Of a stretch of DNA of 37,005 nucleotides, positions 1 through 37,005 are shown one piece after another. The stretch covers positions 1 through 37,005 of the forward strand of contig DTRK01000094.1 in assembly GCA_012965955.1 (NCBI GenBank), given 5' to 3'. The translations under genes and the position numbers were made by a program. Below the pieces are notes generated by a model. That model had not been told where the DNA came from, did no database searches, and saw only the letters and a program-made list of their open reading frames with translations. The DNA is from Flavobacteriales bacterium. Its GTDB lineage: Bacteria; Bacteroidota; Bacteroidia; NORP154. The stretch's first letter is position 1. Every line of letters starts with the position of its first letter.

Positions 1-514
1 GCCTAAAGGTCCTCCAGTGCATTTCGTAGTTGGTTTCCAGGTTCGTGAAGTACTTATCAATACTGTTCTGGCAGAATTCATTCAAGACATGCTCGCGGAA
101 ATTCAGCATATAGATCCATCCATCATCTAACTCTTCCGACCATTCCTCGTAGTAGCATTCGTCTGAGGCGTGAAAATTCAACACATTTTCTCCAACGAGG
201 ATAAACTTATTCACGCAATTTTTCATCAGGGGTTCCACCACCTCCCGCTTTAGGAACATGATGTCGTTATTGATGCAATCGTTCCATTCTCCTAGTAGTT
301 CTATGACCGCGAAGCCCTCATCATAGTCGGCGAATAGGACTTTGAGGTAGAGTGAAGGTGTACCAAAATAGTCCCATTGCGGGTGTATCACATGGTCGTA
401 AATGACCTGTGTGAATTCAAACTCGCTATACGCTTTTCCGAAAAAAGGAGACCGTTCATCTTCTGATGCGATGTAGAGATTTCTCCAGTTATAGTGAGGC
501 TCTATAGTATGCAT
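1..514 (-). CDS. conserved hypothetical protein, C-terminus cut by the window edge
   Basis: The frame is open from ATG at 514 down to position 1, giving 171 codons with no stop, so the C-terminus lies outside the window. An in-frame TAA about ten codons upstream with no ATG in between fixes the start. The protein begins MHTIEPHYNWRNLYIASEDE and is acidic, soluble-looking, and rich in Trp, Tyr and Phe (for example FFGKAYSEFEF and YYEEWSEELDDGW), with no signal peptide or membrane segment. The N-terminus resembles an uncharacterised protein I recall as widespread in Cytophagales; this is memory of the family, not a search. No catalytic motif is recognised and no function is proposed. It reads the same way as murQ but is separated from it by 73 nt. 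Confidence 0.7.
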   Translation of the reverse strand, partial: MHTIEPHYNWRNLYIASEDERSPFFGKAYSEFEFTQVIYDHVIHPQWDYFGTPSLYLKVLFADYDEGFAVIELLGEWNDCINNDIMFLKREVVEPLMKNCVNKFILVGENVLNFHASDECYYEEWSEELDDGWIYMLNFREHVLNEFCQNSIDKYFTNLETNYEMHWRTFR

Positions 515-587
515 GACGATTCTAAACGGTTGGAAGTAATACGCTTAAAGTTAGGAAAATGTTATATTCAACAGAAGAATATTTGTC

Positions 588-1394
588 TTAGGATCTGCTG
601 TCGACCGCTTTCCTCACACTGCCGAACTCTTCCAGGAGTTTGGCCGCTTCTTCTTCGGGCATATTAAGTGCTTCCATGATCATCCTGGTCCCGCGGGCAA
701 GGAGCTTATTATTGCTGAGCTGCATGTCCACCATCCTGTTTCCCTTGACCTTGCCTAATTTGATCATCACGGATGTGGAGATCATGTTCAACACGAGCTT
801 TTGAGCAGTCCCCGCTTTCATCCTTGTGGAGCCAGTTACAAACTCTGGCCCTACTACGACTTCAATCGGGTATTGCGCTTCTTCTGCCAACGGACTTCCC
901 GGATTACAAGTGATTCCACCTGTAGTAATGTTGTTTGCATTGCACAATTGCAATCCGCCCACAACATAAGGTGTGGTTCCTGATGCTGCAATGCCGATGA
1001 CCACATCCTTCTCGGAGATATTATATTCATTTAAATCCTCCCAACCGCCTTCCGGATCGTCTTCAGCAAATTCAACGGCCTTTCTAATTGCAGGATCGCC
1101 ACCAGCAATTAGCCCAACCACCAAACCGTGCTCAACACCATAGGTAGGCGGACATTCAGAAGCATCAATGATCCCCAGTCTTCCGCTGGTTCCGGCGCCG
1201 ATGTAGAACAGCCTTCCGCCGACATTCATCTTATCAACAATGACGCTTATTAATTTTTCAATCGCCGGAATTACCTTTTCAATTGCGCCGGTAACAGTGG
1301 CATCCTCCTTATTGATATTGATCAACAGTTCGTTCACCGGCATCTTCTCCAGATCGTCGTAGAATGAGTCGGATTCAGTGACTTTATTATCCAT
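588..1394 (-). CDS. murQ: N-acetylmuramic acid 6-phosphate etherase MurQ
   Basis: MurQ cleaves the D-lactyl ether of MurNAc 6-phosphate to give GlcNAc 6-phosphate and D-lactate in cytoplasmic peptidoglycan recycling. The 268-residue protein shows the SIS-fold sugar-phosphate loop GAGTSGRLG (about residues 67-74), then DASECPPTYG with the expected catalytic Glu near residue 80, and a second acidic stretch AEDDPEGG. GSTRMKAGTAQK near residue 190 is the other family signature. The small C-terminal helical domain is present (EEEAAKLLEEFGSVRKAV). The length is slightly under the roughly 300 residues usual in enterobacteria. It follows the E1 dehydrogenase gene by only 15 nt on the same strand and may be co-transcribed with it. 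No PTS transporter or other amino-sugar gene is adjacent. Confidence 0.96.
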   Translation of the reverse strand: MDNKVTESDSFYDDLEKMPVNELLININKEDATVTGAIEKVIPAIEKLISVIVDKMNVGGRLFYIGAGTSGRLGIIDASECPPTYGVEHGLVVGLIAGGDPAIRKAVEFAEDDPEGGWEDLNEYNISEKDVVIGIAASGTTPYVVGGLQLCNANNITTGGITCNPGSPLAEEAQYPIEVVVGPEFVTGSTRMKAGTAQKLVLNMISTSVMIKLGKVKGNRMVDMQLSNNKLLARGTRMIMEALNMPEEEAAKLLEEFGSVRKAVDSRS

Positions 1395-1409
1395 TAACGG
1401 ATGGTGAGA

Positions 1410-3875
1410 TTAATATAGCTTAGGATACTTTGCGGGGTCAACTTCGTTCATCAACGTGTAGGCTGAATCAAAGATATCCTCAATGCTGGGTTTGGAGAAA
1501 TAATCTCCGTCAGAACCATAAGCAGGTCGGTGCTCCCTGGCAGTTAGCGTTTTAGGTGCGGAGTCCAGGTATTGGAATCCATCCTGTTCTTCAAGGACAT
1601 TCTGCATCATAAAAGCAGAAGCTCCTCCCGGTACATCTTCATCAATAAATACTATCCTATTGGTCTTCTTGACAGACTCTACTATAGAGTTGTTCACATC
1701 AAAGGGCAAGAGGGTCTGTACATCGATTACCTCAGCGCTAATACCCACTTCAGAAAGTTGTTTAGCTGCTGCTTCCACCATCCTCACCATAGAACCATAA
1801 GTTACCAAGGTGACGTCTTCGCCTGCCACCATTACTTCAGGTACACCCAGCTGTACCCTGAAATCCCCCAGGTTGGTCGGTACGTCTTCCTTGAGACGAT
1901 ACCCGTTGAGTGATTCAATTACAATTCCCGGATCGTCACCAGCTAGCAACGTATTGTAGAAGCCGGCAGCCTGGGTCATGTTCCTTGGGCAGCAGACATA
2001 TACACCACGCAGGGAATTGATAACCATACCCATTGGCGAACCCGAATGCCATATACCTTCCAGCCTGTGTCCCCTGGTTCGGATGATTACCGGTGCTTTT
2101 TGCCCTCCTTTAGTTCTGTACTGCACAGTTGCGAGGTCGTCACTAGTTATCTGTATGGCGTAGAGTAAATAATCCAGGTACTGTATCTCAGCAATCGGGC
2201 GAAACCCACGCATTGCCAAACCAATCGCCTGGCCTATTATTGTCGTTTCTCTTATGCCTGTATCAAAGACACGAAGATCCCCATACTTATCTTGCAATCC
2301 CTCAAGCCCCTGGTTTACCCCACCAATCTTTCCAGTATCTTCTCCAAATACCAATACCTCAGGATGCTTTTCCAAAATAGCATCGAAATTATCCCGAAGA
2401 ATGATACGCCCATCCTGCATATTGCCATCGGCACTGTAGGATGGAGCAACAGACTTTACCTTTAATGCTGATTTGGTTGAATGGCTGTGAAGAAATGAGT
2501 TGTAACGCTCGTAGTTCGCGATCTTTGATTCAGATAACCAATCTGCCAATAACTGTGATTGTGGAATGGATTCGTTCCTAACTATTCGAAGCGACTTCTT
2601 GATTGCTTCCACTAACATCATCCTGTCGACAGTCGTATTCGCATTTAGGTCGTTTGCGATTTTCTCCACTAAACTCTTATGTGTACTCTGAACTGCGATA
2701 TCCGTGATCATTGCAGATACCTCTTCTCTTTCTGCTTTGATTGGTTCCTGAAATGCAGCCCAGGCAGCCTTCTGTCCGGTCTTTACATATTCTTCAGCAG
2801 CCTCCTCAATTTCATCCAACTCTTTCTCTGTCCCTATCGCTACACCGAGGATCCATTCCCGCATTTTTGCAATACAGTCCATATCATCCTCCCACTGAAG
2901 GCGCTCTTTAGATTTGTATCGCTCGTGGGAACCAGATGTAGAGTGGCCCTGGGGCTGGGTCATTTCTTCAACATGGATCAGCACAGGTATGTGCTTTGTT
3001 CGGGCGATGCCCACCGCCTCGTCATAGGTTTCGCATAGTTTAGGATAGTCCCATCCTTTTACTCTATATATTTCATATCCTTCTCCATTTTCACCGGCTT
3101 TAATCCTGTTTGGATCTCGCTGGAATCCCTTCATTAACTCAGATATACTTTCCTTGGTCGTCTGAAGTTTCTTAGATACAGATATTCCGTGATCATCGTC
3201 CCATACGGATAAGACCATAGGAACCTGCAACACCCCTGCCGCATTTACAGTCTCAAAGAACAATCCTTCTGAGGTACTTGCATCTCCTATAGTACCAAAC
3301 GCAACTTCGTTTCCATTAACTGAAAAACCGTTTTTCGTCTCAAAGTTTTCATTGTTGCGATACAATTTTGAGGCATACGCCAACCCAAGCAACCGCGGCA
3401 TCTGACTTCCCGTGGGTGACATATCTGAAGATGAATTCTTGATCTTGGTTAGATCTTTAAATGTTCCGTCAAGGTTCAGGCTTCTTGTGCCTGAATGTGC
3501 GTTCATCTGTCTTCCAGCAGAGGAAGGCTCCGCATCAATGTCAGGATGTGCGTATAGCTGGGCGAAGAATTCCTGTACTGTGAGCAGGCCAGCTGCCATC
3601 ATAAAGGTCTGATCTCTGTAGTAACCAGAACGGAAATCTCCATTCTTAAAGTGCTTGGCCATGGCCAGCTGCGCTACTTCTTTTCCGTCGCCAAATATGC
3701 CAAACTTGGCTTTACCTGACAAGACTTCCTTGCGTCCGCGTAAGCTGGCTTTTCTGCTTTCTATAGCACATTTATAATCAGAAAGTACTTCCTTTTTGAA
3801 GACATCGAAGGAGATGTCCTTAGAACTTTTATTTTTTGTAGTCTCTTTCGGCAAAACGAATTTATGAGGCCTCAA
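1410..3875 (-). CDS. fused alpha/beta 2-oxoacid dehydrogenase E1 component (thiamine diphosphate)
   Basis: This 821-residue protein joins both subunits of a heterotetrameric 2-oxoacid dehydrogenase E1, an arrangement common in Bacteroidota. The alpha half (about residues 30-400) has the YYRDQT substrate-side motif and the thiamine diphosphate/Mg site beginning GDASTSEG near residue 197 and continuing to WDDDHGIS. The beta half (about 480-821) has VLVFGEDTG with the conserved Glu, FDTGIRE, the phosphorylation-loop-like RTRGHRLEGIWHSG, and the transketolase C-terminal domain with VDVQTLLPFD. E1 decarboxylates a 2-oxoacid and passes the acyl group to lipoyl-E2. Branched-chain 2-oxoacids or pyruvate are both possible, and the sequence alone does not decide. 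No E2 or E3 gene is nearby, so it must work with subunits encoded elsewhere. It is probably transcribed with murQ downstream. Confidence 0.93.
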   Translation of the reverse strand: MRPHKFVLPKETTKNKSSKDISFDVFKKEVLSDYKCAIESRKASLRGRKEVLSGKAKFGIFGDGKEVAQLAMAKHFKNGDFRSGYYRDQTFMMAAGLLTVQEFFAQLYAHPDIDAEPSSAGRQMNAHSGTRSLNLDGTFKDLTKIKNSSSDMSPTGSQMPRLLGLAYASKLYRNNENFETKNGFSVNGNEVAFGTIGDASTSEGLFFETVNAAGVLQVPMVLSVWDDDHGISVSKKLQTTKESISELMKGFQRDPNRIKAGENGEGYEIYRVKGWDYPKLCETYDEAVGIARTKHIPVLIHVEEMTQPQGHSTSGSHERYKSKERLQWEDDMDCIAKMREWILGVAIGTEKELDEIEEAAEEYVKTGQKAAWAAFQEPIKAEREEVSAMITDIAVQSTHKSLVEKIANDLNANTTVDRMMLVEAIKKSLRIVRNESIPQSQLLADWLSESKIANYERYNSFLHSHSTKSALKVKSVAPSYSADGNMQDGRIILRDNFDAILEKHPEVLVFGEDTGKIGGVNQGLEGLQDKYGDLRVFDTGIRETTIIGQAIGLAMRGFRPIAEIQYLDYLLYAIQITSDDLATVQYRTKGGQKAPVIIRTRGHRLEGIWHSGSPMGMVINSLRGVYVCCPRNMTQAAGFYNTLLAGDDPGIVIESLNGYRLKEDVPTNLGDFRVQLGVPEVMVAGEDVTLVTYGSMVRMVEAAAKQLSEVGISAEVIDVQTLLPFDVNNSIVESVKKTNRIVFIDEDVPGGASAFMMQNVLEEQDGFQYLDSAPKTLTAREHRPAYGSDGDYFSKPSIEDIFDSAYTLMNEVDPAKYPKLY

Positions 3876-4065
3876 GGACGAGAGACAATCCTGATTTTGG
3901 TCACCGCGAAGTTAAGAAAAATAACCCATGTTTCCGAAGGTGTAGGCTGTATTGTGCAATACATTCAGATAGATGTTGATCAGTGGCAGTGTTGAACCAA
4001 AGGGCCTTAGCGCTGACTCAGTTGATGTCCAAACAATATGGAGGAAGTGCGCAATAAGGCCTGCT

Positions 4066-5415
4066 TCACACTTTTACAGACTTCCAATTCGCCGTTTTGA
4101 AGTAGACAAGGGACAGGGTTCCAAGGATAATCAGATAGACCAATTCCGTATACCATACTTGCTCCACCGGCCAGACAAGGATCTTTGCAAAGTAATAGGT
4201 GCAGACTAAATAAATTAACACTGTGGTTACTTCCAGAACAAGGGACATACGGGTATTACCAGTACCTGAGATTGCCGCAAAAAGAACCATTGATATAGGA
4301 ACTAACAGGAGTGCAACTGAAATTACTCTCAAAGTTGGCAAACTCGCCAATACCAGACCAGTATCGTTGGTATAAATTTCAATAATCGAGTGGGGGAATA
4401 TACTCACCAGAAAACTTAGCACTACTGAGAATAGAAAGCCCAGCCCTATTATTCGCTTGAGCAGGGGCTTTACTTCACGAGACTCTCCCCTTCCCATCGT
4501 ATTTGAAACCAGGGAATATGTGGCGGAATAGAAAGCCAGCGCCGGTATCATTAGAATGAGGTATATACTCCTTACAATATTTGAGATTGCAAGTGGACGC
4601 TCACCCATTCCCTCTATTATAAGGTAGAACAGGAACCATCCGCCCAAAGAGATGAAGTTTTGGAACATTACAGGGATAGAGACATTAAGGAGCTTCTTCA
4701 GTGTGTGAAGTTCTGGTTTTGGAAATTTCAGAAAGCCATATTGTTGAACGAACGTGAGATCGGCTCCCTCTCCTCTGCGAAAGGCATACCAGACAAAGTA
4801 CATGCTGGTAAAGGCTTCAGAAATGACCGATGCAAGGGCAGCACCTCCAATCCCCATCTCTGGAAATCCCCAATGTCCAAAGATCAGGGCGTAGTCGAGG
4901 ACAATGTTCACCACCGCCATTACCACAGTACTCCATATCAGCACCTGGGTTTTTCCTACTCCTACGAAAAATGCCCTAAATGCTACATTGATAAACGCGA
5001 AGAAGATTCCATATGCCCTGATGTCAAGATACTGCACCGATGCCTGGTTGACTGCGTCAGAGCTTAGAGCGTATTCAAAGAACAGGGGAGTGGCATATCG
5101 CAGGAACAGGAAGACAACAACCGCAAAACCAGCGAGGAAATACCAGGCGTGGTCAACTACTTTACCAATAGAAGCAATTTTTCCCTGACCATGCCGCCTG
5201 GCAATTACGATTTGACTGCCTGTGCCAAAGCCCATGCCCAGCATGAACACTGCTATATAATACAGGCCCGCCAATCCTCCTGCACCTAGCGCTACTTCAC
5301 TCACTCTTCCAAGAAAGGCCGTATCTACCACATAGACAATGTTCTGGGCCATGTACCCGATGATGATCGGATAGGACATCTTCCAGATGGCACTATATGA
5401 GTTTTCCGCAGACAT
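4066..5415 (-). CDS. MATE family multidrug/cation efflux transporter
   Basis: A 449-residue integral membrane protein with about 12 hydrophobic segments and the two-fold repeat of the MATE family. The N-terminal half starts IWKMSYPIIIGYMAQNIVYV and has VDTAFLGR, the family's helix-1/2 signature. GFGTGSQIVIARRHGQGK is the conserved cytoplasmic loop, and its weaker counterpart in the second half is NTMGRGESREV. Family members exchange Na+ or H+ for cationic drugs or metabolites across the inner membrane; the substrate here is unknown. The ATG is 4 nt from the stop of the upstream glycosylase gene, which itself lies 3 nt after recQ, so the three genes look like one operon with this as the last member. 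The 190 nt downstream separate it from the E1 gene. Confidence 0.92.
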   Translation of the reverse strand: MSAENSYSAIWKMSYPIIIGYMAQNIVYVVDTAFLGRVSEVALGAGGLAGLYYIAVFMLGMGFGTGSQIVIARRHGQGKIASIGKVVDHAWYFLAGFAVVVFLFLRYATPLFFEYALSSDAVNQASVQYLDIRAYGIFFAFINVAFRAFFVGVGKTQVLIWSTVVMAVVNIVLDYALIFGHWGFPEMGIGGAALASVISEAFTSMYFVWYAFRRGEGADLTFVQQYGFLKFPKPELHTLKKLLNVSIPVMFQNFISLGGWFLFYLIIEGMGERPLAISNIVRSIYLILMIPALAFYSATYSLVSNTMGRGESREVKPLLKRIIGLGFLFSVVLSFLVSIFPHSIIEIYTNDTGLVLASLPTLRVISVALLLVPISMVLFAAISGTGNTRMSLVLEVTTVLIYLVCTYYFAKILVWPVEQVWYTELVYLIILGTLSLVYFKTANWKSVKV

Positions 5416-5419
5416 TAAC

Positions 5420-6001
5420 TTATATTCTTATCCTGAATCGATATGGCAGCTTGGCATCTTCACCGGCGTAATCAACTCCTATCCGAGGGCCAGTAATGAT
5501 AGTTGAAGGCTCTACCACCATTCCCCTATCCTCGACCCAAATCCTGTCCCCGCTTAAAATGATGCCGCTGTCGCGTGTATGAATACCCAATGCTTTGGAT
5601 ACGGTCCCGGGTCCATTTGCCACTGCTGTCTTGCTTTTGCGATCACTACCTATCCTCTTCAGAATGATTTCCATTCCATCCTGTGGCTTGATAGCCCTGA
5701 TCAACACAGCATGTGGCGTACCTTCCTTATTGGTGACTACATTGAAGAGGTGATGAATGCCATAACACAAGTAGACATAAGCAGCGCCACCCTTGTTATA
5801 CATAATTTCAGTCCGGCTTGTGCGCCTGTTTCCATAGGCATGTGAGGCCTGGTCTCTTATCCCTGCATATGCTTCTGTCTCTGTAATAATACCTCCAGTG
5901 GTTTGCCCATCCACATGAGTCATAAGATATTTACCCAGTAGCTCCTTGCTAATCTGCACCACATCCGCTCTCTGGTAGAATCCCTCCTTTAGTTTTTCCA
6001 T
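5420..6001 (-). CDS. 3-methyladenine DNA glycosylase (AAG/MPG family)
   Basis: A 193-residue protein of the alkyladenine glycosylase (Pur_DNA_glyco) fold, which excises 3-methyladenine and related alkylated purines in base excision repair. The catalytic-Glu motif is ETEAYAG (about residues 41-47), followed by RRTSRTEIMY, GGAAYVYLCYGIHHLFNVVT (the loop that carries the intercalating Tyr and the active-site strand), and NGPGTVSKALGI toward the C-terminus. The size matches bacterial homologues, which lack the N-terminal extension of the human enzyme. It lies between recQ (3 nt upstream) and the MATE gene (4 nt downstream), so it is probably translated from a recQ-led transcript. Confidence 0.95.
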   Translation of the reverse strand: MEKLKEGFYQRADVVQISKELLGKYLMTHVDGQTTGGIITETEAYAGIRDQASHAYGNRRTSRTEIMYNKGGAAYVYLCYGIHHLFNVVTNKEGTPHAVLIRAIKPQDGMEIILKRIGSDRKSKTAVANGPGTVSKALGIHTRDSGIILSGDRIWVEDRGMVVEPSTIITGPRIGVDYAGEDAKLPYRFRIRI

Positions 6002-6004
6002 TTC

Positions 6005-7930
6005 CTAACCGCTGCCGTTAGGCAGGTTGTTCCAGTGCAACTTCTCTATATCGTCATAGCGGATCTTCTCGGCATCCAATAACCATTGTATGACCTTGAG
6101 TACCTTGTCTTCGGGGGTTCCGGTAATCAGCTCAACCAACTCCTCAATCGTTTTGGCCTCTTCCACCAGTATAGGCTTGATAATCTCCAATACAGACTCA
6201 AACTCCAGATCGCTGAGCTCAATTTTGTTTCTCTCAAGACATATATCACAGGTGCCACACCTGTAGGCGTCTTCTTCACCGAAATACTTGAGTAAAGTAA
6301 TACTTCTGCATTTGGAAATGCCCTGGGTATATTCAATGACTGCCCTGGATTTCTCAACTGCAAGTTCCTTTATCAACTTGTAATTTCCAGGTGCCAGCCT
6401 CAGGTTTTTTGTGTCAATTCTATCCTGAGTATATATGATTTGGGGGGATTTGTTTTGGGGCATGTACTCTAGAACATCCATTTGATTGAGCTGGTTTAGT
6501 CCCTTTTCAACCTCTGATACGGAAGAGCCGTAACGTTTGGCAATTTCCGCTTCGTTTATTTTGACATGCCCGTCGAACGACCCACCATATGACCGCAGCA
6601 ACAGCTTGATGAACACGTCAAATTTGCTATTCTCCACCTGGAAGTTGTAAAGATCGGATTTGTTCATCTTCATCATCATCGTCGAGGGCATGCGAAATGC
6701 ATCCGTGGTACTCAGCAGTCCTTCTTTCTCAAGAAATTTGATCGAATTGAATATTTCCCTGATGTTAATTTTATAGGCCCTGGAAAAATCACTGATGTCG
6801 AAATCAAAGGCGGTACCCTCTCCACCACCTATGGCCAACTGATTCTGGTTTCCCAGGCATTGGTAAACTTTTTTGATGGTTTCGATCATGGGGAAGCCCG
6901 ACTTGATACGCTCTTCTGCCTCCAACTCATCCGTATGGTTATAGAGCAGGGCAGCATATGCTTTTTGTTCGTCGCGGCCCGCTCTTCCTGCTTCCTGAAA
7001 GTAGGCCTCAAGGGAATCAGGAGGTTCAAGGTGAATGACAAAGCGAACATCACCTTTGTCGATGCCCATACCGAAAGCATTTGTCGCCACCATGATGCGG
7101 CATTTACCCTCCATCCACATCTCTTGCTTTGCAGTACGCTCCTTAGAGTCCAGGCCACCATGGTAGAAGTCTGCTGAGACGTTTTCTTTCTGAAGCGATT
7201 TCACAATTTCCTGAGTCTTCTTTCTACTTCTGGCATATATAATCCCGGAACCTGGTACAGCGCCTATGATTTGCAGCATTTTCTTGTGCTTATCATCAAC
7301 ACGACGCACTACATAGGCCAGATTTTTTCGCTCAAAGCTCTTCTGGAAAACGTTCTCCTCCCTGAAGTCGAGTTTGTCTTGAATATCAATTACCACCTTG
7401 GGTGTAGCAGTTGCCGTCAATGCGATGAACGGAAGCTTCGGGTGCAGTTCCCTAATAGCGGAGATATTGAGATATGCAGGACGAAAATCATAGCCCCATT
7501 GAGAGATGCAATGGGCCTCATCAACCGCACAAAAGCTCACGTGCATTTTTTGAATGCGCGTTCTAACAATCTCCGAAGTCAATCGCTCTGGAGATATATA
7601 GAGGAGCTTGGTATTGCCATATATACAATTGTCGAGAGCCGTATCAATTTCTGAAGGCCTCATACCTGAATAAAGTGCAACTGCGGGTATGCCCCTTGCC
7701 TTCACGTTTTCAACCTGATCCTTCATCAAGGCAATAAGCGGTGATATTACCACGCAAACACCATCCAGGGCCATGGCGGGAACCTGAAAACACACGGACT
7801 TGCCACCTCCTGTAGGCAATAGCGCCAGAGTATCATTCCCACCTATAATTGACTGGATGATATCCTCCTGAACATCACGAAAAGAGGTGTGTCCCCAGTA
7901 CTTTGTAAGTATTTGCTGAATACTTAGCAT
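6005..7930 (-). CDS. recQ: RecQ-family ATP-dependent DNA helicase
   Basis: A 641-residue 3'-5' helicase of the RecQ family, acting on forked and recombination intermediates. Walker A is LPTGGGKS (38-45), the DEAH box is at about 137-140 followed by CISQWGYDFR (aromatic-rich loop), and motif VI is EAGRAGRDEQ. The four-cysteine zinc site follows as C-RSITLLKYFGEEDAYR-C-GT-C-DI-C. The C-terminus contains a short winged-helix-like segment (LIKPILVEEAKTIEELVELI region) but I do not recognise an HRDC domain, so this is the shorter RecQ form. It opens the recQ-glycosylase-MATE run. The ATG at 7930 is the natural start, and 182 nt separate it from the divergent PorE-like gene. Confidence 0.95.
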   Translation of the reverse strand: MLSIQQILTKYWGHTSFRDVQEDIIQSIIGGNDTLALLPTGGGKSVCFQVPAMALDGVCVVISPLIALMKDQVENVKARGIPAVALYSGMRPSEIDTALDNCIYGNTKLLYISPERLTSEIVRTRIQKMHVSFCAVDEAHCISQWGYDFRPAYLNISAIRELHPKLPFIALTATATPKVVIDIQDKLDFREENVFQKSFERKNLAYVVRRVDDKHKKMLQIIGAVPGSGIIYARSRKKTQEIVKSLQKENVSADFYHGGLDSKERTAKQEMWMEGKCRIMVATNAFGMGIDKGDVRFVIHLEPPDSLEAYFQEAGRAGRDEQKAYAALLYNHTDELEAEERIKSGFPMIETIKKVYQCLGNQNQLAIGGGEGTAFDFDISDFSRAYKINIREIFNSIKFLEKEGLLSTTDAFRMPSTMMMKMNKSDLYNFQVENSKFDVFIKLLLRSYGGSFDGHVKINEAEIAKRYGSSVSEVEKGLNQLNQMDVLEYMPQNKSPQIIYTQDRIDTKNLRLAPGNYKLIKELAVEKSRAVIEYTQGISKCRSITLLKYFGEEDAYRCGTCDICLERNKIELSDLEFESVLEIIKPILVEEAKTIEELVELITGTPEDKVLKVIQWLLDAEKIRYDDIEKLHWNNLPNGSG

Positions 7931-8050
7931 GCCTTACGTATGTTCAATAATTTTTTCACTCATTTCGCACGCTGATCATGTATCGCCGATGCAATAACCT
8001 ACCCCGATTTACCTTGTTCGGACCTCCGGCTTAATAATTGTACAAACACC

Positions 8051-8081
8051 TTGTCAGGCTATCGTTATAGCTGTATGTTTG
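8051..8081 (+). promoter_or_regulatory. Bacteroidota-type promoter for the PorE-like gene
   Basis: TTG at 8051-8053 is followed after exactly 20 nt by TATGTTTG at 8074-8081, matching the Bacteroidota -33/-7 pattern TTG-N19-21-TAnnTTTG. Transcription would begin near 8088, leaving a leader of about 25 nt before the ATG at 8113. It lies in the divergent gap with recQ. Inferred from consensus only. Confidence 0.6.
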
Positions 8082-8112
8082 TATCCGACATGTTCATGTG
8101 TAAAGTTAAAAA

Positions 8113-10077
8113 ATGAAGGCAATATTGCGTCGTGGTTTTCTTTTATCATTCTTAATTTTTCATCTCTCTATAGGTGCGATTTGGGCGCAAGATTATACGT
8201 CATCCTCCAAGAAGGCAATAAAGCTTTACGTGAAGGGGCAGGAATTGTATGATAGCCGGCAGAACGACTTAGCCGTAGTTCAATTAGAAGCAGCACTGGA
8301 AATTGACACCAGTTTCATTGAGGTGTATTTACTCCTGGCCGGAGTTCATTCGGAGCTGAGTAGCCCGAAGGATGCCATCGATGCGTATCGCAAGGCGGTT
8401 GCTATTGACCCAGGGTTTTTCCCTCCGGCGTTATTCAACCTGGCATCATTGGAGCTTCATATCGGGGATTATGCGAACGCCAAAGTGCATTATAAAACCT
8501 TTCTCTCCATGCCTGGGATGAGGCAGAAATATCGTCAGTTGTCGGAATTTAATATATCTATTTGTGATTTTGCGGAAGCAGCTATGAGGAATCCGGTGCC
8601 TTTTAAGCCGGAGAACCTGGGTCCGAATGTAAACTCGGCCTATGATGAGTACTACCCGGGAATTACAGCGGACAATGATGTATTGCTCTATACGCGGCGA
8701 ATCAAAGACAAGCAAAACTACTTTGGGGAACAAGAGGACTTTTATGTGAGTCGGAAATTGGATGGGAAATGGTCAAAGTGTTTCAACATGGGTTCTCCAA
8801 TAAACACCCACTATAATGAGGGGTCCCCAACGATCTCTCCTGATGGAAAAATAATCATCTTCTCGGCATGCGATGAAATTGATGGATACGGCCCGAACCG
8901 AACAGGATATGGAAGCTGTGATATATTCTTCGTTAAGAAAGTAGGGCAAGATTGGTCGATGCCCGTTAATATGGGGCCGCCGATAAGCTCCAAAGCCTGG
9001 GATGTGCAACCGTCGTATGCTTCGGATGGAACGACTTTATATTTTGTGAGCCAGAGAAAGGGAAGTTTGGGGGATGCCGATATCTGGGTGAGTAAATTGA
9101 CAGATGCTGGCGTTTGGGGTGAAGCCAAAAACCTGGGACCCACTATCAATACTCCAGGCAGGGAAGAAGCTGTGTTTATCCATCCTGATAATCAGACGTT
9201 GTATTTCGCCTCCAATGGACATGTCGGTATGGGTGGCTTGGATATCTTTATGTCCAAGAGACAGAAAGACGGTTCCTGGGGAGAACCCGTCAACCTGGGG
9301 TATCCCATCAATACTTTTAATGATGAAAATGGACTCATAGTTGCTGCCGGAGGAGAAACTGCCTATTTTTCCTCCAACCGTGAAGGTGGCGAGGGTGGGC
9401 TCGACATGTACCAGTTTCAGCTTCATGAGGATGTGCGCCCTGTTCGGGTCACTTATATGAAAGGGAAGGTATACGACAGCCAGACCAAGAAAAATTTGGG
9501 GTCACGGTTTGAACTAATTGATTTGGAATCGGGAGAAGTGGTAGTTGAGTCTTACTCTGACAGGGTGACGGGGGAATTCCTGGTTTGTCTGCCCACCAAC
9601 AAGAATTATGCACTCAATGTATCTAAGAAGAGATATGCGTTCTTCTCTGAAAACTTCTCCTTAAAGAAAGCCGGTACGGGTTCTGATCCTTTCTTAATGG
9701 ATGTTCCACTGCAAAGAATTGATACCGGCGTGTTTATCACCTTAAAGAATATTTTTTACGAAAGTGGTTCCTTCGATTTGCGAGAGACCTCACATGCGGA
9801 GCTCAGGAAACTGATCGAGTTTTTGAATACAAATGCCAACCTGGGTATTGAGATACAGGGGCATACTGATGATGTAGGAGGCCTGGAAACGAACCAAATT
9901 TTATCAGAAAACAGGGCCAAGTCCGTTTATCAATACTTGATAGATAAAGGGGTGGATACGGAACGTCTGAGCTATGTGGGATATGGTGAAACCAAACCAA
10001 TCCGTCCCAATACAAACGAAGCTGACAGAGCCAAGAACCGGAGGACGGTTTTTAAGATCATTTCGATTGGGGAATAA
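8113..10077 (+). CDS. TPR / PD40 propeller / OmpA-domain envelope protein, PorE-like architecture
   Basis: A 654-residue exported protein. A signal peptide (residues 1-25, ending GAIWA before QDY) is followed by TPR repeats (about 33-135, for example AIDAYRKAVAIDPGFFPPAL), a PD40/WD40-like propeller (about 170-445, recurring SPDGKIIIFSA, ASDGTTLYFVS, HPDNQTLYFAS, AGGETAYFSS), a carboxypeptidase-regulatory-like beta domain (about 455-540) and a C-terminal OmpA peptidoglycan-binding domain (about 545-654) with GHTDDVGG, LSENRAKSVYQYL, GYGETKPI and AKNRR. This is the domain order of PorE, a periplasmic T9SS component that anchors to peptidoglycan. PorE is a lipoprotein, whereas this signal peptide has no lipobox cysteine, so a paralogue with another envelope role is equally possible. 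The promoter lies directly upstream and an aldo/keto reductase 21 nt downstream. Confidence 0.9.
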   Translation: MKAILRRGFLLSFLIFHLSIGAIWAQDYTSSSKKAIKLYVKGQELYDSRQNDLAVVQLEAALEIDTSFIEVYLLLAGVHSELSSPKDAIDAYRKAVAIDPGFFPPALFNLASLELHIGDYANAKVHYKTFLSMPGMRQKYRQLSEFNISICDFAEAAMRNPVPFKPENLGPNVNSAYDEYYPGITADNDVLLYTRRIKDKQNYFGEQEDFYVSRKLDGKWSKCFNMGSPINTHYNEGSPTISPDGKIIIFSACDEIDGYGPNRTGYGSCDIFFVKKVGQDWSMPVNMGPPISSKAWDVQPSYASDGTTLYFVSQRKGSLGDADIWVSKLTDAGVWGEAKNLGPTINTPGREEAVFIHPDNQTLYFASNGHVGMGGLDIFMSKRQKDGSWGEPVNLGYPINTFNDENGLIVAAGGETAYFSSNREGGEGGLDMYQFQLHEDVRPVRVTYMKGKVYDSQTKKNLGSRFELIDLESGEVVVESYSDRVTGEFLVCLPTNKNYALNVSKKRYAFFSENFSLKKAGTGSDPFLMDVPLQRIDTGVFITLKNIFYESGSFDLRETSHAELRKLIEFLNTNANLGIEIQGHTDDVGGLETNQILSENRAKSVYQYLIDKGVDTERLSYVGYGETKPIRPNTNEADRAKNRRTVFKIISIGE

Positions 10078-10098
10078 CAAAGATCACAATTTAATACT

Positions 10099-11076
10099 AT
10101 GGAATACAGAAGGCTGGGTAGATCAGGGGTGCAGGTGAGTGCTTTATCATTTGGGTCATGGATCACTTTTGGGAAACAGGTTGACAATAAGATTGCCAGG
10201 GATTGCATGGCGCTTGCCTATGAAAGTGGCATTAATTTCTTTGACAATGCTGAGATATACTCAAAGGGTCAGGCTGAGGTTGTTATGGGAGATATTTTGA
10301 AGGCTCTGAAATGGCCAAGGGATAGTTATTTGGTCTCAAGCAAAGTTTATTGGGGCGGGGACCTCCCCAACCAAAAGGGTTTAAGTAGAAAGCATATTGT
10401 TGAGGGGTGTAATGCATCTCTCAAACGTATGCAAGTGGACTACTTTGATCTGTTTTTTTGCCATCGGCCAGATCTACATACGCCCATGGAGGAAACGGTC
10501 TGGTCCATGCACAACCTGATTCAGCAAGGGAAAATCCTCTATTGGGGGACTTCCGAATGGACAGCTCAAGAGATCCAGGAGGCAATTATGGTGGCGAATG
10601 TGAATAACCTCATTCCCCCGATGATGGAGCAGCCTCATTATAATATGTTCCATCGCCGAACTTTTGAGGTCGACTATTTTAAACTGTTTCGCGATCATGG
10701 CATGGGAACCACGGTGTGGTCACCTTTGGCCTCAGGTTTACTAACTGGAAAATACAATGATGGTATTCCGAAGAACTCTCGTTTGGCCATGGAGGGTTTC
10801 GACTGGCTCGTGGACAAAACACTGAGTGCTGACCGTATTGAGAAGGTAAAAGAACTCACGGAAATTGCTGATGAAATTGGCGTGAGCATTACCAATATGG
10901 CACTTGCCTGGTGCTTGAAGAATCCCAATGTGAGCACCCTCATCCTCGGTGCTTCAAAGCCGGCACAGCTCAAACAAAACCTGTCTTGCCTGGAAGTGGT
11001 GGATGAGTTGAACTCAGCCGTAATGGAGAAAATTGAAAAAGTACTTGATAATAAGCGGGTGTATCCGGAGTATTAG
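10099..11076 (+). CDS. aldo/keto reductase (Kv-beta / YghZ-like subfamily)
   Basis: A 325-residue NADPH-dependent (alpha/beta)8-barrel oxidoreductase of the cytoplasm. The catalytic tetrad is visible as Asp49 and Tyr54 in FDNAEIYS, Lys82 in SSKVYWGG, and His122 in FFCHRPD. The C-terminal cofactor part reads WSPLASGLLTGKY and later ILGASKPAQLKQNL, typical of the potassium-channel beta-subunit-like group. The start MEYRRLGRSGVQVSAL is the usual AKR N-terminus. It lies 21 nt after the PorE-like gene and probably shares its transcript. It converges with the GT-C gene, the two stops being only about 10 nt apart. The substrate is unknown; members reduce aldehydes and ketones such as methylglyoxal. 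Confidence 0.94.
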   Translation: MEYRRLGRSGVQVSALSFGSWITFGKQVDNKIARDCMALAYESGINFFDNAEIYSKGQAEVVMGDILKALKWPRDSYLVSSKVYWGGDLPNQKGLSRKHIVEGCNASLKRMQVDYFDLFFCHRPDLHTPMEETVWSMHNLIQQGKILYWGTSEWTAQEIQEAIMVANVNNLIPPMMEQPHYNMFHRRTFEVDYFKLFRDHGMGTTVWSPLASGLLTGKYNDGIPKNSRLAMEGFDWLVDKTLSADRIEKVKELTEIADEIGVSITNMALAWCLKNPNVSTLILGASKPAQLKQNLSCLEVVDELNSAVMEKIEKVLDNKRVYPEY

Positions 11077-11086
11077 AAATCAAATC

Positions 11087-13435
11087 TTAATTGACACTTT
11101 GCGGTACCGATTCTCCCGTCTTTAAATAATACTCGGGCCCATAAGTCCTTCCATTCTTGAAAACAATATTGTTCTCGCGTAGGTAATAAATATCATTCCC
11201 TTGCGGCCGAATCAGGAGATCATTCCAATAAACTGTCATGTCCTGATACGTAGGCTTGGTGATAGTGAAACGCATCGTATTCTCTTTGGCGTGCGGCTTG
11301 AAGTGATATTCCAGGAGAGCCCAGTCATGGTCAATCAGCTTCAAGAGTTCTCCATATGACCACGATTCGTCAAATACAATTGTACCGGTTTTGTCTAATT
11401 CGTCAAAATATATCCGGGAAGTAGGGTGTTGGTCCTCATTCAATTTTACCCATATCGACAAAATATACATGGTTGTATCTTGTAATGGAAGCGTAGCGTT
11501 GAATATTACGTTCTTGTCCTTTATATTGCCTTCAGTGTTTCTTGTTGTCCATTGTTCGATCATGCCAGCTTCATTGACTTCATACTCATGGTAGAAGTTG
11601 AGTACGGAATCCCGGGTAAGAAATCCTGCAATACTGTGCAATGTTGAGTCATATGCTTCAGTTCTTGCAGCGAGGAACTTGTCATTTAATACGTTATAGA
11701 ATCCTATAATTGGAAGTTCCCCAAGCGTAACCTCAGCATCTTCATAGATGATGGTTGCCTGATCAATGAGTGCTTGCTCATCTTCGGTTACTATTTCTCT
11801 TTTTTCAATCCATAAAAGGAATGGCTTATTAGATTTGAACTCCGGGATGATATCATAAGCGGCATAGGGTTCCAGCACCAACTGCATGTTCTTCAGTGTT
11901 TGGGATAACGAGGTCCTGCTCATCATGACTGCTGTGGTAGGCAATCCCGTCAATAAAGACGCGACCATCGTGTTCTTGCCAATTTCCCCTCTGTCTTTTC
12001 GTGAAACGTTCTCAGACCCGCCGTGGAAATAAGGTAGCGGCAATATCGCTTGATACTTATCTGTTTCCATGCTTAAAAGTGGACTCTTCACGTAAGATGG
12101 GGAGTTGGGGTGTTCTAGCTCCGCTGTGGTTGTCAGCGTGTAGAAAGCATTCCTGTTGTGAAACATTTGTGCCTCATATAGTAGAAAGAGGACTGCTATA
12201 GATAAGGTGATGTTTCTCGTGCGTTTTGCTGATAAATTTTGCTGGATCAATCTGTAAAAGGCGATAAAAGCCACTATGTTGATACCATAATAGAATACCC
12301 ATGAAAACCGGGCAATACTTCTAAATTGTTTTAGAGGGCCCAGGTATTCCACCAGTGATTCCAGGTTCCAGATGAATGGTATTCCAAATGAAAAGAGGAG
12401 AATAACTACTGAGGTGAGAAAGAGCATGTTCAGGTCAGGATTTCCCGATATGGCCCTTATTTCCTTCCCTCTTGATCTTGCAAATTGCAAAAGAGCAAGA
12501 ATGATGTACCGAAAAAAGACAATTCCCGGAATGAGTCCTACGTATGATATCCCTTCCCATTGTAGCTGGGGAATAGGCTTTATCGAATGAATGAATTCGC
12601 CGATAGGGTAGGTGATGGGTAAAAATATGCCCTGCCAGTGGGCTCTGTAGTCTAGAAATCCAGACGGATTCGCCGGCCTGTCATCTACAGAGTCAGTTGC
12701 CAAAAACCACAATTGAATCACACAATATGGAACGATCACCTGCACCAGGAGGTGCTTAGCAGTGAACTTGAGTTGAGCGAGATTTCTATTACCAAGCACC
12801 GCAATCCCCATGGACATGGACAGGAAGAAAGTTAGAATGGCAAAATAGTACATGTGTATGAGGGACGAAAGCAGCACTACGAGCCCGAGCAACATGCTGT
12901 TCCTCAAGTTTGAATGCCCATGGAAGCGCATCCAAAGCAGCATGCACAGTGGAATAATAAATCCATATGCAAGGGCGTAATGTCCACCCATTCTGTGAAT
13001 TTGAGGCGCCATGAAGCCGACCCCTATTGCAAAAAGTACAGCCCACAAATCAGGTATTTTAAACCGTTGAAATATCAGGTAAAGAATTAGGCAGGTAAGT
13101 GTGATTGACAAGAGCATGAGCACATTCAAAATACCAACCGTGTAAGCAGAAATGTCGACAATATTGTTGGAAATAAACTTGAGGGAGTTGGATATAAGTG
13201 GCTGGTTGTCAGTAAACACCACCTGTTCACCATAAGGATAGTTCATCCCCTCAAAGTGGCTATATGAACTATCGTACTTAATGTGATAATCCAGGGTATA
13301 GTAATTCTTGAATCCATCTATGCCAGAACCCAGGTAAAAGTTGTTGGGATTGGTAAGAAGTGTGGAATGCGAACCAATTATCAGTATGACCGATATCGCA
13401 ATAACCGATATGCCTCCTATTAACCGCCTAGACAT
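11087..13435 (-). CDS. large multi-pass membrane protein, GT-C-like glycosyltransferase fold with C-terminal soluble domain
   Basis: A 782-residue protein. After an N-terminal membrane helix there is a long outward loop containing GSGIDGFKNYY and GMNYPYGEQVVFTDNQPL, the acidic first loop typical of GT-C enzymes that use lipid-linked sugars. About ten further hydrophobic helices follow to about residue 420. The remaining roughly 350 residues are soluble, and the last 160 look like a beta-sandwich (LSIWVKLNEDQ, RFTITKPTYQDMTVYWND). The predicted role is transfer of a sugar from a polyprenyl-phosphate carrier on the periplasmic side. It overlaps the GT2 gene by 8 nt (13428-13435), so coupling with the enzyme that would make such a donor is likely. 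The GT-C assignment rests on topology and loop pattern, and no sure family name is offered. Confidence 0.65.
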   Translation of the reverse strand: MSRRLIGGISVIAISVILIIGSHSTLLTNPNNFYLGSGIDGFKNYYTLDYHIKYDSSYSHFEGMNYPYGEQVVFTDNQPLISNSLKFISNNIVDISAYTVGILNVLMLLSITLTCLILYLIFQRFKIPDLWAVLFAIGVGFMAPQIHRMGGHYALAYGFIIPLCMLLWMRFHGHSNLRNSMLLGLVVLLSSLIHMYYFAILTFFLSMSMGIAVLGNRNLAQLKFTAKHLLVQVIVPYCVIQLWFLATDSVDDRPANPSGFLDYRAHWQGIFLPITYPIGEFIHSIKPIPQLQWEGISYVGLIPGIVFFRYIILALLQFARSRGKEIRAISGNPDLNMLFLTSVVILLFSFGIPFIWNLESLVEYLGPLKQFRSIARFSWVFYYGINIVAFIAFYRLIQQNLSAKRTRNITLSIAVLFLLYEAQMFHNRNAFYTLTTTAELEHPNSPSYVKSPLLSMETDKYQAILPLPYFHGGSENVSRKDRGEIGKNTMVASLLTGLPTTAVMMSRTSLSQTLKNMQLVLEPYAAYDIIPEFKSNKPFLLWIEKREIVTEDEQALIDQATIIYEDAEVTLGELPIIGFYNVLNDKFLAARTEAYDSTLHSIAGFLTRDSVLNFYHEYEVNEAGMIEQWTTRNTEGNIKDKNVIFNATLPLQDTTMYILSIWVKLNEDQHPTSRIYFDELDKTGTIVFDESWSYGELLKLIDHDWALLEYHFKPHAKENTMRFTITKPTYQDMTVYWNDLLIRPQGNDIYYLRENNIVFKNGRTYGPEYYLKTGESVPQSVN

Positions 13436-14165
13436 TGTGAGGTGGCTTTCTTTTGTAAAAGGTCAATGCGAATAAGTTCAAAAGCTCGACACAAAGCACC
13501 TTCATGTTCACTTTGCTAAAAACTACCCCTTCTCGAAGCTTGACCAATACTGGTTTTGTAGAGATAGTGGTGTCTTTTGACGATAGCATGACGAACTCCA
13601 AATCGAAGAGGAATCGATTGATCGTAGTCGTTAAAAACACTTGTTTACCTGATTTGTTAAATCCTTTTAATCCGCATTGTGTATCAGTGATCGACAATTT
13701 CAATATATATCTCAGCACCCATCGCAAAGCTTGTGAAAGCAGCTTCCTAAATAGGGGCACCGTTGAATAGTAGTCCTGTTCTCTATATCCGAGTGCTATG
13801 TCCGTTCCATCACACAGTTGTCTATACACTTTGACTACGCTGTCTATTTCATATGGGAAATCCACATCTGTGAAAATAGCGAACTCGCTTTTGGAACTCT
13901 GCACTCCTGTTCTCAAGGCGTGTCCCTTTCCTTTGTTCTCCGGGTATTCCAGATAATTCGTTCCAGGAATTGCAGCTTTAATCTTATCAATTTGCGCATC
14001 AGTTACCTCTGTTGTAGAGCCATCATTAACCAATATCAAGGTGGAACAACCTTTTCCTAACTCCTTGGAGAGGTTCAGATAATACTGAATGAGATTGTCT
14101 TCCCATCCTGGGTCCGGGTTGAAACAGGGAATAACAATATCAAGAGAATGTTGGTGATTGGACAT
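13428..14165 (-). CDS. GT2 glycosyltransferase, dolichyl/undecaprenyl-phosphate glycosyltransferase-like
   Basis: A 245-residue GT-A fold enzyme. It shows the N-terminal nucleotide site LDIVIPCFNPDP, the LVNDGST strand, the DXD-equivalent in FTDVDFPYEID (about residues 94-105), and the acceptor-side block DTQCGLKGFNKSGKQVF near 160, all typical of the dolichyl-phosphate mannose/glucose synthase branch. No C-terminal membrane helices of the GtrB type are present; only the hydrophobic stretch MKVLCVELLNLFALTF occurs near the end. The predicted reaction moves a sugar from a nucleotide donor to a polyprenyl phosphate on the cytoplasmic side. The stop overlaps the start of the GT-C-like gene, and a 29 nt gap separates it from the T9SS protein gene upstream, placing it inside the five-gene operon. 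Confidence 0.9.
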   Translation of the reverse strand: MSNHQHSLDIVIPCFNPDPGWEDNLIQYYLNLSKELGKGCSTLILVNDGSTTEVTDAQIDKIKAAIPGTNYLEYPENKGKGHALRTGVQSSKSEFAIFTDVDFPYEIDSVVKVYRQLCDGTDIALGYREQDYYSTVPLFRKLLSQALRWVLRYILKLSITDTQCGLKGFNKSGKQVFLTTTINRFLFDLEFVMLSSKDTTISTKPVLVKLREGVVFSKVNMKVLCVELLNLFALTFYKRKPPHNV

Positions 14166-14194
14166 GGCTACAGGAGCGATAGGACTCGGCGCAA

Positions 14195-15730
14195 TTATTC
14201 AGAGGCCAATATGAGTTTACCCTTGTAAATCTCTTGTTTCTCTGAATGGGACTTATCCTGAATCACTATTTCATAGAAGTAAACTCCAGATTGCAGACTC
14301 GACATATTTACAGAATGAGGTAAGGAAGGATTCAACTCAATTAATTTGATCTTTCTCCCGGTTAGATCGTATAACCGAAACTCCACGTATTTATTGAGCA
14401 ATGACCCGCCTTCTATATTGACCATGGCCTCATACCTCACCGGATTTGGATATATTGAAATGTTCCTGTTTGGATTTTGAATGGCACCCACGCTTACTGG
14501 CGCATCTGGTATCGAGATGTCCAAATAAGTGGCATATACCAACGGAACGAAAGTGGTATCGTTGTAGTCATTTCCAATTGAATCTGTTGTGTATAACAGC
14601 ATATCTGTTAACCCCACACCAACGCTGTTCGTAGTACCAAGCAGGGCCAAGCCCCCATTAGGCCTTTTGGCGATTGAGTAAAACTGCTCATCCTCGCTAA
14701 AACCATATGTTCTACCATATAAAAAGCCACCAATTTCGTTGGTGAGGACCATATATACTTCATTTCCGCCCCCTCCCAAAAAGTCAGTGTAACCCAGTGT
14801 TGCATACCTTTTATATCTCAACTCAACCAACGAGTATCCCTGCTCGTTCCCTTCATTGGAGCCTAATGCTGTGTACCATGTCATCACACCTAGCTGGTCT
14901 ATTCTAAACAAGTACATATCTTGGTTCATAGCATTGTAGCTCGTGGTTGTGCCAAGACAGGCAAAGCCCATGTCAATGGTTTCAATAACATCGTTTACAA
15001 GGTCATTGCCAGTGCCACCATAGTTCGCCGTCCAGGAAGTGTCACCAGTGCTGTTTGTTTTTACCACATAGGCGTCGCCGCTATCCACATCAAAGGTAAA
15101 AGTGGCTCCAGCGATAATGAAACCAGTATCAGCAGTCTCTAACAGGGTTCTTCCATAGTCTTGCTCAGCCCCTCCAAACGTCCGGGTCCAAAGAGAGTCG
15201 CCGCTGGAGTCAATTCTTATCAGGTACATGTCGTTGTCTCCTGCTCCGTAACTGAAGGTCTCTCCTGCTATTGCATATCCTCCGTCCATGGTCTGCACTA
15301 CCTCATATCCAAAATCCCAATTACTTCCTCCAAAGGTGTTGGTCCAGAGTGTGTCCCCAATACTATTTGTTTTCACCACAAAGACGTCATATCCTCCCGC
15401 TCCAAAACTGTTGGTATATCCGGTAATCACATATCCTGAGTCTGATGTCTGTTTGACACTCTTCCCGATATCCGAATTTGGCCCACCATAGGACCTTGAC
15501 CACTCATAGGTGCCATTAGAGTCAACTTTTACCATATAGACATCAGCATTTCCCAATCCGAAACTACCAGTAGATCCGACCATGACATATCCACCGTCGA
15601 ATGTAACGTCCACAGCTGCTCCTTCTTCATAACTCAATCCACCATAGGTATGGATAAAAGTGGTATCGGTACTGCTCCCTTCTTTGGTAAAGAGAAGCGC
15701 TAAAACAGATATGACAATCATGCTCCTCAA
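14195..15730 (-). CDS. secreted beta-propeller-like repeat protein with T9SS C-terminal sorting domain
   Basis: A 511-residue exported protein. After a short signal sequence come seven repeats of about 50 residues (about 28-400), each of the form GG-x3-D-x-G-x2-V...DGGYVI-x-G-x-T-x-SFG-x-G...D-x-Y-x-VK-x-NS-x-GD-x2-W. Repeats 1-4 are clean and 5-7 are degenerate. The count suggests a seven-bladed propeller. The last 85 residues are a type A T9SS sorting domain: SIYPNPVRYEAMVNI, then YDLTGRKIKL, then LQSGVYFYEIVIQD. The start is either TTG at 15730, which overlaps the upstream stop by 4 nt and supplies an Arg to the signal peptide, or ATG at 15721. The protein should reach the cell surface or medium through T9SS. 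The ligand is unknown. Confidence 0.88.
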   Translation of the reverse strand: MRSMIVISVLALLFTKEGSSTDTTFIHTYGGLSYEEGAAVDVTFDGGYVMVGSTGSFGLGNADVYMVKVDSNGTYEWSRSYGGPNSDIGKSVKQTSDSGYVITGYTNSFGAGGYDVFVVKTNSIGDTLWTNTFGGSNWDFGYEVVQTMDGGYAIAGETFSYGAGDNDMYLIRIDSSGDSLWTRTFGGAEQDYGRTLLETADTGFIIAGATFTFDVDSGDAYVVKTNSTGDTSWTANYGGTGNDLVNDVIETIDMGFACLGTTTSYNAMNQDMYLFRIDQLGVMTWYTALGSNEGNEQGYSLVELRYKRYATLGYTDFLGGGGNEVYMVLTNEIGGFLYGRTYGFSEDEQFYSIAKRPNGGLALLGTTNSVGVGLTDMLLYTTDSIGNDYNDTTFVPLVYATYLDISIPDAPVSVGAIQNPNRNISIYPNPVRYEAMVNIEGGSLLNKYVEFRLYDLTGRKIKLIELNPSLPHSVNMSSLQSGVYFYEIVIQDKSHSEKQEIYKGKLILASE

Positions 15731-17004
15731 AACTTCTTTTTCAAACTAATATAGGCACTATTGCCGCCCGCCCGCATTGGAAACAACCAGCCTCCTAAAC
15801 TTCTCGACCCCAACGATATTTCGTAGTTTTTCAGATTTGATCTGGCTTCGAATCCAAGATTGAATCGACCGTATCCTCCGAACTCCATGGTCCCGCCTAT
15901 ACTGAGCTTGTCTGAGAACTTTTTCCCCCCTCCCAGATACATCATCGGAGAATACTTGGCGAAAAGGCGAATCACTGTTCCCATCGAAACAAATAGTCCA
16001 GCTGAATTCGCCTGGTACATCTTCAGATGGAAAGAGCCCGGCAAGATGCTTGCGAACGATCCAATAAAGGTCTCAGGTTGTAAAAGCTGCTTCAATGAGT
16101 CGCTTTGATCCTCAGCCCAGGTAGCTGATACTGCCAACCCGGTAGGAATAAATATCCCTTCATTGTGATAAACGGAATCTTTCAATCTTGTCCGTGAGCT
16201 GTCATTCCATCGGATAAATCCAAGGTCGCTCGCCTCAATTCTAAGATATCCTTTCCAGTCACTTTCATTTTCTTTTGTGTTTTGCAAGATGTAATAGGGC
16301 ACTTGATAAAAGGCGTCAATGGAGGTTCCCCATCCGCTCAAATCATTCATGTTTGTACTATTGGGATCTGATTCCACGGTGCTGTAGGCCAGGTCAAGTT
16401 CATTCTCCATCCCAAGTGCGCTGGTGTAGAGATTGGCCCTTGCAATATTAATCTGATAAAACTGTTGCCCTTTCAATAATGCTACACCCATTCCGAAAAT
16501 TGACTTATTCTCGTTCACTTTTATCAGGCCCAGCTGTAATTGCTGATAGCGTTGAAAATTGCCTGCAAAAGTTCCCATTTTAGCTGTATCTCCTTCAAAT
16601 GACTTGTTTCCGTAAAATATGGCGTTGAATAGGTCATCTGTAAACAAGACGTCCCAATGAATTCGATCAGCCACATTAACGAAATAGCTAAAACCAGCTT
16701 TTCCCAGTAGCGTATTGATTTTTTTGGAAAAGTACAGGCCATATTTCACGTCACCTCCTGCCTTATTGAACTGTACCAACCTCCTGGAAGCTTTGTCGAG
16801 CACCTCCCTCTCAACATAATTGCCTCTGAGGAAATCCATGTACATCCGGTTGGTAAGAGCAGTAGATCCAAGGCCATACTCACCGTATAACCCAATGGTC
16901 ATTTTAGATGTGTCGACCCCAAAATCGGAAATTCCAAACCTCGATTGTCCCTCAACAATACTGCTGCAGCAAACCATTAACCATATATAAACAAGTTTCC
17001 TCAT
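15727..17004 (-). CDS. outer-membrane beta-barrel protein, DUF5723-like
   Basis: A 425-residue protein with a signal peptide (MRKLVYIWLMVCCSSIVEGQ) and amphipathic beta strands throughout, ending in ISLKKKF with a terminal Phe as expected for BAM-assembled barrels. Segments such as MTIGLYGEYGLGST, LSIGGTMEFGGYGRFNLGFE and YEISLGSRSLGG are typical strand pairs. The overall pattern recalls the Bacteroidota family DUF5723, whose members sit beside T9SS cargo and gliding genes; this name is from memory of the pattern and is moderately sure. The stop TGA overlaps the next gene's start by 4 nt and the gene begins 4 nt after the lipoprotein gene, so it is translationally coupled on both sides. Confidence 0.75.
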   Translation of the reverse strand: MRKLVYIWLMVCCSSIVEGQSRFGISDFGVDTSKMTIGLYGEYGLGSTALTNRMYMDFLRGNYVEREVLDKASRRLVQFNKAGGDVKYGLYFSKKINTLLGKAGFSYFVNVADRIHWDVLFTDDLFNAIFYGNKSFEGDTAKMGTFAGNFQRYQQLQLGLIKVNENKSIFGMGVALLKGQQFYQINIARANLYTSALGMENELDLAYSTVESDPNSTNMNDLSGWGTSIDAFYQVPYYILQNTKENESDWKGYLRIEASDLGFIRWNDSSRTRLKDSVYHNEGIFIPTGLAVSATWAEDQSDSLKQLLQPETFIGSFASILPGSFHLKMYQANSAGLFVSMGTVIRLFAKYSPMMYLGGGKKFSDKLSIGGTMEFGGYGRFNLGFEARSNLKNYEISLGSRSLGGWLFPMRAGGNSAYISLKKKF

Positions 17005-17008
17005 CTTG

Positions 17009-18634
17009 CTAATTTACTTTGGCCCTGTATGTGATATCACCAACCAGCTTCAGGTTTATTTGATAGTCGCTATAGATGGTCATGATCTGGTTATTGGGTT
17101 TGGTACTAAACACAATTTTTACCAGGGCTTTTTTAGCTTGCTCGAATAGAATCATCTTCTCGTCGTCAACCGGTATATCCAATCTCGATTGGAATTTTGT
17201 AATTACCTTATTACTTAAATCTACAGGTGCGGCCGTGATAATGTTGTTTGGGGGCACCATCAACGAATCGATGATAGCGAAACTCTCGTCATAAAGATAG
17301 ATCTGTAGCCTGGCATCAAAGGGAAATCCATTATCGGCGTATAAGTAAAAGAATCCCTCTATAATTGTTGTTTCATGTTCAGTACCTGGATCCTTACCCA
17401 GATCAAAATCTACAGTATCAGCTATAGTAAGTCCATTGGCTTCAAACCTGGCCGGAACATTTAGGTCGACACTTATCTTCACGTCAGAAGCATAATAGAG
17501 AAAGTCGTTGCCGTAGGAATTGTTGCCAAAAGGATTGATGTCCATGACCAATGCATATTGAAATTGATCAGGGAGCGTTTCCACCAACGCATTTATATTT
17601 GAGTTATTCGTATTCACCGTGATATTGTATTCGGAATACGTGAATGGATATCCCGGCGAGGCAAAATTCAATGCCCTCGTGAGGTTAATGGCATTTCCAA
17701 TCAGGGAGTGAGTCAATGCTGCTGAGCCACCTGCAGTTGTGTTAATAGACTTCAGCGTATCGATTCGGAGCTGGGCGTCAATGCCAAATCCATTCTCGAT
17801 CTTCATATTCATTCTTATGGAATCAATATTGAGATAACCGCTGGGTATATTCTTGAATATATCAATAGGCTCCGTGTAAGAATTAGAAATGGAGTATGAT
17901 CCAAAGTAGCCAATGGCGAACTCTGTTTCGATATCGGTAAACGTGTACTTCATATCGAATTTATCCCCCTGGTTTATCACCACCGAGTCAGTTGCACTTG
18001 GACTGATGTTCGCCGTAAACTGCGCGACCATGGTATTGTAATTGTTCAGGTTTACGCCTCTCATATCAATCGTGTAGCCGCTCAAATCATAGCTTCGTGT
18101 AATGGTGGCCTGAATGGTTTGTGTTCCCGCGGGAATTGATTCAGTTATGGAAAAAGGTACTCCAGCCTTTGTTGCATCTGGCATTAGGTAGTTGAGGTCT
18201 ACAATTTCCTGTATTGAACTGCTCAGTTCAAAAGTGAGCCACCCGGAACGAATCTTGACCTGTTTAAGCTCGACGCCTTTCAGATCGTATTTTGTTTCTT
18301 GCTGCGAACCGAAAAATGGAATGGGGTCACCTGGCTGTAGATAAGCAGATACAAGCGGAGATATAAAAGTTTGCTGCACCGTCTCATCTGGAATATTTAC
18401 CAGCGTATCCAACGAAAACCTATACGCGGTTCCGTTATAAACAATTGAGAGTGCGCTATCTGGGGCCGTGGAAAGCAAAGAATCCGCAATGATGTTTTGC
18501 AGGGATAACTCGGCCCTGAGTAGAGGAGCTAGTATTTCGACATCCCATGATGGGCCCGTGCCGTCTTTGCGACATGAGAGGCCTATCGCGATAATAAGGG
18601 CAAGAGATATTGCAATGCGGAGAGTTTTGTGCAT
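17009..18634 (-). CDS. large hypothetical lipoprotein, first gene of the five-gene operon
   Basis: From ATG at 18634 the product has 541 residues and begins MHKTLRIAISLALIIAIGLSC, a lipoprotein signal with the lipobox cysteine at residue 21. An upstream in-frame start at 18679 would hide this signal and would lie upstream of the likely -7 box, so it is rejected. The mature part is rich in Thr, Ser, Asn and Ile with repeated beta-strand patterns (VKIRSGWLTFELSSSI, SVDLNVPARFEANGLTI, IVFSTKPNNQIMTIYSD) and no enzymatic motif. It looks like an all-beta envelope lipoprotein. The gene is followed after 4 nt by the barrel gene. The first strand block and its partner role with the barrel are inference. 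I recognise no family with confidence. Confidence 0.8.
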   Translation of the reverse strand: MHKTLRIAISLALIIAIGLSCRKDGTGPSWDVEILAPLLRAELSLQNIIADSLLSTAPDSALSIVYNGTAYRFSLDTLVNIPDETVQQTFISPLVSAYLQPGDPIPFFGSQQETKYDLKGVELKQVKIRSGWLTFELSSSIQEIVDLNYLMPDATKAGVPFSITESIPAGTQTIQATITRSYDLSGYTIDMRGVNLNNYNTMVAQFTANISPSATDSVVINQGDKFDMKYTFTDIETEFAIGYFGSYSISNSYTEPIDIFKNIPSGYLNIDSIRMNMKIENGFGIDAQLRIDTLKSINTTAGGSAALTHSLIGNAINLTRALNFASPGYPFTYSEYNITVNTNNSNINALVETLPDQFQYALVMDINPFGNNSYGNDFLYYASDVKISVDLNVPARFEANGLTIADTVDFDLGKDPGTEHETTIIEGFFYLYADNGFPFDARLQIYLYDESFAIIDSLMVPPNNIITAAPVDLSNKVITKFQSRLDIPVDDEKMILFEQAKKALVKIVFSTKPNNQIMTIYSDYQINLKLVGDITYRAKVN

Positions 18635-18656
18635 ATGGTGGCAAAGTGTATCAGAA

Positions 18657-18664
18657 CAAAGATA
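18657..18664 (-). promoter_or_regulatory. -7 box upstream of the five-gene operon
   Basis: On the minus strand the sequence is TATCTTTG, the canonical Bacteroidota -7 box, 22 nt upstream of the ATG at 18634. No TTG was found at 19-21 nt further upstream, so the -33 element is weak or absent. Its position supports the ATG at 18634 as the true start of the lipoprotein. Confidence 0.45.
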
Positions 18665-18839
18665 GTTGATTCGACACAATGGGGTGTTAACGGGACGTCT
18701 GGGTTATTATTACCTGATCAACATAGCTTCGACCGAGGGCCATTGTACGTTCGGTAATCTGCTAATTAGGCCCGGATAGCTATCAGGATGTAGTTCATAG
18801 ATAACACGTAATCTTTACCACATATTAAATCTAGTTAAA

Positions 18840-20129
18840 TCAGTAACCATATTTTGAACCCCATAGTACCCTCAAACGCGCGCGCATGTCATTTTCCCTG
18901 TTATTGTCTGAGGGTTCGTAAAAGGTTGTCCCTGATAGATCATCCGGGAGAAATTCCTGATCCGAAAAATTACCTTCATGATCGTGGGCGTATTGATAGT
19001 CTTTTCCGTAGTCTAATTCTTCCATCAATTTTGTGGGAGCATTGCGCAAATGTAAGGGTACCGGCAAGGCGCCCTTATCTGCAACCATGGACTTTGCATC
19101 TTTTATAGCCTTATATGATGCGTTACTTTTTGGAGAACTCGCCAGGTATATAGCGGTTTGCGAAAGTGTGAGCTCACATTCGGGGTAACCAATAACGGTG
19201 ACCGCCTGGAAGCAATTATTTGCCATCACCAAAGCTGTTGGGTTGGCATTGCCTATGTCCTCAGAAGCGAGAATGAGCATCCTTCTGGCAATAAATTTGG
19301 GATCCTCACCACCTTGGATCATGCGGGCCAACCAATATACTGCAGCATTGGGGTCGCTTCCTCTCATGGACTTGATAAAGGCAGATATTATATCGTAATG
19401 TTGCTCTCCACCCTTATCGTATAGGGCTATGTTTTGCTGAGCGCGTTCCATCACGATGTCGTTGGTTATGGTTATGGCATTGCCTTTTACCGAGTTCACC
19501 ACCAGCTCGAATATGTTGAGTAGTTTTCTAGCATCACCTCCAGATAATCTCAGCAATGCTTCCGTTTCCTTGATCACAATCTTCTTGTTTTTGATCAGGG
19601 TATCAGTTTTTATTGCCTTGTCCAGCAGCTCTAACAGGTCAGATTTTTTCAATGATTTCAGGATATAGACGTGGCACCTGGAAAGAAGTGGAGGGATCAC
19701 TTCGAAGGAAGGATTTTCCGTTGTGGCACCTATGAGCGTAATTGTTCCCTGCTCCACGGCGCCTAGCAAAGAGTCTTGCTGTGATTTGCTAAAGCGGTGA
19801 ATTTCGTCTATGAACAGAATGGGATCCGTTCCGTCAAAGCTCAGTTCCGTCGCTTGTTTCTTTGCACGGTCAATGACCTCTCTAACATCTTTAACTCCAG
19901 AGTTTACAGCACTTAGAGCATAGAAAGGGCGGTCGAGGCTATTGGCAATAATTGTAACCAGGGTTGTCTTTCCAACTCCTGGGGGACCCCACAGAATCAT
20001 TGAGGGGATTTTTCCGGATTGGATGGCCTTATTTAAAATGGCATCCTTGCCAACAAGGTGCTCTTGCGCGATGAAGTCAGATAATGAAACGGGACGGACT
20101 CTTTCAGCTAATGGTTTGTGGACGCTCAT
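18840..20129 (-). CDS. rarA: replication-associated recombination protein A, AAA+ ATPase (RarA/MgsA)
   Basis: A 429-residue clamp-loader-like AAA+ ATPase that acts at stalled replication forks. Walker A is GPPGVGKT (48-55), Walker B is [10 protein letters not shown] (about 104-112), sensor 1 lies in [11 protein letters not shown], and the arginine finger is in [10 protein letters not shown]. The C-terminal half has the MgsA tetramerisation signature: [35 protein letters not shown], and [14 protein letters not shown]. The length fits the usual 420-450. It is flanked by the operon promoter region (205 nt) on one side and a divergent gap of 274 nt to the GT-C gene on the other, so it is probably monocistronic. 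Confidence 0.96.
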
Positions 20130-20403
20130 GGGTTAAATTGCTAAGCACTAAGGTAGGAAGAAAAGAGATGGGTTGATTGGTTGGAAGAATGATCTGAAGA
20201 TTGTGCCGGGAAGATGAAGCGAAAAGAATGGAGAATCACATATTTTCAATCAATTTCTCGCTAACTTAAATATAACCTGCTTTCCAATTGCTTAGCCGTC
20301 AAAGGTACGTGGGAAGGTTCCATTACTTTCTGAGCCCTTGCCTCGTAATAGATGTCCTGAACTTGCCTTGAGGTCCATACCATTTTATATGTACATTCAC
20401 AGA

Positions 20404-22455
20404 ATGCTCAACCAATTTAAATACCAGCTGCTTTTTGTTGCTCTTCTTGTGGGCGTTTTCTTTTACTACCACTTCGACGAAATCCTGTTCAAAAGACCAA
20501 CTTCCGTGCACTACTGGCGTCAAGCGGATTGCGCCTCACTGGCACTAAATTACTACCAGGGCAGGATGGACTTCTTACACCCTGAAGTGCATAACCTCAC
20601 CTCTGATAATTTTACTACAGGATATACATGTACGAGTGAGATGCCGTTGCTCTATTACTCAGTGGCCATCCTATACCGTATATTCGGCTACCACGAATTT
20701 TTATACCGCCTTTTAAATGTATTGATCTTCTTTATTGGTTTATTTTACCTGTATAAGCTCTTCTATAATCTGCTCAAGCACCAGTTCTGGGCAATGTGCC
20801 TGCCCCTTCTCCTATTTTCATCCCCTGTCCTCGCCTACTATTCTAACAATTTCCTTTCAAACTCTACGGCACTTGGGGTGGTGTTTATTGCCTGGTACCA
20901 TTTTATGGAATTCTGTCGAACTAAGGACACAAAATACTTTAGGCGTTCCGTGCTATTTTTTACCATTGCCGGATTACTTAAGATAACAGCCTTGTTAAGC
21001 CTGGCAGCAATTATTGCCGTATTTATCCTGGAAAAACTCAAAGCTGAAGAAAGGAATAGAATGTTTCCAATAAGTTGGAGAAATCTGTGGTTGTTTGTCT
21101 TTTCGATTGCTGTAATCGGAGCCTGGACCACATACGCAGCCTATTATAACAAGGAGCACGCGACCAGTTATTTTTCAACGACCATTTTTCCCATTTGGGA
21201 GATGTCCGGAGAAGAAATAGCAGCGGTCAAGAACGGCATTTTCAAGTTATGGTTTGGCCAGTACTATAATGAAGCACTTTGGAGTTTTTGGTTCCTGTGT
21301 ACATTGGCAATTGTAATCTTGCAAAAAAGAGGAAACAAATTTTTGATGATGGTATCTTCCTTGATATTTCTCTGCACATGTGCATTTATCGCTCTTCAAT
21401 TTGCCGCACTGAAGGATCACGACTACTATACGATAAACCTTTTCATCCTCCCGGTTGTTATATTGATCACTCTTTTCGATCTACTGAGGACACATTTTCG
21501 CAGCGTGCTGCAGTCCAAGATTGCAATGACTGTAGTATTCGCCTTTACATTTTTTAATGTCAACTATGCGATGACTGAAATCAATAATCGATACTACGGC
21601 TGGTGGAACCATGATGGTATAAAGAATGATATTGAAGATATAACACCTTATTTGAGGTCTATTGGCGTGGATAGAACGGATGCAATTATCTCAATCCCAG
21701 ACAAGAGCCACCTCTCGCTATACCTGATGAATCAAAAAGGTTGGACAGAATATTCTGAATGGTCTTTCGAGAATGATGTTCCAATTTCCCTGAACACGGA
21801 GAGAGAAGGCATGGAGTCAGCCATAGGTAATGGTGCGAAGTATCTGGTGATCAATGGACTTGACCAGTTGTTTATGCGACCATTTCTCTATGAGTATGCT
21901 GTACATCTCGCGGGCCAATTCAGAAATGTGCTCATTTTTGATCTGAGCAAGAGAGATGAAAGGAATTTTGTTCTGCCTAACAGGCGAGTGAAGGAAATAT
22001 TGGTCTGCAACACTGAAATACTGGCGCCAAATGGAAAGAAGTATAGCAGTTTATATGGTGACTATGTATTTGGGTCGGTCGAAACACGCTCTACGGATTA
22101 TGCTTTCAGCGGCAATACCAGTGTAAAACTTAACACAGAACACGAACAAGGGATGAGCGTAACCATAGAAAATGTACGACATGGTGAAAGTTACATTGTT
22201 TCGGTAATGCGAAAAAAAGGAGGGTCTGCGGGGGATTTGGTGGCTGTGGGAAAAGGTAAACCCAGATATTCTGTGAGTGAAAATGAATTGTCTTCTTCCA
22301 ATGATTCTGAATGGGAGATGTTAACTATGGAATTTCACATTCCCCCGAAAATGAATGGAAGACCCCTCTTCATATATGTGCGGAACCAGGCTGCCGAGCC
22401 CACCTATTTTGATGACCTCAAGATCGTGCGGTTTCAATCGTATTTCAAGAACTAA
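20404..22455 (+). CDS. GT-C membrane glycosyltransferase (GT39/ArnT-like) with C-terminal beta-sandwich domain
   Basis: A 683-residue protein from ATG at 20404 (an in-frame TTG at 20338 and ATG at 20389 would add only a hydrophilic tail). After the first helix the outward loop carries HYWRQADCASLALNYYQG, the acidic WRQAD motif of polyprenyl-phosphate-sugar glycosyltransferases (PMT_2 superfamily), followed by roughly ten more hydrophobic helices to about residue 400. A soluble part follows with SIPDKSHLSLYLMNQKGWTE and a last 140 residues that look like a carbohydrate-binding-type beta-sandwich (DYAFSGNTSVKLNTE, FIYVRNQAAEPTYFDDLKIV). The inferred role is transfer of a sugar from a lipid carrier to a lipid or protein at the periplasmic face. 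It stands alone and converges with the sensor kinase gene. Confidence 0.8.
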   Translation: MLNQFKYQLLFVALLVGVFFYYHFDEILFKRPTSVHYWRQADCASLALNYYQGRMDFLHPEVHNLTSDNFTTGYTCTSEMPLLYYSVAILYRIFGYHEFLYRLLNVLIFFIGLFYLYKLFYNLLKHQFWAMCLPLLLFSSPVLAYYSNNFLSNSTALGVVFIAWYHFMEFCRTKDTKYFRRSVLFFTIAGLLKITALLSLAAIIAVFILEKLKAEERNRMFPISWRNLWLFVFSIAVIGAWTTYAAYYNKEHATSYFSTTIFPIWEMSGEEIAAVKNGIFKLWFGQYYNEALWSFWFLCTLAIVILQKRGNKFLMMVSSLIFLCTCAFIALQFAALKDHDYYTINLFILPVVILITLFDLLRTHFRSVLQSKIAMTVVFAFTFFNVNYAMTEINNRYYGWWNHDGIKNDIEDITPYLRSIGVDRTDAIISIPDKSHLSLYLMNQKGWTEYSEWSFENDVPISLNTEREGMESAIGNGAKYLVINGLDQLFMRPFLYEYAVHLAGQFRNVLIFDLSKRDERNFVLPNRRVKEILVCNTEILAPNGKKYSSLYGDYVFGSVETRSTDYAFSGNTSVKLNTEHEQGMSVTIENVRHGESYIVSVMRKKGGSAGDLVAVGKGKPRYSVSENELSSSNDSEWEMLTMEFHIPPKMNGRPLFIYVRNQAAEPTYFDDLKIVRFQSYFKN

Positions 22456-22549
22456 CCTTATCCAGTCATGTGTGCCTTGGGTATCTCAAGAGACTCTTCT
22501 CTTTTACCTCATTCCTCTTACAGCGCCTCGGTTTTCCTTCTTTCAGCTT

Positions 22550-22576
22550 AAATCCCAAATCCCAAATCTCAAATCA
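22550..22576. repeat. short tandem repeat of a 7-nt unit between convergent genes
   Basis: Three to four copies of AATCCCA/AATCTCA run in tandem just beyond the stop codon of the sensor kinase gene, in the 113 nt gap between two convergent genes. No hairpin terminator with a T-run was found in this gap. Confidence 0.55.
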
Positions 22577-25500
22577 ACTTATCTTTTCCAATCCCTTGGA
22601 ACAGGATCAAGAATGAGGTGCCTTTCTGAGGGCGTCTTTCTATGGTTCCATCAATTTGTGTTACCAGAATGCTTATCAATTCCATTCCCATGGTTGAGGG
22701 TTTGTCTATGGAAGCTCCAGATGGTATTCCCAGGCCGTTGTCGCTGATGATCAGCTTGTACCGGCGGTCTTCTGTTGTACCCAGAAACACGGAGATCTTA
22801 CCTGCATTTTTTCCTTCGAATGCATATTTAAGCGAATTCGTAATGAGTTCATTGATGATCAGTCCCATGGGAATCAAGGTGTCAATGGATAGCTGGTCCA
22901 CTGTTACTTTTAAATCGAGCGAGATGTGCTTATCGATGCTATAAGAGTTAATTAAGTTACTGGTAAGCAGGTTTATGTACTCTGTAATATTAATATGTGT
23001 CAGATCACTTGATTGGTACATTTTTTCGTGAATCAGGGACATGGACTCAATCCTGTCTTGAGATTTCCTGAAAACGCTCAATGCATCCTCGTTATCTATG
23101 TAGTGTGACTGAATGCTAAGCAGACTGTTAATTACCTGAAGGTTATTCTTAACACGGTGGTGTATCTCCTTGAGCAGGACTTCTTTATCGTCTTTTTGCC
23201 TGGTGATTTCTTCTGTCCGAATGGCGACAAGCTCCTCAAGCTTGAGTCTCATGTCCAACAACTGTTTGGTTCTGTACTGTATAACCGCATAAACTCCGAG
23301 TCCAAGACCGCCAACGACAATGATGTAAAACCACCACGTCCGCCAAAACGGCAAGTCCACCTCAAAGGCGAACTCTGTAGCTTCCTCATTCCACAATCCA
23401 TCGTTGTTAACAGATTTGACCTTGAAGACATATTCTCCGGGGGGTATGTTGGAGTAAGTTGCCTCGTTTTTAATTGTAGGGGGCGACCAGTCATCATCAA
23501 AACCATCCAGAATAAATCTGTATTGGGTCTTTTCAGGTGTCTTTAGATCTATGCCAATGAAATTGAATGTCAGGTGATTTTTATCATGTGGGAGAGATAG
23601 CTCTTTGGGCAGTTTATACCAAAAATATGAGCCCTGGCTATATCTCAGCAGATCTTGATCTTCAAGGAATAATTTGATGCCAGTTATGTTGGTAATAGGC
23701 TCAACGAAGTTGGCATAATCCTCTTTAGGATCGTATTCGATTACGCCTTTGACCGTACCAAACCATAGCTTGCCTTCACTATCTTTGCACACCGCCCGGG
23801 TATTGCATTCAATGCCGGTGAAGCCTTGCTCTTTATCATAGTTGTTTACCCATTCGACTTCACCTTCTTCGTCAATAAATAGCTTATCGACACCTTTATT
23901 GGTTCCTGCCCAAATATTGCCATCTTCATCACTAATGAGCAGGTATATGGTGTTCGATAGTAACCCATCAGCATCCGTAAGACTTGTAAACTCTTCTCCG
24001 TTGTATCGCATGATACAGCGATCAGTGCCGAAATAAATGTTCCCTAATTTGTCCTCTGCAATGGAACCTACATAGGTGTTGCAAAATCCGTCCTTTGTAC
24101 CGTATGAGGTGAATTCTTTGCCGTCGTATTTGTTCACCCCTGCTCCTGTGCCAAACCACAAATTTCCCCGTGAGTCTGCGTACATTGAGTGAATATAATC
24201 ATGGTTGAGGCCATCCTCTGTGGTATAATTGGTGAAGGTTGCCCCATTGTATTTGACGGCTCCGTTGCCATAAGTACCAAACCAAATGTTCCCGTCATTA
24301 TCTTCCATTAACGATTTGATATGATTGCCAGCTAATCCATTTCTTGTAGAGAAACTCGTGAATGTGGATCCATTAAATCTACAGGCTCCGTTTTCTGTGG
24401 CGAACCATAAGTTGTCCTTACGATCCTTAAGTATTGCCCGAACATTAGATCCTATCAGTCCGTTGTCGGTATTGAACTGCTTTACTTCCGGGCTTCCATT
24501 GGCATTAGCGGCATAGCGATATGCCCCATTTGTTGAAGTGCCTACCCAAATATTCTTATCGCCATCCTCACATATGGCAAATATGTTCCCATTGCTCAGT
24601 CCTGCGACGTTGTAGTAATGGGTGAACATTTCGTCGGAGAATTTGATCACTCCGCCGCCACTTGTGCCGAACCAAATATTTCCTGATCGATCCTGTGCAA
24701 TTGAGAGCACTACGTCGCTTTCAAGTCCGTTTCGATACCGATAGTTAGTGAGCTTTCCATTTACGTATTTAAATGCCCCGCGACCATTTGTTCCGATCCA
24801 TAGTAATCCCCTGGCATCTGATATAATGCTGGTTATGGTAATATTATTCAGGCCTTCTTCTGCTCCGATTTGCTCGAAATCATAGTGGCCACTTTTTATT
24901 GATACAGCGCTCAGTTTCACCAGGCCTTTTCGTTCAAAGCCAATCCACATGTTTCCCAGACTGTCCTGAGTAATGCACGTAACATGGTCATAAGGAAGGC
25001 CATCGGACCTACCTATTGTACTGATCTGGTGATCGTCGTAAATACTAATTCCTTTATTGGTCCCGATCCAAATAGCTCCATCTCCGGCCTCAAAGAGGCA
25101 AGTTACATTGCCCGAGTTCATGCCATTTAGCGTGCTGAGATGACTGAACTCATGGTTGTTGTCAATGATTGTAATTCCGGTATTGGAGCCCACAAATATA
25201 TTTCCATGCCTGTCCTTCAGCAATGCCGTTGTTGCATCAGATATCAGGCCTTGTTTGCGATGGTAATTTTGAAATTTACTCCCGTTAAAGCGAGAGACAC
25301 CACCCCAGGTTGCTCCAATCCACAAGTTGCCCGAGTTATCTTCAACAATAGCCGTCACTATTGGACCGCACAGTCCGTGCCGTTCATCATATTGTGTAAA
25401 ATTCACTCCGTCAAACTGGCAAACTCCACCCCCTGCTGTTCCGAACCAGAGGTATCCCCGGCTATCCTCGTAGATGGTGTTTACCTGGGATTGAGAAAGC

Positions 25501-25604
25501 CCTTCATTTACAGAGAAGGACTCAAAATTGTACATCTGTGCCTTCACCCACAAGATAGGCGTGGTCAATAAGACAATAATCAGCAACATACCCCTGAACC
25601 TCAT
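22569..25604 (-). CDS. orphan sensor histidine kinase: two Reg_prop propellers, Y_Y_Y domain, TM, HisKA_2 kinase
   Basis: From ATG at 25604 (start MRFRGMLLIIVLL) the product has 1011 residues. A signal peptide is followed by 14 Reg_prop repeats of the type D-x-x-GN-x-W-x-GT-x-GG, enough for two seven-bladed propellers (about 25-640). Next come a Y_Y_Y domain (about 690-750, with LPHDKNHLTFNFIGID and YSNIPPGEYVFKVKSVN), one membrane helix (WWFYIIVVGGLGLGVYAVI) and a cytoplasmic kinase. The kinase is HisKA_2 type with EIHHRVKNNLQ (His815/816), an N-box-like NELITNSLKYAFEG, and G1/G2 boxes DNGLGIP and STMGMELI. No receiver or AraC domain is fused and no response regulator is adjacent, so the partner is elsewhere. 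A longer start at GTG 25625 is less likely because it puts charged residues ahead of the signal peptide. Confidence 0.93.
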   Translation of the reverse strand: MRFRGMLLIIVLLTTPILWVKAQMYNFESFSVNEGLSQSQVNTIYEDSRGYLWFGTAGGGVCQFDGVNFTQYDERHGLCGPIVTAIVEDNSGNLWIGATWGGVSRFNGSKFQNYHRKQGLISDATTALLKDRHGNIFVGSNTGITIIDNNHEFSHLSTLNGMNSGNVTCLFEAGDGAIWIGTNKGISIYDDHQISTIGRSDGLPYDHVTCITQDSLGNMWIGFERKGLVKLSAVSIKSGHYDFEQIGAEEGLNNITITSIISDARGLLWIGTNGRGAFKYVNGKLTNYRYRNGLESDVVLSIAQDRSGNIWFGTSGGGVIKFSDEMFTHYYNVAGLSNGNIFAICEDGDKNIWVGTSTNGAYRYAANANGSPEVKQFNTDNGLIGSNVRAILKDRKDNLWFATENGACRFNGSTFTSFSTRNGLAGNHIKSLMEDNDGNIWFGTYGNGAVKYNGATFTNYTTEDGLNHDYIHSMYADSRGNLWFGTGAGVNKYDGKEFTSYGTKDGFCNTYVGSIAEDKLGNIYFGTDRCIMRYNGEEFTSLTDADGLLSNTIYLLISDEDGNIWAGTNKGVDKLFIDEEGEVEWVNNYDKEQGFTGIECNTRAVCKDSEGKLWFGTVKGVIEYDPKEDYANFVEPITNITGIKLFLEDQDLLRYSQGSYFWYKLPKELSLPHDKNHLTFNFIGIDLKTPEKTQYRFILDGFDDDWSPPTIKNEATYSNIPPGEYVFKVKSVNNDGLWNEEATEFAFEVDLPFWRTWWFYIIVVGGLGLGVYAVIQYRTKQLLDMRLKLEELVAIRTEEITRQKDDKEVLLKEIHHRVKNNLQVINSLLSIQSHYIDNEDALSVFRKSQDRIESMSLIHEKMYQSSDLTHINITEYINLLTSNLINSYSIDKHISLDLKVTVDQLSIDTLIPMGLIINELITNSLKYAFEGKNAGKISVFLGTTEDRRYKLIISDNGLGIPSGASIDKPSTMGMELISILVTQIDGTIERRPQKGTSFLILFQGIGKDKLI

Positions 25605-25691
25605 ATCACGACGAAATTGTGCCACACGGTAACAATACTACAAAATCTATCCTTTTTATTAATGGGTGTATTAGCCCATGGGCTTCAAATC

Positions 25692-25707
25692 AAGTACAAA
25701 TGTACTT
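25692..25707. promoter_or_regulatory. inverted repeat in the divergent gap between kinase and reductase genes
   Basis: AAGTACA-AA-TGTACTT is a perfect 7+7 palindrome with a 2 nt spacer. It contains, on the minus strand, TACATTTG (25704-25697), a TAnnTTTG -7 box for the kinase gene, so a bound protein could block that promoter. The binding protein is unknown. Confidence 0.4.
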
Positions 25708-25780
25708 TTTGTGAGATATTCGAGTTGAACACCAGAGTTGAGATTAAGTCCATTGGGATAACACGGTACTCATATTTTCA

Positions 25781-25788
25781 TAGCTTTG
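25781..25788 (+). promoter_or_regulatory. -7 box upstream of the reductase-to-ceramidase gene run
   Basis: TAGCTTTG matches TAnnTTTG and would place transcription near 25795, upstream of ATGs at 25828 and 25837. A TTG at 25753 is 25 nt away, longer than the usual 19-21, so the -33 element is doubtful. Confidence 0.35.
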
Positions 25789-25836
25789 AGTCTAGATTAT
25801 GCGACTTTTCTATTCTATGCCATTCAAATGCTTCAA

Positions 25837-26895
25837 ATGACGCGAGAGACGAGATTCTTGATTTATGGTGCTACAGGTTATACGGGCAAATTGGCTGCCA
25901 GGATGGCCGTAGAGGCAGGCCTAAAACCAATTCTTTCAGGTAGAAATGAGGCCAAGCTCAAGAAGCTTGCTGAACCACTTAATTTGGAGCATACTTCGGT
26001 ATCCCTCGATAATCGAGAGGGGTTGGAGGCCTTGTTGCAAAAGGTTGCTGTTGTATTACACATCGCCGGTCCGTTTTCTGCTACTGCGAAACTCATGGTA
26101 GAAGCATGCTTGAACACAGGAACGCATTACCTGGACATTACCGGTGAAATTGAGATTTTTGAAAGGCACTCCCGACTCGATGAGGAAGCAAAGAATAAGG
26201 GAATAATGATCATGTCGGGAGTAGGCTTCGATGTTGTGCCTACTGATTGTCTGTCTGCACATTTGAAGGATCGGCTGCCAGATGCGACACATTTGATTTT
26301 GAGTATTGCTGCATCAGGGGGTATGTCTCCGGGAACTGCGAAAACCATTGTTGAAGGAATAGGATATGGTACGGTGCTGAGAAGAGGAGGCAATATCGTT
26401 GAGGTACATGAATTGCTGCGGAGCCATGCTGACTTTGGCAGAGGTGATAGAGATACCGTTGCTATTGGCTGGGGGGATGTATCCACTGCATACCACACCA
26501 CTGCCATTCCGAACATTACTGTTTTCTTTAAATCTACCGCTGCGTTAAAGATGGTGGCAGGCATGGGCAAGGGGCTTAAGGGGATATTGGCAAAACCCTG
26601 GATGCAGCGATTGATTAAAAGGCGAATTGAGAAGATGGTTAAAGGACCAGATGATGCCGCCAGATCAAAAGGTTATTCGATAATAATTGGGGAAGTAAAG
26701 AATGATGAGGGCACAGTGATGAAATCCAAACTCGTTACACCTGAAGGATATACCTTAACGTGCCTATGCGGACTGGAGATAGTTAAGCAGGTATTGGAGG
26801 GAAACTTCAAAGCTGGATTCCGTACACCGGCAGGTGTTTACGGTGCTGACTTTATTCTTCAATTTGACGGTGTTGAGCGAACAGATATAGAATGA
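25837..26895 (+). CDS. saccharopine dehydrogenase-family NAD(P)-binding protein (enoyl-reductase-like)
   Basis: A 352-residue protein from ATG at 25837 (ATG at 25828 is equally possible; a TTG at 25786 overlaps the -7 box and is rejected). The N-terminal Rossmann fold is clear: FLIYGATGYTGKLAARM, then LSGRNEAKLKKLA, VVLHIAGPFSATAKLMVEAC and HYLDITGEIEIF, the pattern of the trans-acting enoyl reductase/saccharopine dehydrogenase-like family rather than true lysine-pathway enzymes. The domain of about residues 130-352 has GVGFDVVPTDCL and GTAKTIVEGIGYG. Relatives act on lipids or polyketides, but the substrate here is not deducible. The stop overlaps the ATG of the next gene by 4 nt, so the two are translationally coupled. 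Confidence 0.88.
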   Translation: MTRETRFLIYGATGYTGKLAARMAVEAGLKPILSGRNEAKLKKLAEPLNLEHTSVSLDNREGLEALLQKVAVVLHIAGPFSATAKLMVEACLNTGTHYLDITGEIEIFERHSRLDEEAKNKGIMIMSGVGFDVVPTDCLSAHLKDRLPDATHLILSIAASGGMSPGTAKTIVEGIGYGTVLRRGGNIVEVHELLRSHADFGRGDRDTVAIGWGDVSTAYHTTAIPNITVFFKSTAALKMVAGMGKGLKGILAKPWMQRLIKRRIEKMVKGPDDAARSKGYSIIIGEVKNDEGTVMKSKLVTPEGYTLTCLCGLEIVKQVLEGNFKAGFRTPAGVYGADFILQFDGVERTDIE

Positions 26896-28142
26896 GAATA
26901 CTGGTCCATATAGTTCTTTTAGCACTTCTCATTGAAAGCACGACTGACTCTTTTGCTCAGGGCATGAGCGGGAGTTTGGAACAGCATATTGACAGTATTA
27001 TCGACAACTTACCAGGTAGTGGGGGAGAAGACTATGTTACGCCTACCACCTCACAGCACCAGGCTTGGCAAGCAATTGTCGCAAATATCTTGCAAAAAAA
27101 CTTGACCACAGCTGAGGGTCTCGCGGTCCCTTTAAACTATTACATTATTGAGTACTTGGATGTAACGTCATCCCAGGTATTCTATATACTGGAGGAGAAG
27201 ACCCCACATTTATATTATTGGGGTACATATGTATTTAATGCTGCTCCCTGCAGGACGAAACTGGTCATTCAATCTCCACATCCAAAATATGACTTTAATA
27301 CAGGTAAGGAAGCGGTCTTTTGTTTTCAGCGGCTAAGTGCCTTGGCATATTGTCTGAGCGGAACGCATAGATGCAGTAGTAGTCAGGCTTCGCCATGCTC
27401 AGGTACGACCAGCTCCTGTGGGTCACCCTCTGCGCCATTTAGGGTCTCGGACATGGCGCACAGCACTGAAGGAATGTATCAAATAACCACCTCCGCCATA
27501 TTAGCTCAGGTGCCGGGCGCTGCATTCGTGCAGCTTCACGGTTTCTCCAAGCAACCGACGGATCCCTATGTCATACTTAGCAATGGTACAAGAGAAACAC
27601 CTACAACTGATCACATTGCTTCACTTATGATCGGATTGCAGATAGCTGACCCTTCACTTACGTTCAAAGCGGCACATATCGATACAACATGGACAAGGTT
27701 AATCGGATTTACCAATGTTCAGGGACGGATGATTAATAACAGCGCAGATCACTGCAACACATCTGCGGTTACCACCACTGGAAACTTCATTCATATCGAG
27801 CAGGAAAAGACGAAGTTGAGAGATGACAGTACTGGGTGGTACAAGGTGTACCAGGCACTCTCTGCCGCTTTCCCTTGTGATACTACGGTGGGAATACAGG
27901 AACCCAGTGGTGCCGATCAGAATTTTCGAATCTATCCAACCCCCGTCTCTTCAGACTTAACTATTGAAGGTGACGGCATTGACGGCATCATGATCTTTAA
28001 TAACCTGGGTAAACTAATAGTGGAATTGGAGGGGGGGAAGAATAGGGTAATCGTTGATCTTGCAGATTATTGCGCTGGTCTTTATCTGTTAGCAGTAATG
28101 AACAAACAAGGGACTTTTGTTCGGACGATTATTAAGTTTTAA
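26892..28142 (+). CDS. T9SS-exported protein with putative metallohydrolase-like core
   Basis: A 416-residue protein with a signal peptide (MRILVHIVLLALLIESTTDSFAQ) and a T9SS C-terminal domain from about residue 345 (IYPTPVSSDLTIEGDG, IMIFNNLGKLIVEL, CAGLYLLAVMNKQG). The core has conserved-looking polar islands: SPHPKYDFNTGKE (about 128-140), GTHRC (157-161), SDMAH (186-190), VQLHGFS (213-219) and HIEQE (301-305). A His...Glu...His...Glu order is what zinc hydrolases of the N-formylglutamate amidohydrolase/M14 fold use, so a secreted zinc amidase or peptidase is suggested by inference only. Several Cys residues near 161-176 could form disulfides. It is coupled by a 4 nt overlap to the reductase gene, and 88 nt precede the next gene. 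Confidence 0.8.
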   Translation: MRILVHIVLLALLIESTTDSFAQGMSGSLEQHIDSIIDNLPGSGGEDYVTPTTSQHQAWQAIVANILQKNLTTAEGLAVPLNYYIIEYLDVTSSQVFYILEEKTPHLYYWGTYVFNAAPCRTKLVIQSPHPKYDFNTGKEAVFCFQRLSALAYCLSGTHRCSSSQASPCSGTTSSCGSPSAPFRVSDMAHSTEGMYQITTSAILAQVPGAAFVQLHGFSKQPTDPYVILSNGTRETPTTDHIASLMIGLQIADPSLTFKAAHIDTTWTRLIGFTNVQGRMINNSADHCNTSAVTTTGNFIHIEQEKTKLRDDSTGWYKVYQALSAAFPCDTTVGIQEPSGADQNFRIYPTPVSSDLTIEGDGIDGIMIFNNLGKLIVELEGGKNRVIVDLADYCAGLYLLAVMNKQGTFVRTIIKF

Positions 28143-28230
28143 CGCATATAGAAGAATGAAGAGAGTCCTCAGGCATGATACGCAGGTTTAACCTTTTCCA
28201 TGGGACTCAGAATTGTACTAACTTGGCCTC

Positions 28231-28662
28231 ATGAATAAAAAACTGTTTATGATCCTGTTTTTCGGATGCTTTGGCATGGCGTCCGAGATATTTTTTGTAG
28301 CATTCACTCATGCGTTCACCGGGGCGGGAATTTATGGGGAGCCGATCTGGTCGTTGACTGGGAAAACGTATGTGTGGATGTTCCCAATATACGCCCTCAT
28401 TCCAATTGTGGCGGGTTTTGTATTTGAGAAAGTCGGATCCTTACACGTCATACTGCGGTTGCTCATTTATACAACCCTCATCTTCACAGTGGAGTTCATT
28501 ACGGGCTTTTTGTTGGAACAAATTACCGGTAAATGTCCCTGGGAATACACTACCGGATGGGATATTATGGGGTATATAAGGTTAGATTTTACCCCGGCAT
28601 GGATGTTCTTTTCCTTTGTTATTGAGCGGTTGTACTGGATGATAGATAAGAGATTTACGTGA
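28231..28662 (+). CDS. small membrane protein, CmpB-like (putative ABC transporter permease family)
   Basis: A 143-residue integral membrane protein with about four hydrophobic helices. The block EFITGFLLEQITGKCPWEYT followed by GYIRLDFTPAWMFFSFVIERLY matches the pattern of the CmpB/PF06541 membrane family (TG-x-LLE...WDYS...G-x-I-x-L). That family is labelled 'ABC transporter permease' by tradition; its function is not established, and no ATP-binding partner is nearby. The TGA stop overlaps the GTG start of the CoA-binding gene, so translation is coupled. Confidence 0.72.
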   Translation: MNKKLFMILFFGCFGMASEIFFVAFTHAFTGAGIYGEPIWSLTGKTYVWMFPIYALIPIVAGFVFEKVGSLHVILRLLIYTTLIFTVEFITGFLLEQITGKCPWEYTTGWDIMGYIRLDFTPAWMFFSFVIERLYWMIDKRFT

Positions 28663-29027
28663 GCGAGAGTAAAAGAACTATCGTACTCGGTGCAGTGGCT
28701 TTTCCATCTGGGCATGCCTTCAAGGCTGTTCACGCGCTGGTGAAAAAGGGTCATGAGGTAATTCCCCTTGGGATACGTGATGGAGCAATCGCTGATATTG
28801 AAATTATTAAGCACAAACCCAAACTCGAAGCTATTGATACAGTTACAGTATATCTGAACAGAAGCAACCAGGTGGAATGGTATGACTATCTTCTAGAACT
28901 CAATCCAAATAGAGTGATCTTCAACCCTGGTACGGAGAATAGGGAACTGCGCAGCTTGTTACAAGAGAAAAATATTTACTCGGTGGAAGACTGCACATTG
29001 GTAATGCTGGCAGTTGGCCGATATTAA
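28659..29027 (+). CDS. CoA-binding domain protein (CoA_binding_2 family)
   Basis: A 122-residue single-domain Rossmann-like protein. RTIVLGAVAFPSGHAFKAVHAL is followed by GHEVIPLGIRDGAI, DTVTVYLNRSNQ, LNPNRVIFNPGTENRELRSL and EDCTLVMLAVGRY, which is the strand order of the small CoA-binding family (PF13380), a stand-alone relative of the succinyl-CoA synthetase nucleotide fold. Start GTG at 28659 overlaps the preceding stop (GTGA) and no ATG is available nearby. The biological role of the family is largely unknown. It sits 7 nt before the ceramidase-like gene. Confidence 0.88.
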   Translation: MSESKRTIVLGAVAFPSGHAFKAVHALVKKGHEVIPLGIRDGAIADIEIIKHKPKLEAIDTVTVYLNRSNQVEWYDYLLELNPNRVIFNPGTENRELRSLLQEKNIYSVEDCTLVMLAVGRY

Positions 29028-29034
29028 ATAGCAA

Positions 29035-29781
29035 ATGGAAATTTATCCGGACGACCCATATTTCGGAATGCGGCAGGCCACCTGCATGCCTGACGATTGC
29101 TTCTGTGAGGCATTGCGCTATGGAGAGTGGATCCGGCAGCCAGCCAATACCTGGTCTAATCTGGGATTCATTGCAGTAGCCATCCTGATCGTTGTTCTTG
29201 TTTCGAGGTGTAAGGGATATGGGCAAAATCGACTTATCACGTATCCATCCCTCTCATGGTTGTTTGCTTTTGGGTGTTTGCTCACCGGGGTGGGGAGCTT
29301 CTTCTATCACGCATCCTTTACATTTATCAGTCAGTGGTTTGATGTGATGGGCATGTACTTTTCAATAACCTTCTTTCTCATATACAACCTGGATCGTCTC
29401 TATGATCTAAAACCTGTGAAGGTATACCTGGCCTACCTTGCTATTAATGGGTTGCTGGGCCTCGCCCTTTACGTAATACCAGAGGCACGACGTTACCTCT
29501 TTGCCACATGTGTGCTGTTAATGGTAGCATCGATAATTTATACTCAGTGGAGGCTTAACACACCGATAAAAACCAAATACATCTTATGGTCCATTCTTAG
29601 TTTTGGAGTGGCTTACGTGCTTTGGGTACTCGATCTCAAGCATATTGTATGTGAGCCGAACAGCCTTTGGCAGCTACATTCGGTTTGGCATTTGCTAAGT
29701 GCCGCTTCAGCTTTGCTCATCTTCCTGTATTACCTCTCAGAAGAGGCAAAGGAATCAATAGAGACAGCCCGTACTACATAA
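29035..29781 (+). CDS. alkaline ceramidase-family membrane hydrolase
   Basis: A 248-residue seven-helix membrane protein of the ceramidase/CREST superfamily (PF05875). CEALRYGEWIRQPANTWSNL (residues 24-43) is the family opening. The zinc-site residues are all present with the spacing of human ACER3: Ser88 and His92 (GSFFYHAS, four apart), Asp103 (eleven after His92), and His215 and His219 in CEPNSLWQLHSVWHLLSA. Members hydrolyse the amide of ceramides and related lipids; Bacteroidota make sphingolipids and N-acyl lipids, so a membrane-lipid amidase role is a reasonable inference. It is the last gene of the 25.8-29.8 kb run and is followed by a 171 nt gap with no recognised element. Confidence 0.9.
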   Translation: MEIYPDDPYFGMRQATCMPDDCFCEALRYGEWIRQPANTWSNLGFIAVAILIVVLVSRCKGYGQNRLITYPSLSWLFAFGCLLTGVGSFFYHASFTFISQWFDVMGMYFSITFFLIYNLDRLYDLKPVKVYLAYLAINGLLGLALYVIPEARRYLFATCVLLMVASIIYTQWRLNTPIKTKYILWSILSFGVAYVLWVLDLKHIVCEPNSLWQLHSVWHLLSAASALLIFLYYLSEEAKESIETARTT

Positions 29782-29952
29782 AGAAGTCCGGGCATCCCTG
29801 ACGCCCGATCGTAGTTTGAGTGCCCTGGCGATTGCCTCATTCACTCACCCAATTACCACTCTAAACGAGAATCTGAATACCGATCAAGCGTCGATACAGC
29901 TGCATATAGTGTTAATACAATAAAAGTATATACAATGATAATATAATCTGTT

Positions 29953-30399
29953 TTACTCCCTGATCTTCTCTAAAAGTGCAGTCAGCTGGTTGGCTTCTTT
30001 TGCTTTTAGATTCTCAAATGAGCTGATGATATGCACTTTCATAATAGGTGCCAGGTACTTTAATAATTCAATTCCTCCATTGGTAATGGTAATTTCCACC
30101 ATTCGTCTGTTGTCTTCACAGATTACGCGTTCCACCAACCCTTTTTGTTTCAGTTTTTCCACCAACCTGGTGGTGTTGCTCATCTTATAGATCATTCTCT
30201 CCTGGATGGAACGGAGGTTAATGGGATTTCCCCTTTGGCCTTCAAGAACCCTCAGTACATTGTATTGCTGCTCAGATATTCCATACGGTTTGAGAACCGT
30301 ATTGACTCGCTCGGTCAGTAGGTTGGCCGTGAGCATGAGACTCAACCCTGCCTTATGGAAGGGCGTTGGGAATCTAATTATTTTGTCTCCTGATACCAT
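29953..30399 (-). CDS. MarR family transcriptional regulator
   Basis: From ATG at 30399 the product has 148 residues (start MVSGDKIIRFPTPFHKAGLS); a longer frame from 30447 would run through the promoter and is rejected. The winged helix-turn-helix is clear: YGISEQQYNVLRVLEG, LRSIQERMIYKMSNTTRLVE (recognition helix), and the wing KGLVERVICEDNRRMVEITIT with the conserved DNRR-type Arg residues. The C-terminal helix LKAKEANQLTALLEKIRE forms the dimer interface. It is convergent with the ceramidase-like gene, so no obvious target lies divergently, but its own promoter carries palindromes, pointing to autoregulation. Confidence 0.93.
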   Translation of the reverse strand: MVSGDKIIRFPTPFHKAGLSLMLTANLLTERVNTVLKPYGISEQQYNVLRVLEGQRGNPINLRSIQERMIYKMSNTTRLVEKLKQKGLVERVICEDNRRMVEITITNGGIELLKYLAPIMKVHIISSFENLKAKEANQLTALLEKIRE

Positions 30400-30404
30400 A
30401 TATA

Positions 30405-30448
30405 TTGTAATTACAACAAATGTATATACAATTAAATAGGTTTCCAAA
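30405..30448 (-). promoter_or_regulatory. marR promoter with two overlapping palindromic operators
   Basis: On the minus strand TTTG (30448-30445), a 20 nt spacer and TACATTTG (30424-30417) form a full Bacteroidota promoter 18 nt from the ATG at 30399. Two perfect palindromes lie on it: TGTATATACA (30421-30430), overlapping the -7 box, and TTGTAATTACAA (30405-30416), at the expected start site. MarR dimers typically bind such sites. A related GTATATAC occurs at 29926-29933, just past the gene's stop. Confidence 0.6.
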
Positions 30449-30587
30449 TGTATTTGTTTTTATCTGCATTATGTGCTGTAGATAGTTGATAAACAGCTAA
30501 ATATAAATGTATAAAATATGTTGTTGAAGAGCGATTGTTTGTAAATTATTATAGATTGGGAAATGTGTAGTGGATATTAACCGCTCC

Positions 30588-31090
30588 ATGATCACCAAGC
30601 CCAATAATTCATACTCCTATCCCAATAGGTCGCTGGTTAACATAGAGGACAAGGGTCTTGTTCTCGCATGTAGGGATCTACAGAACGCGCTCAATCTCGG
30701 TTTTACGGAAAAATATGGACGGTAAGTGCTGGAGCTCCATGAGCAGTACTGCCGAACAAGAAATAGGATTGGCCCTGGTTACATCAGAATGATCTATCAG
30801 GTATCGTCCAATTTATTGCCGACAATGACCGCTTGAGGGGGTATTTAACACAACTGCACCATTTCCCCATACAAACGGAGAAGTGATGCAGGTGTTGAGG
30901 AAATCCATGAATACCAAACCCGGATTACCCCATCCCAAATTGAGATTAGAAATGTGGGCTGCTATAATTGATACTGAGACCGTACTCGTGCTAAAAAGCA
31001 GATGCAATCCTTCAGCGTCTTCACGGCGAAGGCTACCAATTCAAATACAACCACATCGACGAAGCATTTACAGGCCTGGTATCAGCCTAG
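30588..31090 (+). pseudogene. degraded coding remnants, family unknown
   Basis: No single open frame spans this stretch, but three protein-like pieces appear in shifting frames. ATG 30588 to TAA 30725 gives 45 residues with RSLVNIEDKGLVLACRDLQ. A piece ending at TGA 30886 reads SGIVQFIADNDRLRGYLTQL. A piece ending at TAG 31090 reads ADAILQRLHGEGYQFKYNHI. Each has natural-looking composition and is cut by stops, as expected of one or more decayed genes. No family is recognised, and chance open frames cannot be excluded. The rest of the 30449-31110 gap is AT-rich near marR and shows nothing else. Confidence 0.3.
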
Positions 31091-31110
31091 GTAATTGCTT
31101 CAAAGGGGTA

Positions 31111-31257
31111 CTACGCTTTTCCTAAAATTCGGAATACTTTAGTGCCACAAGTGCCGCACTCGCCTTTCATTGCTTTCATTCCGTTCTTCATTACGATTTC
31201 CTCGCCGTTTTGAATTTCAACTTGTTCTTTGCACTTCATGCATCTTCCTTGAGCCAT
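31111..31257 (-). CDS. small zinc-ribbon protein, DUF5679-like
   Basis: ATG at 31257 to TAG at 31111 encodes 48 residues starting MAQGRCMKCKEQVEIQNGEE and continuing with MKNGMKAMKGECGTCGTKVFRI. The two CxxC pairs (CMKC at 6-9 and CGTC at 34-37) form a compact zinc ribbon, and the segment between them, VMKNGMKAMKG, matches the pattern VTMKNGRPA-x-KG of the DUF5679 family as I recall it. The function of the family is unknown; nucleic-acid or protein binding is possible. The frame has no interruption and the conserved motif covers nearly the whole length, so this is a real gene although very short. It is separated from the remnant at 30588-31090 by 20 nt. Confidence 0.85.
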   Translation of the reverse strand: MAQGRCMKCKEQVEIQNGEEIVMKNGMKAMKGECGTCGTKVFRILGKA

Positions 31258-31629
31258 AATATAGATTTTTTGTCCGAAGGAATCCTTCAGAGGTTAAAAA
31301 TTACGTTTATGATGCAATTATAGTAATAAATACAAACCGTTAATATTTATCTGGAAAAACTTATCCACGTAGGGGGTTGATAAGTATTTGGCATGAAAAT
31401 GCAAAAATTCATATACAAATTCCAAACCTGCCTGCCGGTCTCTGGCGGCCAAAGCCTTTGGTGATGGCAGGCAGCAGGTCTCAACACCTGATGTGTAGCC
31501 GTAACATTTGGAAAGTTTCTATGAACGCTACACTGAGTGGTTGGTGTCTACAGGAAAATCTGGGTTGATGGACAAACTAGTGCATTCGCAATAGCTTCCA
31601 GGTAATACACATGTAAATTTAGAGCTTGA
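31258..31629. other. intergenic stretch without recognised gene
   Basis: 372 nt between the small zinc-ribbon gene and the truncated secreted-protein fragment. It is AT-rich at the left and contains one inverted repeat (31428-31474). A 63-codon open frame at 31377-31568 has no protein-like motif and is not called. Confidence 0.4.
31428..31474. repeat. inverted repeat with 9-bp arms
   Basis: CTGCCTGCC (31428-31436) and GGCAGGCAG (31466-31474) are perfect complements across a 29 nt loop that contains a further GGC/GCC pairing. It is in a gene-free gap and could be a mobile-element or REP-type remnant; no T-run follows to make it a terminator. Confidence 0.45.
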
Positions 31630-31869
31630 CTATTTTAGCAGGAACTCCGTATAATTTACCCTTAACCCCTCTGAACGGACATATACATGAGTGGTATTAT
31701 AGCAGACCTGTAAAACATTAACGGAGTCACTTAAGGTAACCGTTCCCATTCCATCATTATAACTCGCGGTAGCTCCAGTCGTATTCAGCATCCAGGAATT
31801 CAGCTCTGGTTGTGCGAAAGCAGACAATGTGCAGGATACAGTGAAGATGCATGTTATTACATATTGCAC
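31630..31869 (-). pseudogene. truncated N-terminal fragment of a YHYH-type secreted protein
   Basis: The 79-codon frame starts with a good signal peptide (MQYVITCIFTVSCTLSAFAQ) and continues PELNSWMLNTTGATASYND, then VNVLQVCYNTTHVYVRSEGL. From memory this is the start of Bacteroidota YHYH-domain secreted proteins, which normally run several hundred residues and carry the YHYH motif and a T9SS tail. Here the frame ends at RVNYTEFLLK shortly after the first strands, and no continuation is seen in any frame downstream. It is therefore called a broken gene; a genuine short secreted protein is the alternative. It begins only 6 nt after the stop of the PlsC-family gene and could be carried on that transcript. 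Confidence 0.5.
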
Positions 31870-31875
31870 AGCTAT

Positions 31876-32418
31876 TTATTTTACACCCAATTCCGGGTGC
31901 CGTCCTCTTTTAGTTCTGAAAAATGCTTTCATTTTTTCGATATCTGCATCTACATCATCCGAAGGATGAATAGTCGGTCCCAGGCCTACTTCCTTGTCAA
32001 TATAATCAGCGAAAGGCAGCAATATTGGAACTCCGGTTCTCTTTGCAATAAAGTAAAACCCCTTTTTCCATTCAGGCTGATAAGATCGGGTCCCTTCAGG
32101 TGTTACGCCCAGGTAGAACTTTTCATTCTTTTGGAAGGCCTGAACTACCTGTTCAACAGTTCCATCTGATCTTGACCTGTCAATTGGAATTGCACCAATA
32201 GCCTTCAGGAAGAATCCAAAAGGAAAGAACATCGCCTCTTTCTTAATCAGGAAATTAAACTTAATGCCCCAAATCCTGGCAGCCACAATGCCCAGAAAAC
32301 CATCCCAATTAGACGTATGTGGCCCTCCTGCCATGACACATTTGTCCAATCCTTCTGGAATCTCCCCAGTTACTTTCCATCCGAAAAGCCAGAGCATGAA
32401 CCTGAGAAATGCCTTCAA
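31876..32418 (-). CDS. lysophospholipid acyltransferase family protein (PlsC-like)
   Basis: A 180-residue acyltransferase. The catalytic HX4D motif is HTSNWD (about residues 34-39, in GGPHTSNWDGFLG), followed by the acceptor-phosphate motif EGTRS (about 108-112) and a block GVPILLPFADY. These are the LPLAT/PlsC signatures for transfer of an acyl chain to a lysophospholipid or related acceptor at the membrane. The protein is shorter than classical PlsC (about 240) and belongs to a compact subgroup. One hydrophobic N-terminal helix (FLRFMLWLFGW) should associate it with the membrane. A possible -7 box TATTTTTG lies on the minus strand at 32461-32454, without a clear -33 element. Confidence 0.9.
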   Translation of the reverse strand: MKAFLRFMLWLFGWKVTGEIPEGLDKCVMAGGPHTSNWDGFLGIVAARIWGIKFNFLIKKEAMFFPFGFFLKAIGAIPIDRSRSDGTVEQVVQAFQKNEKFYLGVTPEGTRSYQPEWKKGFYFIAKRTGVPILLPFADYIDKEVGLGPTIHPSDDVDADIEKMKAFFRTKRGRHPELGVK

Positions 32419-32635
32419 AGTAATGGGTTTAGTGAATTAGGTAAACACGAATGCAAAAATATAAATAAATCAGTTTTTGAAATTCTCCGACATTAATTAG
32501 TAAGAAAGGCCATTATTCCAATTGGTATTTTTGAGCTGTGAAGATTCTGGCTTTTCTTATATTTGGATATACAACAACTCCTCGCCTGTAAGGTGAAAGC
32601 AAAATGTGGACTAATAACACATTAGAGTTTAGTAA

Positions 32636-32881
32636 CAGTTTAGTAGGTTCAGCTCACAGGATATCGCTATCCAAGTCATTCAACGGGTTAGTCCACTGCA
32701 GAACGTCTTTATTGATAGGCTAAACGGGCCATTCTGCGAGGCTGTGCTGGATGCACACATAAGCCAGGTTAGCATACTGGCTGAAGAATGGATGGAATAT
32801 TACGAGCGTTATCGACCTCAGGAAGCATCTGGTGACAGAACGCCAGAACAATGCGAAAAGGAGTGCTTAACAGCTGCTTAA
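32636..32881 (+). pseudogene. IS3-family transposase (OrfB) C-terminal remnant
   Basis: The frame is open from 32636 to TAA at 32881 with no start and an in-frame stop immediately upstream. It encodes QNVFIDRLNGPFCEAVLDAH, then EEWMEYYERYRPQEASGDRTPEQ, which lines up with the end of the IS3 OrfB integrase core (QNAFIERLN...EVLDA...W...YN..RPH..LG..TP). The catalytic Glu position is shifted or lost (FIDRLN for FIERLN keeps an acidic residue) and the whole N-terminal two thirds are missing, so it cannot be active. It ends 9 nt before the ATG of the isoaspartate methyltransferase gene. The remaining sequence of the 32419-32890 gap shows no other gene and no terminal inverted repeat that I could pair. 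Confidence 0.75.
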
Positions 32882-32890
32882 TCAGTCAAC

Positions 32891-33637
32891 ATGAATAAAG
32901 CATATTTAGACCCAGCTCGAGAAAAGGGAAGATTACACTGTCTCTTGTATTTAATTTGTTTCTTTTCAATTTCCATTTGTAATGCTCAGGGTAGTTACAT
33001 TGAAGATAATTGGAGAATGCTTGCTGGTACCATGGTTGAAGATCAGATAGTGGCAAGAGGAGTGCATGACAATGATGTTATTCAAGCGATGAAAAATACT
33101 CCAAGGCATCTTTTTGTAACGCCAGAACTGATCTATCAAGCGTACAACGACCATCCACTTCCTATCGGTGAGGATCAAACAATCTCTCAACCATATATTG
33201 TAGCTCTTATGACAGAATTACTCCAGTTAGAGCGTTCCGATAAAGTTCTTGAGATTGGTACTGGCTCTGGTTATCAGTTAGCTGTACTATCCCAGCTTGT
33301 TGATTTTTGTTTTTCCATTGAAATAAAAGAGAGCCTGGCTAATAATGCAAGGGAAAAATTGAATTCTCTAGGCTATAATAATGTAAAAATAAAACATGGT
33401 GACGGATATCAGGGTTGGGAAGAATTTGCTCCATTTAATAAGATAATAATTACAGCAGCTCCTGAAGAAATTCCTGCTGAATTGATCAGGCAGCTAAAGG
33501 ACAAGGGTTTGATGGTACTACCTGTGGGCGGCAGCTATTATCAACAACTAACTGTGATAGAAAAAGATGGTGATAAGCTGAATAAAAAGAATATAATTCC
33601 AGTGAGGTTTGTACCCATGATCCACAGTGATGAATGA
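32891..33637 (+). CDS. exported protein-L-isoaspartate O-methyltransferase
   Basis: A 248-residue PCMT-family enzyme that methylates isoaspartyl residues of damaged proteins using S-adenosylmethionine. The family block MVEDQIVARGVHDNDVIQAM is followed by PRHLFV, the pre-motif TISQPYIVALMTELL, the SAM motif I VLEIGTGSGYQLAVL, and VLPVGGSYYQQLTVI near the end. Unlike the cytoplasmic enzyme it has a hydrophobic segment (LLYLICFFSISICNAQ, about 19-33) that looks like a signal peptide, though the preceding n-region is long and contains acidic residues. Codon use is visibly more AT-rich than in neighbouring genes. Together with the IS3 remnant directly upstream this suggests acquisition by transfer. 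Confidence 0.9.
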   Translation: MNKAYLDPAREKGRLHCLLYLICFFSISICNAQGSYIEDNWRMLAGTMVEDQIVARGVHDNDVIQAMKNTPRHLFVTPELIYQAYNDHPLPIGEDQTISQPYIVALMTELLQLERSDKVLEIGTGSGYQLAVLSQLVDFCFSIEIKESLANNAREKLNSLGYNNVKIKHGDGYQGWEEFAPFNKIIITAAPEEIPAELIRQLKDKGLMVLPVGGSYYQQLTVIEKDGDKLNKKNIIPVRFVPMIHSDE

Positions 33638-34108
33638 TCATCTCCAGAATAAATAATCCTGCAACTTACTAGTAGAATCCTGGCTCAAATCCCACTTATC
33701 CTATAAGATATTTATTCCGTGGCCAAATAAATTCTCATACTATTTCTATTTATGAGCGTGTCTCTTATAGGCCAAAAACCGTTTAGGTTAGTTGCTAAGG
33801 GTTGAAGCAAGATCACCTTCTTATTCCACCAGTATGCTTACGACTTACATTAAGATTAGTAAATACCGATCTTCTCACCTTAGTCAACATACCCCTTGGC
33901 AATTTTGGCTCAGCTAAGTACCCGTTCTCAATCTCTTGAGCAAGCGGCCATTAGACTTTGCACAACCCAATTCGCTATATAGAGGTGTTCACCATGCCCA
34001 TTCCTCCAGGATCGATCGTGCAGTGGCCCTGGCAAAAATGCTTCATTTATAACGCAAGTGAAATATATGGCATTTGCCAACCGTTTTATTAATACAACAG
34101 CTATTAAT
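33638..34108. other. gene-free stretch between methyltransferase and VWA genes
   Basis: 471 nt without an open frame that reads like protein on either strand. The right half (about 33810-34045) is less AT-rich than the methyltransferase gene and on the minus strand shows short protein-like pieces broken by stops (for example ENGYLAEPKLPRGMLTKVRR). It may be decayed coding or element DNA, but I cannot identify it. Confidence 0.35.
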
Positions 34109-35503
34109 ATGAATCGTACAGTTAAAGCATTGGCCTTTTTGATCTTACTGATTGCCTTTACGGGTGGTGTTTCGGCTTACACATCTGATCAGATAATCAG
34201 CAATTTGAGGAAGATCAAGCCGAATACGGTTGATAAGGTTGACATCAGAAAGCTGGATAAGGCCCAGATTACATTGAAAATGGGTTTTGCCTCTGCCGTG
34301 TTCATGCAACCATCACTGGCAAAAAGTCTCCGAACCCGCACTATTCAAAAAATAGAACTCATTTATACTGATTTTCAGTTATCAGGCACCTTTAACCAGT
34401 CCGAGCTCAATAAAGCCAGGTGCCTTCTGTTGCTCAAGGCCATACCCCAGATAAAAGAGAACGATATGATAGAGTGGGGGGTTACCGTTCAAACGGCTGC
34501 AAAGAACCGGGTAGATGCCAGGAAAATGTTTCACGGATTCATCATAACTGTCAGGCCTCCGTCTTCCAAGGCGCATACCCGTTTTGAGATAAGCATGATG
34601 GAAGAGGCTTTGAAATCCGTTGAAATGGAAATAGACAGTGTAGAGCACCGGGAAATAAAAAAGCCAAGAAAAAAATATCTGCATACGGGCATGTACCTCC
34701 CCATATCTAAAAGAAAGCGGGTAAAGGGGGTTTTGTATAAAAGAAAGGGAATATGGAACAGGCCCCGGCAGATGTATGTACAAATAGATACGGTTACCAG
34801 GATAAAGAAGATCGTTCATTATAAACCAAAGAAAACGGTGCTATCCAGGAAATACCTTTCATTTGCCGTGCTGGACTCTACCTTTTTTACCGTAATGGAT
34901 CGCCATAAGGATTGGAACAACATCTTGTTTGTTACCGATGTAACAGGGAGCATGTCCCGGTACAGCATACAGGTGTTGCTATGGCATAAGCTTAATTACC
35001 TTGACAAGCGGGCGCGCCAGTTTTCCTTTTTCAATGATGGCGATAATAAGAGCACCTTGCATAAGAAAATAGGCAGCACAGGAGGTATCTATCATGTTAA
35101 GGGAGAAACCTACGAGGATGTTGAAACGGAAATTTTCAAAACAATGAACCGTGGAGGAGGAGGTGATGGCCCGGAAAATGATGTGGAAGCGCTCATAGAT
35201 GGGATTAAAAGTTGTCCGGATGCAGAACAGGTGGTCCTGGTAGCTGATAACTGGTCGAATGTGAGAGATATGGAGCTGCTTGAGGCGTTGAACGTCCCGG
35301 TTAAGATCATTATTTGCGGCTCCAACTCCGCAATAGTGAATCTCCACTACATCGAGCTCGCCTATAAAACAGGGGGGTCTATACATACCATTGAACAGGA
35401 TATTGACAATTTAATGGAGCTCGGTTCAGGGAAATCCATCAAGATAGGTGGCAGGTACTATTTAATAAAAGATGGAAAATTTGTGGTGCTCAGCCATACC
35501 TGA
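34109..35503 (+). CDS. secreted protein with C-terminal von Willebrand A-like domain
   Basis: From ATG at 34109 the product has 464 residues with a signal peptide MNRTVKALAFLILLIAFTGG ending VSA; an ATG at 34058 would add 17 residues ahead of it. The first half (about 24-250) is basic and unclassified, with a Lys/Arg-rich stretch SKRKRVKGVLYKRKGIWNR. A VWA-like domain follows: NILFVTDVTGSMS with the MIDAS motif as D-V-T-G-S (about 277-282), GGGGDGPENDVEALIDGI as the likely second metal-loop, and VVLVADNWSNVRDM. VWA domains bind protein partners through a metal ion. No membrane anchor or T9SS tail is seen. The gene stands alone, and no partner operon is apparent. Confidence 0.82.
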   Translation: MNRTVKALAFLILLIAFTGGVSAYTSDQIISNLRKIKPNTVDKVDIRKLDKAQITLKMGFASAVFMQPSLAKSLRTRTIQKIELIYTDFQLSGTFNQSELNKARCLLLLKAIPQIKENDMIEWGVTVQTAAKNRVDARKMFHGFIITVRPPSSKAHTRFEISMMEEALKSVEMEIDSVEHREIKKPRKKYLHTGMYLPISKRKRVKGVLYKRKGIWNRPRQMYVQIDTVTRIKKIVHYKPKKTVLSRKYLSFAVLDSTFFTVMDRHKDWNNILFVTDVTGSMSRYSIQVLLWHKLNYLDKRARQFSFFNDGDNKSTLHKKIGSTGGIYHVKGETYEDVETEIFKTMNRGGGGDGPENDVEALIDGIKSCPDAEQVVLVADNWSNVRDMELLEALNVPVKIIICGSNSAIVNLHYIELAYKTGGSIHTIEQDIDNLMELGSGKSIKIGGRYYLIKDGKFVVLSHT

Positions 35504-35611
35504 AAAATTTACTGTGGGTAGGGGGTACAATCCAAACCCCAAAAGGCGCTAATTTCGATTTTCATACCATTACTTACCATTCCCAATATTCTGCCAATTC
35601 ACCTATCTGTT

Positions 35612-35774
35612 ATGAAAAACCTGCTACTCCTTCTCACTCTTGCACCCTGCATTGCCTTTGGGCAGACAACACCAATACCTGACACTGCCTTTGAACAGGC
35701 TTTGATTGATTTTAGGATATGATACAGGGGCACCTGATGGTTCTGGGGAGAAGAAAATGCAGTTGGAGAGATAA
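35612..35774 (+). pseudogene. frameshifted and truncated stub of a secreted protein
   Basis: ATG at 35612 starts a good signal peptide (MKNLLLLLTLAPCIAFGQ) followed by TTPIPDTAFEQALID and then stops at 35722. Moving by one base at the run GATTTTAGG restores LGYDTGAPDGS, the usual continuation in Bacteroidota leucine-rich-repeat T9SS proteins (IPDxxFEQALIDLGYD), but that frame also ends at 35774 after GEKKMQLER. So the gene carries a frameshift and has lost everything beyond the first 45 or so codons. The rest of the 35504-35831 gap is occupied by this stub and the promoter repeat before the FISUMP gene. Confidence 0.7.
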
Positions 35775-35783
35775 GCTGTCCTA

Positions 35784-35822
35784 TCCATCAATGGATGGGG
35801 GTTTTGTTATATTTGGGAAAAA
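35784..35822 (+). repeat. hairpin/promoter repeat, copy A
   Basis: TCCATCAATGGATGGGGGTT followed by TTGTTATATTTGGG. CCATC-AATG-GATGG forms a 5-bp hairpin. A close copy lies at 36561-36596, 777 nt downstream, so the two flank the FISUMP gene as direct repeats. Confidence 0.65.
35808..35815 (+). promoter_or_regulatory. -7 box of the FISUMP gene, inside the repeat
   Basis: TATATTTG matches TAnnTTTG and ends 16 nt before the ATG at 35832. No TTG is found 19-21 nt upstream; the hairpin of copy A occupies that position. Confidence 0.4.
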
Positions 35823-35831
35823 TCTACTATT

Positions 35832-36491
35832 ATGAAACCAACAGTAATCTTATTTGCCTTTGTAGTGATGTGCTGGGGGTGTGGTACACAACGGGTAACA
35901 GACGCTGATGACAACACATACAAAACAGTACAAATCGGTAACCAGTTATGGATGGCTGAGAACCTTAATGTGAGCCATTTCAGGAATGGTGATCCTATTC
36001 CGCATGTTAAAACAGATGAAGAATGGGAGCGGGCAGGAGATAACAAACAACCGGCCTGGTGTTATTACGATAATGACCCAGCCCATGGAGAAAAGTATGG
36101 CAAAATGTATAATTGGTATGCGGCGAATGACTCCAGAGGAATAGCACCGAAGGGATGGCATGTGCCGAGTGATGCGGAGTGGACTGCTCTGGCAAACTAT
36201 TTAGGAGGAAGAGATGTAGCCGGTACTAAGATGAGAACTGCAAGTGGGTGGAATGAAAATGGCGACGGCACCAACGAGAGCGGATTTTCAGGACTTCCCG
36301 GCGGTGGCCGTGACGTCAATGGTTCATTCTACTACGCTGGCTACTACGGTAGCTGGTGGAGTTCTACGCAGAGCGCTACGACCAAAGCCTGGACACGCAA
36401 CCTGGGTTACAACATTTACGGCATTGGCAGTGTCTACAGGAACGACGGCAGTAAGGGAAATGGGTTGTCTGTCCGTTGCCTCAGGGATTAA
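35832..36491 (+). CDS. FISUMP-domain lipoprotein (Fibrobacter succinogenes major paralogous domain)
   Basis: A 219-residue protein with a signal sequence ending MCWGC (Cys17; the lipobox is atypical). The FISUMP domain covers about residues 22-219: DADDNTYKTVQIGNQLWMAE, YGKMYNWYAAND, PKGWHVPSDAEWTAL, GFSGLPGGGRD, and WWSSTQ to the terminal GLSVRCLRD. This is a C-type-lectin-like fold known as a large paralogous family on the surface of Bacteroidota and Fibrobacter; ligands are mostly unknown. Codon use changes abruptly from about residue 167: tyrosine is TAT five times and TAC twice before it, and TAC seven times with no TAT from 167 to 202, in step with many other NNC codons. It is flanked by two copies of the hairpin/promoter repeat. 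Confidence 0.9.
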   Translation: MKPTVILFAFVVMCWGCGTQRVTDADDNTYKTVQIGNQLWMAENLNVSHFRNGDPIPHVKTDEEWERAGDNKQPAWCYYDNDPAHGEKYGKMYNWYAANDSRGIAPKGWHVPSDAEWTALANYLGGRDVAGTKMRTASGWNENGDGTNESGFSGLPGGGRDVNGSFYYAGYYGSWWSSTQSATTKAWTRNLGYNIYGIGSVYRNDGSKGNGLSVRCLRD

Positions 36492-36560
36492 TTGACATTT
36501 TGATTATTTGCCCAGGGCTATAGCAAGGGGTTTTTAACTCAATCCCCAAACATGACCCTC

Positions 36561-36596
36561 TCCAGCAATGGATGGGGGTTTCTTATATTCGGGTAA
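36561..36596 (+). repeat. hairpin/promoter repeat, copy B
   Basis: TCCAGCAATGGATGGGGGTT followed by TCTTATATTCGGG, a near match to copy A at 35784-35822 with a one-base gap and a few changes. The -7 box is weakened (TATATTCG) and the hairpin stem has one mismatch. Confidence 0.6.
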
Positions 36597-36752
36597 ATAG
36601 TCATTGACCTCGTCAACTTGATTTTGTACTATATTTAAAAGAGGGTTGAGGTGGGTGTTTAACTTTGTTTCTCCTCTCCATGTAACGGTTGTAAGAGTCT
36701 GTTCCCTCTTTTTTATTACATTTATAATATTGTCCCGGTCAACCCGTAAGCA

Positions 36753-37005
36753 ATGCAAAAACTCCTTCTCATACTGCCCCTCTCTTTCTTGCTCACAATA
36801 TCTCCGGCAAGTGCTATACATATTTCAGACCTTAACCTCGACTCTCTCTGGAGTATATGGCACGACAAAACCCAAGCTGATACCAACCGGCTTAATGCCA
36901 TTCAGGAACTGGTTGATATAATGCAGCATTCAGATCTAGACTCTGTTTTATCGCTTGGCCAGCTGCTATATGACCTTGCCGAGGAAAAGGATCTTGCAAA
37001 ATACA
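36753..37005 (+). CDS. TPR-type signalling protein, N-terminal part only (cut by window edge)
   Basis: ATG at 36753 opens a frame that runs off the window after 84 codons. It starts with a signal peptide (MQKLLLILPLSFLLTISPAS) followed by LDSLWSIWHDKTQADTNRLN and SVLSLGQLLYDLAEEKDLAK. This is the opening of Bacteroidota periplasmic TPR sensor proteins, whose C-terminal part is usually an adenylate/guanylate cyclase, SpoIIE phosphatase or histidine kinase domain. Which of these follows cannot be seen. A TAACTTTG box lies at 36660-36667 but has no matching -33 element. Confidence 0.75.
   Translation, partial: MQKLLLILPLSFLLTISPASAIHISDLNLDSLWSIWHDKTQADTNRLNAIQELVDIMQHSDLDSVLSLGQLLYDLAEEKDLAKY

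Follow-up and report, generated by a model that had tools for sequence, protein, structure and literature searches.

The stretch of DNA analysed here, called the window throughout, comprises 37,005 nucleotides of a Flavobacteriales contig. The open reading frame at 26892-28142 on the forward strand codes for a protein of 416 amino acids, and its ATG start codon overlaps the stop codon of the upstream gene (ATGA). The end of the protein (residues 347-414/415) matches two models of the T9SS sorting domain, PF18962 (E=7.9e-9, 36.1 bits against a cut-off of 27) and TIGR04183 (E=8.5e-8, 32.1 bits against a cut-off of 23), and the protein thus has what defines a type A T9SS cargo, a C-terminal sorting domain over the curated cut-off. 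Because of this tail, the export through T9SS that an earlier, sequence-only reading of the gene had proposed is supported. The five islands named in that reading, SPHPKYDFNTGKE (128-140), GTHRC (157-161), SDMAH (186-190), VQLHGFS (213-219) and HIEQE (301-305), are all present in the translation, and its numbering of His130, Glu140, His216 and Glu303/305 is right. Of ten neighbouring ORFs of the window compared with NCBIfam, five matched at E up to 0.001; these were a sensor kinase, a MarR-type regulator, a protein-L-isoaspartate methyltransferase, an acyltransferase-like protein and a protein with weak likeness to oxidoreductases. The other five had no match, and none of the ten matched a model of the pgs genes for the synthesis of poly-gamma-glutamate (gamma-PGA). 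The features of the gene are collected in Table 1.

Table 1. Features of the gene and its predicted product, with positions in the window and counts from the 28-row alignment.
Feature	Position	Strand	Basis
Whole ORF, T9SS-exported hydrolase of PghP/FGase fold (predicted)	26892..28142	+	ORF, sorting-tail matches, model
Probable signal peptide, residues 1-23, ends SFAQ	26892..26960	+	Hydrophobic N-terminus, judged by eye
N-terminal helical/beta subdomain, about residues 24-108	26961..27215	+	Secondary structure of the model
W110-G111, invariant, ahead of the strand leading to the putative metal site	27219..27224	+	28/28
PHPKYD, with H130 and D134 as probable first and second metal ligands	27276..27293	+	H130 28/28, D134 27/28 (other = E); just after model strand 102-109
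GTHRC (157-161)	27360..27374	+	Alignment; G157 and R160 invariant, H159 21/28
Cys-containing loop C161-C176, probable disulfides	27372..27419	+	C176 column empty in nine more distant rows
D187-x-x-H190	27450..27461	+	D187 28/28, H190 25/28
H216 of QLHGF, probable third metal ligand	27537..27539	+	28/28; profile alignment with PghP H103
N275-x-Q277-G278, conserved motif, probably pocket	27714..27725	+	28/28, 27/28, 27/28
C288, probable partner of C169	27753..27755	+	Both Cys in the same 17/28 rows
E303, probable catalytic base	27798..27800	+	28/28; pairs with PghP E165, which corresponds in space to carboxypeptidase A Glu270
R310	27819..27821	+	28/28; aligned with PghP R171
Type A T9SS sorting domain, residues 347-414	27930..28133	+	Pfam and NCBIfam matches

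The cores of 28 family members were aligned, and the other 27 rows are 22-58% identical to the window protein. Left out of this alignment were L041, L054 and L055, which are close to kept rows, L032/L002, in which many letters are undetermined, the copy with the deletion (L006/L031/L036), and L068 from Corynebacterium, which has long extra regions and was included in an earlier alignment of 29 rows. Among the positions tabulated, W110, G111, H130, G157, R160, D187, H216, N275, E303 and R310 are the same in all rows, and D134 (Glu in the one remaining row), H301 (27/28), Q277, G278 and H190 are nearly so; judged from the alignment, most of the islands are far from chance. The idea that the His and Glu residues are metal and catalytic positions agrees with the conservation of H130, H216 and E303, but not with that of E140 (12/28) and E305 (9/28), which together with H159 are poorly kept, and it is D134, not E140, that suits the second metal ligand. 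Homologues without the histidines had been named beforehand as a finding against the reading, and none of the 28 in the alignment lacks H130 or H216; outside it there is one further copy, in genome G002, where an in-frame deletion has removed the segment of the core with H216.

The Cys cluster pointed out in the sequence-only reading is real in the window protein (C161, C169 and C176), but the cysteines vary as pairs across the rows, C161/C176 being found in rows 1-19, C169 and C288 both in one set of 17 rows, and C120/C329 in rows 1-4. Since they appear and vanish in pairs, the alignment suggests that they form disulfides of a secreted protein, and the cluster was rejected as a metal site.

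Beyond the sorting tail, no convincing match to the core of the window protein was found in Pfam, NCBIfam or the PDB sequences. No family in NCBIfam or PHROGs was matched by more than one of the 28 cores, and there were only weak matches of single members, e.g. NF050160 at E 4e-4, which was matched by no other member. With the whole proteins of 29 members, the only Pfam models matched by more than one were sorting tails, FlgD_ig, LTD and a PKD model (E 0.14), and we take the FlgD_ig, LTD and PKD matches to lie outside the core. These searches support a family without a Pfam or NCBIfam model of its own, in keeping with its earlier description as a poorly described one. Literature searches, for which most subscription journals were outside the scope, gave no paper whose title describes the family, and nothing on gamma-PGA breakdown in Bacteroidota.

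A model of the window core, made with AlphaFold2 on 25 alignment rows, has a pLDDT of 94.2 and a pTM of 0.93. Its top match in VIA-align 2 is 2odf (Z 12.8, 3.5 A, 190 residues), followed by the N-formylglutamate amidohydrolase (FGase) 2q7s (Z 12.1, 3.3 A, 186 residues) and by PghP, 3a9l (Z 11.2, 4.1 A, 177 residues), and M14 carboxypeptidases come from Z 11.0 downwards, which leaves PghP and the carboxypeptidases tied. The predicted model thus agrees with the FGase/M14 type of fold that had been suggested from the order of the islands. Foldseek gave Rep34, a putative carboxypeptidase of Shewanella and 2q7s as its best matches and placed the gamma-PGA hydrolase YndL ninth; the query-normalised TM-scores are low (0.28-0.41 for E up to 0.001) and nucleoside phosphorylases are also listed, and for both reasons the structural relation must be called distant. 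L058, a relative of 28% identity from a PgsB-bearing contig, gave a model (pLDDT 93.7, pTM 0.92) that ranks 2odf (14.2) and 2q7s (13.7) ahead of the gamma-PGA hydrolases 3a9l (Z 13.2, 3.5 A over 169 residues), 5onj (12.8) and 21dc (12.6), with carboxypeptidases from 11.7 downwards.

In the window model H130 follows the strand 102-109, H216 lies near the end of the strand 192-199 and E303 in the strand 280-286 (model numbers, to which 19 should be added), and the places of H130 and H216 we take to be those of H69 and H196 in carboxypeptidase A. The place of E303 is that of carboxypeptidase A Glu270, a residue given in PMC6506827 (section 8). The same section of that paper reports 2odf (12.7) and 2q7s (12.2) as the first neighbours of PghL outside its own family. 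That the window protein is a metal-dependent hydrolase of this fold we regard as very probable.

The 28-row alignment was also compared, with hhalign, to 11 proteins of the PghP family including the PghP of phiNIT1 and PM1. The score was 34.9, which none of 100 column shuffles reached (maximum 20.0), and the reversed profile scored 12.0. The match is confined to the C-terminal half, and it pairs H216 with PghP H103 and E303 with PghP E165; a change to alanine of PghP H40, E45, H78, H103 or E165 was reported to harm activity (PMC6506827, section 8). The PHP motif is not cleanly paired in a forced global alignment to PghP, and the equivalence of H130/D134 to PghP H40/E45, for which topology and conservation speak, is probable. 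With the profile alignment to PghP added to these two lines of evidence, H130, D134 and H216 are the probable metal ligands. Against six FGase relatives the family scored 20.8 over 27 columns, with 1 of 100 shuffles as high, and as a yardstick PghP scored 24-26 against two FGase-like sets. By sequence, then, no family tested comes nearer than PghP, and the comparison with FGase is at chance level. Neither PF05908 nor PF05013 gave any score at E up to 1 in the 29 members, and PF05013 had no match in the window's genome (G000). The profile search against FGase and M14 families that the sequence-only reading had recommended thus gave no match to PF05013, nor to Pfam M14 models. A WG motif in L078, an FGase-like T9SS protein, was considered and rejected, as the W is not conserved in that set and 1 of 60 shuffles scored as high as the profile.

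The family has the fold of PghP and PghL/YndL (MEROPS M86, PF05908), with Z 11.2 for the window model and 12.6-13.2 for L058, and shows H, HG, E and R in the same order. No other family tested gave as high a profile score, and the likeness extends to the context, as some relatives sit in gamma-PGA loci. The zinc motif of PghP is however H40-x4-E45 (PHGGxIE, with Glu at H+5), whereas the family has H130-x3-D134 (PHPxxD, with Asp at H+4). Unlike PghP, the family also has a longer N-terminal part with the invariant WG, the R160/D187 region and a T9SS tail, and it has no PF05908 match; in phiNIT1 PghP, of 208 amino acids, just about 39 residues precede the first ligand H40, where the window protein has the subdomain of residues 24-108. 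FGase (PF05013; 2q7s, and also 2odf, Atu2144) shares the fold (Z 12-14) and the overall motif order, but differs in that there is no Pfam match and that the profile comparison stays at chance level. The M14 carboxypeptidases, such as carboxypeptidase A, share the fold (Z about 11) and the topological places of the ligands and the catalytic Glu, but their metal motif is HxxE instead of the HxxxD of the family, and here too a Pfam match is lacking.

Many microbes make poly-gamma-glutamate, a slimy polymer. Among 395 genomes drawn evenly from the phylum, taken to be Bacteroidota, 24 carry a family match, the window's own being one of them, and 11 have PgsB (TIGR04012) over cut-off, with both in six (Fisher one-sided p=1e-5), and TIGR04332 is over cut-off in 12, seven of which also carry the family (p=8e-7); as the genomes are related but were counted as independent, both p-values are too small. 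The family gene and PgsB share a contig in five of the six (G316, G236, G304, G329 and G181, with gaps of about 1.7, 1.6, 6.5, 9.4 and 30 kb) and are on different contigs in G260, and in G388 TIGR04332 and the family are both present, more than 1 Mb apart. All five contig-linked genomes have a lower-scoring type of PgsB (242-262 bits). The higher-scoring type (401-460 bits) is found in six genomes, of which only G260 has a family match.

The neighbourhoods were read in 20 stretches from 18 genomes, leaving out the family-bearing G166, G219, G227, G231 and G459, and the families of the cluster were named from proteins of G236 and, for two families, of G329; G304 and G181 supplied a family each. 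The names were transferred to the other genomes by BLAST. A gamma-PGA-type cluster is present in six genomes, all of which have a DctM-like permease, an AstE/AspA-like protein, a DUF6305 protein and a gamma-glutamyltransferase, while PgsB and the TIGR04332 protein are found in five and PgsC in four (it was not found among the ORFs of G329). The family gene of G236 starts on the last base of the TIGR04332 stop codon, after PgsB and PgsC, and that of G316 lies about 60 bases from the TIGR04332 gene; in G304 it adjoins the permease gene, and in G329 it is two genes from it. The family gene of G181 lies some 24-30 kb away from the cluster, and its neighbours there are shared with G329 and G244. 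In G244 two family genes stand around a set that lacks PgsB (a glutamate-racemase-like protein, the permease, the gamma-glutamyltransferase and the AstE/AspA-like protein), which looks like a utilisation locus. Outside the phylum, Chroococcidiopsis thermalis has pgsB, pgsC and then a relative on one strand, and in Streptomyces finlayi a relative and CapA are oriented divergently, pgsB lying beyond; S. clavuligerus is arranged likewise (PGA_cap E=3e-67, PgsB by tblastn 35%, E=5e-57). Among 28 family-bearing genomes 16 have PGA_cap (PF09587), but never near the family gene. In the tree the linked rows (10/28) fall in three places, and much of the linkage is thus shared descent; the clade of 14 rows to which the window protein belongs (100/100) contains four of them.

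In five genomes, then, PgsB and the TIGR04332 protein are encoded on the same contig as a family gene, PgsB 1.6-30 kb from it, but neither these genes nor those for PgsC and gamma-glutamyltransferase were found beside the gene of the window. The window's genome is 92% complete and gave no match to PgsB or TIGR04332, and its relatives G001, G003, G004 and G006 have no PgsB over cut-off. It has one PGA_cap protein and one gamma-glutamyltransferase, neither of them on the contig of the window. As this context holds no pgs genes, the assignment of a substrate rests on kinship.

Our preferred explanation, which we find fairly probable, is that the window protein is an exported zinc hydrolase that cuts gamma-glutamyl bonds in poly-gamma-glutamate or a very similar anionic polymer; by its kinship, a gamma-glutamyl polymer is the somewhat favoured substrate. 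We infer the zinc, the roles of the residues and the physiological role of the window protein as follows. T9SS would send a zinc hydrolase on the M14/FGase/PghP scaffold to the cell surface or to the outside, where the zinc would be held by H130, D134 and H216, and E303 would activate the attacking water. R160, R310, N275/Q277 and D187/H190 would line the pocket and probably grip the carboxylates of the substrate, R160 probably by binding one of them. In the relatives with pgs genes the enzyme may trim or recycle the cell's own polymer, with the gamma-glutamyltransferase and the permease taking the fragments on, and in the organism of the window, with no PgsB found, an attack on the polymer of others would be more likely.

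The most serious alternative, which we nevertheless hold to be rather unlikely, is an exported zinc amidase or carboxypeptidase with another substrate, such as gamma-D-glutamyl bonds in fragments of peptidoglycan, polyglutamylated proteins, N-acyl-glutamates or ordinary peptides, the link to gamma-PGA being then a matter of some branches only. The fold is common to peptidoglycan amidases, carboxypeptidases and FGase, the regions of 12 of the 18 genomes read have none of the genes of the cluster by BLAST, and the missing PgsB match in the window's genome is in line with it too. Linked members are however found in the window protein's own clade (4/14) as well as in distant branches, the nearest profile tested is that of PghP and not of FGase, and the putative metal and catalytic residues are identical in linked and unlinked members of the alignment. 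That the protein binds without hydrolysing, or is a dead enzyme with this fold, is very improbable: the G002 relative with the deletion in its core would fit, and the hydrolase activity of the family is a prediction, but H130, H216, E303, R160 and R310 do not vary in the 28 rows, which come from Bacteroidota, Actinomycetota and Cyanobacteriota. A true N-formylglutamate amidohydrolase (PF05013) is hardly credible, for although 2odf and 2q7s are the two best structural matches in VIA-align, none of 29 members has a PF05013 score at E up to 1, and the profile match to six FGase relatives covers 27 columns, with 1 of 100 shuffles doing as well. FGase is moreover a cytosolic enzyme, and the sorting tail points to export.

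The earlier account of this gene was right about the fold and half right about the metal residues. What it did not contain is the relation to PghP, D134 as a likely ligand, the probable disulfides and the linkage of some relatives to gamma-PGA genes. Extending the preferred explanation, we tentatively suggest, and with more doubt than confidence, that gamma-PGA systems of Bacteroidota, Cyanobacteria and Actinobacteria repeatedly include secreted zinc endo-hydrolases of this as yet unnamed family, that some members (G244) belong to a polyglutamate-utilisation locus comparable to the polysaccharide utilisation loci, and that stand-alone T9SS copies, the window's among them, enable Bacteroidota to feed on or strip the polyglutamate of other microbes. 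Few gamma-PGA-degrading enzymes have been described, and PMC6506827 gives three classes of them, CapD, PgdS and PghP. If the gamma-PGA explanation is true, a family distinct in sequence and found beside gamma-PGA synthesis genes would give Bacteroidota an enzyme and a pathway that can be tested, a name to proteins now called hypothetical, and possibly new biocatalysts for the sizing of an industrial biopolymer.

The family is well represented in the taxonomic order of the window, where six of seven genomes have it, one of them (G002) as the copy with the large in-frame deletion. A single-protein scan of 84,980 species genomes, which reaches close relatives only, gave one locus, on the G002 contig. 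No viral contig was found with one family profile, and another profile gave one locus, taken as the Corynebacterium element that the plasmid search also gave, and a search of phages returned one weak piece (E 9e-3). With tblastn against plasmids, relatives of 24-28% identity were found in seven records, five from Streptomyces, one from Corynebacterium and one from Chroococcidiopsis, and five of these cover at least 80% of the query.

Matches to PgsB, a gamma-PGA synthesis protein, fall into two score groups within the phylum, 401-460 versus 242-262 bits, and linkage to the family is restricted to the lower-scoring group, with none for the higher. PgsC, another synthesis protein, is in Chroococcidiopsis more than twice as long, at 333 aa, as the four found in the phylum (142-145 aa).

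In the sampled genome G244 (L103, L104), a set of permease, racemase-like, FGase-like, AstE/AspA-like and gamma-glutamyltransferase genes has a family gene on either side, the two being separated by about 16 kb. PgsB had no match anywhere in this genome, and the locus looks like one for polyglutamate utilisation. G181 and G244 repeatedly show a second FGase-like family (PH-G ... DLHG) in their gamma-PGA-associated loci; the single member scanned scored slightly below the PF05013 cut-off. G279, G340 and Chroococcidiopsis each carry, adjoining the family gene or close to it, a gene of the beta-lactamase/serine-hydrolase type, assigned by a PF00144 match in the last and by BLAST in the two others.

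On the Corynebacterium ureicelerivorans plasmid the family domain is found in a phage tail module: the gene of the 738-aa protein that contains it lies four genes past a phage tail tape-measure gene and ahead of an M23-type peptidase gene.

In G002, of the same genus as the window's organism, an in-frame deletion fuses residue ~143 of the family protein to ~297 and leaves a frame of 265 aa without H216, the probable third metal ligand. This could be either a natural loss or an assembly artefact. In the window, a 1018-aa protein has a PorZ-like match in its N-terminal part and a histidine kinase match C-terminally.

Coordinates of the features discussed (L-numbers, sequences read)
Feature	Sequence	Positions	Strand
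G002 deleted family gene copy	L036	about 6840-7500	
	L006	1483-2280	
	L031	4986-5783	
Second FGase-like family	L097	8391-9293	
	L098	1183-2151	
	L103	15373-16290	
	L078	1336-2565	
PorZ-like/histidine kinase protein	window	22569-25625	-
738-aa protein, C. ureicelerivorans plasmid	L068	3984-6197	
Beta-lactamase/serine-hydrolase type	L110	5134-6411	
	L107	8720-9988	
	L080 (Chroococcidiopsis)	14994-17150	
PgsC	L080	18448-19446
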